A stretch of DNA of 64,000 bases, taken from the NCBI RefSeq assembly GCF_020405225.1, contig NZ_CP084472.1, positions 62,001-126,000 on the forward strand, read 5' to 3'. Source of the stretch: Natrinema sp. DC36. GTDB lineage: Archaea; Halobacteriota; Halobacteria; Halobacteriales; Natrialbaceae. The notes beneath the pieces were generated by a model. That model was not told the origin of the DNA. It was given only the letters and a program-made list of their open reading frames with translations, and made no database searches. A program made the translations under genes and the position numbers. This document shows positions 1 through 64,000 of the stretch, piece by piece; position 1 is the first letter of the stretch, and each line of letters opens with the position of its first letter.

Positions 1-131
1 CGCCGATCGCTTCGCGAACCCCCCTGTTGTGGATGTGGCGGACAGGCGACGACGATCGCCCGCGGGTCGTCGGCCGGCTCCTCGAGCGTCCCGCGAACGT
101 CGCGACCGCCGGGGATCAGGACGTCGGTCAT
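1..131 (-). CDS. alpha/beta hydrolase, N-terminal part (runs off window)
   Basis: Only the first 43 codons are inside the window; the gene continues beyond base 1. It begins MTDVLIPGGRDVRGTLEE and reaches CPPHPQQGGSRSDRR, a stretch typical of the early beta-strand and turn in dienelactone-hydrolase-like alpha/beta hydrolases of haloarchaea (a CPPHP motif after a hydrophobic VVA strand). The catalytic triad lies outside the window, so activity cannot be judged. The start is the only ATG in a good frame. It is divergent from the small gene downstream. The family assignment is a recognition from the N-terminus only. Confidence 0.6.
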   Translation of the reverse strand, partial: MTDVLIPGGRDVRGTLEEPADDPRAIVVACPPHPQQGGSRSDR

Positions 132-218
132 GGACGGTCGTTGTGAGCGACCGATAATCAAGCCTTCTCCGGGATACTCACTCCAGGGGGTACTCGAGGT
201 GGCCGGAACGCGCTCCGC

Positions 219-446
219 TCAGGAGAGATGCGTGCCGATGCGGTCGCGGAACGTTCGGCGCATGCGAACTCCGTCGTACTCGCCGAGCCCAACGTAGCTC
301 ACGAGCCCGGCCAGGACGGCCGATGTGTCGAGAGCCAGCAGTCCGGTCCAGTGACCGATACCGTCCACCTCGAGCGCGACGTGAGCCGCCAGCGCCTCGA
401 GGTCCCTCGGAGACGTGACTGGACCGGGACGGCGTCGGTCTCTCAC
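219..446 (-). CDS. small haloarchaeal hypothetical protein (75 aa)
   Basis: A 75-residue reading frame with a GTG start. The N-terminal ten residues are arginine-rich. The rest (LEALAAHVALEVDGIGHWTG, then LVSYVGLGEYDGVRMR) has the balanced acidic and hydrophobic composition of a real haloarchaeal protein rather than an antisense shadow. No cysteine or catalytic motif is visible and I do not recognise the family. It faces away from pspA, and the 76 bases up to the pspA ATG are shared upstream DNA. The true start could be slightly downstream of the arginine-rich segment. Confidence 0.45.
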   Translation of the reverse strand: MRDRRRPGPVTSPRDLEALAAHVALEVDGIGHWTGLLALDTSAVLAGLVSYVGLGEYDGVRMRRTFRDRIGTHLS

Positions 447-489
447 TGCAGGGTTCGTTCCGTTCGTCGCGGACTGTTACCGAAGTGAT

Positions 490-498
490 GTTTTTAAG
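490..498 (+). promoter_or_regulatory. TATA box of pspA
   Basis: The sequence GTTTTTAAG is centred about 29 nt before the pspA ATG, the spacing expected for a haloarchaeal TATA box on a leaderless or nearly leaderless transcript. Confidence 0.6.
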
Positions 499-522
499 GC
501 CGGGGAACGATACGTTGCGAGT

Positions 523-1401
523 ATGGGCATCCTCTCTCGGACTTCCTACGTCATCCGGTCGAAGCTCAACTCGGTGCTCAACCGGGCGGAGGATCCGACC
601 GAAACGCTCGACTACTCCTACGAGCAGATGCGCGACCAGCTCCAGCAGGTCAAACGGGGCATCGCCGATCTGACCACGCAGAAAAAGCGCCTCGAGATGC
701 AGAAACGCCGCCTCGAGGAAAACGTCGAGAAACACAACGGGCAGGCCCGAACGGCGGTCCAGCAGGACCGGGAAGATCTGGCGCGAAAGGCCCTCGAGAA
801 GAAGAAGACGAAGATGAACCAGATCGAGGACCTGGAGCGGCAGATCTCGGACCTGCAGAACCAGCAAGACCGGTTGATCGAACAGAAAGACGAACTCCAG
901 AGCCGCATCGAGGAGTTCCGGACCAAGAAAGAGACCATGAAGGCCCGTCACGAGGCCGCGAAGGCCAGTTCAACGGTTTCGGAGGCGATGACGGCCACCG
1001 GCGAGGAGTTCGAGGACGTCGGCCGCGCCATCGAGCGCGCCGAGGAGCAGACCGAGGACATGGAGGCCCGCGCTGCCGCGATGGACGAACTCCACGAGTC
1101 CGGCGCGTTCGAGGACGTCCTCTCCGACAAGGACAACATCGACCGCGAACTCGAGCAGCTCTCGACCGACAGCGGCGTCGAAGCCGAACTCGAGACGCTC
1201 AAATCCGAGGTCGGAGCGGGCGAATCCGAAGCCGCCGGCGAGACCGACGCGGCGGTCGACTCCGAGACCGAGTCCGACGCCGCTGCCGACTCCGATGCCG
1301 ACGGCGAGGTCGACGAGGAGGAACTCACGGAGCTCGAGGGCGAGGATCAGGAAGAGGTCGAGGCCGAACTCGCGGAGTTACAGGACGAAGAGAACGCTTA
1401 A
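523..1401 (+). CDS. pspA: PspA/IM30 family membrane-stress protein
   Basis: 292-residue PspA/Vipp1 (ESCRT-III-like) homologue. It opens with MGILSRTSYVIRSKLNSVLN, the amphipathic membrane-binding helix typical of the family, followed by NRAEDPTETLDYSYEQM. A long, nearly continuous coiled coil follows (about residues 45-215, rich in E, K, R and Q heptads). The tail (about 225-292) is very acidic with E/D/A repeats, a haloarchaeal extension beyond the usual length of about 225. The family protects and remodels membranes under stress; in archaea its role is inferred. The ATG was chosen because the TATA box lies 29 nt upstream and the family N-terminus begins there. No pspF or pspBC neighbour is present. 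Confidence 0.9.
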   Translation: MGILSRTSYVIRSKLNSVLNRAEDPTETLDYSYEQMRDQLQQVKRGIADLTTQKKRLEMQKRRLEENVEKHNGQARTAVQQDREDLARKALEKKKTKMNQIEDLERQISDLQNQQDRLIEQKDELQSRIEEFRTKKETMKARHEAAKASSTVSEAMTATGEEFEDVGRAIERAEEQTEDMEARAAAMDELHESGAFEDVLSDKDNIDRELEQLSTDSGVEAELETLKSEVGAGESEAAGETDAAVDSETESDAAADSDADGEVDEEELTELEGEDQEEVEAELAELQDEENA

Positions 1402-1553
1402 CCGGGACCGGTTGACGATGTCGGGCCGTAGAAGGGGCGAGGCGTCGATACGCCGGTGAGCGGGGCGTCTATGCGTTCCTGGCGAGGAACTGCGATTCTG
1501 TCTCTCTGGGAGGGAGAGAAACGGTTACCATCGTTCATGATCAAGTGTGTCCT

Positions 1554-1901
1554 ATGAGCAACGAGTCGCCGTTCGAATCCATCTCGCTGACCAATCAGGT
1601 GATCCTGCTCGCGGTCACCGAACTCGCCAGCGAGGACGAGACGCCGGTCCAGACGCACGAACTGCGACGGCACTGCCAGCGACACCTCCCCGAGGTCGAC
1701 ACGGAGGTCGTCGGGACGATCACCGAGGCAGACGTGATCCGATCGCTGTACCGACTCGAGGACGAGGGTCTCGTCGACGAAGTCAGCCCGGCGGAAACGT
1801 CGCCGACGGGGAAGGGGCGACCGGCGTACACGCTCGCCGTCAGCGCCGAGACGGTCTACGAGGAAGTCGCCGACGAACTACTGAACGGATCGCCCGACTG
1901 A
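1554..1901 (+). CDS. small winged-helix DNA-binding protein
   Basis: 115 residues starting MSNESPFESISLTNQVILLA. The middle (VQTHELRRHCQ, then ITEADVIRSLYRLEDEGLVD) fits the H2-H3 helices and the beta-wing approach of a winged helix, and the segment ETSPTGKGRPAYTL resembles the wing (GRPAY is common in PadR/ArsR-like wHTH proteins). It is therefore probably a transcriptional regulator of unknown target. An ATG nine bases upstream is possible, but MSNE is the more typical haloarchaeal start. It stands alone between pspA and a convergent lipoprotein gene. Confidence 0.7.
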   Translation: MSNESPFESISLTNQVILLAVTELASEDETPVQTHELRRHCQRHLPEVDTEVVGTITEADVIRSLYRLEDEGLVDEVSPAETSPTGKGRPAYTLAVSAETVYEEVADELLNGSPD

Positions 1902-1955
1902 TCGCAGGTTGATACCGTCTCGCTGGGGCAGCCTGAACGCCCAGAATCAGGACGT

Positions 1956-2468
1956 TCAGGAGGGCGTACCCAGAACGGTGATATCGTAGCTTGCGACGTC
2001 CGACGGCGCCTCGAGGACGATCACCTGAAACTCCCAGGTCGAGCCGCCGTTGAGGTCGCCGGTGCTGGCGAGATAGCGGCCGAGCATGTTTCCGCCGTCG
2101 TCGTAGACGCGCGTTCGTACTTCGACGGTCTGGATCCGATCGGTTCCCGTGTTTTCGACGGTTCCCTGAATCGTCGAGCCGAGATAGCCGCTCTCGACGA
2201 CGAACTCGTGGCTACGCAGCGAGATCGGGTTGAGCGGCGTCACCGCGTTGCTGGGCTGCTGTTGGGCGAGCGACGCTGCCGTGGACATCTCGCTCGTCGA
2301 CCGATCGGAGACGTTGCTTTCGTTGATCCCGCTAACGGTGCCGTCCTCGTAGGTCGGTTGGCCGCCGAGACCGCCGTTACCGCCGAGACAGCCCGCGGCT
2401 GCGGCCGCGATACCCGACCCCAGTGTCGCGAGTACTCGCCGCCTGCTCGTCGGTTCTGCCCCGGTCAT
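1956..2468 (-). CDS. Tat-exported lipoprotein with FxLYD-like domain
   Basis: 170 residues. The N-terminus holds a twin-arginine signal (SRRRVLATLGSG) followed by a lipobox ending AAAGC at about residue 27, so the mature protein is probably lipid-anchored on the outer face of the membrane. A Gly/Ser/Thr-rich linker follows. The C-terminal ~75 residues (FVVESGYLGSTIQGTVENTG, then VEVRTRVYDDGGNMLG) match the beta-sandwich pattern of FxLYD domains: repeat of VxGxVxNTG, then a VYDxxGxxL turn. Function is unknown; such domains are found in surface proteins. It is convergent with the wHTH gene. Confidence 0.75.
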   Translation of the reverse strand: MTGAEPTSRRRVLATLGSGIAAAAAGCLGGNGGLGGQPTYEDGTVSGINESNVSDRSTSEMSTAASLAQQQPSNAVTPLNPISLRSHEFVVESGYLGSTIQGTVENTGTDRIQTVEVRTRVYDDGGNMLGRYLASTGDLNGGSTWEFQVIVLEAPSDVASYDITVLGTPS

Positions 2469-2702
2469 CGCCGCCGAGCGCTCGTCCGCGAGTTCGTTCC
2501 GTCACCGTGCATGTATCGGTTCGACACCGCGGACGCATTTCAGTGTAGGCCTTGAAGCGCTCGTTCTCGAGTCACCACGTCGACAGCGAGCCGGTCGGTC
2601 CCGCGGATGCCGCTCTCCGCCGCGTCGGGCCGACGGCGGCAGGTGTCCTGACCGTTGTCTGCAACGACGGCTCTTATTGTCGGGTCGGTGGAACGTATCG
2701 CT

Positions 2703-3755
2703 ATGGGGTCCTCCGAGACCGACGAGGCGCTCGAGTCCTACGGGGCCGATATTGGGACGGAATCGGGGTCCGTGACGCGGTTCCGCGAGTGGTTTCTGGT
2801 CGAGGGCAATCGGTTGACCGTCGCGGCGACGGTTTTGATCGCCATCTTCGTTCTCCTCGTCGGGCTGTACGAACTCGGCGTCATCACCTTCGTCAACCCG
2901 AACTCCGTGACGCGCGTCGCCAGCGGGATGATCGCGGGCACGTTCTCGCTCGTGACGCTGGTCGTCTCGGTCAACCAGCTCATCCTCTCTCAGGAGTTCA
3001 GCGCGGCGGGCAAGGCCCGCAAGCGACTCGACGGGGTCATCGAGTTCCGGCAGGCCGTTGCGGACGACGCGGCCGTTCCCGCGACCCCGGCGTCGCCCAC
3101 GCGGGTGCTCGAGTTGATCGTCGAATCGATCCACCACGACGCTGTCGGGCTCGCCGACGCCGTCGCGACGCACGACGACGAGGAGCTGCGCGAAACGGTC
3201 GTTCGGTACACGAACAGCGTTCAGGAACGGACGGATCGGATCGAGGACCGAATAGGGGACTCCAAATTCGACACGTTCTCGGCCGTTTCGGCGGCGATCA
3301 CGTACGACGAATCCTGGCATCTGTACGTCGGAACGCACCTGCGCGGCGAGTACACGGACTCGCTGTCGCCGGCCGCGATGGAGCAACTCGACGATCTGAT
3401 CGAGTCCCTGGAGCTGTTCCACGTGGCTCGAGAGCAGTTCAAAACGACCTACCTGCAACAGGAGCTCACCCGGTTCTCGCAGCTCACGGTGTACTGTGGC
3501 GTGCCGTCGATCCTGTCGGCGATCCTGATCGGCTTCCTCTACGCCGACGTGACCGGACCGAGCGTCAGCGCCGTCGTGCTCCCCTACGTCGTGAGCGCGT
3601 TGATTCTCATCACGCTCTCGCCGCTCGCCCTGCTCGTCTCCTACATCCTCCGGACGGCGACCATCACGCGCCGGACCGCGTCGGTCGGCCCGATGGTCCC
3701 CCAGAAGGATCCCGATGAGGGGCCGTTCAACGTGAGTCACGGTGACCAGCGATAG
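2703..3755 (+). CDS. multi-pass membrane protein, first of a tandem paralogous pair
   Basis: 350 residues. Two hydrophobic segments near the N-terminus (about 38-62 and 80-100) are followed by a soluble helical region of about 160 residues, then two further segments near the C-terminus (about 262-285 and 295-325). The motif VNQLILSQEF follows the second segment, and the C-terminal segment ends SYILRTATITRRT. The next gene has the same layout and motifs, so the two arose by duplication. The ATG chosen gives MGSSETDEALES. I do not recognise a characterised family. The last bases run into the upstream region of the paralogue. Confidence 0.75.
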   Translation: MGSSETDEALESYGADIGTESGSVTRFREWFLVEGNRLTVAATVLIAIFVLLVGLYELGVITFVNPNSVTRVASGMIAGTFSLVTLVVSVNQLILSQEFSAAGKARKRLDGVIEFRQAVADDAAVPATPASPTRVLELIVESIHHDAVGLADAVATHDDEELRETVVRYTNSVQERTDRIEDRIGDSKFDTFSAVSAAITYDESWHLYVGTHLRGEYTDSLSPAAMEQLDDLIESLELFHVAREQFKTTYLQQELTRFSQLTVYCGVPSILSAILIGFLYADVTGPSVSAVVLPYVVSALILITLSPLALLVSYILRTATITRRTASVGPMVPQKDPDEGPFNVSHGDQR

Positions 3756-3825
3756 CCGCTTTTCGGCCCGTCGCCGCTCGTGCGACACGCTTTTGTCCAC
3801 CGTTGTGGTCGATTCCGATCGCCGG

Positions 3826-4869
3826 ATGGATACTTCGGATTCGAACGTCGACGAGGGCGGCGGATCGAGCGAACACGATCAGTTGAACGGTCCGCGCCTC
3901 TATCTTCTATTGCGTCTGAACCGCTGGCTGTTCACGGGGATCGTGCTCGCGATCGTCTACGGCGTCCTCGTCGGACTCAGCCAGATCGGTCTCACACCGC
4001 TGCGCGTGATCGTCGCGTCCAGCAACGGCACCTTCTGGATCTTCTCGGCGTTCATCGGCGCGATCATCACCGGCACGTCGATCGTCGTCACGATCAATCA
4101 GCTGGTGCTCTCCCAGGAACTCGGCGCGGTCGGCGACCAGCGCGAGCGCATGGAGGAGGCGATGAACTTCCGCCGAGATACCGAGGACAAGCTCAAGGGT
4201 GACGTGACGCCACCGGAGCCCGCGGGGTTCCTCTACGAACTCGTCGACGGAATCGAGGACGAGGCGGCCGACTTCGAGTCGGCGGTGGCAGGAGACACTG
4301 ACCTCAGCGACGATCTTCAGGAACGGATCCGCGACTACGCCGACGACGTAATCGGCAACGCCCGGACGGTCAAGGGCAACCTCGAGGACGCCCAGTTCGG
4401 CACCTTCGAGGTGATCTGGAACGCGCTCGCGTTCAACTACTCCCGGAAGATCTACGATGCCCGCCGGATCCGTGCCGATCACGGCGAGGAGCTTTCGGAC
4501 GAAGCCGACGAGGAGATCGACGAGATGATCACCGTGCTCAAGCTCTTCGGCCCGGCCCGCGAGCACTTCAAGACGCTGTACTTCCAGTGGGAGCTGATCA
4601 ACCTCTCGCGAGCGCTGCTGTACGTGGCGGTGCCGGCGCTGACGGTGATGGGACTCATGTTGATGTACGTCGACGCCAACGCGCTCCCGGGGACGACGCT
4701 GGGGGTCGACAACCTCGTCTGGCTGACCAGCGCGGGCTTCGTCGTCGGTATCGCTCCCTTCGTGATCTTCATCGTCTACATCCTCCGGATCGCGACCGTC
4801 GCCAAGCGGACGCTCGCGATGGGGCCGTTCATCCTCCGGGAGTCCGCGCGCGACGATGATCTCGGGTGA
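3826..4869 (+). CDS. multi-pass membrane protein, second of a tandem paralogous pair
   Basis: 347 residues, starting MDTSDSNVDEGGGSS with a short acidic head. Topology mirrors the gene before it: hydrophobic segments at about 33-55 and 72-92, a helical soluble domain, then segments at about 255-277 and 288-315. Shared landmarks are INQLVLSQEL after segment two, AREHFKTLYFQWELINLS (compare AREQFKTTYLQQELTRFS in the first copy) and VYILRIATVAKRTLAMGP at the end. The copies are clearly diverged, so the duplication is old. The gap to the first copy is 70 bases. Function unknown; a membrane sensor or channel-like role would be speculation. Confidence 0.75.
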   Translation: MDTSDSNVDEGGGSSEHDQLNGPRLYLLLRLNRWLFTGIVLAIVYGVLVGLSQIGLTPLRVIVASSNGTFWIFSAFIGAIITGTSIVVTINQLVLSQELGAVGDQRERMEEAMNFRRDTEDKLKGDVTPPEPAGFLYELVDGIEDEAADFESAVAGDTDLSDDLQERIRDYADDVIGNARTVKGNLEDAQFGTFEVIWNALAFNYSRKIYDARRIRADHGEELSDEADEEIDEMITVLKLFGPAREHFKTLYFQWELINLSRALLYVAVPALTVMGLMLMYVDANALPGTTLGVDNLVWLTSAGFVVGIAPFVIFIVYILRIATVAKRTLAMGPFILRESARDDDLG

Positions 4870-4944
4870 GGCCGACGATCCTCGTCGAGCACGCTTGCAC
4901 ACGGTAGCCCAGCGGCTATTCCTCTCCAGCCCCAATCGACGGGT

Positions 4945-5079
4945 ATGTCGACCTCGTCCGAACAGACGGAGCGACAGCGGTGTTCGGTCTGCGGGACCGA
5001 AAACGACCCCTTCTACTCGTACTGTCGGCAGTGTCTCGCGAACCTCGAGGCCAAAACCACGGGTTCGTCGATCGTCTGA
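4945..5079 (+). CDS. 44-aa zinc-ribbon microprotein
   Basis: A 44-codon gene, MSTSSEQTERQRCSVCGTE then NDPFYSYCRQCLANLE, ending with TGA. Two CxxC knuckles (C13-x2-C16 and C27-x2-C30) spaced ten residues apart make a compact treble-clef or zinc-ribbon fold likely. Very small zinc-finger proteins of this kind are abundant in haloarchaea and some regulate metabolism or biofilm formation, but this one has no known role. It sits 75 bases after the membrane protein pair and 67 bases before a P-loop kinase, in the same direction. Confidence 0.7.
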   Translation: MSTSSEQTERQRCSVCGTENDPFYSYCRQCLANLEAKTTGSSIV

Positions 5080-5146
5080 AGGGGCTCCTCGCGATCTCTC
5101 GTCGCGAATTCCACGACCGATATAGCCCCGGCCGCTACCGGCGTGC

Positions 5147-5593
5147 GTGATCGTCGTCATCTGCGGGCCACCGGGTGCCGGAAAGACCACCATCGCGACC
5201 CGCGTTCGCCGCCGACTCGAGGAACGGGACCGCCCGGTTCGGCTGTTCCACTCCGACGACTTTTCGAGTCGCACCTACGAGCAACTGGCCGAGCGAGTCG
5301 CCGAGACTCCCGCGGACGGGATTACGATCGTCGACGGCACGTTCTACCGCCGGGAGTGGCAGACCGGGTTTCGGACACTCGGTGACGTTCGGTTCGTCCT
5401 CGTAACTGCGAGTCTCGAGACCTGCCTCGAGCGCAATCGGGAGCGAGCGGATGCGATCTCCGAACAGGGCGTTCACGTCGTTTTTCGGGAGTTCGAAGCG
5501 CCGGACGCCGACCTCGAGATAGATACCGACGAGTTTGGTCCGACCGAGGTGGTCGATCGGATCGTTACCGCGCTCGAGGCCTGGCTCGACTGA
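5147..5593 (+). CDS. P-loop kinase (adenylylsulfate-kinase-like / AAA_33)
   Basis: 148 residues from a GTG start. Walker A GPPGAGKTT lies at residues 7-15, followed by a DD pair in HSDDFSSRTYEQ that would be the phosphate-acceptor or Mg site, then IVDGTFYRREWQ, and a lid-like segment ETCLERNRERADAISEQGV with several basic residues. This is the layout of small nucleotide- or sugar-kinase-like proteins (APS kinase, chloramphenicol phosphotransferase, tRNA-Sec kinase relatives). The archaeal tRNA-Sec kinase PSTK shares the general pattern, but the length and motifs here do not prove it. The substrate is unknown. Confidence 0.7.
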   Translation: MIVVICGPPGAGKTTIATRVRRRLEERDRPVRLFHSDDFSSRTYEQLAERVAETPADGITIVDGTFYRREWQTGFRTLGDVRFVLVTASLETCLERNRERADAISEQGVHVVFREFEAPDADLEIDTDEFGPTEVVDRIVTALEAWLD

Positions 5594-5667
5594 CGGCGCA
5601 TCGCGGTCAAGCGCGCTACCGCCTGCGTGAGGGAGTACGACGGCTCGCTACGGTTCTCGACCGCGGA

Positions 5668-6549
5668 TCACAGCCCGAGATCGATGCCGAAGGGATCGGG
5701 CAGGGAGAATTCGTTGGGCGTCCGTTCGGGAACGAGTTCGTTCGGAAGCACGTCCCAGCCGAGTTCGTCCGCCCCGGGGACGGCGTCGGTATCGAACTCG
5801 GGATCGTCGGCGGGCGACAGATCGCGATCTTCCTGCGGGGGCGCGTCGTGTGCGTAGACGCTCTCGGGGTGGTCGACGGTCCAGACGTGGAGCATACAGG
5901 GCGTTCGACAGGGGAACTCGAGGTCGCCGTCCGCGAACTCGCGCTCGTAGGCCTGCCGGTAGTACCACCAACCGAATCGCCCCGGGAGGCCGGTGTGGGC
6001 GTGCCACGGCGAACACCGCTCTGTGGACTCGTCTGCACCGTACACTGCCGGTGGCTCGACCGGTTCCCCGCCGCTCGTCGCGATGAACATGACGCCCATC
6101 GATCGCCATGATTCGTTGTCGACGAGGACCGATTCGGGGCGTTCCGGGTTCAGAATCTCGTCATCACCGATGAAATCCGGACTGAGCCAGTGCGACCAGC
6201 TGTCGTCCCCCGTCTCGAGCGTGTCGAAGTACGGCTTGAACCCCGCGTCGATCAACGCACTGACGTCGGGAAACCGGGTCTCGAGACTCTCCGCGACGCC
6301 CGATCGGAGTTCGGTCGTCGCCGGATGGTCGTCAGCACACCCCTCCATACTCGTCCCCTCGCAGTGTGCCATTCCGGGCTCGAGGGTCGCGTCCGAGCAA
6401 TCCCGATCGAACCGCGGTTCGACCGATGGCTCGCCGCCACCATTTCCACCGGCTCGCGCGCTGCCGACCGCCGAGAGCGCGACCGTCCCGGCCGACGCCC
6501 GTAATAGCGCCCGACGGGACACGAGTCGATCGTCGTCACTGTCGTCCAT
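5668..6549 (-). CDS. Tat-exported hypothetical protein
   Basis: 293 residues, starting MDDSDDDRLVSRRALLRASAG: a twin-arginine signal with a short hydrophobic core ending near ARAGG. There is no lipobox cysteine, so a soluble exported protein is likely. The mature part carries several cysteines (DCSD, HCEGTSMEGC, ERCSPWHAH, CRTPCMLHVW) that could pair after export. The block SPWHAHTGLPGRFGWWYY followed by MLHVWTVDHPESVYAH is His- and Trp-rich and could bind a metal or sugar. I do not recognise a family. The ATG was chosen because the Tat motif follows at once. It is 112 bases downstream of the epimerase gene, same strand. Confidence 0.7.
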   Translation of the reverse strand: MDDSDDDRLVSRRALLRASAGTVALSAVGSARAGGNGGGEPSVEPRFDRDCSDATLEPGMAHCEGTSMEGCADDHPATTELRSGVAESLETRFPDVSALIDAGFKPYFDTLETGDDSWSHWLSPDFIGDDEILNPERPESVLVDNESWRSMGVMFIATSGGEPVEPPAVYGADESTERCSPWHAHTGLPGRFGWWYYRQAYEREFADGDLEFPCRTPCMLHVWTVDHPESVYAHDAPPQEDRDLSPADDPEFDTDAVPGADELGWDVLPNELVPERTPNEFSLPDPFGIDLGL

Positions 6550-6661
6550 ACCAGCACGTCCCACGCCGACGACCGCAATGAAACCCCGTTGGCGCTCGCG
6601 CTGACAGTCGTCGTCGGTGACTCCTCGATCGGTCTCGGACGCGGACGCTCGAACCCCCCAC

Positions 6662-7720
6662 TCAGTCGAATTCGGACTCGAGGACGGCACCCGTCCCCGG
6701 CCGCTCGAGGCCGGCGAGGTCGATCCGGCCGTCGGGCATCGGGACGCCGTCGGCGGGGTCGTCGGCCAGCAACAGCGAGCCGTCGAGGTCGGCGTAGTCC
6801 AGCAGCGGCGCGAGGTGACAGGCCGCCGCGATCGAGGCGTCGGATTCGGTCATACAGCCGCACATGACCTCGAGGCCGTGAGCGCGGGCGGCGTGAATCA
6901 TCCGCTTGGCTTCCCCTAGCCCGCCGCATTTCATCAGTTTCAGGTTCGCGATGTCACAGCGGTCGGCGATCCGCGGAATATCCGCGAGCGTCACGCAGGA
7001 CTCGTCGGCGGCGATCGGCAGCGCCGAGTGCTCGGAGACGAACCGGAGCCCCTCGGGGTCTTCCGCGGGGACCGGCTGTTCGACGAACGCGAGGTCGAAC
7101 TCGGCGAGCCGTTCGATCTTCGCGACCGCCTCGCGGGGCGTCCAGGCCTCGTTCGCGTCGACGAACAACCGAACGTCCGGCGCGACCGACCGAATCGTTC
7201 GGATGATCTCGAGATCGCGCTCGGTGCCGAGTTTGACCTTCAGCGTGCCGTACCCGCGTTCGAGCGCCGTCTCGGTCTTCTCGCGCATCGTCTCGAGGTC
7301 GTCGAGGCCGATGGTGTACGACGTCTCGAGCGTCTCCGCCGGATCGAGTCCCCAGTAGCGATACAGTGGGACCTCGAGTCGTTTCGCAACGAGGTCGTGA
7401 AGCGCGATGCTCACCGCGGTACGGGCCGACGGGTTCCGCCGAACGGTCTCGCGCAGCCGCCGTTCGATTCGCTCGAGTTGGTGAGGATCGCCGATGTCCT
7501 CGACGACCGCCAGCAAGTCGGGCAGGACGGCTTCGACCGTGGCGGCGGTCTCGCCGTAGTGAGCGGACGGTGCGGCAGCGCCGATACCAGTTGGGCCGTC
7601 GTCGGCCGCGTCTCCGATCCGGACGAAAACGACCGGTGTCTCGGTCGTCGTCCCGCGGGCGATTCCGAAGGGGTACTCGAGGGGCAGCGAGCGCCGTTCG
7701 AACGAGGTCTCGAGGGCCAT
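6662..7720 (-). CDS. enolase-superfamily epimerase (dipeptide epimerase / DgcA-like)
   Basis: 352 residues of the muconate-lactonizing/dipeptide-epimerase subgroup. The catalytic KxK is K161-V-K163 (LKVKLG), metal ligands are D188 (VDANEAW), E214 (FVEQPVP) and D239 (AADES), and the opposite acid/base is K264 (LKLMKCGG). The N-terminal capping domain ends near residue 110. The family epimerises L-Ala-D/L-Glu-type dipeptides; the bacterial relative DgcA racemises N-acetyl-D-glutamate. The gene starts one base after the stop of the DUF1611 gene, so the two are surely co-translated. All active-site residues are present. The substrate is inferred from context. Confidence 0.85.
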   Translation of the reverse strand: MALETSFERRSLPLEYPFGIARGTTTETPVVFVRIGDAADDGPTGIGAAAPSAHYGETAATVEAVLPDLLAVVEDIGDPHQLERIERRLRETVRRNPSARTAVSIALHDLVAKRLEVPLYRYWGLDPAETLETSYTIGLDDLETMREKTETALERGYGTLKVKLGTERDLEIIRTIRSVAPDVRLFVDANEAWTPREAVAKIERLAEFDLAFVEQPVPAEDPEGLRFVSEHSALPIAADESCVTLADIPRIADRCDIANLKLMKCGGLGEAKRMIHAARAHGLEVMCGCMTESDASIAAACHLAPLLDYADLDGSLLLADDPADGVPMPDGRIDLAGLERPGTGAVLESEFD

Positions 7721-7721
7721 C

Positions 7722-8741
7722 TCAGCAGAGCTCCTCGAGCAACTCGTCGGTCTCGAAGCGGATCACGTCGGTCGCGGGCGCGCCGAGCGCGTCGGCATAC
7801 GCCGCAACTGCTTCGCGGGCGTCCTCGTCGTCCTCGAGAGCGGCGGTGTTTATCGCACCGGCGACGACCCGACTCCCCGCGACCGGTTCGGCGACGCTCT
7901 CGTAGAGATCGACGTAGGTGGGGACCGACGGCAGCGAGAACGACTCGTAGCCGTGGATCGACTCCCGGCCGGCCTCGTGACAGAGCACGAGCGTATCGGC
8001 CATCGACCCGTGGAGGATTCCGAGGGTGACCGGCGAGTACGCCGGGTGGACGATGCTTCCCTGGCCCTCGACGAAGAGGTAGTCGTGCTCGTCGCCCTTT
8101 TCGAGGATCATCTCCTCGACCGCGCCCGCGGTGAAGTCGCTGACGACGCGGTCGATCGGGGTGCCCCAGCCCTCGATCATGATTCCGGTCTGGCCCGTCG
8201 GGATCACGGCTGCGTCGTGGCCGGCCGCGCGGGCGTCGCGGGCTAGTTCCATCGTGGTCGTCATCTTGCCGACCGAGCAGTCGGTGCCGACGGTGAGGAT
8301 CACCTCGGCGGCGACCTCGCTCGCGACGCCCTGGCTGACCGTGAGATCCGCCGGCGGCTTCCGAACGTCTCGAATCTCGCAGTCGTTTTCGGCCGCCAAC
8401 CGGGCGAACTCCTCGTCGTCGGCGAGGAACGTGTGTAGTCCCGAGATCACGTCACAGCCGTCCTCGAGGGCCGTCCGAACGTCTTCGCGCCAGCTCTCGT
8501 CGAAGCCGCCGCCGATCGGGGCGATGCCGATCAGCAGGGCGTCGACGGCGGCCGGTTCGATGTCGGCCATCCCGGCGACGATCGGTGCGTCCTGCACGTC
8601 CGGGACGAAGTCGGAGACGCGTCGACCGCCGTTCTTCCGGTCGAGGACGGCGACGACGTCGTGGTCGGCGTACCGGAGGACGCCGAGGGCGGTCTTGGCC
8701 CGGTCGGGGAACCTCTCGTGGGCGAGGATCGCGATTCGCAT
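7722..8741 (-). CDS. DUF1611 P-loop protein (DgcN-like)
   Basis: 339 residues starting MRIAILAHERFPDRAKTALG. An N-terminal Rossmann-like domain (DAPIVAGMADI, IGIAPIGGGFDESWR) is followed by the P-loop GTDCSVGKMTT at residues 152-162 and the later block VEGQGSIVHPAYSPVTLGI. This is the layout of the DUF1611 family. In marine bacteria a DUF1611 protein, DgcN, is reported to acetylate D-glutamate and to act with the epimerase-family racemase DgcA. Here the partner epimerase gene follows after one base. A divergent MFS gene lies upstream. Family membership is fairly clear; acetyltransferase activity in an archaeon is inference. Confidence 0.8.
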   Translation of the reverse strand: MRIAILAHERFPDRAKTALGVLRYADHDVVAVLDRKNGGRRVSDFVPDVQDAPIVAGMADIEPAAVDALLIGIAPIGGGFDESWREDVRTALEDGCDVISGLHTFLADDEEFARLAAENDCEIRDVRKPPADLTVSQGVASEVAAEVILTVGTDCSVGKMTTTMELARDARAAGHDAAVIPTGQTGIMIEGWGTPIDRVVSDFTAGAVEEMILEKGDEHDYLFVEGQGSIVHPAYSPVTLGILHGSMADTLVLCHEAGRESIHGYESFSLPSVPTYVDLYESVAEPVAGSRVVAGAINTAALEDDEDAREAVAAYADALGAPATDVIRFETDELLEELC

Positions 8742-8866
8742 ACCCGGAAATGGACGAGGGAGTACTTGAACTTCCGGCTGACGGCTCCGAAAACGGTGGG
8801 TCGAATCGACGTTGGACGGGATCGACGATCGCCACAACTTACCTGTTCGCGTCCAAGGGACGCGTC

Positions 8867-10243
8867 ATGGCGGATCGCTGGCTCGGCGCGTGGGGACTCG
8901 GCTCGGTCGCGTTCGGCGGCGCGTCCCTTCTGGTCCCGCTCTACATCGTGGAACTCGGTGCATCGCCGGTCCAGCTGGGCGTGCTGGCGGCGACGGCCGC
9001 TGGCGTCGCCGCACCCGGGGCGATCGCGTTCGGCCGCCTCGCGAACCGGGTCGCCCACCGCCGATTGCTGGTGCTCGCGACCCTGATCGGCGTCGCGGTT
9101 TCGCTGGCCGCGATCCCCTTTCTCACCTCAATTTCGGCGGTTATCGCCGCGAACGCGGTCCTCTGGTTGTTCGTCTCGTCGATCGGGCCGGTCCTGACAA
9201 TGCTCGTCGTCGACGACGCCCCGGAATCCCAGTGGAGCGAACGGATCGGGCTCGTAAACAAGTATCAGGGCTACGGCTGGGCCGGCGGCCTCGTCATCGG
9301 CACGGTCTGGCCGGCCGTCGGGAGTCGACTGCTCGCGGCCGACGAGATCACGCGGACGCTGTGCTGGGTGCTCGCGGCCTGCGCCGGTATGAGTGCGATC
9401 CTGGCGGCGCGAACACTCCCACGGCCAGAACCGTCGGCTCACGTCACGGACGAGCGCGCTGCTCGTCGGATCGGTCGGCTCCTCGCGAGCTCCAGCCGGG
9501 GCGTCAGAGGGGCCACGGTCTCGTTCTCGCCGACCCGACTCTACTGGTCGACGCGCGGAATCGATCCCCGACGACTCGCGACCCACCTCGAGCCGCCGAT
9601 GGCCACGTACTTCGTCGCCGGGGCGTTCTTCTTTACCGGCTCGGCCGCCTTCTGGGCACCGCTCCCGCTGTTCCTGACCGACGCCGGCTTCGATTCGGGA
9701 CAGGTATTCGCGCTCTATCTGGCCTCGAGCCTCGGCTCCGCGGTCTGTTACGAGGCTGCCGGACGGCTTTCGGGGCGGTACGACGTTCGGCTCCTGCAGA
9801 CCGGCGTCCTCGCCGCGAGAGGAGTGTTGTTCCCGGTAACCGTCGGTGTGGCGGGGCTGGCTGCGACCGTCGCCTTCGGAACCGCCGGTATCGTCCTCGC
9901 CCTTATCGGAATCACGTGGGCGGGGATCGCCGTCATCGGGACGGCGATCGTTACCCGGCTCGCGCCGCCGGGCCTCCGCGGGGAGGTACTCGGGGCCTAC
10001 GTCGCGCTGGGGGCACTGGGCGGCGCGCTCGGCGGCGTCCTCGGCGGGTGGATTGCCACTCTCGGCTACACCGTGGCGTTCGGCGTCGCAGGTGGACTCG
10101 TCCTCCTCGGTGCGGCCCTGGTCGTCTCGCTCGAGGCGCTTTCGGGCGGCGGTCGCGCCGTAACAGCACCGCCGGAACCCGAAGGCGGGGTCGAGACGGT
10201 CGGCGACGAGATCGCGATGCAGGCAGCAAACCGCGAGGAGTAG
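8867..10243 (+). CDS. MFS transporter
   Basis: 458 residues with twelve likely membrane segments, six on each side of a long cytoplasmic loop (about residues 185-245, rich in R and S). The loop between segments 2 and 3 holds GRLANRVAHRRLLVL, a weak form of the MFS motif A (GxxxDRxxRR). The C-terminal half has several Gly-rich helices (YVALGALGGALGGVLGGW). It starts with MADRWLGAWGLG. It is divergent from the DUF1611/epimerase pair, with 125 bases between the starts, so it may import or export their substrate; that link is positional only. Confidence 0.8.
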   Translation: MADRWLGAWGLGSVAFGGASLLVPLYIVELGASPVQLGVLAATAAGVAAPGAIAFGRLANRVAHRRLLVLATLIGVAVSLAAIPFLTSISAVIAANAVLWLFVSSIGPVLTMLVVDDAPESQWSERIGLVNKYQGYGWAGGLVIGTVWPAVGSRLLAADEITRTLCWVLAACAGMSAILAARTLPRPEPSAHVTDERAARRIGRLLASSSRGVRGATVSFSPTRLYWSTRGIDPRRLATHLEPPMATYFVAGAFFFTGSAAFWAPLPLFLTDAGFDSGQVFALYLASSLGSAVCYEAAGRLSGRYDVRLLQTGVLAARGVLFPVTVGVAGLAATVAFGTAGIVLALIGITWAGIAVIGTAIVTRLAPPGLRGEVLGAYVALGALGGALGGVLGGWIATLGYTVAFGVAGGLVLLGAALVVSLEALSGGGRAVTAPPEPEGGVETVGDEIAMQAANREE

Positions 10244-10391
10244 CGGGCCGCTCTCGGGCGATTGTTTCGCCCTCGCGATCTATTGGCAGTACTATTTCAC
10301 TGCCCGCAACGACTACCGGTAGCCGACCGACCCGATAAACCGAAATCAACGGTCGGTGGGCTTATGTTGCTGAACTGTGTTAACTTGCACC

Positions 10392-10586
10392 ATGAATGGC
10401 GTCCTGAACGAGACGACGAACAAGATCCACCGGCACGAATCCGGCCGTTCCGACTTCCAGACGACCTGCGGAGCGACCTCCCACGTCGCTCACGACGATC
10501 TCCGACTGGTTCCCGTCGAGCGGGCGGTCAGTGACGCGGACGCGAACAGATGCGGTCGCTGTTTCGACGACGGCGGCGGCTACTGA
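10392..10586 (+). CDS. small zinc-binding haloarchaeal protein (64 aa)
   Basis: 64 residues, MNGVLNETTNKIHRHESGRS to the C-terminus CGRCFDDGGGY. It carries C28 and H33 (TTCGATSHVAHD) plus a terminal CxxC, which together could bind one zinc. Proteins of this shape, with the HRHESGRSDF start and the CGRCFxDGGGY end, recur across haloarchaea without a known function. A TATA-like CTTATGTT lies about 27 bases upstream. It is convergent with the Vms1-like gene, leaving 27 bases between the stops. Confidence 0.7.
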   Translation: MNGVLNETTNKIHRHESGRSDFQTTCGATSHVAHDDLRLVPVERAVSDADANRCGRCFDDGGGY

Positions 10587-10613
10587 CGGTCCGATATCGT
10601 CCGAAGCGCGGAC

Positions 10614-11543
10614 TCACAGCACCCGAAGCTCCGTCGTCCAGAACGACCGGACGGCATCCGCGAGCGCCGGCTTCGGATCGCCGGTCGCGTCGACGGCGGC
10701 CGTCGCGGTCGGCTCGAGTCCCGATTCGTCGACGAGCGCGTCGACGGTGCCTCGCTGCCCGACGAGATAGAGCGGCGTGTCGGCCCGTTCGCCCCCCGGT
10801 TCGTACGCCGCCAGCGCGTCGCGACAGCGCTCGAGGTGGTCGTCGATCTGCCCGTCGCGAATCCGCTCGAACCGGGCCTGCGAGAACCCGCCCTTCGAGT
10901 GACTCCCCTTGACGTCGCTCTCGAAGCCCCGGTAGTCGACGCGCTCGTCGTCCTCGTAGACGCCGAGGGCGAACAGATCGGTCCGGACCAGCGCGACCGC
11001 GTGTCGGCCGGTCGGCAGGAACCACTCCCGCTCGAGGGCGAACCGATCGCGCCAGGCCGCGCCGACGCCGGGGGTGATCGGCGGCTCGAGCGTCACGGCG
11101 AGCAATCCGGCGTCGTCGACGCAGCACAGACACGGCGCGGCGTCGTCGACGAGCGCAACTCGATCGCCGAGCACGTCGTCCAGATCCGCACGGACCGATT
11201 CGGGCACCGCGTCGTCCACGCCGGCAGTCAGCGCGCCTTCGGGACCCGTTCGGAGGGACGCCAGCAGGTCGAGGACCGCCTCGAGCCGGGGGCCGCGAAG
11301 CTGGTCGCGGCGTCGGACGGTCAGTTCGGTCTCGTTCGCGTCCACTCGCTCGAGTTCGCCCTCGAGTTGGGCGATCCGATCCTCGAGCCGGTTGATCCGC
11401 TCTTCGGCGTCCTGTCGTGCGGTGGCGGCCTCGGCCCGCCGTTCGGATTCGGCCTCGTAGCGCTTTCGCAACCGCTCGTTTTTCTCTTCGAGTTCGTCGA
11501 TGCGAGCGTTGAGAGAGGTGCGGCCGAGTAACCTATCGAGCAT
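10614..11543 (-). CDS. Vms1/Ankzf1-type (VLRF1) peptidyl-tRNA release factor
   Basis: 309 residues. The first ~70 form a charged coiled coil (RIDELEEKNERLRKRYEAES). The rest is an eRF1-like fold; the signature GSHSKGGFSQARFERIRDGQ at about residues 212-231 matches the VLRF1 loop of Vms1/ANKZF1, whose conserved glutamine (here in FSQ) is needed to release nascent chains from stalled 60S-type subunits. A rescue role in ribosome quality control is therefore expected. The coiled coil may replace the eukaryotic ankyrin and zinc-finger parts. The ATG used gives MLDRLLGRTSLNARI. It is a single-gene unit next to the DUF5802 gene. Confidence 0.8.
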   Translation of the reverse strand: MLDRLLGRTSLNARIDELEEKNERLRKRYEAESERRAEAATARQDAEERINRLEDRIAQLEGELERVDANETELTVRRRDQLRGPRLEAVLDLLASLRTGPEGALTAGVDDAVPESVRADLDDVLGDRVALVDDAAPCLCCVDDAGLLAVTLEPPITPGVGAAWRDRFALEREWFLPTGRHAVALVRTDLFALGVYEDDERVDYRGFESDVKGSHSKGGFSQARFERIRDGQIDDHLERCRDALAAYEPGGERADTPLYLVGQRGTVDALVDESGLEPTATAAVDATGDPKPALADAVRSFWTTELRVL

Positions 11544-11572
11544 CCGACCGAAATCGGGAAGCGTGGCTACTT

Positions 11573-11965
11573 CTAGGTTCCGGCGCTCGGCGGCTCGTCA
11601 CCGGTCGGCCCCACGTTGTCGGCTCGCAAGCCGCCGGCGAACGAGAGCAGCTGACGGGCGCGCTCGCGCCGGGCCAGAAACACCTCCCGGAGTGAGGGAG
11701 GGTTCCGGACGTCGGTCCCCTCGAGCATCGACTCCGGCAACGCGAGCGTGTTCGCCGGGACGGCGTCCGCTCCGTGAACCGGGAAGTGACTGGTCTCGAG
11801 TTTCATCACCAGCGGCGCGTCGAGTCGCTCGAGGCCGTCGCCGGTAGCGTACACTTCCTCGTTGATGCGTTCGTGCTGGTCGCTGTGCATGAGTGCGTGT
11901 TCCCCGTCCGTCGGGGTCACGTAGAGACGTCCGAGATAATAGCTTCGCGAGAACACCTCGAACAT
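11573..11965 (-). CDS. DUF5802 family protein
   Basis: 130 residues beginning MFEVFSRSYYLGRLYVTP. The conserved pattern RLYVTPxxGxxALMHxxQHExINEEVYATG fits the haloarchaeal DUF5802 family, whose function is not known. A possible ATG 15 bases earlier (MVSITM) is rejected because a TATA box (TTATATCA) lies about 30 bases before the MFEV start, which would place transcription start between the two ATGs. The C-terminal 40 residues are basic and then Gly/Pro-rich, probably disordered. Confidence 0.75.
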   Translation of the reverse strand: MFEVFSRSYYLGRLYVTPTDGEHALMHSDQHERINEEVYATGDGLERLDAPLVMKLETSHFPVHGADAVPANTLALPESMLEGTDVRNPPSLREVFLARRERARQLLSFAGGLRADNVGPTGDEPPSAGT

Positions 11966-11991
11966 GGTAATAGATACCATGGCCCGAAGTG

Positions 11992-11999
11992 ATATAACT
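11992..11999 (-). promoter_or_regulatory. TATA box of the DUF5802 gene
   Basis: On the minus strand this reads AGTTATATCAC, a strong archaeal TATA element, centred 30 nt before the preferred ATG at 11965. It decides between two in-frame starts. Confidence 0.6.
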
Positions 12000-12465
12000 G
12001 TTGGCGGGTAGGTTTATCCCGACGCGCTATCAGTGCGTTCTCCGTTCGGCGGTCGCTCGGGCAATGTTCGGAAGGATCGGTCGCGGATCGATCCTATTAG
12101 ATTTCAGATAGTGTCCGGTCAGCGGCCGCTTCGCTTGGGTCCTCACCCACCGGGGGAGATGTCACGATCACCCCCGTTGCAGTAGCGCTGACTGTGGCGT
12201 CTCTCCGATCACGGTATCGGCGTTCACGGCGCCTCGCCGGACGCAGTAGCGACCAATCGTGATGCAACTCCGACCGGAGTAGCAAGTGATTGATGCCTCG
12301 CTCTCCGAGTGAAACGATTTGAACCATCCGCTAAACACCGGTGAACCGGGCCCGCAAACCGTCGGCTGATCGAATCCGCTGACGGATACTCCACCCGCCT
12401 TGAACGCTCAAAACGAATCTCAGCGCTCGGTCGGTGCGATTAAACGGTTCGAACGAAGCTCCGTC
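12000..12465. other. intergenic region, no convincing gene
   Basis: About 470 bases between divergent genes. A TATA-like AGGTTTATCC lies near 12010-12019 on the plus strand, but the reading frame that follows the first ATG (near 12065) closes after 15 codons. A short inverted repeat ACTCCgaccGGAGT lies near 12268-12281. No tRNA, repeat array or coding frame with haloarchaeal composition was found. An unannotated small RNA from the TATA-like site is possible but unsupported. Confidence 0.4.
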
Positions 12466-12474
12466 TTTTTAGTA
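12466..12474 (+). promoter_or_regulatory. TATA box deciding the start of the coiled-coil protein
   Basis: TTTTTAGTA is centred 28 nt before the ATG at 12498 and only about 10 nt before the ATG at 12480, so it supports the downstream start. Confidence 0.6.
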
Positions 12475-12497
12475 CATTCATGCGAAAAAGAAAGACG

Positions 12498-13343
12498 ATG
12501 AGACGCACGCGATCGGTCGCTCTCCTGGTGACCCTCACCGTCGTCGGTCTGACTGTCGCGCTGCTCGCGAGCGGTGCCGTCGCGAACACGTTCGCGGCCG
12601 CCGACGCCGGCGGTTCACAGTCCGACTCGACGAACGCGTCCGTCGGGACGGTCATGCAGGCGAGCGCAGCCGATACGACAAACGGGGTGGAGTCGGGGAT
12701 GTTCGATGCGGCCTACGAGCGCGCCGACAACGAAAGCCGAGCAGCGGTGGTCAGCGAGCGGACTGACGCCCTCGAGGCGAAAGTAACTGCACTCGAGAAC
12801 GAACGCGTCGCTCTCGAGTCTCGACGCGGGGAGCTCTCCACAGGGGCTTACCGATCGCAAATGGCCCGGCTGACGGTTCAGATCGCCAGCCTCGAGCGGA
12901 CGATCGAACGAACGGAGTCCCGGGCCGACGAGGCCGGCATCGGCAGGGATCGGCTCGCTGAACTCCGAGGGAACGCGACCGCGATCCGCCAGGCCGCTTC
13001 GGAGCAGGCCGGACCGGACGTCGCGGCGGTCGCTCGGGGAGTGGCCGGCGGCGGACCTCCCGTTAATGACGCAGGGCCACCGGCCGATCGCGGCGGCCCC
13101 ACCAACGACGGGTCGCCGGGAGCCGGTCCCGATACCGGCTCGCCGGGATCCGCACCCGGTGAGACGGCGCCAGGAAACGGTTCGGGTGCGGGAACCGATC
13201 CTACCGGTCGATCGTCGGGAAACGGCGCTGAGAAACAGTCGCCCGGCGCGCCGCCGACCGATCCTGGCGAACCGGACGGCGAATCGAGCGATGGGTCCGA
13301 TACCGACTCAGGGACGCCCAGCGGAGCCGACGCCGACGACTGA
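12498..13343 (+). CDS. secreted coiled-coil protein with Pro/Gly/Ser-rich tail
   Basis: 281 residues. A Sec-type signal (MRRTRSVALLVTLTVVGLTV, then ALLASGAVA) is followed by an N-terminal helical region with a coiled coil around residues 80-150 (TDALEAKVTALENERVAL; QIASLERTIERTES). The last ~110 residues are a low-complexity tail of G, P, D, S, T and N, likely disordered and exposed. The pairing with a following ArsR-type regulator is common in haloarchaea, where such proteins carry DUF labels only. There is no C-terminal membrane anchor, so it may be released or bound non-covalently. Confidence 0.7.
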   Translation: MRRTRSVALLVTLTVVGLTVALLASGAVANTFAAADAGGSQSDSTNASVGTVMQASAADTTNGVESGMFDAAYERADNESRAAVVSERTDALEAKVTALENERVALESRRGELSTGAYRSQMARLTVQIASLERTIERTESRADEAGIGRDRLAELRGNATAIRQAASEQAGPDVAAVARGVAGGGPPVNDAGPPADRGGPTNDGSPGAGPDTGSPGSAPGETAPGNGSGAGTDPTGRSSGNGAEKQSPGAPPTDPGEPDGESSDGSDTDSGTPSGADADD

Positions 13344-13431
13344 TCTACTCTCACTCGGGTTCGAACCGCGTCGATCTGTCGCATACTGCGAGCAGACACG
13401 CTTTTCAGCGCCGATCACTAACGCTGTCTCG

Positions 13432-14091
13432 ATGGATTCCGCCGCGCTGTTGGATTTGCTCGGGAACGAAAACCGGAGGCGAATTCTCCAGTTACTCGCC
13501 CGGAAGCCGTGTTACGTCACTGAAATTTCTGAATACCTCGGCGTGAGTCCCAAGGCGGTCATCGAGCACCTGCGAAAACTCGAGGAGGCGGGGCTGATCG
13601 AGAGCCGCGTCGACGACCAGCGGCGGAAGTACTTCCACATCGCCCGGAACGTCCGACTCGAGGTGAACGTCTCGCCGTACGGCTTCGCGAGCAAGAGCGC
13701 CTACCCGGCCAACAGTAGTTTCGATATCACGACCTGTCGACATCTCTCCCTCGATATCTCGTGGGACGAAACCGAGGATCTCGACGAGCTACTCGCCGTG
13801 TTGGAAGATCTGGAACGGCTCGAAAACGAACTGTCGCTGGCCCAGCGATGGGTCCAGGGGCAGCTCTACGACGTGCTCGAGAACATCTCCGAGACCGTCG
13901 GTGCTGGCCCGGAGAGTCGGATCTACGCCGACCTGCTCGCCAGCGTCCGTTCGGAACCGAAATCGGTCGGTGAACTCAGCGAAGATATCGACGCTCCCCG
14001 CGAAGTCGTCGCCGACTTACTCGAGGTGATGGCCGACAACGGGGTCGTTCGCCGGACGGAACGCGGCTGGGAACTGACGACCAACGGCTAA
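13432..14091 (+). CDS. ArsR-family winged-helix regulator
   Basis: 219 residues. The N-terminal ~75 are a classical ArsR-type wHTH: LLDLLGNENRRRILQLLARK, CYVTEISEYLGVSPKAVIEHL, LEEAGLIESRVDDQRRKYFHI. A central part (SPYGFASKSAYPA; SLDISWDETEDLDELL) and a second C-terminal helical unit (PKSVGELSEDIDAPREVV; ADNGVVRRTERGWELT) that looks like another wHTH follow. No metal-binding Cys pair of classical ArsR sensors is seen. It lies 88 bases after the coiled-coil gene and could control it. The stop codon abuts the stop of the convergent gene with no bases between. Confidence 0.85.
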   Translation: MDSAALLDLLGNENRRRILQLLARKPCYVTEISEYLGVSPKAVIEHLRKLEEAGLIESRVDDQRRKYFHIARNVRLEVNVSPYGFASKSAYPANSSFDITTCRHLSLDISWDETEDLDELLAVLEDLERLENELSLAQRWVQGQLYDVLENISETVGAGPESRIYADLLASVRSEPKSVGELSEDIDAPREVVADLLEVMADNGVVRRTERGWELTTNG

Positions 14092-14754
14092 TCAGCCGAT
14101 ATCCTGCGAGAGTCCGTCGCGGAGGTCGCGACCGAAGTAGTAGCCCACGACGGACGCGAGGAGCCCGACGGTCGCGCCGACGGCGATGAGCGGCTGTCCG
14201 GAGCCGACGGCGATGAGGACGGTGTTGCTGATGACCGCCGCGACGCCGCCGACCGAGACGCCGGCGGCGCTCATCTCGAGATAGCGCCGTTTCGACGCGA
14301 GGAGCCCGATTATGAAGGCGACGGCGAACATGCCGATCATGCGGCCGGCAAACGGCAGGACGGTCGCCCCGGCCAGGACGCCGGCGCTGAGCACGCCGAC
14401 GAGCGCGAGATACTCCTTCGGCGAGAAGTATCGCCCGAGCGAGAGTCGCGACGTGATCGGTGAGAGCCACGATCGCGACGAGCCGGGCTCGGACCCGGAG
14501 TCGACCGTACCGTCGGCCTCGAGACCTCCGTCTTGCGTGCGATCGAACTCACTGAGCGGATCGACGCCGCTGTCGCCGCCCGCCGTGCTCCTCGCGGACT
14601 CGGATGGCCCGTCGTCGACGGTGGGACCCGACCCCGAGAGCAGGCGATCCGTCTCCTCGAGGAGATCGTCGGTCGCGGGGGCGTCCGGCTCCCGACTCTC
14701 GGTCACCTCGTCCGAACGGTCGCTCATGCTCGAAACCAGGCCGGCCTCCAACAT
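14092..14754 (-). CDS. membrane protein, DUF456-like
   Basis: 220 residues. The first ~120 are acidic, Ser/Gly-rich and likely disordered (DDLLEETDRLLSGSGPTVDD). The C-terminal 100 contain Gly-rich hydrophobic segments (EYLALVGVLSAGVLAGATVL; MIGMFAVAFIIGLLASKRRYL; AVISNTVLIAVGSGQPLIAV; LLASVVGYYFGRDLRDGL) that resemble DUF456 proteins. The start MLEAGLVSSMSDRSD is chosen because a TATA box lies 28 nt upstream; the alternative MSDRSDEVTE start at 14727 is also possible. It shares its promoter region with a divergent small membrane gene. Confidence 0.7.
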   Translation of the reverse strand: MLEAGLVSSMSDRSDEVTESREPDAPATDDLLEETDRLLSGSGPTVDDGPSESARSTAGGDSGVDPLSEFDRTQDGGLEADGTVDSGSEPGSSRSWLSPITSRLSLGRYFSPKEYLALVGVLSAGVLAGATVLPFAGRMIGMFAVAFIIGLLASKRRYLEMSAAGVSVGGVAAVISNTVLIAVGSGQPLIAVGATVGLLASVVGYYFGRDLRDGLSQDIG

Positions 14755-14778
14755 GGACCTTTCCCCCTCCGGCCGCAG

Positions 14779-14785
14779 GTTATAC
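14779..14785. promoter_or_regulatory. symmetric TATA box shared by two divergent genes
   Basis: GTTATAC reads GTATAAC on the other strand. Its centre (14782) is 28 nt from the ATG at 14810 on the plus strand and 28 nt from the ATG at 14754 on the minus strand, so one element could serve both leaderless transcripts. Confidence 0.55.
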
Positions 14786-14809
14786 GGTGGCGGCCATCCC
14801 ACCGATCCT

Positions 14810-15019
14810 ATGACCTGGGCCGCGACGGCCGCGTTCGGACTGCTCTCCGTCGGGACCGGAGCGTTCATTTACGTGCTCGTGGCGAACCTCGAGTCCCAGC
14901 CGGAGTATCCGGAACTGATGACGGACCTGCTTCGACTGCTCGGGATCGCAATCGCGGTTGTGGCACTCGGGATCGGGCTGGTCTTTCTCGTCGCCGCTGG
15001 CTATGCATATACGTGGTGA
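14810..15019 (+). CDS. small two-helix membrane protein (69 aa)
   Basis: 69 residues, MTWAATAAFGLLSVGTGAFI to the end AAGYAYTW. Two membrane helices (about 5-25 and 43-64) are joined by a short polar loop, ANLESQPEYPELMTDLLR. No family recognised. The gene is expressed divergently from the DUF456-like gene through a shared TATA box. Its last codons and its TGA stop form the first unit of a 21-bp tandem repeat, which suggests the 3' end was duplicated downstream. Confidence 0.65.
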   Translation: MTWAATAAFGLLSVGTGAFIYVLVANLESQPEYPELMTDLLRLLGIAIAVVALGIGLVFLVAAGYAYTW

Positions 15020-15092
15020 CTGTGTGTGTACATGTAGCGACAGTATATGCACATGTGGCGACAGCAAGCGTACACGTGGCGACAGCGTCGAA
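15009..15092. repeat. four tandem 21-bp units spanning a stop codon
   Basis: Cores ATACGTGGTGACTG (15009), ACATGTAGCGACAG (15030), ACATGTGGCGACAG (15051) and ACACGTGGCGACAG (15072) recur exactly every 21 bp. The first unit contains the TGG-TGA end of the preceding gene. In the same frame the later units would encode variants of Y-T-W-R-Q, so TGA and TAG in units one and two look like single-base changes from CGA/TGG-type codons. The units lie between convergent genes. Confidence 0.7.
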
Positions 15093-15126
15093 CGCTGCTC
15101 GTCCGAAAAATCGGTGAACGCGACCG

Positions 15127-17466
15127 TTAGCGAACCGAGTCGAGCAGGAGCTTCTGTTCGACCCGCTTGACCTCGTGTTGGACGTCGCGGACGGCGTCGA
15201 TGTTCGCCGAGATCGAGCTGATCCCTTCGTTGACGAGGAACCGGGCCATCTCGGGTTTGGAGCCGGCCTGTCCGCAGATGCTCGTCTCGACGTCGTGTTC
15301 GCGACACGTCTCGATGACGTTACCGATGAGTCGCAGGATTGCGGGGTGGAGTTCGTCGAAGCGGTCGGCGACGTGCTCGTTGTTGCGGTCGACCGCGAGC
15401 GTGTACTGGGTCAGGTCGTTGGTTCCGAAGGAGGCGAAGTCGATGCCCGCTTCGGCCATCCCCTCGACGGACAGCGCCGCGGCCGGCGTCTCGATCATCG
15501 CCCCCCACTTTCGCTTCTCGGGGTCGATGCCCGCCTCTTTCATGCACTCTTTGGCCTGATAGATGTCCTCGGCGTCGTTGACCAGCGGGAGCATGATCTC
15601 GACGTTGTCGTACCCCAGCTCGTAGAGGCGACGGAACGCCTCGAGTTCGTGGCCGAAGACGTCCGGCCGATCGAGCGAGCGCCTGATGCCCCGGTATCCG
15701 AGCATCGGGTTGTGCTCGTCGGGCTCGTCCTCGCCGCCCTCGAGCTGACGGAACTCGTCCGTCGGGGCGTCGAGCGTGCGAACGCGGACGGGACGCGGAT
15801 AGAACTCGTCTGCGACGCCGCGAATCCCCTCGACGAGCTCCGTGATATAGGCGTCCTCGCCGTTTTCTTCGATGAACTTCTCGGGCGTCTGGTTCAACGA
15901 GAGGATCATGTGTTCCGTCCGCAGGAGGCCGACGCCGTCGGCTCCGGTTGCGGCGGCTCGCTCTGCGGCTTCGGGGATGGAGACGTTGACCTTCACCTCC
16001 GTCGCGGTCATCGGCTTGACCGGCGACTGCGGGCGGACTTCCTCGACGGGTTCGGTTTCTTCTTCCGGATCGACTGCCGACCCCTCCAGCACCGAACCCT
16101 TGTCGCCGTCGAGCGTGACGACCTGGCCGTCCTCGAGGACGGTCGTCGCGTTGGTCGTCCCGACGATGGCGGGAACGCCGAGTTCGCGGGAGACGATCGC
16201 GGCGTGGCTGGTCATGCCGCCCTCGTCGGTGATGATGCCCGAGGCCCGCTTCATCGCGGGCACCATGTCGGGCATCGTCATTTCGGTGACGATAACGTCC
16301 CCCTCGCCGACCTTGGCCAGGTCGTCGAGCTTTTTGACGATCCGCGCGGGGCCGCTGACCGTCCCCGGACTCGAGCCGAGCCCGTCGACGAGCACGTCGC
16401 CGGTACCGCTCGAGTCGGTCCCGTCAGTACTACCGCCCTCGGCGGCCTGTACGCTCCCGCTGCCGTCGGTCAGTCCCTTCGCGGCGTCGACGCTTCCGGT
16501 CGGATCCACGGCGTCCCTCCCGTCCTCGTCGATCGTCGTGATCGGGCGCGACTGGAGCATGTAGACATCGCCGTCGACGATCGCCCACTCGACGTCCTGG
16601 GGTTCGCCGTAGTGATCCTCGACGCGCTCGCCGAGGTCCATGAGATCGTCGATCTCGTCGTCGGAGACGACTCGCTGGGTCCGCCTGTCCTCGGGCACCT
16701 CGCGCTCGACGGTCTGGCCGGTCGCCTCGTCTTTCTCGTGCATCACCTTCTTTTCGGCGATGGTGATGTCCATGGACCGGTCCTCGCGATCGATAACGTA
16801 GTTATCCGGCGAGACGGCACCGGAGACGACGGCCTCGCCTAGCCCCCACGCGGCCTCGATGATCATCGTCGCGTCGCCCGTCGAGGGGTGGCTCGTGAAC
16901 ATCACGCCCGACTTCTCGGCGTCGACCATCTGCTGGACGACGACCGCGATGTTCACCGCGGAGTGATCGAACCCCTGCTCCTGGCGGTAGTAGATCGCTC
17001 GCTGGGTGAACAGCGAGGCCCAACACTCCCGAACGCGGTCCAGCAGGGCTTCCTCGGTCACGTTGAGGAACGTCTCCTGTTGGCCCGCAAACGAGGCGTC
17101 CGGCAGGTCCTCGGCCGTCGCCGACGACCGAACGGCGACGAACGCCTCGCCGTTGCCGACCTCGTGGTAGCTCTCGAGGATCTCCGTCTGCAACTCGTCG
17201 GGGAACGGCGTCTCGAGGATGAGTTCCTGCGCGCGGTCGGCAGCGTCGGCCAGCGCGGCCGAGTCGTCGACGTCGACGTCGACGGCCGCGAACAGCTCCT
17301 CGTCGATTTCGGCCTCTTCGATAAACGATCGATAGGTCCCGGCGGTCACGACGAATCCCGGTGGAACGGGCAGCCCCGCGCCCGTGAGCTCGCCCAGGGA
17401 GGCACCTTTACCGCCGACCGTCTCGAGGTCGCCGGCACTGATCTCGTCCAGCCAGAGTACAGCCAT
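15127..17466 (-). CDS. ppsA: phosphoenolpyruvate synthase
   Basis: 779 residues. Catalyses pyruvate + ATP + water to PEP + AMP + phosphate, the first step of gluconeogenesis from pyruvate. An N-terminal ATP-grasp domain (GGKGASLGELTGAGLPVPPG; SSATAEDLPDASFAGQQETF) is followed by the swivelling phosphohistidine domain with the catalytic His at about residue 421 (GGMTSHAAIVSRELG), and a C-terminal TIM barrel (RTEHMIL; GYRGIRRSL; MIETPAAAL; ICGQAGSKPE with the catalytic Cys). A Gly/Ser/Thr/Asp-rich linker of about 45 residues (about 312-357) joins the first two domains and is longer than usual. The start MAVLWLDEISAGD is backed by a TATA box 29 nt upstream. Confidence 0.95.
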   Translation of the reverse strand: MAVLWLDEISAGDLETVGGKGASLGELTGAGLPVPPGFVVTAGTYRSFIEEAEIDEELFAAVDVDVDDSAALADAADRAQELILETPFPDELQTEILESYHEVGNGEAFVAVRSSATAEDLPDASFAGQQETFLNVTEEALLDRVRECWASLFTQRAIYYRQEQGFDHSAVNIAVVVQQMVDAEKSGVMFTSHPSTGDATMIIEAAWGLGEAVVSGAVSPDNYVIDREDRSMDITIAEKKVMHEKDEATGQTVEREVPEDRRTQRVVSDDEIDDLMDLGERVEDHYGEPQDVEWAIVDGDVYMLQSRPITTIDEDGRDAVDPTGSVDAAKGLTDGSGSVQAAEGGSTDGTDSSGTGDVLVDGLGSSPGTVSGPARIVKKLDDLAKVGEGDVIVTEMTMPDMVPAMKRASGIITDEGGMTSHAAIVSRELGVPAIVGTTNATTVLEDGQVVTLDGDKGSVLEGSAVDPEEETEPVEEVRPQSPVKPMTATEVKVNVSIPEAAERAAATGADGVGLLRTEHMILSLNQTPEKFIEENGEDAYITELVEGIRGVADEFYPRPVRVRTLDAPTDEFRQLEGGEDEPDEHNPMLGYRGIRRSLDRPDVFGHELEAFRRLYELGYDNVEIMLPLVNDAEDIYQAKECMKEAGIDPEKRKWGAMIETPAAALSVEGMAEAGIDFASFGTNDLTQYTLAVDRNNEHVADRFDELHPAILRLIGNVIETCREHDVETSICGQAGSKPEMARFLVNEGISSISANIDAVRDVQHEVKRVEQKLLLDSVR

Positions 17467-17490
17467 CTCTAGTGAGGTGGTCACTGGAAC

Positions 17491-17499
17491 GAATAAAGA
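17491..17499 (-). promoter_or_regulatory. TATA box of ppsA
   Basis: Minus-strand TTCTTTATTC is centred about 29 nt before the ppsA ATG, predicting a leaderless mRNA. Confidence 0.6.
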
Positions 17500-17839
17500 A
17501 GGTTGCGAACGGTCGCCATCAATCCCAACTCGCAACCGAATGAATTCCACCCGTCTCCGTCGTCAGACGGGCCGTTCGGATCGGAACTGACTGCCCGAGA
17601 ACCGCTGCATCTCGTAAGATAGCAGCGCCGCGACTCGAGATTCGGGAAGTACTCCTCGGCACCGCCGACCGACCTGTTTCTCGCGGTGAGAAAACGACCT
17701 CGGACGCAGTCACCGATAGCTGTCTCTCTGCATATCTGTTCGCTCGCTCGTTTCAGTGTAAACCCCATCCACGAAAATAGTGGCCGCTTTGAGTACTGGC
17801 CGCTTCGTCGACTCCCCCACACGCTCGAGGTGGCCGATA
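17500..17839. other. intergenic region upstream of ppsA
   Basis: About 340 bases between the ppsA promoter and the end of the phzF-like gene, both genes on the minus strand. The open frames here are rich in Arg and Ser and lack normal composition, so I call no gene. No clear hairpin, repeat or RNA gene was seen. It may hold upstream regulatory sites for ppsA. Confidence 0.4.
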
Positions 17840-18739
17840 TCAGGCCTCGAGAATCTCGTCCTCGTCGTCTTCGGGGACGGCGATCGAGCCGTCGAGCACC
17901 GTCACGCCGCGGCCGCCGACTTGCACCCCGTCGTCGAGGCGGACGCGGACCAGACCCGGCCGGTCGACGTAGTGGCCCTGCTCGAGTCGAAGCTCCTCGG
18001 GCAGGTCGTCGTCGAACGCGCCGAAGTGATCGAGGTACGCGCAGACGGCCCCGCTGGCGGTGCCGGTCACGGGGTCCTCCGGGACGCCGGCTCCCGGCGC
18101 GAACATGCGACCGTGGAGCGTCGACTCGGGTTCGAGCGCGTCGAACGAAAAGAGGTAGACGCCCGCGGCGTCGACCGCGTCGGTGAGCGCCTCGATCGCG
18201 GTCATATCGGGCTCGGCGCTGCCGACGTCCGAGAGGTACGTGATCGGCGCGATCAGGAACGGCAGGCCGGTCGAGGACACCGCGAGCGGAATGTCGGCGC
18301 TCGCGCCCTCGAGTGCGGCCGCATCGACGCCCAGCGCGTCCGCGACGCGGTCGTAGCCGACATCGACCTCGCGGATCGACGGGTCGTCCTGCGTCATCCA
18401 GACCGTACCGTCCTCGGCGACCTCGATCTCGAGGACGCCGACGTTCGTCTCGAGGGTCGTCGATCCGGCCTCGAGCCCCTCGTCGTGAAGGTGGGCGAAG
18501 CTACCGATCGTCGCGTGACCACAGAGATCGACCTCCTGTGTGGGGGTAAAGTACCGAACGCGACGGTCGGCGTTCTCGCTCGAGCGGAGGAACGCCGTCT
18601 CGCTGACGGCCATTTCGGCGGCGATCGCTTGCATCTGGTCGTCCGAGAGGCCGTCCGCGCTCGGAACGACGCCCGCCGGGTTCCCGGTGAGCGGTTCGTC
18701 GGTGAAGGCGTCGACCTGCAAGATCCGAATCGTCTCCAT
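17840..18739 (-). CDS. PhzF-family isomerase-like protein
   Basis: 299 residues of the PhzF/diaminopimelate-epimerase fold. The N-terminus has VDAFTDEPLTGNPAGVV, then the conserved glutamate at residue 47 in MAVSETAFL, and RYFTPTQEVDLCGHATIGS, where a second half-site motif is expected. The C-terminal lobe holds FAPGAGVPEDPVTGTASGAV, the other family hallmark. Members act as isomerases on small metabolites; most, including this one, have no known substrate. No phenazine genes are nearby. The gene is 62 bases downstream of the lipoprotein hydrolase, same strand. Confidence 0.9.
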   Translation of the reverse strand: METIRILQVDAFTDEPLTGNPAGVVPSADGLSDDQMQAIAAEMAVSETAFLRSSENADRRVRYFTPTQEVDLCGHATIGSFAHLHDEGLEAGSTTLETNVGVLEIEVAEDGTVWMTQDDPSIREVDVGYDRVADALGVDAAALEGASADIPLAVSSTGLPFLIAPITYLSDVGSAEPDMTAIEALTDAVDAAGVYLFSFDALEPESTLHGRMFAPGAGVPEDPVTGTASGAVCAYLDHFGAFDDDLPEELRLEQGHYVDRPGLVRVRLDDGVQVGGRGVTVLDGSIAVPEDDEDEILEA

Positions 18740-18800
18740 ACGACGTGGGTGGTGCGACCGGCGTATGAATCCTCGGTCCCGCCGTCGGCGGACGGCGCAG

Positions 18801-20141
18801 TCACCGCTCGCCGATCCACGCGGCGATGTCGTCGACGACCTCCTCGGCCACGTTGTTCCGAACGGCGTACGCGAACGCCAGCGACTCGCCCTCGCCCGGC
18901 ATGAACAGGTGGTTGAGTCCCTCGTACGTCTCGAACGTCGTCGCCGACTTCCCCTCGAGTTCGCGCTCCCACCGCTCGAGGTCGTCGGCCACGGTCACCT
19001 GAAAGTCGCGCTCGCCCTGCAGGAATCGGAACGGAACGTCGACCTCGGCCGCAGTCTGGACGTGGTCGTACGCCGCGATACTGTCCCAGAAGGCACCCGG
19101 TTTCCCGAGCAGCCGTTCGTCGGGGTCGTACTCGCCCTCTCGGAGCCGGTCGCTCTCGTCGACCCAGGTCTCGTACGTGGCGCGCAGATCTTCCCACTCG
19201 TGGCTCCCGACCGTCGCCTTGTGCTCGAGTTGCTCGAGGGTCAGTTCGCGATACGGCCGTGCCGGCGCGGCCAGCCCGACGACGCCGGCGAGATCGCCGT
19301 CTCGAGCGGCGATCCTTGGCGCGGCTCGGCCGCCGAGTCCGTGCCCGACGACGACGATCCGGTCCGGGTCGACGCCGTCGACGGCCCGGAGCCGCTCGAT
19401 CGCGACCGCGGCGTCGTCGACGGTGACGCGATCGAGCGTGTACTCGTCGAGCGCGACCTCGCAGGCAGTATTGCGTTTGTCGTATCTGAGAGACGCGACG
19501 CCCCGCGTGGCGAGCCCCTCTGCGAGGTCCGCAAACGTCCTCGTGGCGCCTCGGGGAGTGTCCGCGGTCATCGGACCGTCGTCGTGAACGAGGACGGCCC
19601 CGGGAACCCCGTCGCCGTCCGCGGGCGTCGCGACGGTCCCCGACAGCGAGCAGTCCGGAACCGAGAGCGAGACATCCCGCTCGCCGAACGCGTTCGGATC
19701 GACGTACGCCGGTCGTTCGTACTCGTCGGCGATGCCACAGTTGCGGATCCGCGACTCGGTATCGACGATGACGCCGCAGTCGTGATCGCCGCGGTCGAAC
19801 GACAGCGTCACGGTGACCAGATTACCCTGGTTGCCAGCAGTCACGCTCGCGTCGACGACTTTCTCGAACGCGCCGCCGACCGTCGCGAAGGCCAGCCAGA
19901 CTCGTTCGAGTCGACCGGGATCGCCGTACCGGTCCCGTTCGTTCTCCACGAATCGTTCACTGGCCCGTTCGAACCGTCCGTTTGCGAGGTCGTCGACGAA
20001 CGCCGTCGCTACCTCGTCGGCCGACCTTGAGCCGTCGGTTTCGTCGTCAGCGCCGATCCCGAGCAGATCGGTACAGCCGGCCGCTGCCGTCGCTGTCGCC
20101 GTTGATACCGCCGCCAGAACGGTCCGTCGTCGAGGTGCCAT
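18801..20141 (-). CDS. lipoprotein with DUF3887-like and alpha/beta-hydrolase domains, nucleophile missing
   Basis: 446 residues. A Tat-like signal (MAPRRRTVLAAV) ends in a lipobox AAAGC near residue 22, so it should be lipid-anchored outside the cell. Residues ~40-130 (VATAFVDDLANGRFERASERF) resemble DUF3887, followed by an alpha/beta hydrolase of the kind with a DGPM oxyanion loop (LVHDDGPMTADTPRG). The nucleophile elbow reads GHGLGG where GHSLGG is expected; the codon is GGA. The acid (LQGERDFQV) and histidine (EGLNHLFMPGEG) are intact. It may thus be inactive or a binding protein. A TATA-like TCTTTATCT lies about 31 nt upstream. Confidence 0.8.
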   Translation of the reverse strand: MAPRRRTVLAAVSTATATAAAGCTDLLGIGADDETDGSRSADEVATAFVDDLANGRFERASERFVENERDRYGDPGRLERVWLAFATVGGAFEKVVDASVTAGNQGNLVTVTLSFDRGDHDCGVIVDTESRIRNCGIADEYERPAYVDPNAFGERDVSLSVPDCSLSGTVATPADGDGVPGAVLVHDDGPMTADTPRGATRTFADLAEGLATRGVASLRYDKRNTACEVALDEYTLDRVTVDDAAVAIERLRAVDGVDPDRIVVVGHGLGGRAAPRIAARDGDLAGVVGLAAPARPYRELTLEQLEHKATVGSHEWEDLRATYETWVDESDRLREGEYDPDERLLGKPGAFWDSIAAYDHVQTAAEVDVPFRFLQGERDFQVTVADDLERWERELEGKSATTFETYEGLNHLFMPGEGESLAFAYAVRNNVAEEVVDDIAAWIGER

Positions 20142-20248
20142 CGATACCGAACCGACCACGGTTTGTCAGATAAAGACGAGGTCGATTCTCTGTGACTGTG
20201 TTTGGGTTTGATATTCGAAGGTGTCCACGACTCACGGCCAGTTGCGGA

Positions 20249-21694
20249 TCAATCGTCTCCTGCTTCCTCGAGCGGATCACCGTGCTCGTGGTCCGCCATC
20301 GGCGGCAGATTGCCGGACCGGTGAGTCCCGACGGGCGGCCGATTTACGTCCGCAGCGGGCGAGGACTCGAGGTCCGTCCGTTTCTTGCCCTCGATCGCTT
20401 TCATCTCGCCGTCCTCGCGTGCATCCTGGTCGATCCGCATCGAACAGAACTCCGCGCCACACATCGAGCAGAATCGGGCCTCTTTGTAGTTGTCTTCGGG
20501 GAGCGTCTGATCGTGGAACGACCGGGCGCGGTCGGGATCGAGCGCGAGGTCGAACTGCTCGCGCCACTCGAACTCGTAGCGGGCCTCCGAGAGGGCATCG
20601 TCCCAGTCTCGAGCACCGGGCCGTTCGTTTCCGACGTCGCCGGCGTGGGCGGCGATCCGATAGGCCGCGAGGCCGTCCCGGACGTCTTCCTCCTCGGGGA
20701 GGCCGAGGTGTTCTTTCGGGGTAACGTAACACAACATTGCGGCACCGGCCTGGGCGGCCATCGCCGCACCGATCGCGCTCGTGATGTGGTCGTAGCCCGG
20801 TGCGATGTCGGTCACCAGCGGACCGAGCACGTAAAAGGGCGCGCCGTCGCAGACCTCCTGCTGTCGCTCGACGTTCTCCACAACTTTGTGCATCGGAACG
20901 TGGCCCGGCCCTTCGACCATCACCTGGACGCCGCGGTCCCAGCCGACGCGAGTGAGTTCGCCCAGCGTGTCGAGTTCGGCGTACTGAGCCTCGTCGCAGG
21001 CGTCCGCCAGACAGCCCGGTCGCAGACTGTCGCCCAGACTGAACGTCACGTCGTGCTCGGCGAAAATCTCACAGATTTCGGGAAAGATCTGATACAGCGG
21101 GTTCTGCTCGCCGTGTTCCTCCATCCACTTGGCCATAATCGAGCCGCCTCGAGAGACGATTCCCGTCTTCCGGCCGTCGGTCAGCGGCAGGTGCTCCGCG
21201 AGGATCCCCGCGTGGATCGTCATGTAGTCGACGCCCTGCTCGGCCTGCTTTGCGATGATCTCGAGCAGCAGGTCTTTCGTCACGTCTTCGGGGCTCCCGG
21301 CCTGCTTGACCGCCTCGTACAGCGGCACCGTCCCGAGCGGTATCGGCGAGTGTTCGATATGGGCTTCCCGAATCTCGTCCAGATCGCTCCCGGTTCCCAG
21401 ATCCATCACCGTGTCCGCGCCGTAGTGGACCGCAGTGTGGAGTTTCTCGAGTTCCGTCTCGAGGTCGCTGGTCGTCTCGCTGTTGCCGATGTTGGCGTTG
21501 ACTTTCGTCGCGAACTCGCGGCCGATGATCATCGCGTCGAGCGCGTCGTGGTTGACGTTCGCCGGAATCACGGCCCGCCCCTCGGCGACCTGCTCGCGGA
21601 CGAACGCCGGATCGCGGTTCTCTCGTTCGGCGACGCGTTCCATCTCGGGCGTCACCGTCCCCTCGCGGGCGGCCTGAATCTGTGTCTGCGGCAT
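20249..21694 (-). CDS. thiC: phosphomethylpyrimidine synthase ThiC
   Basis: 481 residues. Radical-SAM enzyme that converts aminoimidazole ribotide to hydroxymethylpyrimidine phosphate for thiamine synthesis. Landmarks: NANIGNS near residue 70, [51 protein letters not shown], and the C-terminal cluster motif CSMCGAEFC (Cys at about 408, 411, 416) for the [4Fe-4S] cluster. The C-terminus is extended by about 45 residues with a His-rich end (MADHEHGDP). The ATG sits about 28 nt after a TATA box, so there is no leader for a riboswitch. No other thi genes are nearby. Confidence 0.95.
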
Positions 21695-21717
21695 CGATAA
21701 CTAGATTATACTACTTG

Positions 21718-21725
21718 GTTATAAA
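21718..21725 (-). promoter_or_regulatory. TATA box of thiC
   Basis: Minus-strand TTTATAAC lies about 28 nt before the ATG. A second AT-rich patch, ATTATA, lies between it and the gene at 21705-21710 and may be part of an operator; the two patches together look like a repeated AT-rich site. Confidence 0.55.
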
Positions 21726-21858
21726 TTGCCGGATGCCGGTCCCCCGCAGTGACGGGAAGTTCGCTGGATGAGGACTCGCTGCCCTCGCTCGAGACGAGCG
21801 GATCGTTTCAGCCGACTTAAGGGGGCCGCGCTCGAGAGACCGGGTAGGTGGCCATCAG

Positions 21859-22557
21859 ATGTCCGACCTACCGGACGATTTCGACTGCACGATAACCAAC
21901 TGGGAGTATATTTACGGCCTGTGTCGGGACGTCGCCGACGACGTGCGTGACGACGAGTTCGAGCCGGACGTCGTCGTCGCGCTGGCCCGCGGCGGCTGGT
22001 TCGCGGGGCGGTGTCTCTGTGACTTCCTCGGGCTGAACGACCTGACGAGCCTGAAGATGGAACACTACGTCGGCGCCGCCGAGAAGTCCGGCGAGCCGAC
22101 CGTCCGCTACCCGATGCCGGAGGGCAGCGTCGAGGGCAAGGACGTCCTTATCATCGACGATATCGCCGACACCGGCGGCTCGATCGAGCGCGCATACGAG
22201 TACGTCGACGACCGCGACGCCGGCGAGGTCCGCACCGCGACCCTGCAGCTGCTCGGTACCAGCGAGTTCCAGCCCGACTACGTCGGCGAACGGCTCGAGG
22301 AGTGGACCTGGGTCGTCTACCCGTGGAACTTCATCGAGGACATGGTGGACCTGATCACCAGTGCGATGGAGAAGGCCGACCAGGAGAGCTTCACGAACGA
22401 CGAGGTCCGTTACTTCCTCACCGAACACCACGGTATCGAGCGCATCGAGATGGAGATCGCCCAGCCCGACCGGCTATCGGAAGTCCTGAGCGAGATGGAA
22501 CGCCGCGAGGTGCTCGAATCGGTCGGGACGGGAGAGTGGGCGCTCGTCGAGAACTGA
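21859..22557 (+). CDS. phosphoribosyltransferase with C-terminal wHTH-like extension
   Basis: 232 residues. A type I PRTase core spans about residues 1-150: DVVVALARGGWFAGRCLCDF (early loop), then the PRPP-binding signature VLIIDDIADTGGS. The overall look is that of archaeal xanthine/hypoxanthine (Gpt-like) enzymes used in purine salvage, though the base specificity cannot be read. The final ~60 residues (SFTNDEVRYFLTEHHGIERI; LSEVLSEMERREVLESVGTG) look like a small winged helix, uncommon in simple PRTases. An SD-like GGTAGGTGG lies about 10 bases before the ATG. It is divergent from thiC. Confidence 0.8.
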   Translation: MSDLPDDFDCTITNWEYIYGLCRDVADDVRDDEFEPDVVVALARGGWFAGRCLCDFLGLNDLTSLKMEHYVGAAEKSGEPTVRYPMPEGSVEGKDVLIIDDIADTGGSIERAYEYVDDRDAGEVRTATLQLLGTSEFQPDYVGERLEEWTWVVYPWNFIEDMVDLITSAMEKADQESFTNDEVRYFLTEHHGIERIEMEIAQPDRLSEVLSEMERREVLESVGTGEWALVEN

Positions 22558-22608
22558 CTGTCGACCCGTTTTCCGCTCGAGGTAGCTCCCCGTCCACCCG
22601 TCCGCTCG

Positions 22609-24063
22609 TCACTCCGACGTCGACTCGGTATCCACCGTTTTCGCCGCCCCCTCAGTCGGTCCCTCGACTTCTTCGTCTCGGTCAACCAGCGCCCCCTTCC
22701 ACGTGCCGCGCGAAAACCACGCGACGGCGGCGATCGCACCGACGATATCGCCGATCACGACGCCCGTCCAGATACCGGTCGGTCCCCAGTCGGCGACGAA
22801 GACCAGATAGGCGGTGACGGGGACGCGCACGATCCAGAGCCCGAGCACCGCGAACGCGAGCGCCGTCTTCGTGTTGCCGGCTCCGCGGAACGCGCCCTGG
22901 ACGACCTGCAAGACGCCCATGAAGGCGAAGCCGACCGCGGCGAAGCGGAGATAAGTCACGCCGTAATCGATCGTCGCCGCTTTCCCAGCCGCGTCGGCGG
23001 TGACGAACACCGAAACGAACGGCTCCGGAAAGAGAAGCGCGAATACACTGGCCGTGAACATGACCGCACCGATCACGCTCGCGGCGATCCGGACCGCTCT
23101 CGCCGCCCGGTCGGGGTTGCCCGCACCGAGATTCTGGCCGACGATCGAATCCGTCGCTTGCCCCAATCCCATCGCCGGCAGGAAGGCCAACGAGATCAGT
23201 CGATTGCCGAGTCCGTAGGCCGCGACGACCGCCGGCGGGAAGGTCACAACGATGGCCGTCATCGCGACGAGGGCGAGGGCCGTCATCGACTGCTCGAGCG
23301 CCGTCGGGACCCCCAACCGGGTGATCTTCGCGACGTACTCTCGTCGCGGCCGGAGGTGGCTGGGCTGGATATCAGGACCCACATTGGTGTAGTACAGCAA
23401 GTAAAAGCCGATCGCCGTCGCGAGCCCCCGCGAGATGAGGGTCGCGACGGCGGCCCCCTCGACCTCGAGGCGGGGGAACGGGCCGACGCCGAAGATGAAC
23501 AACGGATCGAGCGCGAGATTGAGGACGACGCTGACGAGCATCACGCGCATCGGCGCGCGAGTGGTTCCGTAGCCGCGCATGAGCGCGACGAAGACGAAAA
23601 AGCCGAAGAGGAAGGGGAGCCCGAGGAAGAAGATCCGGAGGTAGCCGGCCGCGAGCGGGATGATCTCGGCCTGCGTCGCGGCGTCGGCGGGCAGGGCGGC
23701 GAGCAGCGGCCCGGTGGCGAAAAAGCCCAGCGTACTCAGTCCGACGGCGACCAGCGAGACGAACGACAGCGTCTGGCCGGCGATCAGTCCGGCGTCGCCG
23801 CTTTTCGCGCCGGTGTGCTGGGCGATCAGGATCGCGCCGGCCGTGGTGAAGCCGCCGCCGATCGCGATCAGCAAGAAGAGGATCGGAAACGCGAGGCTCA
23901 CGGCTCCCACCGCATCGGGTGAGAGCGCCCCCAGCCAGAAGGTGTCGCCCACGTTGTAGGCGACCTGTAGCAGCTGGATGACCACGAGCGGCCACGCGAG
24001 TCGAATCATCGGTCGAACGAGAGGGCCGTCCGTGAGCGTTCCATCGGCCGATTCCGCACCCAT
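22609..24063 (-). CDS. MATE-family efflux transporter
   Basis: 484 residues with twelve membrane segments in two homologous halves: PMIRLAWPLVVIQLLQVAYN and ITRLGVPTALEQSMTALALV start the halves, and GQTLSFVSLVAVGLSTLGFF and GQNLGAGNPDRAARAVR are MATE-typical. These exporters use Na+ or H+ to expel cationic drugs or metabolites; haloarchaeal relatives are often labelled NorM or DinF. The hydrophilic C-terminus after the last helix is acidic and Thr-rich. It converges with the PRTase gene and is divergent from the MTA phosphorylase gene. Confidence 0.9.
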   Translation of the reverse strand: MGAESADGTLTDGPLVRPMIRLAWPLVVIQLLQVAYNVGDTFWLGALSPDAVGAVSLAFPILFLLIAIGGGFTTAGAILIAQHTGAKSGDAGLIAGQTLSFVSLVAVGLSTLGFFATGPLLAALPADAATQAEIIPLAAGYLRIFFLGLPFLFGFFVFVALMRGYGTTRAPMRVMLVSVVLNLALDPLFIFGVGPFPRLEVEGAAVATLISRGLATAIGFYLLYYTNVGPDIQPSHLRPRREYVAKITRLGVPTALEQSMTALALVAMTAIVVTFPPAVVAAYGLGNRLISLAFLPAMGLGQATDSIVGQNLGAGNPDRAARAVRIAASVIGAVMFTASVFALLFPEPFVSVFVTADAAGKAATIDYGVTYLRFAAVGFAFMGVLQVVQGAFRGAGNTKTALAFAVLGLWIVRVPVTAYLVFVADWGPTGIWTGVVIGDIVGAIAAVAWFSRGTWKGALVDRDEEVEGPTEGAAKTVDTESTSE

Positions 24064-24213
24064 AGCCGAAACAAGACGGCGGCGCTACTTGGATTCTCGT
24101 GAGCCATGGTAGCGACGGCCATCGGTTTCGACTGCCGGTGCGGACCACCGCTTCGCGACGAGCCCGGGACGGGAACCAGTCCGTTTACGGTCCTGCTCGG
24201 CCCATCTTTCGCC

Positions 24214-25074
24214 ATGACGATCGGCGTAATCGGCGGCAGCGGTATCTACGACGCACTGCCACTCGAGAACACTCGCAAAACGGAGATTTCGACACCGTAC
24301 GGCGAGCCAAGCGAGGCGGTCACCCGCGGCGAACTCGCCGGGCGAGACGTCGCGTTCCTCCCGCGTCACGGCGAGAACCATCAGCATCCGCCGACCGACG
24401 CGGCCTACCGGGCGAACATCTACGCGCTCAAATCGGTCGGCGTCGACCGAGTCATCGCCACGAACGCCGTCGGCAGCCTGCGAGAGGAGCTGCCGCCGCG
24501 GACGCTGGTCATTCCCGACCAGATTTTCGACCGAACCAAACACCGCACGCCGACTTTCTTCGGCGACGGCATGGTCGTCCACATGGGCTTCGCCGATCCC
24601 TACTGTCCGGAAATGGTCTCTCATCTCGCGGAATCGGCACGGGAAGCGACCGACGACGGAACGAAAACCCAGGAAGACGGCACGTACGTCTGCATCGAAG
24701 GGCCACAGTACTCCACCCGGGCCGAAAGCGAGTTCTACCGCGACCAGGGCTGGGACATCGTCGGTATGACCGCCATCCCGGAGGCCAAACTCGCCCGCGA
24801 GGCAGAGCTGAGCTACGCCACCGTCGCCGGCGTCACCGATTACGACGTCTGGAAGCAAGACAGCGAGGTCACCCTCGAGGAGGTCCTCGAGAACGCCGCG
24901 GCCAATCAGGACGCGATCAACGCGGTCGTCGAACGCGCCATCCGAACGATGCCCGAGGACTTCGAGAGCGAGGCCTGGAGCGCGCTCGAGGGGACGATCA
25001 ACACGCCACAGGAGGCGATCCCCGAAGAGACGCTCGAGCGCGTCGATCTGCTGGCCGGCGACTACCTCGAGTGA
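24214..25074 (+). CDS. mtnP: S-methyl-5'-thioadenosine phosphorylase
   Basis: 286 residues starting MTIGVIGGSGIYDALPLENT. Splits methylthioadenosine with phosphate into adenine and methylthioribose-1-phosphate, feeding methionine salvage. Motifs: GGSGIY phosphate loop, LPRHGENHQHPP, TNAVGSL, EGPQYSTRAESEFYR, VGMTAIPEAKLAREAELSYA and VTDYD. The aspartates of the TDYD motif point to a 6-aminopurine (adenine) preference over a guanine/hypoxanthine type. A TATA-like GTTTACGG lies about 28 nt upstream. It ends 2 bases before the stop of the convergent gene. Confidence 0.9.
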   Translation: MTIGVIGGSGIYDALPLENTRKTEISTPYGEPSEAVTRGELAGRDVAFLPRHGENHQHPPTDAAYRANIYALKSVGVDRVIATNAVGSLREELPPRTLVIPDQIFDRTKHRTPTFFGDGMVVHMGFADPYCPEMVSHLAESAREATDDGTKTQEDGTYVCIEGPQYSTRAESEFYRDQGWDIVGMTAIPEAKLAREAELSYATVAGVTDYDVWKQDSEVTLEEVLENAAANQDAINAVVERAIRTMPEDFESEAWSALEGTINTPQEAIPEETLERVDLLAGDYLE

Positions 25075-25076
25075 GT

Positions 25077-25730
25077 CTAGTCGAACGCGCGCCTGAGCTC
25101 CAGCGCGGTCGTCTCGTCGCTTCGGTCGATACGCCGGGCCCGCTCGAGGCGCGGCGGTTCGCCGTCCGATCGCATCTCGCCGCCTGACGGCGATCCCGTT
25201 GCCCGTTCTCGTTCCCGTTCCTGTTTCACATCTCGACTTCGGTCCGGTTCCCGCGCCGTCGATTGTGTCGGCGTCGGATCCGGCACCGCGGTGCGCTCGT
25301 CCATGGGACGCGAGTCGACGGCGTCCCCGAGCGCCACGCAGTCGCCACAGAAGTCGTTGCTCCCCCACTCGAGGGTGTGAAGTGGCACGCCGAGGACGAC
25401 GATCTGTCTGGCGTAGCGGCGGTGCGTGCCGGATTCGGCCAACACGCTGCAGCGGACGCACTGTCGCCGACCGGTGTCGAACGGCTCCTCCTCGAACCGG
25501 TACTCGATCCCGAACGTGTGGGCCGGATACAGCGGGAGGCGGCTCACGAGGAGGAGACCGACGAGGATCACCAGGAAGCTCACGGCAGAGATCCACATCG
25601 CGACCGTCGGCTCGAACCGGTACAGCGGCCCGACCATGGCCCCCGCGAGGAGGGCGATTGGCAGCAGCTTCCGAACCAGCGCGAACGTCTCGACGCGAGC
25701 GCGAAAGAGGACATCGTCCGGCCTCGTCAT
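25077..25730 (-). CDS. membrane protein with zinc-ribbon-like cysteines
   Basis: 217 residues. Two membrane helices near the N-terminus (about 22-40 and 44-66) are followed by a soluble part with CVRC (about residue 90) and FCGDC (about 129), a pair of knuckles that can bind zinc. A hinge and a very charged, repetitive C-terminal tail (EPDRSRDVKQERERERATG) close it. Haloarchaeal proteins with this layout have only DUF labels. The function is unknown. It shares its 3' end with mtnP; the gap to the toxin-like gene upstream is about 110 bases. Confidence 0.7.
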   Translation of the reverse strand: MTRPDDVLFRARVETFALVRKLLPIALLAGAMVGPLYRFEPTVAMWISAVSFLVILVGLLLVSRLPLYPAHTFGIEYRFEEEPFDTGRRQCVRCSVLAESGTHRRYARQIVVLGVPLHTLEWGSNDFCGDCVALGDAVDSRPMDERTAVPDPTPTQSTAREPDRSRDVKQERERERATGSPSGGEMRSDGEPPRLERARRIDRSDETTALELRRAFD

Positions 25731-25837
25731 CGACTCGAGGTTTCGCCGGTGCGGGCTAAACGCTTGTGGGCGTTCGAGGAGGTCGGATCGGGAGCCAGTA
25801 CGACTGTCGGTCGATTCACGAACTGACGCTCATTCAC

Positions 25838-26287
25838 TCACTCGAGCCAGAAGCTTCGTTGCCGGTCTTCGATTTCTGCGAGTACCATCGAGAGGATATC
25901 ACGCCAATCTGGCGGGTGTGGCGAGTCGGTCCCCGGTGTCGGTGCGTCGGGACCGGGATGTACGTGATCACGTGCGTTGTGGTCAGACGGATGCCGATCC
26001 CACCGATGATCGAACGTCCCCCCGTCATGCGTTTCGTGGTAATGAAGCGAACAGTCGCCGTTCTCGAACCACACGATCTCCAGGCGGGCCGTGCGAACGC
26101 TGCGCGGGTAGAAACTGGAATCGTATACGCACACCACCCGATCCGGTGCGAACGACGGCTGCTCGTCGATCTGATCGAATCGGTCGTCAGTAGACAACCG
26201 TTCCGTAATGACCTCGAGCCGGTCGAAATCGACCGGTGCTCCGCTGATGTCTTCAGGTGTTCCTGTCCCGTCGTCTCGGTCGGTCAT
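25838..26287 (-). CDS. TumE-like putative toxin (DUF6516-like)
   Basis: 149 residues. The central segment ARLEIVWFENGDCSLHYHET and the block TFDHRWDRHPSDHNARDHVH, with spaced histidines, then DWRDILSMVLAEIEDRQR, match the layout of TumE/DUF6516 proteins, toxins of a type II toxin-antitoxin family. The start codon overlaps the last 4 bases of the HTH gene, the usual antitoxin-first order with coupling. No ribonuclease residue set is established by eye. The N-terminal ~45 residues are acidic and lie outside the core. Toxicity is inferred from the family and gene order. Confidence 0.55.
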   Translation of the reverse strand: MTDRDDGTGTPEDISGAPVDFDRLEVITERLSTDDRFDQIDEQPSFAPDRVVCVYDSSFYPRSVRTARLEIVWFENGDCSLHYHETHDGGTFDHRWDRHPSDHNARDHVHPGPDAPTPGTDSPHPPDWRDILSMVLAEIEDRQRSFWLE

Positions 26288-26859
26288 ACGGCGGTTCGCT
26301 GCGCTGTCGAATCGCCCGAATCAGTCCGCAACGCCCGTTCGAGGAGGCTGATCCGACGACGAGTCGTCTTCCAGGCGGAAACGTCTTCCCAGACCTCCTC
26401 GACCGAGCGCCCGGTCTCCGAGGCGCGAGCGACGATCGAAACCGCGTTCGGGGAGCCAGCCTCGAATACTTCACTGTACTCCTCGTCGCGCTCCGTCTCC
26501 GCGGTCAGGTAGTCGAGGAGTTCATCGGTCGTGTGTCGGTCCCGGAGTCGCTGGACGCGACGCCAGTTCAGGTACTCCTGATTCCGCTTATACGTCGCCG
26601 GCGACTCGGTGACCCGTGTGACGATCCCCATCCGGTTGAACCACTCCAAGTACTCCCGTGCCGCGTCTACCCCGTGACCGGCGTACTCGGCGACATCACC
26701 GACCGTCGCTGGACTATCCAGTCCGAGAACCGCATCGAAGAAGTCGTCGCGCGTGCGATCACCGTGAACGACTTCCGCAGGCGGCGTCAGCGACTCGAAC
26801 TCCGGCGATTCTGCGCGTTCCTCAGCACTCGCCGTCAGTTCCGAGTTCGGTTCGTCCAT
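26284..26859 (-). CDS. HTH-type putative antitoxin (DUF7342-like)
   Basis: 191 residues. Residues ~50-115 form a winged helix: LDSPATVGDVAEYAGHGVDA, REYLEWFNRMGIVTRVTESP. The C-terminal third is helical (SVEEVWEDVSAWKTTRRRIS). Relatives are found next to TumE-like genes in haloarchaea. The start MDEPNSELTASAEER is selected because GATTTATTC lies 28 nt upstream. It overlaps the toxin gene by 4 bases, so the pair is one operon. It probably binds its own promoter; the AT-rich upstream DNA is the likely operator, though no palindrome was proven. Confidence 0.65.
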   Translation of the reverse strand: MDEPNSELTASAEERAESPEFESLTPPAEVVHGDRTRDDFFDAVLGLDSPATVGDVAEYAGHGVDAAREYLEWFNRMGIVTRVTESPATYKRNQEYLNWRRVQRLRDRHTTDELLDYLTAETERDEEYSEVFEAGSPNAVSIVARASETGRSVEEVWEDVSAWKTTRRRISLLERALRTDSGDSTAQRTAV

Positions 26860-26882
26860 AGCTAATACGTCGAGCCGAAGCG

Positions 26883-26891
26883 GAATAAATC
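26883..26891 (-). promoter_or_regulatory. TATA box of the TumE-like toxin/antitoxin operon
   Basis: Minus-strand GATTTATTC is centred 28 nt before the antitoxin ATG, giving a leaderless operon mRNA. Confidence 0.55.
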
Positions 26892-27201
26892 TTTTCTCGA
26901 CGGAATATCCCTCGACCTTCACGGTCGGTGAACGGACGCACGGTATCATCATACCTGCGGAACAGCCGATCGGTTCCGACGGTCGCTCGTGGACGGCGCG
27001 CTCGTGATTCAGCTAAACTGGTATCGCCTGCACGAACGGCGTCTGCAGACGCGACGACCGTATCGGACCGTTCCCGACTATCCCAGTCCCCGATCATCGT
27101 CCCGATTCATCGAGCGGACGGTTGAGCGGCCGGTGGACGTGGCGCTGTGACAGCCGTCACGTAGCGCCACTCGAGCCGAACAACGAACCGGTTCAGAACA
27201 C
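26892..27201. other. intergenic region between scpA and the toxin operon
   Basis: About 310 bases. The frames present are Arg/Ser-rich and look non-coding. It separates two minus-strand units, so it should hold the terminator of the smc-scpA operon and the upstream DNA of the toxin operon. No strong hairpin or repeat was seen. Confidence 0.4.
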
Positions 27202-28227
27202 TCAGTCGGCGATCGCTTCGCTCGGCTCCGCCTCCACTGTAGCCTCCTTGACCCAGAGGTCGCCGAACAGTTCGTCCTGCTCGAGCGTGACCCGGCCCCG
27301 ATGGGCCAGAAAGAGCAGGGCGAGGTAGGTCATCACGCGCGTGCCGCCAATCTCGTCGATCTCGGTGTACAGCACCTCATCGCGGCCTTGCTCGTAGTGC
27401 TTTTCGAGTTCCGTCTCGACGTCGTCGATGACAGCCTCGATGTCCTCCTCGTGAGTCGTGTGGGTCACGTCGTCGCTGGTCGGCTCGTCGTCGACCCGGA
27501 AGTCGTCGCCGGAGTGGTAGTTCAGCTCCTGCACGCCGCGGTCGTACCCCTTCGGAGAGTCGCTCGTATCGTAACTTCGCGACTCCTTCCACCAGGTGTC
27601 GCGCTCGGCGGTCCGAAGCTCGCGGACCAGTTCGTCCAGCGTTTCCGGCTTCCCGCGGGCGTGCTTGCGCTCGAGGCGGCGTTCCATTTCTTCCTCGAGG
27701 TTCTCCACGGGGTCGAATCCCGGCGGGTACTCCCGGCCGTCGTCGTCCTCCGGATCCATCGGCCCGTCATCGGCGAAGGGCGCTTCCCACGGCGGGAGCT
27801 CCTCCTCGTCGGGCTCGTCGGTGGCGAACAGTTCGTCGCTTTTCATCCGCAGGAGGACGCTCGCGTAGAACAGCGCCCGGCCGGAGGTTCGCAGGTCGAC
27901 CTCGTCGATCGCCTCGAGGAACTTGTCGGTGACCGCGACGATGTCGATATCCCAGGGGTCGATTTCGCCGTCCTTCGCGAGCTGGACGAGCAGTTCGACG
28001 GGCTCGACCGTCTCCTCGTCTTCGTCGTCTTCGGCCGTCTCCGTGGCCGTTTCGACGTCCGCAAACTCGAGGACGGAACCGTCGGACCCGGCCGGCGGGC
28101 TCTCGGCGTCGGAATCACCGTCCGTCCTCGAGTCCGCGTCCCCGGGGCGCTCGCGGTCCTCGTGGCCCGCGATGTCGAGGGGAATCTCGTCCCCTCCATC
28201 AGTATACAATTCGTCGTGATTAGTCAC
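27202..28227 (-). CDS. scpA: segregation/condensation protein A
   Basis: 341 residues. Kleisin subunit that bridges the SMC heads for chromosome compaction. The N-terminal part is a long acidic, haloarchaeal-specific tail (about residues 1-75) followed by the kleisin N-domain with VELLVQLAKDGEIDPWDIDI and FLEAIDEVDLRTSGRALFYA, typical of ScpA. The C-terminal wHTH is seen in EVLYTEIDEIGGTRVMTYLA and LFLAHRGRVTLEQDELFGDL. The start overlaps the end of smc by 8 bases. No scpB gene is visible in the window. Confidence 0.9.
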   Translation of the reverse strand: MTNHDELYTDGGDEIPLDIAGHEDRERPGDADSRTDGDSDAESPPAGSDGSVLEFADVETATETAEDDEDEETVEPVELLVQLAKDGEIDPWDIDIVAVTDKFLEAIDEVDLRTSGRALFYASVLLRMKSDELFATDEPDEEELPPWEAPFADDGPMDPEDDDGREYPPGFDPVENLEEEMERRLERKHARGKPETLDELVRELRTAERDTWWKESRSYDTSDSPKGYDRGVQELNYHSGDDFRVDDEPTSDDVTHTTHEEDIEAVIDDVETELEKHYEQGRDEVLYTEIDEIGGTRVMTYLALLFLAHRGRVTLEQDELFGDLWVKEATVEAEPSEAIAD

Positions 28228-31200
28228 TGACCGGCACCTCCTCCCCGCTCCCGTCGCCGCCGTCGCTCAGATCGATCCCGGTCACCGCGCTCACGTTATC
28301 CTGTTGCATCGTCACGCCGATCGCCCGCTCGGAGCGATCGAGCATCGCCGACCGGTGAGAGACGACGACGAACTGCGCCTTCTCGGAGAGTTCGTCGACC
28401 ATCTCGCCGATCCGATCGGCGTTGACGGCGTCGAGGAAGGCGTCGACCTCGTCGAGCGCGTAGAACGGAGCCGGGTTGTGTCGCTGGATCGCGAAGATAA
28501 AGGCGAGTGCGGTCAGCGACTTCTCGCCGCCGGACATCGCGTCCAGGCGCTGAATCGGCTTGTCGCCCGGCTGTGCCTTCATCGTCAGCCCGCCGTCGAA
28601 CGGATCCGCCTCGTTCTCGAGGTGCAGCGTCCCCGTCCCCTCCGAAAGCTTCTCGAATATTTCGGTGAAGTGTGCGGCGATCGCGTCGTAGGCGTCCATG
28701 AACGTCTGTTTCTTCTGGGTCTCGTACTGCTCGATCCGCTCGCGGATCCCGTCGGCCTCTTCGACCAGCGTTTCCCTGCCCTCCTCGAGCGTCTCGAGAT
28801 CGCTCTTGACCTCGTCGTACTCGTCGATCGCGAGCATGTTCACCGGCTCCATCGCCTCCATATCCGCCTGCAGGTACTCGATCATCTCGAGGACGGTGTC
28901 GTGGTCCGGCACGTTCTCGGGGTCGTAGTCGCCGACCTCCGATTCGAGGGACTCGATCTCCCACTCGAGGCTGCTCGCGCGCTCGCCGGCGTCCTCGAGT
29001 TTGCTTTCGACGGCGTTGACCCGATCCTGCTGTTTGTCGCGGTCCGTCCGAGCCTCGGACAACTCCTCCTTGAGGTCGCTGCGCTCGGCTTTCAGTTCCG
29101 TGAGCTCTTCTTCGAGTTCCGCGACGGCCTCGTGTTTCGCCTCGAGCGTCTCGCGTTTCCCGTCGATTTCCGTCTCGTACTCGTCGATCCTGTCTTCGTG
29201 CTCGGCCGTCCGATTTTGCGCGGCCTCGATGTCGTCGTGGAGGTCCTCGATGGCGTCCTCGGCGTACTCCTTCTCGAGGCTCAGCTCGTTGAGTTCGTTG
29301 TCGAGCTCCTGCGTCCGGTCCTCGCGCTCGTCGATCTCGGCCTCGAGCGTCTCGATCTGGTCGGTCAGCTCGGGGATCTTCGAGTCCGCGAGCTCGCGCT
29401 CGAGATCGGCGATGTCCGCCTCGAGTTCCTCGACCGTCGCCGTCTTCGCGTCGATCTCCTCGGAGATCTCGTTCATCCGCTCGTCGACCGATTCGCGCTC
29501 CTCGCGAAGCTCCTCGAGGTCCGACTCGAGATCCTCGATCTCGGCCTCGATCTCCTCGCGTTTCTCGTCGAGCCCCTCGAGTTCGGACTCGATCGACCGA
29601 ACCTCGTCGGCCGCGTCGCTCTTGCGGTCGCGAGCGTCGTCGAGTCGCTCCTCGACGCCGCGGGCGTCCTCGCGGAGCGACTGCCGTTCCTCCTGCAGTT
29701 CCGTGATCTGTTTCGCGACGCGCTCGAGTTGGCCCTCGCCGCCGCCGGTAAAAGAGTAGCGCGAGCCGCCGCCGGAGCCGCCGGTCATCGCGCCGCTCTT
29801 CTCGACTAAGTCGCCGTCGAGCGTAACCATCCGATAGTCGCCCATGTACGAGCGGGCGGTCTCGATGTCCTCGACGACCAGCGTGTCACCGAGGACGTAG
29901 GAGAAGACTCCGGCGTATTCGCTATCGAAGTCGACGAGATTGTACGCGAAGTCGACGATCCCCGGATCGCTCGGCGCGTTGGGGAGCCGACGCTGGCTCA
30001 TGTCCGTCAGCGGCAGGAAGGTCGCTCTCCCCGCGTTTCGGGACTTGAGGTGCTCGATACACTGCTGACCGATGACGTCGTCGTCGACGATCACGTTCGC
30101 CAGCCGACCGCCGGCCGCGGTCTCGCAGGCGACCGCGTACTCGCCGGGAACGGTCCCCAGCTGGGCGACAGCGCCGTGAACGCCGTCGATCCCCGAGTTG
30201 AGGATCGTCGTCACCGCGCGACCGAACGAGGAATCGCCGCTCTCGCCCGCGTTGGCCTCGAGTTCGGCGTATTCCTGTTGTTTCGCCTGGATCTCGTCGT
30301 CGAGATCGTCGATATCGGACTGCAGCCGTCGCTTCTCGCTTTTCAGGTCGTCGACGACCTCCGCGATGTTCGCGCGGTTCCGCTTTGCCTTCTCGAGTTC
30401 CCGCTCGAGGTCGCCGCGCTGGCTCTCGAGTTCGGGGAGCTCCTCGCGTCTCTCCTCGATCGTCGCTTCTTTCTCGCTGATCGCGTTCGAGCGGCGGCGG
30501 GCTTCGTCGAGTAGGCGATCCTGTTCGCGCTGGAGGTCGTTCCGCTCCGTCTTCGCGTCCTCTAGCTGCTCTTTACGCTCGGCCAGATCGGTCTTGAGTT
30601 CGTCGAACTCGGTGTCGACGGCGTCGATTTCGGCCTCGAGTTCGTCGCGCTCGTTCTCGCGTTCCTGAATCTCGGATTTGATCGAGGCCTTCTCGAGTTT
30701 GTGCTCGCGCATCTCGTCCGTGAGGTCGTCGATCGTCTCCTGCTTGCGATCGATCTGGACGAACGCCTCGCGGCGCTTGGATTCGGCCTCCTCGATCGCC
30801 TCCTCGCTGGCCTCGATCTTGTCCTCGAGCCGCGAGATGTCGCCTTTGATCTCCTCGATCTCGCTTTTGATCCTGAGCTGTTCGTCCTCGCCCTTGCGTT
30901 CGATGTCCGCGTTCAGGTCCTCGAGGTCTTCCTGGAGGCGGATGACCGTCCCCTCGCGCTCGTCGAGTTCGCGCTGGAGCTCTCGGAGTTCGTCCTCGAG
31001 GTCGTCGACCTCGCGCTCGACCGACGCGAGTTCGGCGCGTTTCTCCTCGAGTTCGCTGGCTTTCTTGTAGCCCTCGTACTCCTCCTTTTCGCGGCGGAGC
31101 CGGCGGTAGCGCATGGCCTCCCGGCGTTCGTCCGCGAGCTGGTCGAGGCGGTCGCGTTTCTCCTCGATGCGGAGTTCGGCCTCGTCGATCCGTTCCTGGA

Positions 31201-31810
31201 CCGTCTCGAGTTCGCCGAAGGCGTCTTCTTTCTTGGCGTCGAACTCCGCGACGCCCGCGATTTCATCGATGATCTCCCGGCGGGCGTGGGGCGTCATGTT
31301 GATGATCTCGGTGACGTCGCCCTGCATGACGACGTTGTACCCCTCCGGCGTGATCCCGGCCTGTGCGAGCAGATCCTGAATGTCCGAGAGGTTGACCGAG
31401 CGGTCGTTGAGATAGTAGTAGGAGTAGTAGTTGTCCTCGGTCTCTTTCACTCGCCGTCGAATGCGAATTTCGTCGACGTCGCCGACATCGTCGCTGCCCG
31501 CGGCGTTGACGACCTGCGATCGATCGAGAGCGCCCTCGGAGTTGTCGAGGATGACCTCGACGGTGGCCTCGCGGGGACCGCTCGCGGTCTCCTCGCCCTC
31601 GTGACCGGGGTTGTAGATGAGATCCGTCAGCTTCTCGGCGCGAATCCCGCGGGTACGGGCCAATCCGAGCGCGAAGAGGACGGCGTCGATGATGTTCGAC
31701 TTCCCGGAGCCGTTCGGGCCCGTAACGACGGTGAAATCCTCGTAGAACGGGATCTTCGTCTTTCTACCGAAACTCTTGAAATTGTCGAGGACGATCGCTT
31801 TGATATACAT
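28220..31810 (-). CDS. smc: chromosome segregation ATPase SMC
   Basis: 1196 residues. Walker A GPNGSGKSNI starts at residue 31 after MYIKAIVLDNFKSFG. Long coiled coils (about 165-505 and 670-1020) flank a hinge (about 520-660, with GVHGAVAQLGTVPGEYAVAC and Gly-rich GAMTGGSGGGSRYSFTGGG at its end). The C-terminal head has the ABC signature LDAMSGGEKSLTALAF (about 1090) and the Walker B / D-loop ALDEVDAFLDAVN (about 1117). Length and order match a full archaeal SMC. The coiled-coil sequence has the expected E/K/R heptads. It is the second gene of a three-gene operon with a small coiled-coil gene and scpA. Confidence 0.95.
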   Translation of the reverse strand: MYIKAIVLDNFKSFGRKTKIPFYEDFTVVTGPNGSGKSNIIDAVLFALGLARTRGIRAEKLTDLIYNPGHEGEETASGPREATVEVILDNSEGALDRSQVVNAAGSDDVGDVDEIRIRRRVKETEDNYYSYYYLNDRSVNLSDIQDLLAQAGITPEGYNVVMQGDVTEIINMTPHARREIIDEIAGVAEFDAKKEDAFGELETVQERIDEAELRIEEKRDRLDQLADERREAMRYRRLRREKEEYEGYKKASELEEKRAELASVEREVDDLEDELRELQRELDEREGTVIRLQEDLEDLNADIERKGEDEQLRIKSEIEEIKGDISRLEDKIEASEEAIEEAESKRREAFVQIDRKQETIDDLTDEMREHKLEKASIKSEIQERENERDELEAEIDAVDTEFDELKTDLAERKEQLEDAKTERNDLQREQDRLLDEARRRSNAISEKEATIEERREELPELESQRGDLERELEKAKRNRANIAEVVDDLKSEKRRLQSDIDDLDDEIQAKQQEYAELEANAGESGDSSFGRAVTTILNSGIDGVHGAVAQLGTVPGEYAVACETAAGGRLANVIVDDDVIGQQCIEHLKSRNAGRATFLPLTDMSQRRLPNAPSDPGIVDFAYNLVDFDSEYAGVFSYVLGDTLVVEDIETARSYMGDYRMVTLDGDLVEKSGAMTGGSGGGSRYSFTGGGEGQLERVAKQITELQEERQSLREDARGVEERLDDARDRKSDAADEVRSIESELEGLDEKREEIEAEIEDLESDLEELREERESVDERMNEISEEIDAKTATVEELEADIADLERELADSKIPELTDQIETLEAEIDEREDRTQELDNELNELSLEKEYAEDAIEDLHDDIEAAQNRTAEHEDRIDEYETEIDGKRETLEAKHEAVAELEEELTELKAERSDLKEELSEARTDRDKQQDRVNAVESKLEDAGERASSLEWEIESLESEVGDYDPENVPDHDTVLEMIEYLQADMEAMEPVNMLAIDEYDEVKSDLETLEEGRETLVEEADGIRERIEQYETQKKQTFMDAYDAIAAHFTEIFEKLSEGTGTLHLENEADPFDGGLTMKAQPGDKPIQRLDAMSGGEKSLTALAFIFAIQRHNPAPFYALDEVDAFLDAVNADRIGEMVDELSEKAQFVVVSHRSAMLDRSERAIGVTMQQDNVSAVTGIDLSDGGDGSGEEVPVSD

Positions 31811-31901
31811 TCTCTTTGCGCGACCTCCATACCGTCAGTAGCTGCCGAAACGAGAGGTATCAATCCCTCCGCGGCATCCCCTTCCGTTGTGTCGGCCGCA
31901 G

Positions 31902-32213
31902 TTATGCGACGATAATGTCGTCGCTACCTGAGTCTTCCGTTTCGTCACCGGTCGCTTCATCCTCGACTTTCCCCTCAGCGTCCGCCGCCGCCTCGGCGAC
32001 CTCGTCGGGTTCGGCTTCGGGCGTTTCGTCCGCCGTCGCTTCAGTCTCCTCGCTGCGACGTTCGGGGACGCGCGTCGGCGTGTCGGCGTCCAGTTCGGCC
32101 TCAAGGACGCGAATCCGCTCTTTCGCCTCGATGAGTTCGTCCGTCAGGCCCTCTACCGTCGACTCGAGTTCCGCAACCGTCGATTCGAGCGTCTCGACGC
32201 GGTTGTTCGACAT
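31902..32213 (-). CDS. small coiled-coil protein upstream of smc (DUF7518-like)
   Basis: 103 residues, MSNNRVETLESTVAELESTV then EGLTDELIEAKERIRVLEAE, a perfect heptad coiled coil (residues ~3-50), followed by a very acidic Ala/Glu/Asp/Thr tail. Proteins of this kind recur immediately upstream of haloarchaeal smc genes. A role as a cofactor or regulator of SMC is suggested only by position. The start gives the coiled coil at once and is backed by CGTTTATG 28 nt upstream. The gap to the smc ATG is 91 bases. Confidence 0.75.
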   Translation of the reverse strand: MSNNRVETLESTVAELESTVEGLTDELIEAKERIRVLEAELDADTPTRVPERRSEETEATADETPEAEPDEVAEAAADAEGKVEDEATGDETEDSGSDDIIVA

Positions 32214-32237
32214 ATCAACTAGGGGTCCGTCCGGCCA

Positions 32238-32245
32238 CATAAACG
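32238..32245 (-). promoter_or_regulatory. TATA box of the smc operon
   Basis: Minus-strand CGTTTATG, centred 28 nt before the ATG of the small coiled-coil gene, probably drives the coiled-coil/smc/scpA operon. Confidence 0.55.
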
Positions 32246-32350
32246 TACGTCAGACGTGTATAAGTTATTTTATATTTCTCGGCCGTGCCGCGTTTGCACT
32301 GGCTGCAGATTCGGTACCGGCCGTCCGCTGAATGGGGTGACTGACTGGAG

Positions 32351-32436
32351 GACTGTGGTGGCCTGTATGTGGTCGGATGTGGAGACTGTAATGGCCTGTC
32401 TGAGGAGTAGAGGGACTGTGACGGCAACGGTGATGT
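32351..32436. repeat. degenerate direct repeats upstream of the smc operon
   Basis: GACTGTGGTGGCCTGTATGTGG (32351), GACTGTAATGGCCTGTCTGAGG (32384) and GACTGTGACGGCAACGGTGATG (32414) form three degenerate units, spaced 33 and 30 bases. The first two are about 80% alike. They lie between the smc operon promoter and the end of the histidine kinase gene. No coding frame is convincing here. Confidence 0.45.
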
Positions 32437-32490
32437 AGCGGCGGGAAGGGACGTGACGAATCGTGAGTGGAAACGAGACGATCGGTGGAC

Positions 32491-35145
32491 TTATTCCGCG
32501 AAATCGTCCGCCGCGGGAAGCACGAAAGAGAACGTCGCGCCCGCACCCGATTCGGAGTCGACCCAGATCTCGCCACCGTGGCGTTCGATGATCCGCTGAC
32601 AGAGCGCGAGGCCGATCCCCGTTCCGGAGTACTTCTCGCGACTGTGGAGGCGCTGGAAGACCTCGAACACGCGCTCTTGATCGTCGGGATCGATCCCGAT
32701 GCCCTCGTCGTGCACCGAGATTACCCACTCTCGTCCCCGACGTTCGGCGTCGACGGAAACCTGCGGCGGCTCGTCGCCGCTGTACTCGAGCGCGTTACTC
32801 AGGAGGTTCTGGAGCACCTGACGCAACTGGCTGGCGTCCCCTTTGACGCGGGGGAGGGTGTCGGTCTCGATCTCGGCGTCCGTCTCCTCGATCTGGAGCT
32901 GGAGATCAGCGAGCACGCTCTCGAGGACCGAATCGAAGTCGACGGGTTCGAGCGGGTCCCCCTGCGTCTCGACTCGAGAGTACGCCAGCAGTCCATCGAT
33001 CATGTCGCGCATTCGGTCGGCACCGTCGACCGCGAACGCGAGGAACTCCTCGCCGTCCTCGTCGAGTTCGTCGGCGTAGCGGCTCTCGATGAGCTGGAGG
33101 TAACTCGAGACCATCCGCAGGGGCTCTTGCAGGTCGTGGGAGGCCGCGTACGCGAACTGTTCCAATCGACGGTTGGACTCCTCGAGCCGGTCGATCGTCT
33201 CCTCGAGTCTGCGCTGGTACTCCTTGCGTTCGGTGATGTCGTGGGCCATCGACACGCCGGCGAAGACGTCGCCACGGTTGTCGGTGATCGGGGCCGTATA
33301 GAGCACCCACTCCCGGCCGGCGTACTCGAGCTCGACCGTTCGCTCTTCGCCCTCGAGCGCGGCCCGAAGCGCGGGCTCGAGCGTGTCGCTCGTCTCTTCG
33401 GGCCAGACGTCGTCGAACTGTTCCCCCTCGGCTTCCGCCGGGTCCACCGGTATCTTGTCGAAGCCCTGCCCCGCGACCAGCGTGTACTCGAGGTCGTGGT
33501 CGAACAGCGTGACGACGCCGTTCGGGAAGTGCTCCGCGAGGGTCCGGTAGCGCTGCTCGGACTCCTCGAGTTCGCGTTCGCGCTCTCTGCGCTCGGTGAC
33601 GTCGCGGAAGTACACCGAGATCCCGGTCTCGGAGGGGTAGAGGTTCGCCTCGACGCGGAAGTCGAGCGTGTCGTAGTAGAGTTCGTAACTGGTCGGCTCC
33701 TGCGTTTCCAGCGCCGTGTGGAAGGCGTCCCAGACCACGTCGAGGTCGCGGAGATCCGGGAACACGTCCCAGAGCTGTTCGCCGAGAAGTTCCTCCTCGG
33801 AGTGCTGGAGGAGTTCGGCGGCGCGCTCGTTGACGTGTGTGAATCGGAACTCGTCGTCGACGGCGTAGAAGGCGTCCGAAATCCGCCCGAGAATGCGCTG
33901 GAGTTCGCTCTCGAGTTCCTGTTCGCGCTCCCAGCGGTCCGTCATATCGCGAGTTACCTTCAGATAGCCCCGATGGGTGCCGTCGTCGTCTCGAACCGGC
34001 GTTATCGTCACGTTCGCCCAGAACCGCGTCCCGTCCTCTCGGACGCGCCACCCTTCGTCCTCGGCGGAGCCGGTCTCGAGCGCTCGCTTGAGGTTCCGTT
34101 CGGGAACGTTCGCCGCTCGACCCGCATCGGTGTAAAACGTCGAGAAGTGCTCGCCGACGATCTCTTCGCGGTCGTAGCCCTTGAGGTTCTGCGCTCCTCT
34201 GTTCCAGGTGAGGACGTGACCGTCCGCGTCCAGCCGGAAGATCGCGTACTCCTCGACGGCGTCGACTAACGATTGAAACGCTTCCCTGTTCTCTTCCAGA
34301 TCCTCTTCGGACCGCTTCTGATCGGTGATATCGTAGTAAAACTCGACCCTACCGCCGGCGAACTCCCCCGATTCGATTAGTTTACTCTGGTACCGGAGCC
34401 ACCGATCCTCGAGGTCGGTCCCGTCGCCCGTGACCCGACACTCGAGGCGGTTGACGTAGCGATCGTCGTCGTACGACGAGAGGATGGTCTCGGCGAACGA
34501 ATCGGGATCGGCGAACCTGTGTTTGAGGGTCTCGTCGATGACCGTCCGGTTGTCCCGCCCGACGAGACGCTCGTGATCGAGAGCGAAATACTGTTCGATG
34601 GTCTCGTCGGCCCACGTGATCTCGCAGTTCTCGTCGAGGATACAGACGCCGATATCGGCTTTGTCGATGATGCTCGTGATCGAATCGTACGATTTCACCG
34701 CCGATGCGAGCGACTCCTGCCGGCGCTGTTCCTCGGTGCGGTTGCGAGCGACGCCGATGGAGCCTCGAAATTCGCCGTCTTTCACCAGGAGGTTGATCCG
34801 CAGTTCGTAGGGGATCGCGTCGCCGTCGGCGGTTCGGACGACGATATCGAACGTCGCGATGTCGTCCTCGCCGGAGGCGCGGATCTGGCTCGCGATTTCG
34901 CGTTTGATGCGCTCGACATCGTCATCGCCGAGCACGAGCGAGACGTGCTCGCCGAGGAGTTCGTCGCGCGTATAGCCGGTCGCCTCGACGATAATGTCGT
35001 TGACCGCGACGAAGCGTCCGTCGGTATCGAGTTGGTAAATGCCGTCGTCGATCGTGTTGACGAGGGTCCGATATCGGTGGAGCGCAACGTCGTCGTCGGC
35101 ATCCCCCCAGAATGCCCCGTCGTCCGCGCCCGCTCGAGTACTCAT
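32491..35145 (-). CDS. cytosolic five-PAS histidine kinase
   Basis: 884 residues, start MSTRAGADDGAFWGDA. Five PAS-like sensor domains in series: TIDDGIYQLDTDGRFVAVND, KADIGVCILDENCEITWADE, AVEEYAIFRLDADGHVLTWN, RISDAFYAVDDEFRFTHVNE and HFPNGVVTLFDHDLEYTLVA, each followed by a PAC-like segment. The HisKA box FAYAASHDLQEPLRMVSSYL places the phospho-accepting His at about residue 669. The HATPase domain has NLLSNALEY (N box), DEGIGIDP (G1) and GTGIGLALCQRII (G2). No membrane segments, so it senses an internal cue. A TATA-like GGGTTTTTTG lies about 29 nt upstream. No response regulator gene is adjacent, so it is an orphan kinase. Confidence 0.9.
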   Translation of the reverse strand: MSTRAGADDGAFWGDADDDVALHRYRTLVNTIDDGIYQLDTDGRFVAVNDIIVEATGYTRDELLGEHVSLVLGDDDVERIKREIASQIRASGEDDIATFDIVVRTADGDAIPYELRINLLVKDGEFRGSIGVARNRTEEQRRQESLASAVKSYDSITSIIDKADIGVCILDENCEITWADETIEQYFALDHERLVGRDNRTVIDETLKHRFADPDSFAETILSSYDDDRYVNRLECRVTGDGTDLEDRWLRYQSKLIESGEFAGGRVEFYYDITDQKRSEEDLEENREAFQSLVDAVEEYAIFRLDADGHVLTWNRGAQNLKGYDREEIVGEHFSTFYTDAGRAANVPERNLKRALETGSAEDEGWRVREDGTRFWANVTITPVRDDDGTHRGYLKVTRDMTDRWEREQELESELQRILGRISDAFYAVDDEFRFTHVNERAAELLQHSEEELLGEQLWDVFPDLRDLDVVWDAFHTALETQEPTSYELYYDTLDFRVEANLYPSETGISVYFRDVTERRERERELEESEQRYRTLAEHFPNGVVTLFDHDLEYTLVAGQGFDKIPVDPAEAEGEQFDDVWPEETSDTLEPALRAALEGEERTVELEYAGREWVLYTAPITDNRGDVFAGVSMAHDITERKEYQRRLEETIDRLEESNRRLEQFAYAASHDLQEPLRMVSSYLQLIESRYADELDEDGEEFLAFAVDGADRMRDMIDGLLAYSRVETQGDPLEPVDFDSVLESVLADLQLQIEETDAEIETDTLPRVKGDASQLRQVLQNLLSNALEYSGDEPPQVSVDAERRGREWVISVHDEGIGIDPDDQERVFEVFQRLHSREKYSGTGIGLALCQRIIERHGGEIWVDSESGAGATFSFVLPAADDFAE

Positions 35146-35402
35146 GGATCCCCGATAGCCGTCGAGTGGGCAAAAAACCCCCGGCGCGTTGCAGGTTTCC
35201 CCCGGTATCGTCCAGTTCGGCGAGGCCATCAGTGACAAAGGCAAACAAGGGGGAACGCGCTCGAGGAGGTTCCAAAGCGGAGAATCGGCTCTCGACGTCG
35301 TCGTTCAGCTGGGTCCTCGAGATTTCTCGAGTACGCCCTCGAGCGATCGCTACCGCCGCCGCAGATCGCCGCCGGTGACTGGACGGGGTCGTCTGCTGGC
35401 CA

Positions 35403-35410
35403 CTTTTATC
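35403..35410 (+). promoter_or_regulatory. possible TATA box for the acs leader transcript
   Basis: CTTTTATC would start a transcript near 35430, about 175 nt before the acyl-CoA synthetase ATG. Unlike most genes in this window, no equally good TATA box lies 27 nt before that ATG. Confidence 0.4.
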
Positions 35411-35459
35411 GTGGTCTGCGGAGACGGTAGCGTACGCAAAATGCCCCAGAATCAGGTTC

Positions 35460-35603
35460 ATGCTCGGCCAGTCTCGAGTGAACGAGATGATGGAACCGAT
35501 CGACGTCGCCACCCTCTTCCTGCTGGGCTTTTCCGACCTCGGGCGACACCTCGACGGCGGTGACCTGTTGTTTGATGATGGTCTGACCCTTACCTACGAG
35601 TAA
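35460..35603 (+). CDS. candidate small acidic ORF in the acs leader (47 aa)
   Basis: An in-frame ATG gives MLGQSRVNEMMEPIDVATLF, then LLGFSDLGRHLDGGDLLFDD and GLTLTYE, ending TAA two bases before the acs ATG. The composition (eight acidic residues against four basic and histidine residues) fits haloarchaeal proteins, and the stop nearly touches the next start, as expected for a coupled leader peptide. Later in-frame starts at 35478 (GTG) and 35487 (ATG) are possible. A TATA-like box lies about 55 bases upstream. No family is recognised. The opposite strand also has an open frame, so the call is tentative. Confidence 0.35.
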   Translation: MLGQSRVNEMMEPIDVATLFLLGFSDLGRHLDGGDLLFDDGLTLTYE

Positions 35604-35605
35604 CA

Positions 35606-37636
35606 ATGGCCGGAAACACCAGCCCGAGTCTCGAGGATATCGACGAGATCGCTCACGAACCGAGCCGGGAGTTCGTCGAGTCCACGAACGTCTTCGAGTT
35701 CATGCAGGCGTACGGAATCGACGACTACGACGAACTGATCGAGCGGACGACGACCGAGATCGAGGGCGAACCCGAAAGCGGCGTCGACTGGTTCTGGGAC
35801 GAACTGGTCGACTACCTCGGGATCGAGTTCTACGAGGAGTACGACGAGATTCGCGACGATAGTGACGGCCCGCAGTTCACCGACTGGTACCCCGGCGGCG
35901 AGCTCAACGTTGCCCACAACGTCGTGGATCGCCACGCGGCCGTCGACGAGGAGCGCCGGAACAAAGTCGCAACCATCTGGGAGGGCGAGCACGGCGAGGT
36001 CCGGGAGGTGACCTACCACGAACTCCACCGACAAGCGAACCGGGTCGCGAACGCGCTCGAGGAACGCGGCATCGGAACGGGCGACACCGTCGGCCTCTAC
36101 ATGCCGATGGTCCCCGAAGTCGTCTCGATCCTCTACGGCTGTTTCAAGGTCGGTGCGATCGCCGTGCCGATTTTCTCCGGATTCGGCGTCGACGCGGCCG
36201 CTACCCGGATCGCGGATTCAGAGTGTTCCGTGCTCTTTACCGGCGACGGTTTCTACCGTCGCGGCGACCCGGTCTTCCTCAAGTCCGCCGCCGACGAGGC
36301 GATCGAGGAGGCCGGGCACGTCGAACACACGATCGTCTTCGACAGATTGGGGGCCGGTTCCGCGACCAGCGAACACGAAATTCCCTGGATCGACGATCGC
36401 GACGAGTGGTGGGCCGACGCCGTCGAAACGCAGGACGACGAGTACGAGACGAAATCGCTCGACTCGAGTCAGGAGTCGATGCTCCTCTATTCGTCGGGCA
36501 CGACGGGTAAGCCGAAAGGAATTGTTCATACGCACGCGGGAGTTCAGGTCCAGTGCCCCAAGGAGGTCTACTTCGGGATGGACCTCAAACCCGCCGACCG
36601 CTTCTTCTGGGTGTCCGATATCGGCTGGATGATGGGGCCCTGGAGCCTGATCGGGACACACACCTTCGGCGGCACCGTCTTCATGTACGAGGGCGCGCCG
36701 GACTACCCCGAACCGGATCGCTTCTGGGAGATGATCGACCGTCACAAGCTCACCCAGTTCGGCATCTCACCGACCGCCATTCGGGCGCTGCGCAAGCACG
36801 GGGACGACTGGCTCTCCGGCCACGATCTCTCTTCGCTCCGGATCCTCGGCTCGACGGGCGAGCCCTGGGACCCAGAGTCCTGGCACTGGTTCTACGAGAA
36901 CGTGGGCGGTGGCGAGTCGCCGATCATCAACATTTCCGGCGGCACCGAGATCTGTGGCTGTTTCCTGACGCCGCTGCCGACCGAACCGCTGAAACCCTGC
37001 ACGCTCGGTGGCCCCGGCCTCGGCATGGACATCGATATCGTCGACCGCGAGGGGAACTCCGTGCGGGAGGACAACGAGCGGGGCTACCTCGTCGCTCGCG
37101 ACTCCTGTCCGTCGATGACCAGATCGCTCTGGTCGGGCGACGAGCGCTACCTCGAGGAGTACTGGTCGACGTTCCGGGACCCGCCCATGTGGGACCACGG
37201 CGACTGGGCCCAGAAGGACGACGACGGCTTCTGGTTCCTCCACGGTCGCGCCGACGACGCCCTCAACGTGGCCGGCCGCAAGGTCGGTCCGGCGGAGGTC
37301 GAAGGCGCGCTCATCGACCACGAGGCAGTCAATCAGGCCGCCGCGATCGGCGCGCCCGACGACACCACCGGAACCGCCGTCGTCGCCTACGTCGTCCTCG
37401 AGGCGGGAATCGAGGAGACGGACGACCTCCGGGAGGAACTGCGCGCGCAGGTCGGCGAGGAGCTGGGCAAACCGTTCCGCCCGCGCGAGGTGCTGTTCGT
37501 CGACGAGTTCCCCAAAACGCAGTCGGGCAAGATCATCCGGCGGGCCATTCAGGCGGCCTACACCGGTGAGGATCTGGGCGATATGAGCAGCATCGAGAAC
37601 CCCAGCGCGCTCGAGGAACTCGAGGACGCGCGGTAG
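35606..37636 (+). CDS. AMP-forming acyl-CoA synthetase (acetyl/propionyl type)
   Basis: 676 residues of the adenylate-forming superfamily. It starts MAGNTSPSLEDIDEIAHEPS. The P-loop-like A3 motif YSSGTTGKPKGIVHTH begins at about residue 295, GSTGEPWDPESWHWF and GGTEICG follow, HGRADDALNVAGRKVGPAEVEG is the hinge/A8 region, and PKTQSGKIIRRAI holds the catalytic Lys at about 641. The enzyme makes acyl-AMP and then acyl-CoA; the chain length cannot be read with confidence, though the overall look is acetyl/propionyl-like. It is divergent from the histidine kinase and ends directly at the stop of the VapC gene. Confidence 0.85.
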   Translation: MAGNTSPSLEDIDEIAHEPSREFVESTNVFEFMQAYGIDDYDELIERTTTEIEGEPESGVDWFWDELVDYLGIEFYEEYDEIRDDSDGPQFTDWYPGGELNVAHNVVDRHAAVDEERRNKVATIWEGEHGEVREVTYHELHRQANRVANALEERGIGTGDTVGLYMPMVPEVVSILYGCFKVGAIAVPIFSGFGVDAAATRIADSECSVLFTGDGFYRRGDPVFLKSAADEAIEEAGHVEHTIVFDRLGAGSATSEHEIPWIDDRDEWWADAVETQDDEYETKSLDSSQESMLLYSSGTTGKPKGIVHTHAGVQVQCPKEVYFGMDLKPADRFFWVSDIGWMMGPWSLIGTHTFGGTVFMYEGAPDYPEPDRFWEMIDRHKLTQFGISPTAIRALRKHGDDWLSGHDLSSLRILGSTGEPWDPESWHWFYENVGGGESPIINISGGTEICGCFLTPLPTEPLKPCTLGGPGLGMDIDIVDREGNSVREDNERGYLVARDSCPSMTRSLWSGDERYLEEYWSTFRDPPMWDHGDWAQKDDDGFWFLHGRADDALNVAGRKVGPAEVEGALIDHEAVNQAAAIGAPDDTTGTAVVAYVVLEAGIEETDDLREELRAQVGEELGKPFRPREVLFVDEFPKTQSGKIIRRAIQAAYTGEDLGDMSSIENPSALEELEDAR

Positions 37637-38071
37637 TCAGTGCGGATCGTACGGATTCGTCGCCGTCTCGAGCCGAGTGATGTCGTCGATGCGATCGAAA
37701 TCGTCGTCGAACGCGTACAGATATTCGACGTCGTCGGCTTGCATATACGCGACGATGCACGCGTCGACGAACGAAAGGCCTCTGTGCCGGCGAAACAGCG
37801 ATTTTGCCGTCGCCAACGTATCCGCTGCGAGCGAGACGATGTGGAATCTGTCGTTTTCTTCTATGCGGTCGAGAAAATCGACGGACGGACCGTGACCAGC
37901 GTGCGTCGTCAGTCCGTTGAGCGTCTCTGCGAGAACGAAATCGAGTACGATGGCTTCGGGCACGGACTGATCATCTATCCCGCGAAGAATCGGAAGCGCG
38001 TCTTCGTGTGCCACGTCCCGGCGGTAACTCGCAGCGAACAGCACCGACGTATCGACGACTGCACGCGGCAT
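37637..38071 (-). CDS. VapC-type PIN-domain toxin
   Basis: 144 residues, PIN domain. The first acidic residue is D7 in MPRAVVDTSVLFAAS; further acidic ligands are expected in VLAETLNGL and GLSFVDACIVAYM, and the end DDVEYLYAFDDDFDRIDDI matches the fourth site of PIN nucleases. These proteins cut RNA, often tRNA or rRNA. The antitoxin gene precedes it, and its stop abuts this ATG without a gap. It faces the acs gene tail to tail with no bases between. The specific RNA target is unknown. Confidence 0.85.
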   Translation of the reverse strand: MPRAVVDTSVLFAASYRRDVAHEDALPILRGIDDQSVPEAIVLDFVLAETLNGLTTHAGHGPSVDFLDRIEENDRFHIVSLAADTLATAKSLFRRHRGLSFVDACIVAYMQADDVEYLYAFDDDFDRIDDITRLETATNPYDPH

Positions 38072-38317
38072 TTACTCGATTCCCCAGGCGTCGTGGTCCG
38101 TCGTCGCGTCAGTCTCCTCGTCACCGTCGTATCCCGTGAAATCCGCGAACGAACCGCCACGACGGTGAACGACCTCTACCCGGACCGTTCCATCGTCCTC
38201 GACGTTCCATCGAAGTCGGTCGCCGTCATCGATGTCGAGCTGCCGCCGGATTCGCGCGGGAATATTGGCCTGATTTCCGGAGACCTTGCTTTCGGCGTCG
38301 ATCCGATCGCTACTCAT
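38072..38317 (-). CDS. AbrB/SpoVT-type (VapB-like) antitoxin
   Basis: 81 residues, MSSDRIDAESKVSGNQANIP then ARIRRQLDIDDGDRLRWNVE. The N-terminal swapped-hairpin AbrB fold is recognisable from the NIPARIRRQLDIDDGDRLRW stretch, as in VapB/MazE-like antitoxins. The C-terminal 30 residues (GYDGDEETDATTDHDAWGIE) are acidic and unstructured and should wrap the VapC partner. The start MSSDRI is chosen over an upstream ATG because CTATATTTG lies about 29 nt before it. It should bind its own promoter together with the toxin. Confidence 0.8.
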   Translation of the reverse strand: MSSDRIDAESKVSGNQANIPARIRRQLDIDDGDRLRWNVEDDGTVRVEVVHRRGGSFADFTGYDGDEETDATTDHDAWGIE

Positions 38318-38341
38318 ACCCGACGGTAGGTATCGAAGAGA

Positions 38342-38350
38342 CAAATATAG
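38342..38350 (-). promoter_or_regulatory. TATA box of the vapBC-like operon
   Basis: Minus-strand CTATATTTG is centred 29 nt before the antitoxin ATG, in the 113-bp region shared with the divergent gatB promoter. Confidence 0.6.
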
Positions 38351-38430
38351 TGTGGTGGCACACTACCCGATTGGAGACCAAACGAGCGCGTCCCGTTACG
38401 TTTTACCCCCGTGGGGCCGAATCGCCTCCA

Positions 38431-39927
38431 ATGACTGCCCAGACCGTCCAGCAGGGCGACCTCGTGACCGTCATCGGCCTCGAGGTCCACGTCCAGCTGG
38501 AGACCGACACGAAGATCTTCTGTGGCTGTTCGACCGAGCCGAGCGACGAACCCAACGACAACGTCTGTCCGGTCTGTCTCGGCCTGCCGGGGGCGCTGCC
38601 GGTGCTCAACGAGGCCGCCGTCGAGGCCGCAGTCAAGATCGGCAAGGCGATCGACGCCGAGATCCCCGAGGAGACCCGCTTCCACCGGAAGAACTACTAC
38701 TACCCCGACCTGCCCAAGAACTTCCAGATCACCCAGTACGACGAGCCGATCTGTCAGGAGGGAGAGCTCGAGATTTCCGTTGAGGGCCAACGACGCAGCG
38801 TCGCGATCGAGCGCGCGCACCTCGAGGAGGACCCCGGAAGTCTCCAGCACGTCGGCGGCGGTGGCGGCATCGATTCCGCGGAGTACACGCTCGTCGATTA
38901 CAATCGCGCCGGGACGCCGCTGATGGAGATCGTCACCGCGCCGGACTTCCGCAGTCCCGGCGAGGTGCGCGCGTTTCTGGCCGAACTCGAGGAGGTCCTC
39001 GAGTACCTGGGCGTCTTCGACGCCGAACGCGACGGCAGCCTGCGGATCGACGCGAACCTCTCGATCATCCCCGACGAAGCGATCGACGGTGACGATACCG
39101 ATGAGATCGGGACGGAGGCGCTCGAGGCGGCCAACCGGACCGAGGTCAAGAACATCTCGAGTCACAAGGGCGCGGAGAAGGCCCTGGCCTACGAAGAGAC
39201 CCGACAGAAGAACGCGATCCAGCGCGGGCGCGCGGTCGAACAGGAGACCCGCCACTGGGACGAGTCGCGGGGAATCACCGTCTCGATGCGCTCGAAGGAA
39301 GAAGAGAAGGACTACCGCTACTTCGAGGAGGCGGACCTGCCGCCGCTGCGCGTCTCCCACTGGAAGGACGAAATTTCGATTCCGGAACTCCCCTCGGCCC
39401 GCCGCGAGCGGTTTCAGGCGGAGTACGGTCTGAGCGAGGAGGCCGCCTCGAAGCTCACCTCGACCAAGCAGGTCGCGGACTTCTACGAGGATGTCGCGGG
39501 CGAGTTCGATCCCGACCTCGCCGCCACGTGGGTCGCGGACAACCTGCTGGGCGAACTCAACTACCGCGACATCGAGATCACGGAGATCGAGGGCCGCCTC
39601 GAGGAGATCAACCGCTTGGTCGAACTCGTCGCCGAGGACGAGATCACGGCGAAGAACGCCCGCGAGACGGTCCTGCGATCGATGCTGGACGACGGCCGAA
39701 CGCCGGACGAGGTCGTCGCCGAGGAAGGGCTGGGCAAGACCGGCGAGGACGAGGTCCAGCAGGCCGTCGTCGACGCGATCGACGAGAACCCCGACGCCGT
39801 CGACGACTACGAGTCGGGCGACGACGGCGCGATCAACTTCCTCGTTGGACAGGTCATGCAGAAGACCGGTGGGAGCGCGGACCCCGGTGACGTGAATCAG
39901 TTGCTGCGGGCGGAGTTAGAAGGGTAA
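38431..39927 (+). CDS. gatB: Asp/Glu-tRNA amidotransferase subunit B
   Basis: 498 residues. Subunit of GatCAB, which turns Asp-tRNA-Asn and Glu-tRNA-Gln into the amide forms. Signature pieces: TVIGLEVHVQLETDTKIFCG, CPVCLGLPGALPVLN (zinc site cysteines), RKNYYYPDLPKNFQI, HLEEDPGSLQHVGG, LVDYNRAGTPLMEIV, KNISSHKGAEKALAYE, then the YqeY-like C-terminal tail. A TATA-like GTTTTACC lies about 30 nt upstream. The last 48 bases of the coding DNA are repeated 167 bp downstream, and the present stop (AELEG) differs from the copy (AELES), which looks like the ancestral end. Confidence 0.95.
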   Translation: MTAQTVQQGDLVTVIGLEVHVQLETDTKIFCGCSTEPSDEPNDNVCPVCLGLPGALPVLNEAAVEAAVKIGKAIDAEIPEETRFHRKNYYYPDLPKNFQITQYDEPICQEGELEISVEGQRRSVAIERAHLEEDPGSLQHVGGGGGIDSAEYTLVDYNRAGTPLMEIVTAPDFRSPGEVRAFLAELEEVLEYLGVFDAERDGSLRIDANLSIIPDEAIDGDDTDEIGTEALEAANRTEVKNISSHKGAEKALAYEETRQKNAIQRGRAVEQETRHWDESRGITVSMRSKEEEKDYRYFEEADLPPLRVSHWKDEISIPELPSARRERFQAEYGLSEEAASKLTSTKQVADFYEDVAGEFDPDLAATWVADNLLGELNYRDIEITEIEGRLEEINRLVELVAEDEITAKNARETVLRSMLDDGRTPDEVVAEEGLGKTGEDEVQQAVVDAIDENPDAVDDYESGDDGAINFLVGQVMQKTGGSADPGDVNQLLRAELEG

Positions 39928-39930
39928 CGA

Positions 39931-39963
39931 CCGAACGCGAACGGAGTAAGCGTTCGGCTTTTT
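39931..39963 (+). terminator. hairpin plus T-tract after gatB
   Basis: CCGAACGC/GCGTTCGG (8-bp perfect stem, 11-nt loop) followed by CTTTTT lies 3 bases after the gatB stop, an intrinsic-terminator-like structure. Confidence 0.65.
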
Positions 39964-39971
39964 GGTCCAGA

Positions 39972-40018
39972 TTTTTCTCGAGCGGTTGCGAGCGAAGCGA
40001 GCAACCCGACGAGAAAAA
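39972..40018. repeat. second hairpin in the gatB duplication spacer
   Basis: Outer arms TTTTTCTCG/CGAGAAAAA (9 bp) and inner arms GGTTGC/GCAACC (6 bp) enclose GAGCGAAGCGA. The stem is long and symmetric and could act as a terminator in either direction. Confidence 0.6.
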
Positions 40019-40030
40019 GGTGGGAGAACT

Positions 40031-40094
40031 GACCGGTGGGAGCGCGGACCCCGGTGACGTGAATCAGTTGCTGCGGGCCGAACTCGAGAGCTAA
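40031..40094 (+). pseudogene. duplicated gatB C-terminal fragment
   Basis: In frame this encodes TGGSADPGDVNQLLRAELES and stops with TAA. No start codon context or upstream coding part exists, so it is a gene fragment. It preserves a natural-looking GatB end. Confidence 0.7.
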
Positions 40095-40142
40095 TTGGCG
40101 GTTTAGTGGTTACTCCGTCTCGTCCAGTTCCGCTATCGCGCG

Positions 40143-40150
40143 AATTATTA
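40143..40150 (+). promoter_or_regulatory. TATA box of the metallo-beta-lactamase gene
   Basis: AATTATTA is centred about 29 nt before the ATG at 40175 and supports that start over the two earlier in-frame ones. Confidence 0.5.
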
Positions 40151-40174
40151 GCGGACAACATGTGGGTAGCCGAT

Positions 40175-41137
40175 ATGGACCGCATCGTACTCGGAAACGA
40201 GGAGTTCGAGGGCCGAAACAACGCCTACGTCCTCGCCGACGACGACGAACTCGCACTCGTCGATACCGGCATCGCCACCGACGACATCCGTCGAGACCTC
40301 CGCGAGGGGCTCGCCGAGCGCGGCTACGGGTTCGCCGACGTCGACGACATCGTCCTCACCCACTTCCACGTCGATCACGCCGGACTGGCCGGCGAGATTC
40401 AGGCCGAAAGCGACGCGACCGTTTACGTTCACGAGGCCGACGCCCCGCTGGTCGCACAGGACCCCGACGCCGTCGCCGCCGTCGAGGAGCGGCGTCGGGA
40501 ACTCCTCGAGGAGTGGGGCGTCCCCGACGATGCGCGAGCCGAACTCCTCGCCTTCTTCGAGTCCGCGGAGATCGAGGGACGGCCGGCCGACCCGACCCCG
40601 ATCGAGGACGGGGAGACGCTCGCGGTCGGCGGCCGAACGCTCGAGACGGTTCACGCACCGGGGCACGCGGCGGGGCTGTGCTGTTTCGAAACCGAGAGCG
40701 GCGACGAGGCGTTCGTCGGCGACGCCCTCCTGCCGGTGTACACGCCGAACGTCGGCGGCGCGGACGTCCGGGTCGAGCGCCCGCTCGAGCGCTACGTCGC
40801 GACGTTGGACCGACTCATCGACCGCGATTACGAGCGGGTCTGGCCCGGCCACCGCGATCCGATCGCGGAGCCGACCGCCCGCGCCGACGCGATCCTCGAG
40901 CACCACCGCGAGCGAACGGACACGATCCTCGCGTTTCTGGACGATCACGGACCGGCCGACGCCTGGACGGTCAGCGCCCACCTGTTCGGCGACCTCGAGG
41001 GGATCCACATCGTCCACGGACCGGGGGAGGCCTTCGCCCATCTCGATCACCTCCGCCACGACGGCGTCGTCGCGTTCGAACACGGCGAGTATCGGCTCCT
41101 CGAGGAACCGGCCGGGCTCGAGGACGAAATCCGTTGA
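40175..41137 (+). CDS. metallo-beta-lactamase-fold hydrolase
   Basis: 320 residues starting MDRIVLGNEEFEGRNNAYVL. The metal motif is THFHVDHAG (HxHxDH). A further ligand is the His of VHAPGHAAG, then the Asp of EAFVGDALLP, and WPGHRDPI supplies the last histidine. The C-terminal ~70 residues (FLDDHGPADAWTVSAHLFGD; AFAHLDHLRHDGVVAFEHGE) look like a winged-helix domain, as in LACTB2-like enzymes. Substrates of relatives range from thioesters to RNA, so none is assigned here. A nearby upstream ATG (40160) is less likely because of the TATA spacing. Confidence 0.85.
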   Translation: MDRIVLGNEEFEGRNNAYVLADDDELALVDTGIATDDIRRDLREGLAERGYGFADVDDIVLTHFHVDHAGLAGEIQAESDATVYVHEADAPLVAQDPDAVAAVEERRRELLEEWGVPDDARAELLAFFESAEIEGRPADPTPIEDGETLAVGGRTLETVHAPGHAAGLCCFETESGDEAFVGDALLPVYTPNVGGADVRVERPLERYVATLDRLIDRDYERVWPGHRDPIAEPTARADAILEHHRERTDTILAFLDDHGPADAWTVSAHLFGDLEGIHIVHGPGEAFAHLDHLRHDGVVAFEHGEYRLLEEPAGLEDEIR

Positions 41138-41266
41138 ACGGCAGTGGACGGTCGCTCGGGCTCGAGCAGCGTCTATTCTCGGCAGCTGTTCCTGTGAGTA
41201 ACTCGAAAGAGAAGTAAAACACAACACTCGTGCACAGTTCACAGGATCCTTGCTAACTTTCCTCAC

Positions 41267-41274
41267 CTTTATTA
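41267..41274 (+). promoter_or_regulatory. TATA box of the liv operon
   Basis: CTTTATTA predicts a transcription start near 41298, giving a leader of about 26 nt before the ATG of the binding protein, longer than for the other genes here. Confidence 0.5.
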
Positions 41275-41323
41275 CGGGTGACTCAAAACTGGAGAGTGAG
41301 AATCGGTAACTCACTGATACACA

Positions 41324-42667
41324 ATGGCTAACGAAGATAATAATAATCGCAACTCGGGTAGGAATGGTAAGGGATCACTCGGACGCCGAACGTTTCTCGG
41401 AGCGGCCGGTGCCGTGACGACGACGCTGGCCGGCTGCCTCGGCGGTGTCGGGGGTGGCGGCGACGACGGAACGCTGAAGATTGGACATCTCGCACCGACC
41501 GGCCTGTCGATGGGGAAGGGGTCGGAGCGAAGCGCCGAAATCGCCGTCGAGGAACTGAAAGAGGGCGACGGCGTGCTCGATCAAGAGATCGAACTGATCA
41601 ACGAGAACACCGAACAGTCGGTCAGCACGACGACGCCGATCGTCGAGCGGATGATCAACAAGCAGAACGTCGACGTGATCGTGGGGACGTTCAGCAGCGA
41701 GGTCACCCAAGCGATCATCGATCAGCCGATCGCGGACAGCACCGTTCCGTTCCTCATCACCGGGTCGGCGGACTCGAGTACGCTGAAAGACACGGTCAAC
41801 GAGGACTACGATAAGTACAAGAACATCTTCCGAACGGGCCCGATCAACTCCGAACTGCAGGCCGAAGCGATCGCCGACTACGCCGAGTATCTCAACGAAT
41901 TACACGGCTGGACGGACTTCGCACATCTACCCGAAGAAGCGGCTTGGACGAAGCCGTTCCGCGATCTGCTTCCGGGCTATCTCGAGGACCGCGGTCTCAA
42001 CCTCGTCTACGAAGAGGTGCCGAGCGCGGACACCTCGAACTTCACGCCGTTCCTCGACGGGATCGAAGACGCCGGTGCGGACGCAGTGATCCGGTTCTTC
42101 GCGAAAGGCGGACGGGGACAGCTCCTCAAGGACTGGGCCGGGAACTATCCGTTCGCTCTCGAGGGCGTTCACGTCGCATCGATGTCGCCCCAGTTCTGGG
42201 ATCAGTCGAACGGCGGCTGTATCTTCGAGACGACCTCCCAGTCCGGCGGCGGGGGGGTCGGCCCGATAACGGACAAGACGATGGACTTCGTCGACAAGTA
42301 CGAGGAGAAGTACGGCGACGGGGAGCCACCGAGCAAGCCGATGTACATGGGATTCAACACCTACGACGCGATCCATTTCTACAGCAAGGTCGCCGAGGAG
42401 GCCGGGACTGTCAACCACAGTGATAACCTCGATGATATCGTCGACGCCATGCTGAGCGTCGAACACACCGGCGCAGCGACGGATCTCTCCCTCTATGGGA
42501 CGGACTCGGAGTATCCCCACGACGTCAAGGAGACGCGAAACGAGGAGGATAAGGTCAACTACCCGGTCACGCAGTGGCAGCCCGACGGTAACGGCGGCGG
42601 GAGTCAGCAGATCGTCTATCCGAAAGCGGACAGCACGGCAGAACACATGCCGCCATCCTGGATGTAA
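41324..42667 (+). CDS. livK: branched-chain amino-acid ABC transporter, substrate-binding lipoprotein
   Basis: 447 residues. A Tat signal (RRTFLGAAGAVTTTLAGC) with lipobox LAGC places it on the cell surface. The mature protein has the periplasmic-binding type I fold: KIGHLAPTGLSMGKGSERSA, VDVIVGTFSSEVTQAI, then FLITGSADSSTLKD and YMGFNTYDAIHF near the second lobe. The LivK/amide family binds Leu, Ile, Val, urea or short-chain amides; the ligand cannot be read. The following four genes complete the transporter with small gaps or overlaps, so all are one operon. Confidence 0.85.
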   Translation: MANEDNNNRNSGRNGKGSLGRRTFLGAAGAVTTTLAGCLGGVGGGGDDGTLKIGHLAPTGLSMGKGSERSAEIAVEELKEGDGVLDQEIELINENTEQSVSTTTPIVERMINKQNVDVIVGTFSSEVTQAIIDQPIADSTVPFLITGSADSSTLKDTVNEDYDKYKNIFRTGPINSELQAEAIADYAEYLNELHGWTDFAHLPEEAAWTKPFRDLLPGYLEDRGLNLVYEEVPSADTSNFTPFLDGIEDAGADAVIRFFAKGGRGQLLKDWAGNYPFALEGVHVASMSPQFWDQSNGGCIFETTSQSGGGGVGPITDKTMDFVDKYEEKYGDGEPPSKPMYMGFNTYDAIHFYSKVAEEAGTVNHSDNLDDIVDAMLSVEHTGAATDLSLYGTDSEYPHDVKETRNEEDKVNYPVTQWQPDGNGGGSQQIVYPKADSTAEHMPPSWM

Positions 42668-42673
42668 GACGAT

Positions 42674-43564
42674 ATGCTTGATGCAATTCTCTCGGTGCTG
42701 ATCTTGGGGGCGATGATGAGTGCGATCTATGCGCTCGTCGCCATCGGATTTACGATGATCTTCGGTGTCGGTGGTGTATTGAACCTCGCCCACGGCGGGC
42801 TGATCATGATCGGTGCGTACTCGTTCTTAGTGGTCACGTCGTCGTCGGTGTTCGGCTCGATCGCGGTCCCGACGGCACTGGGGTTCGTCGTCGCGATCGT
42901 CGTGACTGCGCTCGCATCGTACCTGCTATACGGTGGGCTTGTCCGACACATCGAGGACAACGTCGTGATCACGTTCCTCTCGACGGTCATGATCGCACTC
43001 CTCCTCACGGAACTCGTCCATCACCAATTCGGTGCGAGTCCACGGACGCTCCTCCCGATCGTAGACGGCTCGCTCAACCTCGAATGGGCCGGTACCCGGA
43101 TCAATCACATGTACATCCTCGGGTTTATCGTCTCGTGGATTTCGATCGGCCTCCTGTGGTACTACGTCAGCCGAACCGACGAGGGGCGGTCGATCCTCGC
43201 ATCGTCGATGAGCGAACGAGGCGCACAGCTAACCGGCGTCGATCTCGTGTCCGTGAAATCGCGGACGTGGTTGATCGCGGGCGCGCTGGCCGGAATCGCC
43301 GGCGTGTTCCTGGGAACGCTTCAGACGACCTCACCCAGTATGTGGCTCAATCCGCTCGCGATCGCGTTCATCATCGTCGTGATCGGCGGTATCGGCAGCA
43401 TCAAAGGTTCCGTCGTCGCCGCCTATTTCATCGGCTATCTCGAGCAGTTCACGCTCGAATTCCTCGGCACGGGATACCAGGGGATCTTCTCGCTGGTCGT
43501 CCTCGTCGCCGTCTTGCTCCTCCGACCGGAGGGGCTCTTCGGGAGGGAGTTTGCCCATGAGTAG
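42674..43564 (+). CDS. livH: branched-chain amino-acid ABC transporter permease LivH
   Basis: 296 residues, about eight membrane helices, no signal peptide. LivH hallmarks: ALVAIGFTMIFGVGGVLNLA (N-terminal GxGxxNLAHG motif, here NLAHGGLIMIG), MIALLLTELVHHQFGAS, and SMSERGAQLTGVDLVSVKSR in the cytoplasmic loop that contacts the ATPase. It starts 6 bases after the livK stop and overlaps livM by 8 bases. Confidence 0.9.
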   Translation: MLDAILSVLILGAMMSAIYALVAIGFTMIFGVGGVLNLAHGGLIMIGAYSFLVVTSSSVFGSIAVPTALGFVVAIVVTALASYLLYGGLVRHIEDNVVITFLSTVMIALLLTELVHHQFGASPRTLLPIVDGSLNLEWAGTRINHMYILGFIVSWISIGLLWYYVSRTDEGRSILASSMSERGAQLTGVDLVSVKSRTWLIAGALAGIAGVFLGTLQTTSPSMWLNPLAIAFIIVVIGGIGSIKGSVVAAYFIGYLEQFTLEFLGTGYQGIFSLVVLVAVLLLRPEGLFGREFAHE

Positions 43565-44675
43565 TAAAACAGACCGTTCGAGTGGTATCGCCGGGCGATT
43601 CAGAGGTGCCGCCGACCGATTCGGCGGTGCGGCCATTGATGGACTGAGTACCGTCACTGGTCCCCTCGATCGAGCTCTCCAGCCGCTTGCGAACATCTAC
43701 AATTGGTCGCTCGGCCGGTATTTCGGCGAGATGAACGGCCTCCAGTTCGTGGTGCTGTTCGGCTCGCTGCTTGCACTCCTGACGATCCCGTTCTGGGGGA
43801 ACTACACCTTAGTTCAGGCGACGTGGATGGCCTGCATCTGGGGCATCTTCGCGATGAGCTGGGACATCCAGAGCGGATATACCGGCTACATCAGTTTCGG
43901 TCATTCGGTGCTGTCCGGCGGGGCAGGGTACACGACCGCGATGTTGATTCACAACGTCAACCCGGAGATGCCGATGCTGATCACGGTTCCCATCTCGATT
44001 CTTGCGGCACTGGTTATCGGTCTCGCGATCGCGCTGCCGTCGCTCCGACTGAGCGGGCCGTACTTCTCGTTGATCACGTTCGTCGCCGTGCTGATCTTCA
44101 CCCGGGTGATCAACCCGCTGAGCGAGTACACTGGCGGTGAACTGGGCATCTCCGGAGTCGAAGCGGTCTACAGCACCGATCCGGTGATGCGAACCTACGT
44201 CTTCATGATTCCGATGCTCGTGATCGCGGCCACGCTGTTGGTCGTCGCACGCTCGAACATCGGACTCGTCCTCCTGGCGATCCGTGAGAACGAGTCTGCG
44301 GTCGAAGCCGCCGGGATCAACGCGACCAAGTTCAAGATCTGGTCGTTCGTGCTCAGTTCGATACCGATGGGCATCGGCGGTGTCCTTCTCGCTCATCGAT
44401 TCGGAACCGTCGATCCCGGTACGTTCATCGCGGTCCACAACAGCATCGAGATGATCGCGATGGCAGTCGTCGGCGGGATGAGTTCGATACTCGGACCACT
44501 GGGCGGTGCCTTCCTCATCATCATGTTAGAGGACGTGATTCTCGGGGGGCTCGAGAGCGAGATCAAGTGGTCGATCCTCTGGGCGATCGTCCTGCTGATC
44601 CTCGTCTTCGCCCGCGACGGCCTGTTCCGCAAACTGTGGTACGGGCTCGAGCGGCTCGGAGGTGATCGCCGATGA
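43557..44675 (+). CDS. livM: branched-chain amino-acid ABC transporter permease LivM
   Basis: 372 residues. The membrane part starts near residue 58 (FVVLFGSLLALLTIPFWGNY) and has about ten helices. LivM motifs are GYTGYISFGHSVLSGGAGYT, LRLSGPYFSLITFVAVLIFT and LAIRENESAVEAAGINATKF (EAA-like loop). An unusual N-terminal extension of about 55 residues (SSGIAGRFRGAADRFGGAAI) precedes the first helix and could be amphipathic. The gene overlaps livH by 8 bases and livG by 4. Confidence 0.9.
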   Translation: MSSKTDRSSGIAGRFRGAADRFGGAAIDGLSTVTGPLDRALQPLANIYNWSLGRYFGEMNGLQFVVLFGSLLALLTIPFWGNYTLVQATWMACIWGIFAMSWDIQSGYTGYISFGHSVLSGGAGYTTAMLIHNVNPEMPMLITVPISILAALVIGLAIALPSLRLSGPYFSLITFVAVLIFTRVINPLSEYTGGELGISGVEAVYSTDPVMRTYVFMIPMLVIAATLLVVARSNIGLVLLAIRENESAVEAAGINATKFKIWSFVLSSIPMGIGGVLLAHRFGTVDPGTFIAVHNSIEMIAMAVVGGMSSILGPLGGAFLIIMLEDVILGGLESEIKWSILWAIVLLILVFARDGLFRKLWYGLERLGGDRR

Positions 44676-45400
44676 GCGTGCTGGAAGTCGAGAATCTTAC
44701 GAAGAAGTTCGGCGGCCTCGTCGCCGTCGACGACTTCTCGTTCGAGGTCGACAAGGGCGAAATCGTCGGCCTGATCGGCCCGAACGGCTCGGGCAAGTCC
44801 ACGGTGTTCAACTGCATCATGGGCATCTACGGCGTCACCGACGGATCGATCCGGTTCAACGGCGACGACATCACCGACGATTCGACCCACCAGGTCGTCA
44901 ACAAGGGGCTCTCGCGAGTCTCACAGGAATCGAACCCGATCGACTCGATGTCGGTCGCCGGCAACATCAAGCTGTTCACGCTCCCCAACAGCATCGTCTC
45001 GCTGCGCGGCGGTGCCACGCAGGAGGAGATCTACGAGTACGCGGCTCGTATCGACATCGAAGACGATCTCCAGGAGATGCCGGACGAACTCCCCCACGCG
45101 GACGTTCGCCGCCTCGAGATCGCCAAGGCGCTGGCGACCGAGCCCGAACTCCTGTTGCTCGACGAGCCCTTCGCCGGGATGAACCAGGCGGAGATCGGGG
45201 AGCTCGCCGCCCAGATCGAACGCTTCCGCGAGGAAGGAATGACGATGGTCGTCGTCGATCACAACATGGGCGGGCTGATGGGACTCGTCGACCGCGTCGT
45301 CGTCCTCAACAACGGCGACTTCCTCGCGTCGGGAACGCCCGAGGAGATCGCCCAGGACGACGCAGTCCAGGAGGCGTATCTCGCCGGGGAGGGACTATAA
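44672..45400 (+). CDS. livG: branched-chain amino-acid ABC transporter ATPase LivG
   Basis: 242 residues. Walker A GPNGSGKST (about 32-40), Q loop SQESNP, Walker B ELLLLDEPFAGMN with the LivG-typical FAG-M. Unusually, where the signature LSGGQ is expected, the text reads ELPHADVRRLEIAKALA, a degenerate C-loop: the LSxGxxR motif is lost, but RRLEIAKAL keeps the core. It partners LivF and shares a one-base overlap with it (TAATG). Confidence 0.85.
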   Translation: MSVLEVENLTKKFGGLVAVDDFSFEVDKGEIVGLIGPNGSGKSTVFNCIMGIYGVTDGSIRFNGDDITDDSTHQVVNKGLSRVSQESNPIDSMSVAGNIKLFTLPNSIVSLRGGATQEEIYEYAARIDIEDDLQEMPDELPHADVRRLEIAKALATEPELLLLDEPFAGMNQAEIGELAAQIERFREEGMTMVVVDHNMGGLMGLVDRVVVLNNGDFLASGTPEEIAQDDAVQEAYLAGEGL

Positions 45401-46119
45401 TGACTGATCCGATACTCGAGGTCGAAGATCTCAACGTCTACTACGGCAAGTCACACGCACTGAAGGGCGTCTCGCTGTCGATCGACGAGGGCGAGATCTA
45501 CGGCGTGATCGGCCCGAACGGGGCCGGCAAGACGACCATGCTCAACGCCATCGCCGGCTTCGTCGAATACGACGGGACGATCCGCTACGACGGAACGGAT
45601 CTCGCCACCGTGAAGCCACAGCAGATCGTCAGGGACGGCCTGATCTACTGTACCGAGGATCGGGACCTGTTCCCGTACTTCTCGGTCCACGAGAACCTGC
45701 TGATGGGTGCCCAGTTCCGAAGCGATCGCGACGAGGTCAAAGCCGACCTCGACATGGTCTACGACCTGTTCCCGCGGCTGGACGAACGCCGCGAGCAGGA
45801 GGCCGAGACCATGAGCGGCGGCGAACAGCAGATGCTCGCCGTCGGTCGCGCGCTGATGAGCGACCCCGACGTGTTGATGCTCGACGAACCGACGCTCGGG
45901 CTCGCACCGGTCATCATCCAGGATATCGGGGACGCGCTCCAGAAACTCCAGGCGGAGACCGGGCTGACGATCCTGCTCGCCGAGCAGAACTCGACGTTCG
46001 CCCTGACTCACGCGGAACGACTCTCGCTGATCGAGACCGGTGAGATCGAGCTGTCGGGGACTCACGACGAGTTCCACGACAACGAGTACGTCCGCGAAGC
46101 GTACGTCGGCGTCCACTGA
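45400..46119 (+). CDS. livF: branched-chain amino-acid ABC transporter ATPase LivF
   Basis: 239 residues. Walker A GPNGAGKTT (about 39-47), a LivF Q loop region GLIYCTEDRDLFPYFSVHEN with EDRDLF, signature TMSGGEQQMLAVGRALM, Walker B VLMLDEPTLGLAP. Its C-loop is normal, in contrast to LivG, so the LivF signature probably supplies the competent site. It ends the operon; the end of livF is followed 57 bases later by a gene on the opposite strand. Confidence 0.9.
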   Translation: MTDPILEVEDLNVYYGKSHALKGVSLSIDEGEIYGVIGPNGAGKTTMLNAIAGFVEYDGTIRYDGTDLATVKPQQIVRDGLIYCTEDRDLFPYFSVHENLLMGAQFRSDRDEVKADLDMVYDLFPRLDERREQEAETMSGGEQQMLAVGRALMSDPDVLMLDEPTLGLAPVIIQDIGDALQKLQAETGLTILLAEQNSTFALTHAERLSLIETGEIELSGTHDEFHDNEYVREAYVGVH

Positions 46120-46176
46120 GCACCGTTCTCCGTTCCGAATTTTTTCGGTGTCGAACCGACCGCCGGAGCCGCAGCG

Positions 46177-46653
46177 CTACTCGCCGGATTCGAGGCCGCC
46201 CTGAAACGCCGCGACGGCGTCGCGGAACTCGTCGGGGATTCGAGTCGGCTTCTCCGTCTCGCGGTCGACGGCGACCTGCGTGACGGTTCCATCGGCCAGG
46301 ATCTCGTCGTCACGCTTGCGTGTGGCCCGATACTCGTACTCGAGACTCGCCGTCCCGATGTCGGCGACCCGCAGTTCGTTGTCGATCACGTCCTCGAACT
46401 CCCCGCCGGTGTGGTAGTTCAGTTGCGTGTTGACGACGTGGATCTGCCAGCCGTCCTCGAGCATCCGGTCGTAGCCGTAGTCGATCGCTCGCAGGAACGC
46501 GGAGACGGCCTCGTCCTGAAAGGTGAAGTACTCGCCGTAGAAGACGATTCCCTGCTGGTCGGTTTCGGCAAAGCGGACGCGATTCTCGAAGACGGACTGG
46601 AAGGCGGGGCCGTCGGACCCGCGCTCGGAATCGCTCGTACCGTGGTCTCCCAT
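46177..46653 (-). CDS. YbgC/FadM-type acyl-CoA thioesterase
   Basis: 158 residues starting MGDHGTSDSERGSDGPAFQS. Hotdog fold: the catalytic motif RFAETDQQGIVFYGEYFTFQ contains the 4HBT/YbgC Asp and the GIVFYGEYF loop, followed by the long central helix (DEAVSAFLRAIDYGYDRMLE) and strands QIHVVNTQLNYHTGGEFED and ASLEYEYRATRK. It hydrolyses acyl-CoA thioesters; the physiological substrate is unknown. Alternative upstream starts would add an arginine-rich stretch of poor composition, so this ATG is preferred. Confidence 0.85.
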   Translation of the reverse strand: MGDHGTSDSERGSDGPAFQSVFENRVRFAETDQQGIVFYGEYFTFQDEAVSAFLRAIDYGYDRMLEDGWQIHVVNTQLNYHTGGEFEDVIDNELRVADIGTASLEYEYRATRKRDDEILADGTVTQVAVDRETEKPTRIPDEFRDAVAAFQGGLESGE

Positions 46654-46784
46654 ACCAACACGGTCGCCGCGACGAGCAAAACCGTACCGGCTACGGCAAG
46701 CGGTCGCACTCCGATCACGGTCGCCGGTCGAATCGCTGTGAATGCCTGCCGACGCGTTATGCCTCGAGCCGTCGACCACGGAAC

Positions 46785-46919
46785 ATGGTCAGAGTATCGA
46801 CGGTGGTGATGATCGTCGGCGTCGGATTGCTCCTCGTTCCGATTCCGCCGATCGCGACTGCACTGGGTATCCTGGTGGTTCTCCTCGGTATCGGTCTTCG
46901 GCTCTTCGCTAACGTGTGA
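46785..46919 (+). CDS. 44-aa single-span membrane microprotein
   Basis: 44 codons: MVRVSTVVMIVGVGLLLVPI, then PPIATALGILVVLLGIGLRL, ending FANV. Almost the whole protein is hydrophobic, with a proline break in the middle (PIPP), so one long or two short helices are possible. Similar short haloarchaeal proteins of the same plan exist. A TATA-like GCGTTATG is centred about 28 nt before the ATG. Function unknown. Confidence 0.65.
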   Translation: MVRVSTVVMIVGVGLLLVPIPPIATALGILVVLLGIGLRLFANV

Positions 46920-47058
46920 CGGCGAGAGTCGACGCCGAGTTCGGCAGTTCAGTCGGCCGAGCGACCGGTATCCGTTTCGATCACAGGAACTGTGGGATGG
47001 GTGTGAAAGCCCCGACGGTTTCCGTTCGGCTGCCGTGACTCACGGCACGGGTGAACAA

Positions 47059-47643
47059 ATGCCGGTCCTCCAATCGCTCATCGATAACGAACAGGTGAAC
47101 GCGGCGCTTGCGTGGCCGATCGTGTTCTCGATTGCCGTCGCGGCCGTCGTGACTGCCAGCCAGGGATCGTTTCTCTGGGCGGCCCTCGCGACGACGATCG
47201 TCGTCCTCGCGTTCGTGCCGACGATCGTTCGGTGGGACGCGCTGGTCATGCTCCCCTGGGAACTACTGGCCCTGGCCGCCGTCCCGATCTGGGCGCGGCT
47301 GTTCGGAACGCTCCCGATCGCCGGCTTCCTCACGGTCGCGACGATCGCGTTACTGATCACCGTCGAACTCGACGCCTACACGCCGATCGAGATGTCGCCG
47401 CGCTTCGCCGTCGCGTTCGTCGTGCTCGCGACGATGGCCGTCGCCGGGCTCTGGGTGATCGCTCAGTGGCTCTCCGATACGCTCCTCGCGACGGCGTTTC
47501 TCACGACGAAGGGAGAACTGATGTGGGATCTGGTCTACGCGACCGCGTTCGGCGGGCTCGCCGCCGCGCTCTTCGTGGTGTACTTCTATCGCCACGATAC
47601 CGCAAGTATCGGCCGCCGCGGACGCTCGGGTGATCCGTCGTGA
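47059..47643 (+). CDS. haloarchaeal membrane protein, first of a coupled pair
   Basis: 194 residues from MPVLQSLIDNEQVNAALAWP; a GTG 24 bases earlier (MTHGTGEQ) is also possible. About five membrane helices. The segment VRWDALVMLPWELLALAAVP and the end LFVVYFYRHDTASIG are notable. No characterised family recognised. Its TGA overlaps the start GTG of the next gene (GTGA), so both are translated together. Confidence 0.65.
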   Translation: MPVLQSLIDNEQVNAALAWPIVFSIAVAAVVTASQGSFLWAALATTIVVLAFVPTIVRWDALVMLPWELLALAAVPIWARLFGTLPIAGFLTVATIALLITVELDAYTPIEMSPRFAVAFVVLATMAVAGLWVIAQWLSDTLLATAFLTTKGELMWDLVYATAFGGLAAALFVVYFYRHDTASIGRRGRSGDPS

Positions 47644-48290
47644 CGGAAGACAGCGACACCGTTTTGGGGCTCTCCGAGCGCCGGTGCTGGCACGCCGTTC
47701 GAGTGATTCAGGGGCTGCTGGCGCTCGTCGTCGGCTACGCGCTCGTCACGGTCGATTTCGGTCTGGTCGTAAACGCCGGCATTCCGCTGGCTCTTACCTT
47801 CCTCCCCCGTCTCGTTCGTCGCGAGTTCGGCCACGAGATGGGGGGCGGACTCGCTCTCTGGATCGCCGCGGCGGCGTTTCTCCATGCGGTCGGCGCGCTC
47901 GGACCCTACGAACGGTTCGGCTGGTACGACTCGGTAACGCACACGGTCTCGGCGACGCTCGTCGCCGGCGTCGGCTACGCCGTCGTCGACGCGCTCGATC
48001 AGTCCGCCGAATCGGTCGACGTTCCCGGCGAATTTCGCTTCGTGTTCATCCTCATATTCGTCCTCGCGTTCGGCGTCCTCTGGGAAATCGGCGAGTTCGC
48101 CTCCGCCGGGCTGGCGAGCGTCGTCGGCGGCGAACCGGTGTTGGCCCAGTACGGGACGAGCGACATCGTCTTCGATCTCCTCTACAACGCGTTCGGTGCG
48201 CTGCTCGTCGCGCTGTGGGGGACCGGCTACTTCGACGGTGTCTCGAGGCTCGTCGGCCGTCGGGTCGACCGAAGCGACGGGACTTCGTAA
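47640..48290 (+). CDS. haloarchaeal membrane protein, second of a coupled pair
   Basis: 216 residues, GTG start. About six membrane helices. Conserved-looking polar residues sit inside or at the ends of helices: WYDSVTHTVSATLVAGVGYA, GVLWEIGEFASAGL, and FDLLYNAFGALLVALWG; the D-x3-H and D-x3-N spacing resembles that of YjdF/DUF2238-type proteins, but I am not sure. It overlaps the previous gene by 4 bases. A possible two-component membrane complex is inferred from coupling only. Confidence 0.6.
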   Translation: MTEDSDTVLGLSERRCWHAVRVIQGLLALVVGYALVTVDFGLVVNAGIPLALTFLPRLVRREFGHEMGGGLALWIAAAAFLHAVGALGPYERFGWYDSVTHTVSATLVAGVGYAVVDALDQSAESVDVPGEFRFVFILIFVLAFGVLWEIGEFASAGLASVVGGEPVLAQYGTSDIVFDLLYNAFGALLVALWGTGYFDGVSRLVGRRVDRSDGTS

Positions 48291-48352
48291 GCGTCCCGTC
48301 GGGCAACGTGGGTAGGTCCGCCCCTTTAGTCGCTCCCTCTCGAGCATCCACT

Positions 48353-49693
48353 ATGCCTTCACCCCCTCGCGTCATCGTCGTCGGCGGTGGCCTCGCCGGT
48401 CTCGTCGCCGCCCGTCACCTCGCCGGCGGCGGCATCGACGTCGCTGTACTCGAGCGCCGCGACACGGTCGGCGGCCGCGTCCGAACGCTCGAGCGGGACG
48501 GCTACCGATTCGATCGCGGCTTCCAGGTGCTGTTCACCGGCTATCCCGCGGTACAGCGGGAACTCGACCGCGAGGCGCTCGAGTTGCGCCGGTTCGCACC
48601 GGGTGCCACCGTCGCCGGTCCCGACGGCCGGTCGACGCTCGCGGATCCGCTCCGCGAGCCCGAGACGATCCCCGCGACGCTGTCAAGCCCGTCCGTCTCC
48701 GTCGGTGACGCGCTACGAGTCGCCCGGCTCTGGTGGGACCTCCGGCGAACCGATCCATCGGCGTTGTTCGCCGGCCATGACGCGACCATCGACGCGTTCC
48801 TCCGCGAGCGCGGCTTCTCGAGGCGATTCGTCGAGGACTTTCTCGCCCCCTTCTACGGCGGGATCACCCTCGATCGCTCGCTGTCGACCTCGAGCCGCGT
48901 CTTCGAGTACACCTTCAAGACGCTCGCGGCGGGCGAAATCGCCGTTCCCGCAGCGGGGATGGAAGCGATCCCGACGCAGCTCGCCGACCGCGTTCGCGAG
49001 GTCGACGGTCGGATCGAGACCGGGGTCACGGTCGAGTCGGTCTCGGGGGCTGCCGGAGACTCGAGCGGTGTCGGCGGGCGCGGATCGGACGAGAGCGTCG
49101 GCGGACGCAGATCGGATGCGGGCGTCACGGTCGAGACCGACGCCGGAACCGTCGCGGCCGACGCGGTCGTCGTCTCGACCGATCCGCCGTCCGCTCGCGA
49201 GTTGACTGGCGTCGACGCGATCCCCACCGACGCGCGCGGCTGTGTCACCCAGTACTACTCGCTGCCGGCCGGTATCGACCTCGAGACGGGTCGCCGGCTG
49301 CTACTGAACGCGACCGAGCAGGGGCCGAACCACGTCGTGCCCCACAGCGCGGTCGCGCCGGCGTCCGCTCCCGGTAATGTGACCCTCATCAGCGCGACCT
49401 ATCTCGGCGAGCGGACGGAGCGCGATGAGGAACTCGCTGCGCTGACGCGACGGACGCTCGAGTCGTGGTATCCGGATCGGCGGTTCGACGGGCTCGAGAC
49501 GGTGCACACCGCGCGGGTTCCGTTCGCTCAGTTCGCACAGCCGCCCGGGTTTTTCGAGGGGCTGCCGGACGCCCGCGATCCCGCGGGGCCGGTCTATCTC
49601 GCGGGTGATTCCACGCGATGGTCGTCCATTCAGGGTGCGATGGAGAGCGGCCGACAGGCTGCGAAGGCGGTCATCGACGATCTGTCGGGATGA
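48353..49693 (+). CDS. FAD-dependent oxidoreductase, amine-oxidase/phytoene-desaturase type
   Basis: 446 residues. FAD Rossmann motif VVGGGLAGLVAARHLAGGG at residues 9-27, then VLERRDTVGGRVRTLE with the second glycine-rich box. Near the C-terminus the family motif VYLAGDSTRWSSIQGAMESG closes the FAD site. The middle (APFYGGITLDRSLSTSSRVF) belongs to the substrate domain. Haloarchaeal relatives are labelled as carotenoid-like or amine oxidoreductases. No carotenoid gene is nearby, so the substrate is open. A Gly/Ser/Asp-rich loop (SSGVGGRGSDESVGGRRSD) in the middle looks like an inserted disordered segment. TATA-like CTTTAGT at -27. Confidence 0.85.
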   Translation: MPSPPRVIVVGGGLAGLVAARHLAGGGIDVAVLERRDTVGGRVRTLERDGYRFDRGFQVLFTGYPAVQRELDREALELRRFAPGATVAGPDGRSTLADPLREPETIPATLSSPSVSVGDALRVARLWWDLRRTDPSALFAGHDATIDAFLRERGFSRRFVEDFLAPFYGGITLDRSLSTSSRVFEYTFKTLAAGEIAVPAAGMEAIPTQLADRVREVDGRIETGVTVESVSGAAGDSSGVGGRGSDESVGGRRSDAGVTVETDAGTVAADAVVVSTDPPSARELTGVDAIPTDARGCVTQYYSLPAGIDLETGRRLLLNATEQGPNHVVPHSAVAPASAPGNVTLISATYLGERTERDEELAALTRRTLESWYPDRRFDGLETVHTARVPFAQFAQPPGFFEGLPDARDPAGPVYLAGDSTRWSSIQGAMESGRQAAKAVIDDLSG

Positions 49694-50058
49694 GTCGTTT
49701 TTCTGAGTCGTGATACGGTCACTCGAGTCGTTCGTGCATTTAGTAGATGTGTGGAACGGAACGGTGGGTTTTGATGGGGCTGTACGAAACGAAGCGTCCT
49801 GCGATCGTGGCAACAGGGAATAGCCACACCCTCCCCAACCGATTCGTTCGCGCCTCGCGGCGCTCACTCATCCCTCGCACGGCTTCGGACCCCGGTTCAC
49901 AGGTGGTTCGCGGCTCCCTGCGGTCACCGCTCACACTATCGAGGCCGTCACTTCGTTCAGGCCTCGCAGTTCACCGCGGTCCAGCGCGCGCCACCGCATG
50001 TCGGTTGGCCGATCTGGTGTGAGACGTGTTTTCCCTCTATCGAACACGAAGACGGCGA
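49694..50058. other. intergenic region with repeat-like, non-coding DNA
   Basis: About 365 bases between convergent genes. It contains CGAGGCC/GGCCTCG as an inverted repeat (about 49939-49965). The text around 49827-49990 (CCCTCCCCAACCGATTCG onwards) reads like GC-rich spacer sequence seen in many haloarchaeal intergenic regions. Both strands carry open frames of about 65-90 codons, but they are rich in R, S, T and P and overlap each other, so I do not call genes. Confidence 0.4.
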
Positions 50059-50772
50059 TCACAGCAACCGCCGCAACTCGCCCAGCGGCGGGAACCAGAG
50101 CGTCTCGCCGCTCGAGTCGTCCCTGACCGCGGGGTAGAACCCGTCGGCGTCCCGGACGAGCGGCGTCTGGAAGTCGCGGCCGTCCTTTCCGTTGACGGTC
50201 GAACCGGCTGCCAGCCGGGTGAACGCCGGGAGCACGAGCACGTCCGCTCCCTCGAAGGCGTCGGGACCGTAGAGGAAACACGGCCGTTTGCGCCCCTCGA
50301 TCGCCAGCGCGGGATGGTCGTGGCCGACGATGTATCGCTCGGCCGTCGCGTCGGGCCGCTCGTGGCCGTGACAGACAACCGTTTCACCGTCGGCCAGTTC
50401 GTATTCGGCGGCCGTCTCACCGTCGAAGGCCTCCGCGAGCATCGTATCGTGGTTGCCCGGCGTGACGATCAGCTTGGCCCCGGCGTCGTCGACCGCGTCG
50501 GTGAGTCGGTCGAGATCCCGCTCGACACCGCGCGGAAGTCGCGAAAACGAGTGGAGCAGGTCGCCGGCGATTACGACCGTGGCCGGCTCGGTCGCCTCGA
50601 GCAACCCCTGTAATCGATCGAGGACGTCGCTCCCGTCGTCGATCGGAGCGTTGACGCTCGAGGCGGCCGCTTTCCCGAGGTGGAGGTCCGCGAGTACGAG
50701 CGTCGCTGTGGCCGGAACGTAGACGGACCGATCGCGAACATCGAACGGGACGTCGATGTCGACGTCAGTCAT
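50059..50772 (-). CDS. SbcD-related metallophosphoesterase (TIGR00024-like)
   Basis: 237 residues. Calcineurin-type metal motifs in order: LADLHLGKAAA (D-x-H), IAGDLLHSFSRLP (GDxxH-like), VTPGNHDTML (GNHD), VVCHGHERP and YIVGHDHPA (GHxH-type). This is the single-chain archaeal SbcD-like phosphoesterase family. The substrate is not known; it could be a cyclic nucleotide, DNA end or phospho-compound. It overlaps the 3' end of artA by 8 bases, so the two are co-transcribed. Confidence 0.85.
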   Translation of the reverse strand: MTDVDIDVPFDVRDRSVYVPATATLVLADLHLGKAAASSVNAPIDDGSDVLDRLQGLLEATEPATVVIAGDLLHSFSRLPRGVERDLDRLTDAVDDAGAKLIVTPGNHDTMLAEAFDGETAAEYELADGETVVCHGHERPDATAERYIVGHDHPALAIEGRKRPCFLYGPDAFEGADVLVLPAFTRLAAGSTVNGKDGRDFQTPLVRDADGFYPAVRDDSSGETLWFPPLGELRRLL

Positions 50773-51832
50773 CGTCCGTTTCGGGGCCCGATGCGGACTC
50801 GGGGTCGACATCGGGCTCGGTGACGTCAAGATCGGGCGCATCACCGGTGTCGGAAGCCGATTCGGACGCGGCGACCGCGTCCGAGCCATCGACGGGAGGC
50901 GCTTCCGTTCCGAGCGCGTCTGCGAGGTCGTACTCCGTGCCCGTCAGGATGTAGAGGACCTCCTCGAGGGGCTCGAAGACTTCGGGGAGGAGGCGGACGA
51001 CCAGGTAGGTGATCCCCAGCAGGGCGACGATCGACAGCGACTGGGCGATGAAGTTGTGGGCGACGATGTAGGAGGTCCGGTCGGCTGGCGCGCCCATGAA
51101 CTCCGTGGCGACGTAAACGAGGACGTCCTGCTGGAACCAGCCCCACGGCGAGGCCAGGCCGATGAAGACGTTGCGCACGAGGTTGAGAAACCAAATGACG
51201 CCGATGGCGATCGCGAAGGGCGCTATCTTCCGTTTGAGCGGCGCCTTGACCGCCGCGATCAGCCCGCCGAAGATGGCCATGCTGCCGATCCCGGTACAGG
51301 ACATGATGATGTAGGTCGTCCGTCCGGTGACCGTCTCGTCGGGATCGAAGGCGAAACGGCTCTGGTAGCCGTTCGAGCCCTCTTCGATGCCGGGGCTGTG
51401 CCCCAACAGTTCCATCCCGAAGTGGGTCTGGGACGCGGTCGTCTCGATCAGCCAGGTGCGGACGAACGGGATCGTCTCGGCCGGCAGATAGATGAGTCCC
51501 ATGAACGCGACCGCTTTCGAGAGCAAGAGCAGCGACTCGCGGCCCCGGACGAGCAGGTAGCCCGCGTAGGCACACAGCGGCAACGCGGCGAGCGTCAGCA
51601 GCGTCTGGATGGGGCTCTTGACCTCGAGATAGTAGTGGGGGACCATCGTCAGCCAGAAGACGCCGAAGACGACCCAGGCACCCGCAGCGAGGTATCGAGC
51701 GGGGTCGACGGCACCGCGCCACTCGAGGGCCATCGCTACGACGAACGCGCCGATCGCGATCCACGCGAGCGAGTCCGCGAACGGAATGGATCCGGCAGTC
51801 GAAGCGAGGATCGTCGCGGGTAGGGCCGACAT
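50765..51832 (-). CDS. artA: archaeosortase A
   Basis: 355 residues, about eight membrane helices. The catalytic cysteine is C179 in YIIMSCTGIGSMAIFGGL, the conserved Arg R220 is in WFLNLVRNVFIGLASPWGWF, and a third residue is expected in DRTSYIVAHNFIAQS (R252 or H259; alignment needed). ArtA cuts PGF-CTERM proteins at their C-terminus and attaches them to archaetidylethanolamine lipids in haloarchaea (S-layer and others). The C-terminus after the last helix is a long acidic tail (about 60 residues). No PGF-CTERM substrate gene is found in the window. It is upstream of the phosphoesterase and divergent from a wHTH regulator. Confidence 0.9.
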   Translation of the reverse strand: MSALPATILASTAGSIPFADSLAWIAIGAFVVAMALEWRGAVDPARYLAAGAWVVFGVFWLTMVPHYYLEVKSPIQTLLTLAALPLCAYAGYLLVRGRESLLLLSKAVAFMGLIYLPAETIPFVRTWLIETTASQTHFGMELLGHSPGIEEGSNGYQSRFAFDPDETVTGRTTYIIMSCTGIGSMAIFGGLIAAVKAPLKRKIAPFAIAIGVIWFLNLVRNVFIGLASPWGWFQQDVLVYVATEFMGAPADRTSYIVAHNFIAQSLSIVALLGITYLVVRLLPEVFEPLEEVLYILTGTEYDLADALGTEAPPVDGSDAVAASESASDTGDAPDLDVTEPDVDPESASGPETDDD

Positions 51833-51944
51833 ATTCACGTGAACCCGACGGACTCTCCCGCTATCAACTTGACGCCTCGGTCCGGCGCAGGCCGCGATCG
51901 TGCGATCGCGTACCTTTTTGCCGTTCTCACGAAACACTAGCCGT

Positions 51945-52724
51945 ATGGTCGACGTCCTCGACAACAAACGGGCCGCGACGCGGTTTCGGATCCTCGTGCA
52001 GATCGCCGAGCGCCAGCCCGCGGTCAGCCAGGGGGAGATCGCCGAGGAAGTCGGCGTGACGAGCCAGGCCGTCAGCGAGTACATCCGCGATCTCGTCGAC
52101 GAGGGGTTCGTCGAGAAGGAGGGGCGGTCCAGATACCGCGTCACCAACGAAGGCGTCGACTGGCTCTTTCGAACCGCGGACGACGTTCGCCGCTTCGCCG
52201 ACCACGTCACCGGCGACGTCCTCGGCGCGATGAGCGAGGCTGCCTATATCGCAACCGACGACATCGCCGACGGGGAGACCGTCTCGCTTTCGGTCGAGGA
52301 CGGATTACTCCACGCGACCCCCGGTGACGAGGGACCGGCGACCGGCGTCGCGACCACCGACGCCGAGGCCGGCACCGACGTCGGCGTCACGAGTTTCGAG
52401 GGCGTCATGGAACTCGAGCCCGGCTCGGTGACCGTCCTGCAGGTGCCCGCAGTTCGAACCGGCGGCAGCCGAGCGGTCGATTCGGAGACCGTCGCCGAGC
52501 ACTGCGAAGACGCCGATCTCGTCGTCGCGTCCGGTGTCGAGGCGGTCGTCGCCTGCCGAGAGTTCGGAACCGATCCGGCGGTCACGTTCGCGGCCGGTGC
52601 AGTCGCCGCCGACGGCGCCGAACGCGGCCTCGACGTGACCGCAGTCGCGACGACGAACGAGGTCGGCCGGGTCACGGACGCGCTTCGAGACGCAGATGTC
52701 TCCTACGAAGTACTCGAGGGCTGA
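51945..52724 (+). CDS. MarR-like winged-helix regulator with C-terminal sensing domain
   Basis: 259 residues starting MVDVLDNKRAATRFRILVQI. The N-terminal wHTH (SQGEIAEEVGVTSQAVSEYI, RDLVDEGFVEKEGRSRYRVT) is clear. The remaining ~170 residues are an alpha/beta domain with Val/Asp/Ala-rich strands (EPGSVTVLQVPAVRTGGSRA; DADLVVASGVEAVVACREFG), perhaps a ligand-binding domain; haloarchaeal relatives carry a DUF7839-like label. It is divergent from artA, with 112 bases between the starts, and may regulate it. A TATA box (ACCTTTTTG) is about 30 nt upstream. Confidence 0.8.
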   Translation: MVDVLDNKRAATRFRILVQIAERQPAVSQGEIAEEVGVTSQAVSEYIRDLVDEGFVEKEGRSRYRVTNEGVDWLFRTADDVRRFADHVTGDVLGAMSEAAYIATDDIADGETVSLSVEDGLLHATPGDEGPATGVATTDAEAGTDVGVTSFEGVMELEPGSVTVLQVPAVRTGGSRAVDSETVAEHCEDADLVVASGVEAVVACREFGTDPAVTFAAGAVAADGAERGLDVTAVATTNEVGRVTDALRDADVSYEVLEG

Positions 52725-52816
52725 GTGTCCCGCCACCGACGCGATGGGAGCAGTGTCCAACGACTGTAGGCGGTGTCCCTTTCTCGATGAGTGGCTTTCC
52801 TTCGAGTAGCAATCGT

Positions 52817-53167
52817 ATGGAGTCGACGGAGGCATTCAGACTGCTCGCCAGTGCTGACCGTCAGTACCTTCTCTACGAACTCCACGACGGGACTGGCGAG
52901 AGTACCGTCGAGGAACTCTCACGGCGGATCGCCATCCGGAGACACCGGACGACGAGCGAGAAGATTTCCATTCCCGAAATCGACCGTGCTCGCGTCCGAA
53001 TGGTCCACATTCATCTTCCCTCCCTGATCGAGCAGGGCGTCGTCGACGTCGACTGGAGCGACGGAACGGTCACGCTCACTGACGACCCCAGTGTCGACGT
53101 GCTGTTTGAGGCCGCCGAGGAACTCGACGAGTGGCCGCCGGAGCCACGGTTCACCCGTCTCTCGTAG
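52817..53167 (+). CDS. small wHTH protein (DUF7344-like)
   Basis: 116 residues, MESTEAFRLLASADRQYLLY then ELHDGTGESTVEELSRRIAI. A winged-helix core is suggested by the E-L-S-R-R helix and the segment VRMVHIHLPSLIEQGVVDVD, where HLPSLIEQGVV is the recognition-to-wing region seen in the haloarchaeal DUF7344 group. Likely a transcription factor; the target is unknown. It is convergent with the PAC2 gene, leaving about 60 bases between them. Confidence 0.7.
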   Translation: MESTEAFRLLASADRQYLLYELHDGTGESTVEELSRRIAIRRHRTTSEKISIPEIDRARVRMVHIHLPSLIEQGVVDVDWSDGTVTLTDDPSVDVLFEAAEELDEWPPEPRFTRLS

Positions 53168-53226
53168 TATCTAGCGGAACAACGCGCAATCGGACGCGGG
53201 CTCCAACAGAGAGCGACGCGATGCCG

Positions 53227-53994
53227 TTAGCCGATGTATCGGAGATCGTCGTCCGTCGGCACGTCCATCTGCTGTTGCTGTTCCATCTCCTGGATCTTGC
53301 CGATAACCTCCTCCATCTCGTCGGCTCGTTCGTCCAGAGACTCGTACTCGAGGTCGAAACCGAGCACGTCCTCGAGCACCTCGAGCACCGCTCGCGCGCT
53401 CTTGGGATCGACCAGATAACCGCTGGTTTCGCCCATCAAGCAGGTCGCCTCGAAGCCGCGCCGTTCACCCAACCCGAGCAGGAGACCGGAGACGCCGACG
53501 ATGCCGCCGGCGGGTTCGTCTTCGCGGAACTCGACGCCCGCGTCCTCGAGCGCCTCGAGCAGCGATTCGTCGCTGACGGCACCGACGACGGCGTACTCGT
53601 CGATGAGTTCGCCGGTCGGAACGCCGCCGAGCGCGTACACCTCGGTCGCGCCGAACTCTTCGGCGATGTCGAGGAAGGCGTCCGTGAGCGTGTAGTGGCC
53701 CTCGTTACTCTGGGCCTGATGATCCCCGGTCAACAGGAGCAGATCGCGGCCGTCGGGAACGTCGACGGCGTGGAGCTCCGCACAGGTCAGTTCCGAAACG
53801 CCGTCCTCGACGCTCACTTGCGGCGGGAACTCCCGAGAATAGATCCGTCGGACGAGCGTGCTCTCGCCCTCGAGTTCCTCGAGCAAGTGCTCGACGGCGA
53901 GGGTACCGACGTGTCCCACTCCTGGCAACCCCTCGACGAGAACGGGGTCGTCCAGTTCGACCTCGGCGACGACATCGATCTCGAGTTCGTCCAT
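53227..53994 (-). CDS. PAC2-family proteasome assembly chaperone
   Basis: 255 residues. PAC2 fold: VLVEGLPGVGHVGTLAVEHL near the N-terminus, then LLLLTGDHQAQSNEGHYTLT, VYALGGVPTGELIDEYAVVG, GGIVGVSGLLLGLGERRGFE and CLMGETSGYLVDPKSARAVL. The C-terminal ~40 residues (DEMEEVIGKIQEMEQQQQMD) are helical with a Q/M run. Archaeal PbaA/PbaB proteins of this family help assemble the 20S proteasome. It is the last gene of the translation operon, 6 bases after nop10. Confidence 0.85.
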   Translation of the reverse strand: MDELEIDVVAEVELDDPVLVEGLPGVGHVGTLAVEHLLEELEGESTLVRRIYSREFPPQVSVEDGVSELTCAELHAVDVPDGRDLLLLTGDHQAQSNEGHYTLTDAFLDIAEEFGATEVYALGGVPTGELIDEYAVVGAVSDESLLEALEDAGVEFREDEPAGGIVGVSGLLLGLGERRGFEATCLMGETSGYLVDPKSARAVLEVLEDVLGFDLEYESLDERADEMEEVIGKIQEMEQQQQMDVPTDDDLRYIG

Positions 53995-54000
53995 ACCGTA

Positions 54001-54180
54001 TCAGCGGTTGCGACGTTTAAGAGCGCGTCGGTACTCGCCGTGGGGGTCAGTCGGGTCGAACGGCGCTGGCGCGCTGTTTACCGTCTCGGCACCGCAGTCG
54101 GGGCAGCTCTCAGAAAGGGTATACACCGGGCGGTCGTGGGCCTCGTGCCACGCGGAACACACCCGGATATCGGATTTCAT
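54001..54180 (-). CDS. nop10: rRNA pseudouridylation protein Nop10
   Basis: 59 codons: MKSDIRVCSAWHEAHDRPVY, then TLSESCPDCGAETVNSAPAP and FDPTDPHGEYRRALKRRNR. Nop10 is a core protein of H/ACA ribonucleoproteins and of archaeal pseudouridine synthase complexes with Cbf5. The N-terminal C8 together with the CPDC pair is reminiscent of the zinc-ribbon region of Nop10; the KR-rich C-terminus contacts RNA. It starts 6 bases after eif2A ends and 6 bases before the PAC2 gene. Confidence 0.9.
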   Translation of the reverse strand: MKSDIRVCSAWHEAHDRPVYTLSESCPDCGAETVNSAPAPFDPTDPHGEYRRALKRRNR

Positions 54181-54186
54181 CGGTCC

Positions 54187-54987
54187 TTATTCGTCGTCGG
54201 TTCGGCGCTCGCGGTGGTACTGCCCGGTGCCACCGTGGCCTTCGATCGCGGTGACCGCTCGCTGTGCGCTCTCTTCGAGGTGCGATTCGGCGGTCTTGTA
54301 GTTCGGCGCCTTCACTTTGATTCGGTACTCGGGTGCGCCGACGTAGCTCACCTCGAGATCGACCTCTTCGGGGATCTCGCCGTTGCCTTCGGCCGCTTCG
54401 AGGGCCTCGCGAATCCCGTCGACGCCGGTGTCGGTGGGGTTCGCGAGGTCGACGTAGCCGGTGACGTTGACGTACGGCACCGAGACGTTCTCGCGGGCCG
54501 TCTCGACGATCGATTCGATCTCGTCGTCGTCGAGGTCGGTGTCCTCGAGCGCCTCCTCGCCGTGGATCGCGGCCTGCTTGAAGCCCTCGTAGAGCCCCCC
54601 GTGGATGGCGATCAGTTCGTTGGCGATCGCGGTGTAGTCCTCGTCGTCGATCTCTTCGCCGAAGGCCAGTTCCATCCAGTTGTCGGCCTTCTGCTCGTTT
54701 TTCCACTCCTGGATCTTATCCGAGCGCTGGTGATCGTTGACGTCTTTCAGCGAGAGATCGATCTGCTGGGAGCTCTTGTCGACGTCGAGAACCTTGCAGA
54801 CGGCGATCTGACCCTCGCGGACGTGATCGCGGGTGTTTTTGATCCAGCCGCTCGCGACCTCGGAGATATGGATCAGTCCCCGCTTGTCCTCGTACTCCTC
54901 GAGATCGACGAAGACGCCGAAGTCCTCGATTTCGTCGATCTTGCCGACGACGAGTTCGCCGGGATCGGGCCAGCCGCTGTACTTCAT
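54187..54987 (-). CDS. eif2a: translation initiation factor aIF2 alpha
   Basis: 266 residues. The N-terminal S1 (OB) domain is seen in [40 protein letters not shown] and [21 protein letters not shown] helical middle (about 90-170) and a C-terminal alpha/beta domain ([40 protein letters not shown]) follow. The protein is the alpha subunit of aIF2, which binds initiator Met-tRNA. It overlaps the rps27e stop region by 4 bases and belongs to the classical archaeal rpl44e-rps27e-eif2a-nop10-pac2 order. Confidence 0.95.
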
Positions 54988-55157
54988 CGTGACTCGACTG
55001 TTTCGAGGATCTCGTGTTCGATCTCGGCTTTGCCGCCGGTCGGTCGCACGAGCGTCGTGCCACAGACGGCACAGGCGACCTCCGAGGAGGCCTTGCCGAA
55101 GACGGTCTGTTCGTTCTCGCAGTCATTGCATCGAACGCTGTAGAAATTTCCTGCCAT
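54984..55157 (-). CDS. rps27e: 30S ribosomal protein S27e
   Basis: 57 residues, [20 protein letters not shown] then [20 protein letters not shown]. Two CxxC pairs (RCNDC, ACAVC) form the S27e zinc finger, and the end [17 protein letters not shown] fits the family. The ATG was chosen because earlier in-frame codons give a non-ribosomal, Arg/Pro-rich lead. It overlaps eif2a by 4 bases, and its start is 5 bases after the end of rpl44e. Confidence 0.9.
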
Positions 55158-55162
55158 TGGTA

Positions 55163-55444
55163 TCACTCCTGGAACTCGAGTCGGCCGGCGCGCCATCCCT
55201 CGCGGAGGTGGGCCTTGCCGCACTCGCTGCATCGGTATTTGAGGTCGGTCTTCTTGGTCGGCTTCTCGCCACCGGGTACCTTCGAGAAACGGCCGGAGTT
55301 CCCGATCGAGGAACTGTTACGTCGGGTACGGCGAGCGTCCCACTTCATGCCGCTCGAGCGGCCCGTTCGGGACTTTTCGACTTCGTGTTCGTGGTGTTCG
55401 TTGCAGTGCGGACAGTACGTATTGAATCGGCGTGGCATCTGCAT
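55163..55444 (-). CDS. rpl44e: 50S ribosomal protein L44e
   Basis: 93 residues. [20 protein letters not shown] is the family start with the first CPHC knuckle, and the second pair sits in [20 protein letters not shown], close to the C-terminus. [16 protein letters not shown] is conserved. The protein sits at the E site of the large subunit. It is the first gene of the five-gene operon; a TATA box (GTTATAAAC) about 39 nt upstream predicts a leader of about a dozen bases. Confidence 0.95.
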
Positions 55445-55478
55445 AGTTATCTCACTTGCCGTGGGCTAAGATAGCGCC

Positions 55479-55487
55479 GTTTATAAC
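55479..55487 (-). promoter_or_regulatory. TATA box of the rpl44e operon
   Basis: Minus-strand GTTATAAAC, the strongest TATA-like site in the 220-bp intergenic region, for the rpl44e-rps27e-eif2a-nop10-pac2 operon. Confidence 0.6.
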
Positions 55488-55634
55488 CCGTTTGGTTCGT
55501 CGTTCGGCCCCACCGGGTAGCGGAGTTCGGTTCGCGCGCGGCCGATCATTATCTCGAGCGATTTCGTTTTTCTGTTGGTCGCCCATTATCTCGCGGCCGA
55601 CGGCACAGGCGGCAGAGCCAGCGGGCCTCCGAAG

Positions 55635-55642
55635 CGTTTAAT
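55635..55642 (+). promoter_or_regulatory. TATA box of the HAH_0734-family gene
   Basis: CGTTTAAT is centred about 29 nt before the ATG, predicting a leaderless mRNA. Confidence 0.55.
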
Positions 55643-55666
55643 CCGCTCTCCTGTGAAGCTGGGCGC

Positions 55667-55951
55667 ATGAAGCAGCTCATCATCCACGGGGATCCCGGAA
55701 TTCGAAACGGGGCCATCGTTCGATACCGGGGAGAGGACGGGGGCGGGGAATCGGAGGTCGTCTGTTTCGGTATCAATCGAAACGGCGAGTATCACGGACC
55801 CGATCGGGTCCAGCTCTGGTGTACCGTCGGTGCCGAAGACGAGTACGAAGATTACGAGAAACGGAACTTCACGCCGCACTTCCTCGACGTCGACCGCGTC
55901 GACGCCGAGGACGTCGAGGTCGTCCGGGCAAAGAGCGATCTCGCGATCTAA
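55667..55951 (+). CDS. HAH_0734-family protein
   Basis: 94 residues, MKQLIIHGDPGIRNGAIVRY, CFGINRNGEYHGPDRVQLWC and TPHFLDVDRVDAEDVEVVRA. The pattern of HGDPGIRxGAxVxY and the RNGEYHG segment matches the haloarchaeal HAH_0734 family, which has no known function. It is divergent from the rpl44e operon. No clear operon partner; 205 bases separate it from the GtrA gene. Confidence 0.7.
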   Translation: MKQLIIHGDPGIRNGAIVRYRGEDGGGESEVVCFGINRNGEYHGPDRVQLWCTVGAEDEYEDYEKRNFTPHFLDVDRVDAEDVEVVRAKSDLAI

Positions 55952-56156
55952 TCGGTACTCGCCTCCGAAATGGTGCAACCAGCGGCTCGGATCCGGCTAG
56001 TTTCGATTTTGATCAGTACCGTACAGCCGACGGAGTCGGAGAGACAGGCGAACTATCCGGAGAAGCTGTCGTCGAGTTGTCGGTTTGAGACGGCGACCGG
56101 AAGATGGAAACCGGTGCCGTCGTCAGTGGTCGGTACGCTCGAGATCGAACACGACG

Positions 56157-56603
56157 ATGAGTGATTCCCTGTCAGAGGCCGTCCGGATGCGGATTCGTGC
56201 GCTCTGGTCGACGACGCGGTTCGGCCAGTTCGTCGGCGTCGGTACCGTCGGTGCGACCGTCGATAACGTGGTCCTCGTGTTGCTGGTCGAGGCGACGGTT
56301 CTCGGCCCGGTCGCCGCGAAGGTGCTTTCCTGGGAGCTCGGAATCGTGGTCATCTTCGCGATCAACGAACGGTGGACGTTTTCGGGGTACGGAAAGGTCG
56401 GACTCCGACCGTTGGGTCGACGATTTCTCCGCTCGAATCTGGTTCGGTTAGGCGGATTTCTGGTGACGCTCGCGATACTAGCAGTGCTGGTCCTCCAATT
56501 CGACGTCTGGTACGTGGCGGCGAACGTGGTCGGAATCGGCGTCGGCTTCTTCGTCAACTACACCTGTGAGAGCCTCTACACGTGGCAGGTCCATCAGGAG
56601 TAG
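56157..56603 (+). CDS. GtrA-family membrane protein
   Basis: 148 residues starting MSDSLSEAVRMRIRALWSTT. Four membrane helices in two pairs, with FGQFVGVGTVGATVDNVVLV at the first, FAINERWTF between pairs and FVNYTCESLYTW at the end, which matches GtrA (the conserved N-x-x-W/F motif before the second pair). Members act in lipid-linked sugar export or surface glycan steps. No glycosyltransferase is adjacent. The 5' end is 205 bases after the HAH_0734 gene; the stop is 67 bases before the tRNA. Confidence 0.8.
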   Translation: MSDSLSEAVRMRIRALWSTTRFGQFVGVGTVGATVDNVVLVLLVEATVLGPVAAKVLSWELGIVVIFAINERWTFSGYGKVGLRPLGRRFLRSNLVRLGGFLVTLAILAVLVLQFDVWYVAANVVGIGVGFFVNYTCESLYTWQVHQE

Positions 56604-56669
56604 CGGTAGAAACCCGCATAGGGCAACCGAATCACAACCCTTAACTAGCGCACTCGGATATGATGTGAT

Positions 56670-56744
56670 AGCGGGATGGGATAGCCAGGAGATTCCGGCG
56701 GGCTCATAACCCGCAGACCGGTAGTTCAAATCTACCTCCCGCTA
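56670..56744 (+). tRNA. initiator tRNA-Met (CAU)
   Basis: 75 nt. Acceptor arms AGCGGGA/TCCCGCT with discriminator A; anticodon arm GCGGG-CTCATAA-CCCGC with anticodon CAT at 56704-56706. The three G-C pairs next to the anticodon loop (GGG/CCC) are the mark of an initiator. The T arm GGTAG-TTCAAAT-CTACC is intact. CCA is not encoded. The cloverleaf was folded by eye. Confidence 0.95.
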
Positions 56745-56784
56745 TACTTTTGCTGCGAGCAAATCCGCGAGCAGCAAGTATAGC
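56741..56784. repeat. hairpin just after the initiator tRNA
   Basis: GCTATACTTTTGCTGC and GCAGCAAGTATAGC are inverted repeats (14 matched positions with a 2-nt bulge) around GAGCAAATCCGCGA. The left arm begins at the last bases of the tRNA. Confidence 0.6.
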
Positions 56785-56786
56785 AC

Positions 56787-56858
56787 GGTGGTAGATTTGA
56801 ACCACGCCGTCACCCTCGCTTCGTTCGGGTGCCGTCTGGTTCAAATCTACCTCCCGCT
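56787..56858. repeat. tRNA 3'-end repeat and its inverted copy (possible att remnant)
   Basis: GTTCAAATCTACCTCCCGCT (56839-56858) exactly repeats the last 20 bases of the initiator tRNA stem and T arm (56724-56743), 115 bp downstream. A shorter inverted copy GGTAGATTTGAAC sits at 56790-56802. Such repeats occur where integrative elements insert in tRNA genes. Confidence 0.7.
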
Positions 56859-57008
56859 CTGTTTTGACGCGAATCGATCCGTGAGCGCTCCCCTGGACAC
56901 AGGATGTTCCGTCTCGAGTGCGAACAGTCAGCAACTACTCGCTCGAGCGGCGAAATCACTCGAGCGAGAGACGGGCAACCCGAGTCGAGGGACCGACTGA
57001 CGCGTGCG

Positions 57009-57545
57009 TTAGCCGCTGATCACGATCTCGGTTCGATCGACGAGACCGCGGGTCGCAGCGTCAGCGCGGTTGATCCGCACTTCGATCGCGTACGTGCCCG
57101 CGTCGACCGGCTCCCACTCGTCGTCGGAAACCCGGATTCGCTGGGACCACTGCCGCCGGAAGCGTTTGCGCTCGCTCCGGGCGAAGGAGAACGTGGCGGG
57201 CCGGTCGGGAACCGTTCGCGGTACCTGCGAGGCCTCCCTGTAGCTGTCGACGGCCCAGACCCAGCGCTTTGGCGACTCGGTCCGGAGCCGAATCGGGAAC
57301 GGGAGCCGATTGCGGAACTCGACGGTGATCTCGACCGGCTCGCTGGGCTCGTATCGGCGTTTATCCGTCGAGACGCTGATGTCGATCGCGCGGTGGCGCA
57401 GTGCAGTAGGCGTGAACGCGTGGCTGAACGAAGCCCAGTCGATCGTGCGCCCGCCCCCGTTCCCGTCGTCACTTTCTCGCCAGTCGGGCACGAACGGATC
57501 GTCGTCCGACCGCTCGAGCGCGTCGGCGTCGTCGATTCGTTTCAT
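57009..57545 (-). CDS. haloarchaeal protein with BsuPI-like beta domain
   Basis: 178 residues. The N-terminal ~55 is acidic. The rest is a beta-sandwich: [80 protein letters not shown], with NRxPFPxRLxTxSP and the DAGTYAxEVR end as in BsuPI-like domains. Its start overlaps the end of the OppF gene by 4 bases, so it is the last gene of the peptide-transporter operon. Its role in transport is unknown. Confidence 0.7.
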
Positions 57546-58870
57546 CGGTCGGCCCCTTGCGTACGGCGTTTCGTTCCGGCGATCGGTTCGGGGTCGCCCT
57601 CGAGTCGATCGTCGAACCGGTGGCAGGCGATCGGATGGTCGGCCGTCCCTGCTTCGAGCGCCGGTTCGGTCGTCTCGCAGGGTGTCTCGAAGTCCGACGC
57701 GAGCCGATCCCGTGCGGCCTCGAGATCGCCGTCAGCGGCGGCCTCGAGCGCGTCCGCGAGAGCGTCCTCCGCGTCCGGATCGGAGAGCTGGTGGGAGATC
57801 CCGTTGGCGTCCCGGATCGCCGCAGTGACATCCCGGCTGGCGTCGGGGCGCGGAAGGAGTGCCTCGAGTTCCGCGTCGGCGTCCGCCTCGGCGAGTTGCG
57901 TTCGGAGCGCCATGATCGAGCGGAACGAGTCCGTCTCGAGGTCGTACTCGGCGGGCGGGATGACCCGCGGACAGCGCGTGTGAAATCGACAACCAGATGG
58001 GGGATCGGTGGGGGAGGGAACTGCCCCCTCGAGGACGATCCGATCGCCCGCCCAGCAGGGATCGGGTTCGGGAATCGCCGACAGCAGCGCTTCGGTGTAG
58101 GGATGAGAGGGTGCGTCGAAGACCTCGGCGGTCGTCCCGGTTTCGACGAGTTCCCCGAGGTACATCACGGCCACCCGGTCGGCGATGTGCTCGACCACCG
58201 AGAGGTCGTGGGTGATGAGCAGGTACGAGAGCCCGAACTCCTCCTGGAGGTCGGAGAGCAAATTGAGGATCCCGGCCTGCACGGAGACGTCGAGCGAGGA
58301 GACCGGCTCGTCGCAGACGACGAACTCGGGTTCGACCGCGAGCGCGCGGGCGATGCCGATCCGCTGGCGCTGGCCGCCCGAGAACTCGTGGGGATACCGG
58401 CTCGCGTGGCCGGCCTGCAGTCCGACGGTCTCGAGCAGCTCCCGAACGCGCTCGTCGCGTTGATCCGGCGGGACAATGTCGTGAACCGTGAGCGCTTCGC
58501 CGACGATGTCGGCGACGGTCAGCTGCGGGTTGAGGCTGGCGAGGGGATCCTGGAAGACGTACTGAATCTCGGATCGCAGCGCCCGAAGTTCGGACCGGGA
58601 GCACTCGGTCAGTTCGGTGTCGCGGTAAGTGACCGAGCCCGCGGTGGGCTCGAGCAGCCGGGCGAGCGCCCGGCCGAGCGTCGTCTTGCCGCAGCCGCTC
58701 TCGCCGACCAGCCCGAGGGTTTCGCCTGCGCGGATCTCGAGGTCGACGCCGTCGACCGCCCGAACCGTCTCGTGCCGGCCGAGCAGTCGATCGAGAACGC
58801 CGTCGGCCGTCGTGTAGCGTTTCTCGAGCCCCTCGGCGCGAATCAGTGGCTCGTCGTCGGCTGCCGTCAC
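57542..58870 (-). CDS. oppF: oligopeptide/dipeptide ABC transporter ATPase OppF
   Basis: 442 residues. Walker [13 protein letters not shown] loop [14 protein letters not shown], signature [20 protein letters not shown], Walker [12 protein letters not shown]. Then the Opp/Dpp C-terminal motif with [13 protein letters not shown], the cysteine-rich site. A C-terminal extension of about 110 residues ([20 protein letters not shown] and on) exceeds the usual length of ~330 and is acidic and Ala-rich. It overlaps OppD by 4 bases at its start. Confidence 0.9.
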
Positions 58871-59946
58871 CGAGACTCACCTGACGTCGTTCGCTCGTGA
58901 CAGTCGTCGTTCGCTCCGTCCCGCACCTGCACCTCGTAGTCCAGTCCGTCCTCGAGGTCGCCGGTGTACTCGAGACAGGCGGCGACGTGGGTTTCGGGGT
59001 CGCCGTCGTCCGGGGCTACGGACGCCGTCTCGACGAGCGGTGGGCGATGTCCGGCACAGACGGCCTCCGCGTACGGACAGCGCGGATGGAACCGGCAGCC
59101 GGTCGGCGGGTCGACGAGATCGGGCGTCGTTCCGGGGACGGTCGCGAGGCGCTCGCGGTCGTCGCCCAGCCGAGGGATCGAGGCTAGCAATCCGACGGTG
59201 TAGGGGTGTTTCGGGTCGTAGTATAGCTCCTCAACCGGGGCGCGTTCGACGATCTCTCCCGCGTACTGTACCAGCACCCGGTCGCAGATTTCGGCGACGA
59301 CGCCGAGATCGTGGGTGACCAGCTGGATCGCCGTCTCGGTCTCCTGGGCGAGGTCCGCGAGTAACTCGAGGATGCCGGCCTGGACCGTGACGTCGAGGTC
59401 GGTCGTCGGCTCGTCGCAGATGAGCAGGGCTGGATCGCAGGACAGCGCCATCGCGATGACGGCTCGCTGTCGCATCCCGCCGGAGAACTCGTGAGGGTAG
59501 TCCGAATACCGGGCGGCCGGGTCCGGGATCCCGACCCGCTCGAGGAGCGCGATCGCACGGTCGCGAGCCGTCTCGTCGGTGACGGCCTCGTGTGCGCGAA
59601 TCGCCTCCGATACCTGTTCGCCGACGGTGTAGACGGGGTTGAGCGCCGCGCCCGCGTCCTGGAAGACCATCGCGATCTCGTCGCCTCTGAGCCCTCGCAT
59701 CTCGTCGGCCGACAGCTCGAGGACGTCCCGTCCGCGAAAGCGGATCTCGCCGCCGACGATCTCGCCGGGGGATTCGATCAGGCGGAGTAACGCGAGGCTG
59801 GCGACGCTCTTGCCGGCCCCGCTCTCGCCGACGAGTCCGAGCGTCTCGCCCGCGCGGATTTCGTAACTGATGCCGTCGACCGCCCGGACGACGCCGTTTT
59901 CGGTATAGAACTGGACGACGAGATCCTCGACCTCGAGCAGCGCCAT
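58867..59946 (-). CDS. oppD: oligopeptide/dipeptide ABC transporter ATPase OppD
   Basis: 359 residues. Walker [13 protein letters not shown] loop [14 protein letters not shown], signature [20 protein letters not shown], Walker [20 protein letters not shown], and the C-terminal oligopeptide motif [20 protein letters not shown] (paired Cys). Normal length with a short acidic tail. It pairs with OppF to energise the permeases. Its start overlaps the last base of the OppC gene. Confidence 0.9.
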
Positions 59947-61070
59947 CAGCGCAGCCGCCTCCGTTCGTCGCTCGCGTCCCGGCGGGGATCGAGCGCGTCG
60001 TTGATCCCGTCACCGACGAGGTTGATCGCCAGCACGAACAGGAAAATCGCGAGCCCGGGGAAGACGGTGATGTGCCAGTGGCCCTGCACGAGCGAACTCC
60101 GGCCCTGCGAGAGCATCGCGCCCCACTCGGCGCTTCCGGGCTCGAGGCCGAGTCCGAGGAAGCCGAGCGCCGCCGCGGTGAGGACGACCGTGCCGACGTT
60201 GAGCGTCGCCTGGACGACGACTGGGGCGACGGCGTTCGGGACGACGTGTCTGCGGATGACCGTCCGGTCGGGCACGCCGAGCGCTCTCGCGGCCGTAACG
60301 TACTCGCGCTCCCGGACCGAGAGGACTTCGCCGCGTAACAGCCGAGCGTAGCCGATCCAGCCGGTGATAGCGAGGGCCAGCACGACCGTCCAGAAGCCGC
60401 CGCCCAGGATCGGTATCGGCTCGAGGATCGGGACGATCGCGATCGCCAGCACCAGAAACGGGAAGGCGTACAGTACGTCGACGAGCCGCATGATCGCCTC
60501 GTCGATCCAGCCGCCGAAATAGCCTGCGATCGCGCCGAGGGGGACGCCGACGCAAAGCGCCAGCGTGACGGCGACGAGCCCGATCCCCAGCGTGTACCGA
60601 CCGCCGACGAGGACCCGCGAGAGCTGGTCGCGGCCCGCCCAGTCCGTCCCGAACGGATGTGCTCGAGAAGGCGGCGCGTTCGCCGGGCCGACGAACATCG
60701 CGGACGGATCGTACGGTGCTATCGAAAACGGCTGGAGCGTGATCGTGACCGCCGACGTCGACACCTCGATCGGTCGGGCGAAGACGGCCAGCATCGCCAT
60801 TACGACGATCACGCCCAGTCCGGCCATCGCCGTTCGGTTCCGCCGGAACCGACGCCACGCGTCCTCGAGACGACGTCTCGGCCGATCGAGTTCTGTCTCT
60901 GTCTCTGTTGCGGTCTCCGCGGGCGTCGTCGAACTGGCGATGGGTCCCGTTGCTGTTGCATCGTCGGTATCGTCGGTTTCCCGATCACCCGCCTGCTGGT
61001 CCGCGACGGCGTCGTCGAAGCCGACGATGCGAATCCGACCGCGCTGGGTGGTGGGGTGTCGGTCGCTCAT
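59946..61070 (-). CDS. oppC: oligopeptide/dipeptide ABC transporter permease OppC
   Basis: 374 residues, six membrane helices after a cytoplasmic acidic head of about 85 residues (GIVADQQAGDRETDD-like region). Motifs: FGTDWAGRDQLSRVLVGGRY (DppC GTDxxGRD box), GVPLGAIAGYFGGWIDEAIM, and the EAA loop REREYVTAARALGVPDRTVI. The start is 3 bases after the oppB stop. The extended head is a haloarchaeal addition. Confidence 0.9.
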   Translation of the reverse strand: MSDRHPTTQRGRIRIVGFDDAVADQQAGDRETDDTDDATATGPIASSTTPAETATETETELDRPRRRLEDAWRRFRRNRTAMAGLGVIVVMAMLAVFARPIEVSTSAVTITLQPFSIAPYDPSAMFVGPANAPPSRAHPFGTDWAGRDQLSRVLVGGRYTLGIGLVAVTLALCVGVPLGAIAGYFGGWIDEAIMRLVDVLYAFPFLVLAIAIVPILEPIPILGGGFWTVVLALAITGWIGYARLLRGEVLSVREREYVTAARALGVPDRTVIRRHVVPNAVAPVVVQATLNVGTVVLTAAALGFLGLGLEPGSAEWGAMLSQGRSSLVQGHWHITVFPGLAIFLFVLAINLVGDGINDALDPRRDASDERRRLR

Positions 61071-61073
61071 TGG

Positions 61074-62021
61074 TCAGTATCGAATTCGCGGATCGAGGAT
61101 CGCGTAGACGACGTCGACGAGCAGGTTCGCGAACACGATCGCGACGCCGATAACGAGGACGGCCGCCTGGATGACGGTGTAGTCACGCCGGAGGATCGAC
61201 CGGACCAGCAGCCGCCCCATGCCCGGCCAGGAGAATATCTGTTCGACGACGACGGCACCGTCGACGAGAAAGGCGAGCTGGAGGCCGGCGACGGTGACGA
61301 CCGGAAGCAGGGCGTTTCGCAGGACGTGTTTCAGGATCACCGTTCGTTCGGAGAGCCCCTTCGCGCGTGCGGTCCGGACGTAGGCCGCCTCGAGTTCCTG
61401 ACGCATCGACGACCGCAACAGGCGGGTGATCAGCGCGGCCGAGGCGGTCCCGAGCGTGATCGTCGGCAGGAGCATGAACTTCGCCATCGCGAGGCTCGCG
61501 AGTGGCGCGTCTGGCGGGATAACGCGAAACCAGCCCAGCCGAACGCTGAAGACGAACAATAGGATGAGGCCGAGCCAGAAGTTCGGCGTCGCGATCCCGG
61601 CCAGCGCCGCGATCCGCCCGAGTTCGTCGGCCGGCTCGCCTTCCCTGACAGCGGCGACGATTCCCGTGGGAATCCCGACCGCGAGCGCGAGCAGCCACGC
61701 GGCCCCGCCGAGCGCGAGCGTCGCCGGGAGTCGCCGACCGATCGTCGCCGAGACGTCGCGACCGGTGATCGGCGACTCGCCGAACTCGAGGGTGGCCGCG
61801 TCGCCCAGCCACAGCACGTACTGTTTCCAGACCGGCTGGTCGAGGTGGTACTCGGCCCGGATCGACGCCTCGACCGCCGGGCTAACGTCCTGAAAACCGA
61901 TGATCGCGTCGACCGCGTCGCCCGGCAACAGGTGGACGAACGAAAAGGTCAGTGCGGTGACGCCGAAGAGGACCGGCGCGGTGACCAACAACCGCGTCCA
62001 GACGTATCGGCCGAGCGTCAT
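61074..62021 (-). CDS. oppB: oligopeptide/dipeptide ABC transporter permease OppB
   Basis: 315 residues, six membrane helices. DppB/OppB motifs: LLVTAPVLFGVTALTFSFVH at the N-terminus, LLPGDAVDAIIGFQDVSP, then the EAA loop AAYVRTARAKGLSERTVILK and LRNALLPVVTVAGLQLAFLV. It begins 21 bases after the binding-protein stop. Starts MTLGRYVWTRLL. Confidence 0.9.
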   Translation of the reverse strand: MTLGRYVWTRLLVTAPVLFGVTALTFSFVHLLPGDAVDAIIGFQDVSPAVEASIRAEYHLDQPVWKQYVLWLGDAATLEFGESPITGRDVSATIGRRLPATLALGGAAWLLALAVGIPTGIVAAVREGEPADELGRIAALAGIATPNFWLGLILLFVFSVRLGWFRVIPPDAPLASLAMAKFMLLPTITLGTASAALITRLLRSSMRQELEAAYVRTARAKGLSERTVILKHVLRNALLPVVTVAGLQLAFLVDGAVVVEQIFSWPGMGRLLVRSILRRDYTVIQAAVLVIGVAIVFANLLVDVVYAILDPRIRY

Positions 62022-62042
62022 TGGTGGGAGTAGAGTGTAACG

Positions 62043-63704
62043 TTAGTTCGGACGGACGTACTCGTCGGCGATCGTCTCCTGAAACGACTCGCTCGCGTAC
62101 TCCTCGAGCAGCGGTGAGACCGGCGTGTACGCCAGTTGGCCGATGCCGCGGTAGACGTTCTCGAGGATTCGTTCGCGCGGAAGCAACATGTTACAGCCGC
62201 GACGGACCGACCGCTCGGAAAACGGCGCGCGGTAGGTGGGGTAGATCACCATATCGAAGCCGCCGCCGACGTGGCGCCCGACACCGTAGGCCGCGTCGCT
62301 CTCGAAATCGGCGACGCTCGCCGACGGCACGCCGTAACTGAAGTGGATGTTCCCGGCCTCGAGTGCGCCCTGTCGGGACGACTTCTCGGTGATAATCTCG
62401 AGCGTGACGGTTTCGATCGGTGCCGTCTCGGGGACCGCTTTGTTCCCCTCGAACCAGTGATCGTCGAAGCGCTCCATTCGCCAGTGGTTGTCGCTCTCGT
62501 GTTCGACGAACCGGTAGGGACCGGTTCCAACGGGCTCCGACTCGAGGTCGTGTTCGCCGTCGATCACCGCCATCGGAACGATCGAGACGTTGAACAGCGC
62601 GCTCTCGAAGGGGCCGTACTCCCGCGAGCAACTGATCTCGATCGTCTCGTCGTCGACGACTTCGCTGGTCTCGTACCAGTCGTAGACGTCGTTCTCTCGC
62701 GGCGTTCCCTCGTAGCGCTCGAGCGAGCCTCTGACGTGGGCCGCAGTGAGCTCTTCGCCGTTGTGGAACCGGACGCCCTCGCGGAGGGTGAATCGATACG
62801 TCATCCCGTCGCCTCCCCCGTCGTCGATCCGTTCCCAGTCGGTGGCGAGCATCGGTCGAATCTCGCCGTCGAAGTCGACGCCGACGAGTTGCTCGTAAAG
62901 CAGCGCCGTCGCCTGACTGGAGACGGTCCCGTTTATCGTGACGGGATCGTAGTTCGTGACGTCGCTCCCGAGGTCGCCGACGAACTCGGACCCCTCTTCG
63001 AGTTCGGTGTAGACCCCGGCCCAGGGCGCGTATATCGCGTAGTACGTCCCCGGCCGAAGCGGATACGTCTCCCAACCGCTGACGACGTCGCCGTCCCAGA
63101 CGTGAGTCGCTTCGCTGAAGCGAACGAACGACGCCGGCGAGTCGGCGACCAGTTTCTCCTGCAGGTTTCGGTAGATCTCGACGCGGTCCTCCTGATTGGT
63201 TTCGGTGAGACCGGCGTTGATATACTCGTCGACGGTCTCATCGGAGTAGTGGCCGACGTTGGATCCGTTCGGCGTGTGATCGTCCGAGTGAAAGAGCATG
63301 TCGACGTAGTTGCTCGGATCCCAGCCGCCGGTCCAGCTCGAGACGAACATGGCGTTTTCATTTTGCTCGGCCGCGGCGAACATCATATCGACGTGGGAGC
63401 CGAAATCCTGAGAGGTGATCGAGATGTCGAAAAAGCCGGTCCCGTTGAGTTCGCTCCGGAGAAGCTGTGCGAACTTGTTTCGTTCCTCGTCTTCGGTAAT
63501 AGCGATCGTGGTTTCGAACGGCGGCTCGACGTCCGCCGCCTCGAACCCCTCCTGTATCAGCTCCTCGGCTGGGCCGTCGGCCGTGACGCTGTTGGATCTG
63601 ATACAGCCAGCGAGTCCCGCGATCCCGGCCGCCCCCGCACGCTTCAGGAGTGAACGCCGTCGCAGACGACCGCGTTCACTCGGCCCGACACTATTCCCTG
63701 ACAT
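62043..63704 (-). CDS. oppA: oligopeptide/dipeptide ABC transporter substrate-binding lipoprotein
   Basis: 553 residues. A Tat signal (RLRRRSLLKRAGAAGIAGLA) and lipobox LAGC near residue 35 anchor it outside the membrane. The SBP_bac_5 fold is read from YRFTLREGVRFHNGEELTAA (the classic RxGVxFHxGEx motif), then SVRRGCNMLLPRERILENVY near the end. The order of the segments looks unusual: a stretch with the end-like part (SSWTGGWDPSNYVDMLFHSD; YINAGLTETNQEDRVEIYRN) lies before the start-like part (ATALLYEQLVGVDFDGEIRP). This is a possible circular permutation. A TATA-like GAATATG lies about 28 nt upstream. First gene of the operon. Confidence 0.85.
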   Translation of the reverse strand: MSGNSVGPSERGRLRRRSLLKRAGAAGIAGLAGCIRSNSVTADGPAEELIQEGFEAADVEPPFETTIAITEDEERNKFAQLLRSELNGTGFFDISITSQDFGSHVDMMFAAAEQNENAMFVSSWTGGWDPSNYVDMLFHSDDHTPNGSNVGHYSDETVDEYINAGLTETNQEDRVEIYRNLQEKLVADSPASFVRFSEATHVWDGDVVSGWETYPLRPGTYYAIYAPWAGVYTELEEGSEFVGDLGSDVTNYDPVTINGTVSSQATALLYEQLVGVDFDGEIRPMLATDWERIDDGGGDGMTYRFTLREGVRFHNGEELTAAHVRGSLERYEGTPRENDVYDWYETSEVVDDETIEISCSREYGPFESALFNVSIVPMAVIDGEHDLESEPVGTGPYRFVEHESDNHWRMERFDDHWFEGNKAVPETAPIETVTLEIITEKSSRQGALEAGNIHFSYGVPSASVADFESDAAYGVGRHVGGGFDMVIYPTYRAPFSERSVRRGCNMLLPRERILENVYRGIGQLAYTPVSPLLEEYASESFQETIADEYVRPN

Positions 63705-63933
63705 AGTCGTAGAGTTCTGATCCTGCGAACATATTCCTTGTGTTGGCTAGACACGGAACGGCTCGAAATCCCCGAACGCGAGTCCCAATCCCGGCCGCAA
63801 TCTGTTGACCGGTCGTCGATATCGCGATTCGCCGGACCGTCGCGGGTGATCGGACGAAGACAGCGGGACACGTCCCTCGGTTCCGGTCAATTCGTGTGAT
63901 AGGCCGTTCGACGACCCGCCCGCCGGCGATCGC

Positions 63934-64000
63934 TTACTGATCGCCTTCCTCGTCGACGATGACGACCTCGCCGTCGACGACGTCGACGTTGATTAGCGTC
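63934..64000 (-). CDS. unidentified gene, C-terminal end (runs off window)
   Basis: The minus strand reads TLINVDVVDGEVVIVDEEGD then Q and TAA. The composition is acidic and beta-rich, as expected for a haloarchaeal C-terminus. Only 21 residues are inside the window, so the product cannot be named. It lies 229 bases upstream of the peptide-transporter operon on the same strand. Confidence 0.45.
   Translation of the reverse strand, partial: TLINVDVVDGEVVIVDEEGDQ

Follow-up and report, generated by a model that had tools for sequence, protein, structure and literature searches.

The window considered here, a 64,000-nucleotide stretch of DNA, belongs to a haloarchaeal genome of 5.1 Mb. Within it, a gene for a DUF1611 protein is followed on the same strand by a gene for an enolase-superfamily epimerase, a single base (7721) separating the two (Table 1). 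Both the open reading frame coordinates and this spacing are exactly as the first-pass annotation had given them, as is the position of a divergent MFS gene, which 125 bp separate from the start codon of the DUF1611 gene. The families that it had recognised, DUF1611 P-loop and enolase superfamily, score far above the Pfam cut-offs, and the full active site that it credited to the epimerase is complete in all catalytic residues. Of the named relatives, Natrinema zhouii comes closest, with protein identities of 94% for the DUF1611 protein and 96% for the epimerase.

Table 1. Coordinates of the gene pair and of neighbouring genes in the window.
Feature	Position	Strand	Basis or remark
Membrane-protein gene, first of two adjacent tandem paralogues	2655-3755	+	No Pfam match
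Membrane-protein gene, second of two adjacent tandem paralogues	3742-4869	+	
Enolase-superfamily (MLE subgroup) racemase/epimerase, DgcA-like, 352 aa	6662-7720	-	Pfam, NCBIfam, fold match
DUF1611 protein, DgcN-like, 339 aa	7722-8741	-	ATG at 8741; Pfam, NCBIfam, fold match
Divergent MFS transporter gene	8867-10243	+	Pfam MFS_1 PF07690, E=2.3e-27
acVLRF1-type release-factor-like protein (peptidyl-tRNA hydrolase family)	10614-11543	-	PF18859, E=4.1e-38
DUF5802 protein	11573-11980	-	Conserved block with acVLRF1-type gene

The DUF1611 protein consists of a Rossmann-like N-terminal domain and a P-loop C-terminal domain, and contains both Pfam domains of its family, PF07755 (E=7.4e-74, 247.9 bits, cut-off 25) and PF17396 (E=8.3e-31, 106.6 bits, cut-off 22.6). 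Its best NCBIfam model is the DgcN equivalog NF041892, at 254.5 bits against a whole-protein cut-off of 480 bits, which leaves it outside the equivalog as curated. The AlphaFold model (mean pLDDT 90) superimposes on the solved structures 2OBN (TM 0.92) and 2G0T, Thermotoga TM0796 (TM 0.85), and also on 7XRJ, titled "N-acetyltransferase DgcN-25328" (TM 0.81, prob 1.00). Among the columns that are invariant in bacterial DgcN, 52 of 79 (66%) are kept in the window protein, compared with 71% in 2OBN and 68% in 2G0T. By alignment, those kept include C254-H255, N298-T299 and D325/R328. Ten residues (V151, S156, G228, C254, H255, N298, T299, A308, D325 and R328) are invariant both in bacterial DgcN and in the window's haloarchaeal group, and all ten are missing from a second haloarchaeal DUF1611 subfamily described below. 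The P-loop reads G152-T-D-C-S-V-G-K159-M160. Dethiobiotin-synthetase-type ATPases have Thr at the position after the P-loop Lys, while in this Walker-A-like loop the residue following GTDCSVGK is Met, the family as a whole having Met, Arg or Lys there. The altered P-loop would fit a non-ATPase role, for example the binding of CoA.

The epimerase is composed of the mandelate racemase/muconate lactonizing domains PF13378 (E=8.5e-44) and PF02746 (E=9.9e-12). DgcA (NF042940) is its best NCBIfam model at 249.4 bits, short of the 400-bit whole-protein cut-off, and the L-Ala-D/L-Glu epimerase models NF011708 (195.3 bits, cut-off 343) and NF041118 (172.6 bits, cut-off 500) are likewise not reached. 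The features expected of an MLE-type enzyme are all found: a KxK motif (K161/K163), the D-E-D metal ligands (D188/E214/D239) and a second catalytic Lys (K264). This catalytic set, together with the D311-x-D313 motif, is invariant in 18 haloarchaeal orthologues. In dipeptide epimerases the DxD motif binds the dipeptide ammonium group. Also invariant in 18 of 18 aligned orthologues is R22, a position kept in bacterial DgcA and aligned with R24 of the E. coli L-Ala-D/L-Glu epimerase (AEE), a residue that contacts the glutamate part of the substrate. The AlphaFold model has a mean pLDDT of 91, and its top fold matches are the dipeptide epimerases 3iji/3ijq (TM 0.89, 39-40% identity), crystallised with L-Ala-D-Glu.

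Across 292 Halobacteria genomes, DUF1611 is found above the Pfam cut-off in 267 and a match to the DgcN model NF041892 in 266, none of which attains its 480-bit cut-off (best 277.9 bits). Orthologues of the window epimerase (E<=1e-60) occur in 264. Both genes are present in 264 genomes and neither in 26; two genomes (G021, G161) have DUF1611 alone and none has the epimerase alone. At least five genera (g2, g38, g51, g64, g70) contain members that have lost the pair beside others that retain it, which means that co-loss happened more than once. The epimerase gene lies directly downstream of the DUF1611 gene, on the same strand, at 79 of the 80 named haloarchaeal loci, the exception (L096) being a contig fragment, and the order dgcN-then-dgcA is also that of the window locus. 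Presence in about 90% of Halobacteria and this adjacency together mark the pair as a standard, strictly linked haloarchaeal module, and co-conservation with co-loss supports a functional link between the two genes. With so clean a pattern of co-loss, the pair is well suited to genetic work. A mirror-tree correlation of 0.86 (108 pairs), calculated without a species-tree control, is set aside as evidence.

Separated members of the pair are seen at individual loci. In G161 a lone dgcN-like gene (L158, G161:C1:758500-766500) has no epimerase within this 8-kb locus and is followed downstream by a TnpB-like (IS200/IS605-type) open reading frame at 2537-3793 of the locus. A Halostella pelagica plasmid (L131, 4971-6008) carries a DUF1611 gene that belongs to the window's group (64% identity) and has no epimerase next to it; it is flanked by nucleoside-hydrolase-like and CoA-transferase-like genes, with an epimerase of the other type about 4 kb away on the opposite strand.

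The MFS gene had been suggested as the transporter of the pathway, a suggestion that comparison with relatives does not bear out: a counterpart near the pair is found at just three named loci, all in Natrinema and at a distance of kilobases. What N. zhouii has beside its intact dgcNA-like pair is a shortened, frame-broken remnant of the gene (L033:5218-5900). It is a Natrinema-specific neighbour, probably outside the system. An acVLRF1-type orthologue stands upstream on the same strand at most haloarchaeal loci (for example 55 of the 80 named); it is a conserved syntenic neighbour and not part of the proposed pathway. Together with the DUF5802 gene it forms a conserved block upstream of the pair in many haloarchaea, with no known link to D-Glu. 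Many haloarchaeal loci have relatives of the tandem membrane-protein genes downstream of dgcNA.

A second haloarchaeal DUF1611 subfamily, mostly plasmid-borne, occurs in Haladaptatus, Halorussus, Haloprofundus and Natrononativus and groups with Thermotoga TM0796 in the tree. Its loci (L123, L132, L133, L160, L161) share gene order and superfamilies with the window pair. In the three compared (L123, L132, L133), the DUF1611 proteins lack the C254-H255, N298-T299 and D325/R328 motifs. In their epimerases the R22 position is Leu, and the best-fitting model is that of the Thermotoga L-Ala-D/L-Glu epimerase. Genes for D-aminoacylase, a second epimerase, NlpC/P60, a DacB-like carboxypeptidase and peptide ABC transporters lie nearby, a neighbourhood that fits scavenging of peptides with D-residues. 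Each of these five plasmid operons includes one or two dipeptide epimerases and is a candidate island for the scavenging of D-amino acids or muropeptides. At two further loci (L124, L159) a DUF1611 gene has no adjacent epimerase.

Taken together, the DgcN-DgcA module of D-glutamate catabolism probably has its haloarchaeal branch in this pair. Yu et al. reportedly describe DgcN as a D-Glu N-acetyltransferase, DgcA as an N-acetyl-D-Glu racemase and both as widespread in Halobacteria. In the proposed pathway, the DUF1611 protein would acetylate the amino group of D-Glu with acetyl-CoA as the presumed donor. The epimerase would then convert N-acetyl-D-Glu to N-acetyl-L-Glu, the likely direction, by abstraction of the alpha-proton and reprotonation, with K163 and K264 as the acid/base pair flanking the substrate and D188/E214/D239 as the ligands of Mg2+. 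L-Glu could finally be freed by an unlinked deacylase of the M20 type; M20 deacylases are present in the genome. The module is weakened by the lack of any deacylase, D-Glu transporter or DgcR-like regulator linked to the pair, by the missed equivalog cut-offs, by the best fold matches of the epimerase, which are dipeptide epimerases, and by its retained DxD motif. Haloarchaea make no murein, so the D-Glu is presumably of bacterial origin, bacterial peptidoglycan being the putative source. Glutamate racemase was considered as another route for D-Glu and rejected, the sole candidate (L144) being of the aspartate/glutamate-racemase type (TIGR00035, 209 bits, over cut-off) and not a clear MurI, with just 20-28 bits to the dedicated glutamate racemase models.

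Sequence alone does not tell an N-acetyl-D-Glu racemase from an L-Ala-D/L-Glu epimerase. Vibrio DgcA passes the cut-offs for both DgcA (420.9 bits, cut-off 400) and the PRK15129 L-Ala-D/L-Glu epimerase (365.6, cut-off 343), and in the tree YcjG, the L-Ala-D/L-Glu epimerase of E. coli, falls inside the bacterial DgcAs, with the haloarchaeal enzymes outside. The NCBI cut-offs were for that reason dropped as a discriminator, and so was the DxD motif, which is found in both kinds of enzyme. The two curated equivalogs overlap, as the bacterial protein at L127:5771-6760 exceeds both cut-offs. In assigning the window epimerase to DgcA, the weight therefore falls on its obligatory partner, a member of a family with a deposited N-acetyltransferase structure (7XRJ).

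This ambiguity leaves room for the main rival reading, scavenging of muropeptides. Peptides from bacterial cell walls would then be the substrates of the epimerase, a genuine dipeptide epimerase for L-Ala-D/L-Glu (or X-D-Glu), while the DUF1611 protein would modify or release D-Glu peptides in some other way. The closest solved structures, with their bound L-Ala-D-Glu, the retained DxD motif and the placement of the E. coli enzyme among bacterial DgcAs are all compatible with it, as is the setting of the related DUF1611 subfamily beside NlpC/P60, DacB-like, oligopeptide ABC transporter and D-aminoacylase genes. However, an NlpC/P60 gene was not found in this genome, no conserved peptide transporter or peptidase accompanies the pair, the DgcA score (249 bits) exceeds those of the dipeptide epimerase models (195 and 173), and the strict partner belongs to a family with a deposited N-acetyltransferase. 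We consider this account unlikely.

The same chemistry might also serve another substrate or direction, either as a general N-acyl-amino-acid module (for D-Asp or D-Gln/D-Asn, for example) or in detoxification and salvage of spontaneously racemised residues, instead of growth on D-Glu. Near-universality in Halobacteria, including genomes of 2.3-2.5 Mb, suggests housekeeping over niche nutrition, but an acidic substrate is indicated by R22 and by the overall likeness to relatives that handle Glu; this alternative has a slim chance of being right. The haloarchaeal branch might also have a housekeeping role other than growth on D-Glu, for instance in repairing or salvaging racemised Glu/Asp or in handling peptides that contain D-Glu, with the P-loop (Walker-A Thr/Ser replaced by Met/Arg) performing an undescribed ligation or acylation chemistry. 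Resting on scores far below the bacterial equivalog cut-offs and on near-universality even in reduced genomes, this proposal is quite unlikely to hold.

For the D-glutamate module, what the first-pass annotation had called a DgcN/DgcA-like pair stands with respect to pairing, linkage and a plausible D-Glu role, through the 7XRJ fold match, the best models and the residues, while membership of the NCBI equivalogs does not, their cut-offs being missed; the name DgcN/DgcA-like is reasonable. Such a module would link the turnover of D-amino acids in brines with two genes that about nine in ten haloarchaea carry.

Among known systems, the closest solved DUF1611 structure is that of the cyanobacterial protein Ava_3511 (2OBN, 40-41% identity), whose entry title gives no function, and the closest solved relative of the epimerase is the Bacteroides thetaiotaomicron dipeptide epimerase (3iji/3ijl/3ijq), which has Thr in place of R22. 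Bacterial DgcN (NF041892, 7XRJ) shares with the window protein the two-domain DUF1611 fold, the P-loop GTDCSVGK, the TGQTG, EGQG, LCHE, NT and DPxR motifs and a gene position directly upstream of a DgcA-like gene. Identity is 35%, the window N-terminal domain is divergent and longer, and, unlike bacterial DgcN, the window pair has no linked LysR regulator or transporter. On Klebsiella and Pantoea plasmids (L125, L128), dgcN-dgcA is followed by glutathione/peptide-type ABC transporter genes, the Klebsiella copy lying near copper-resistance genes. DgcA (NF042940) belongs to the superfamily of the window epimerase and has the same catalytic residues, R22 and DxD, at 31-36% identity, the window enzyme falling outside the group of bacterial DgcA and E. 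coli YcjG. DgcN-DgcA has independently been treated as a D-Glu route in Shewanella (PMC10845958). The pair had been put forward as a candidate for a little-described pathway in an archaeon, a view at odds with its presence in about 90% of Halobacteria and with the title of Yu et al. (2023, ISME J 17:537; ref. 27 in PMC12363236), which already names halophilic archaea for this pathway. Since the 292 genomes hold no haloarchaeal protein above the bacterial cut-off, that title most likely refers, for halophilic archaea, to DgcN proteins of the window's group. The pair is an ordinary, already reported haloarchaeal module rather than a new one.
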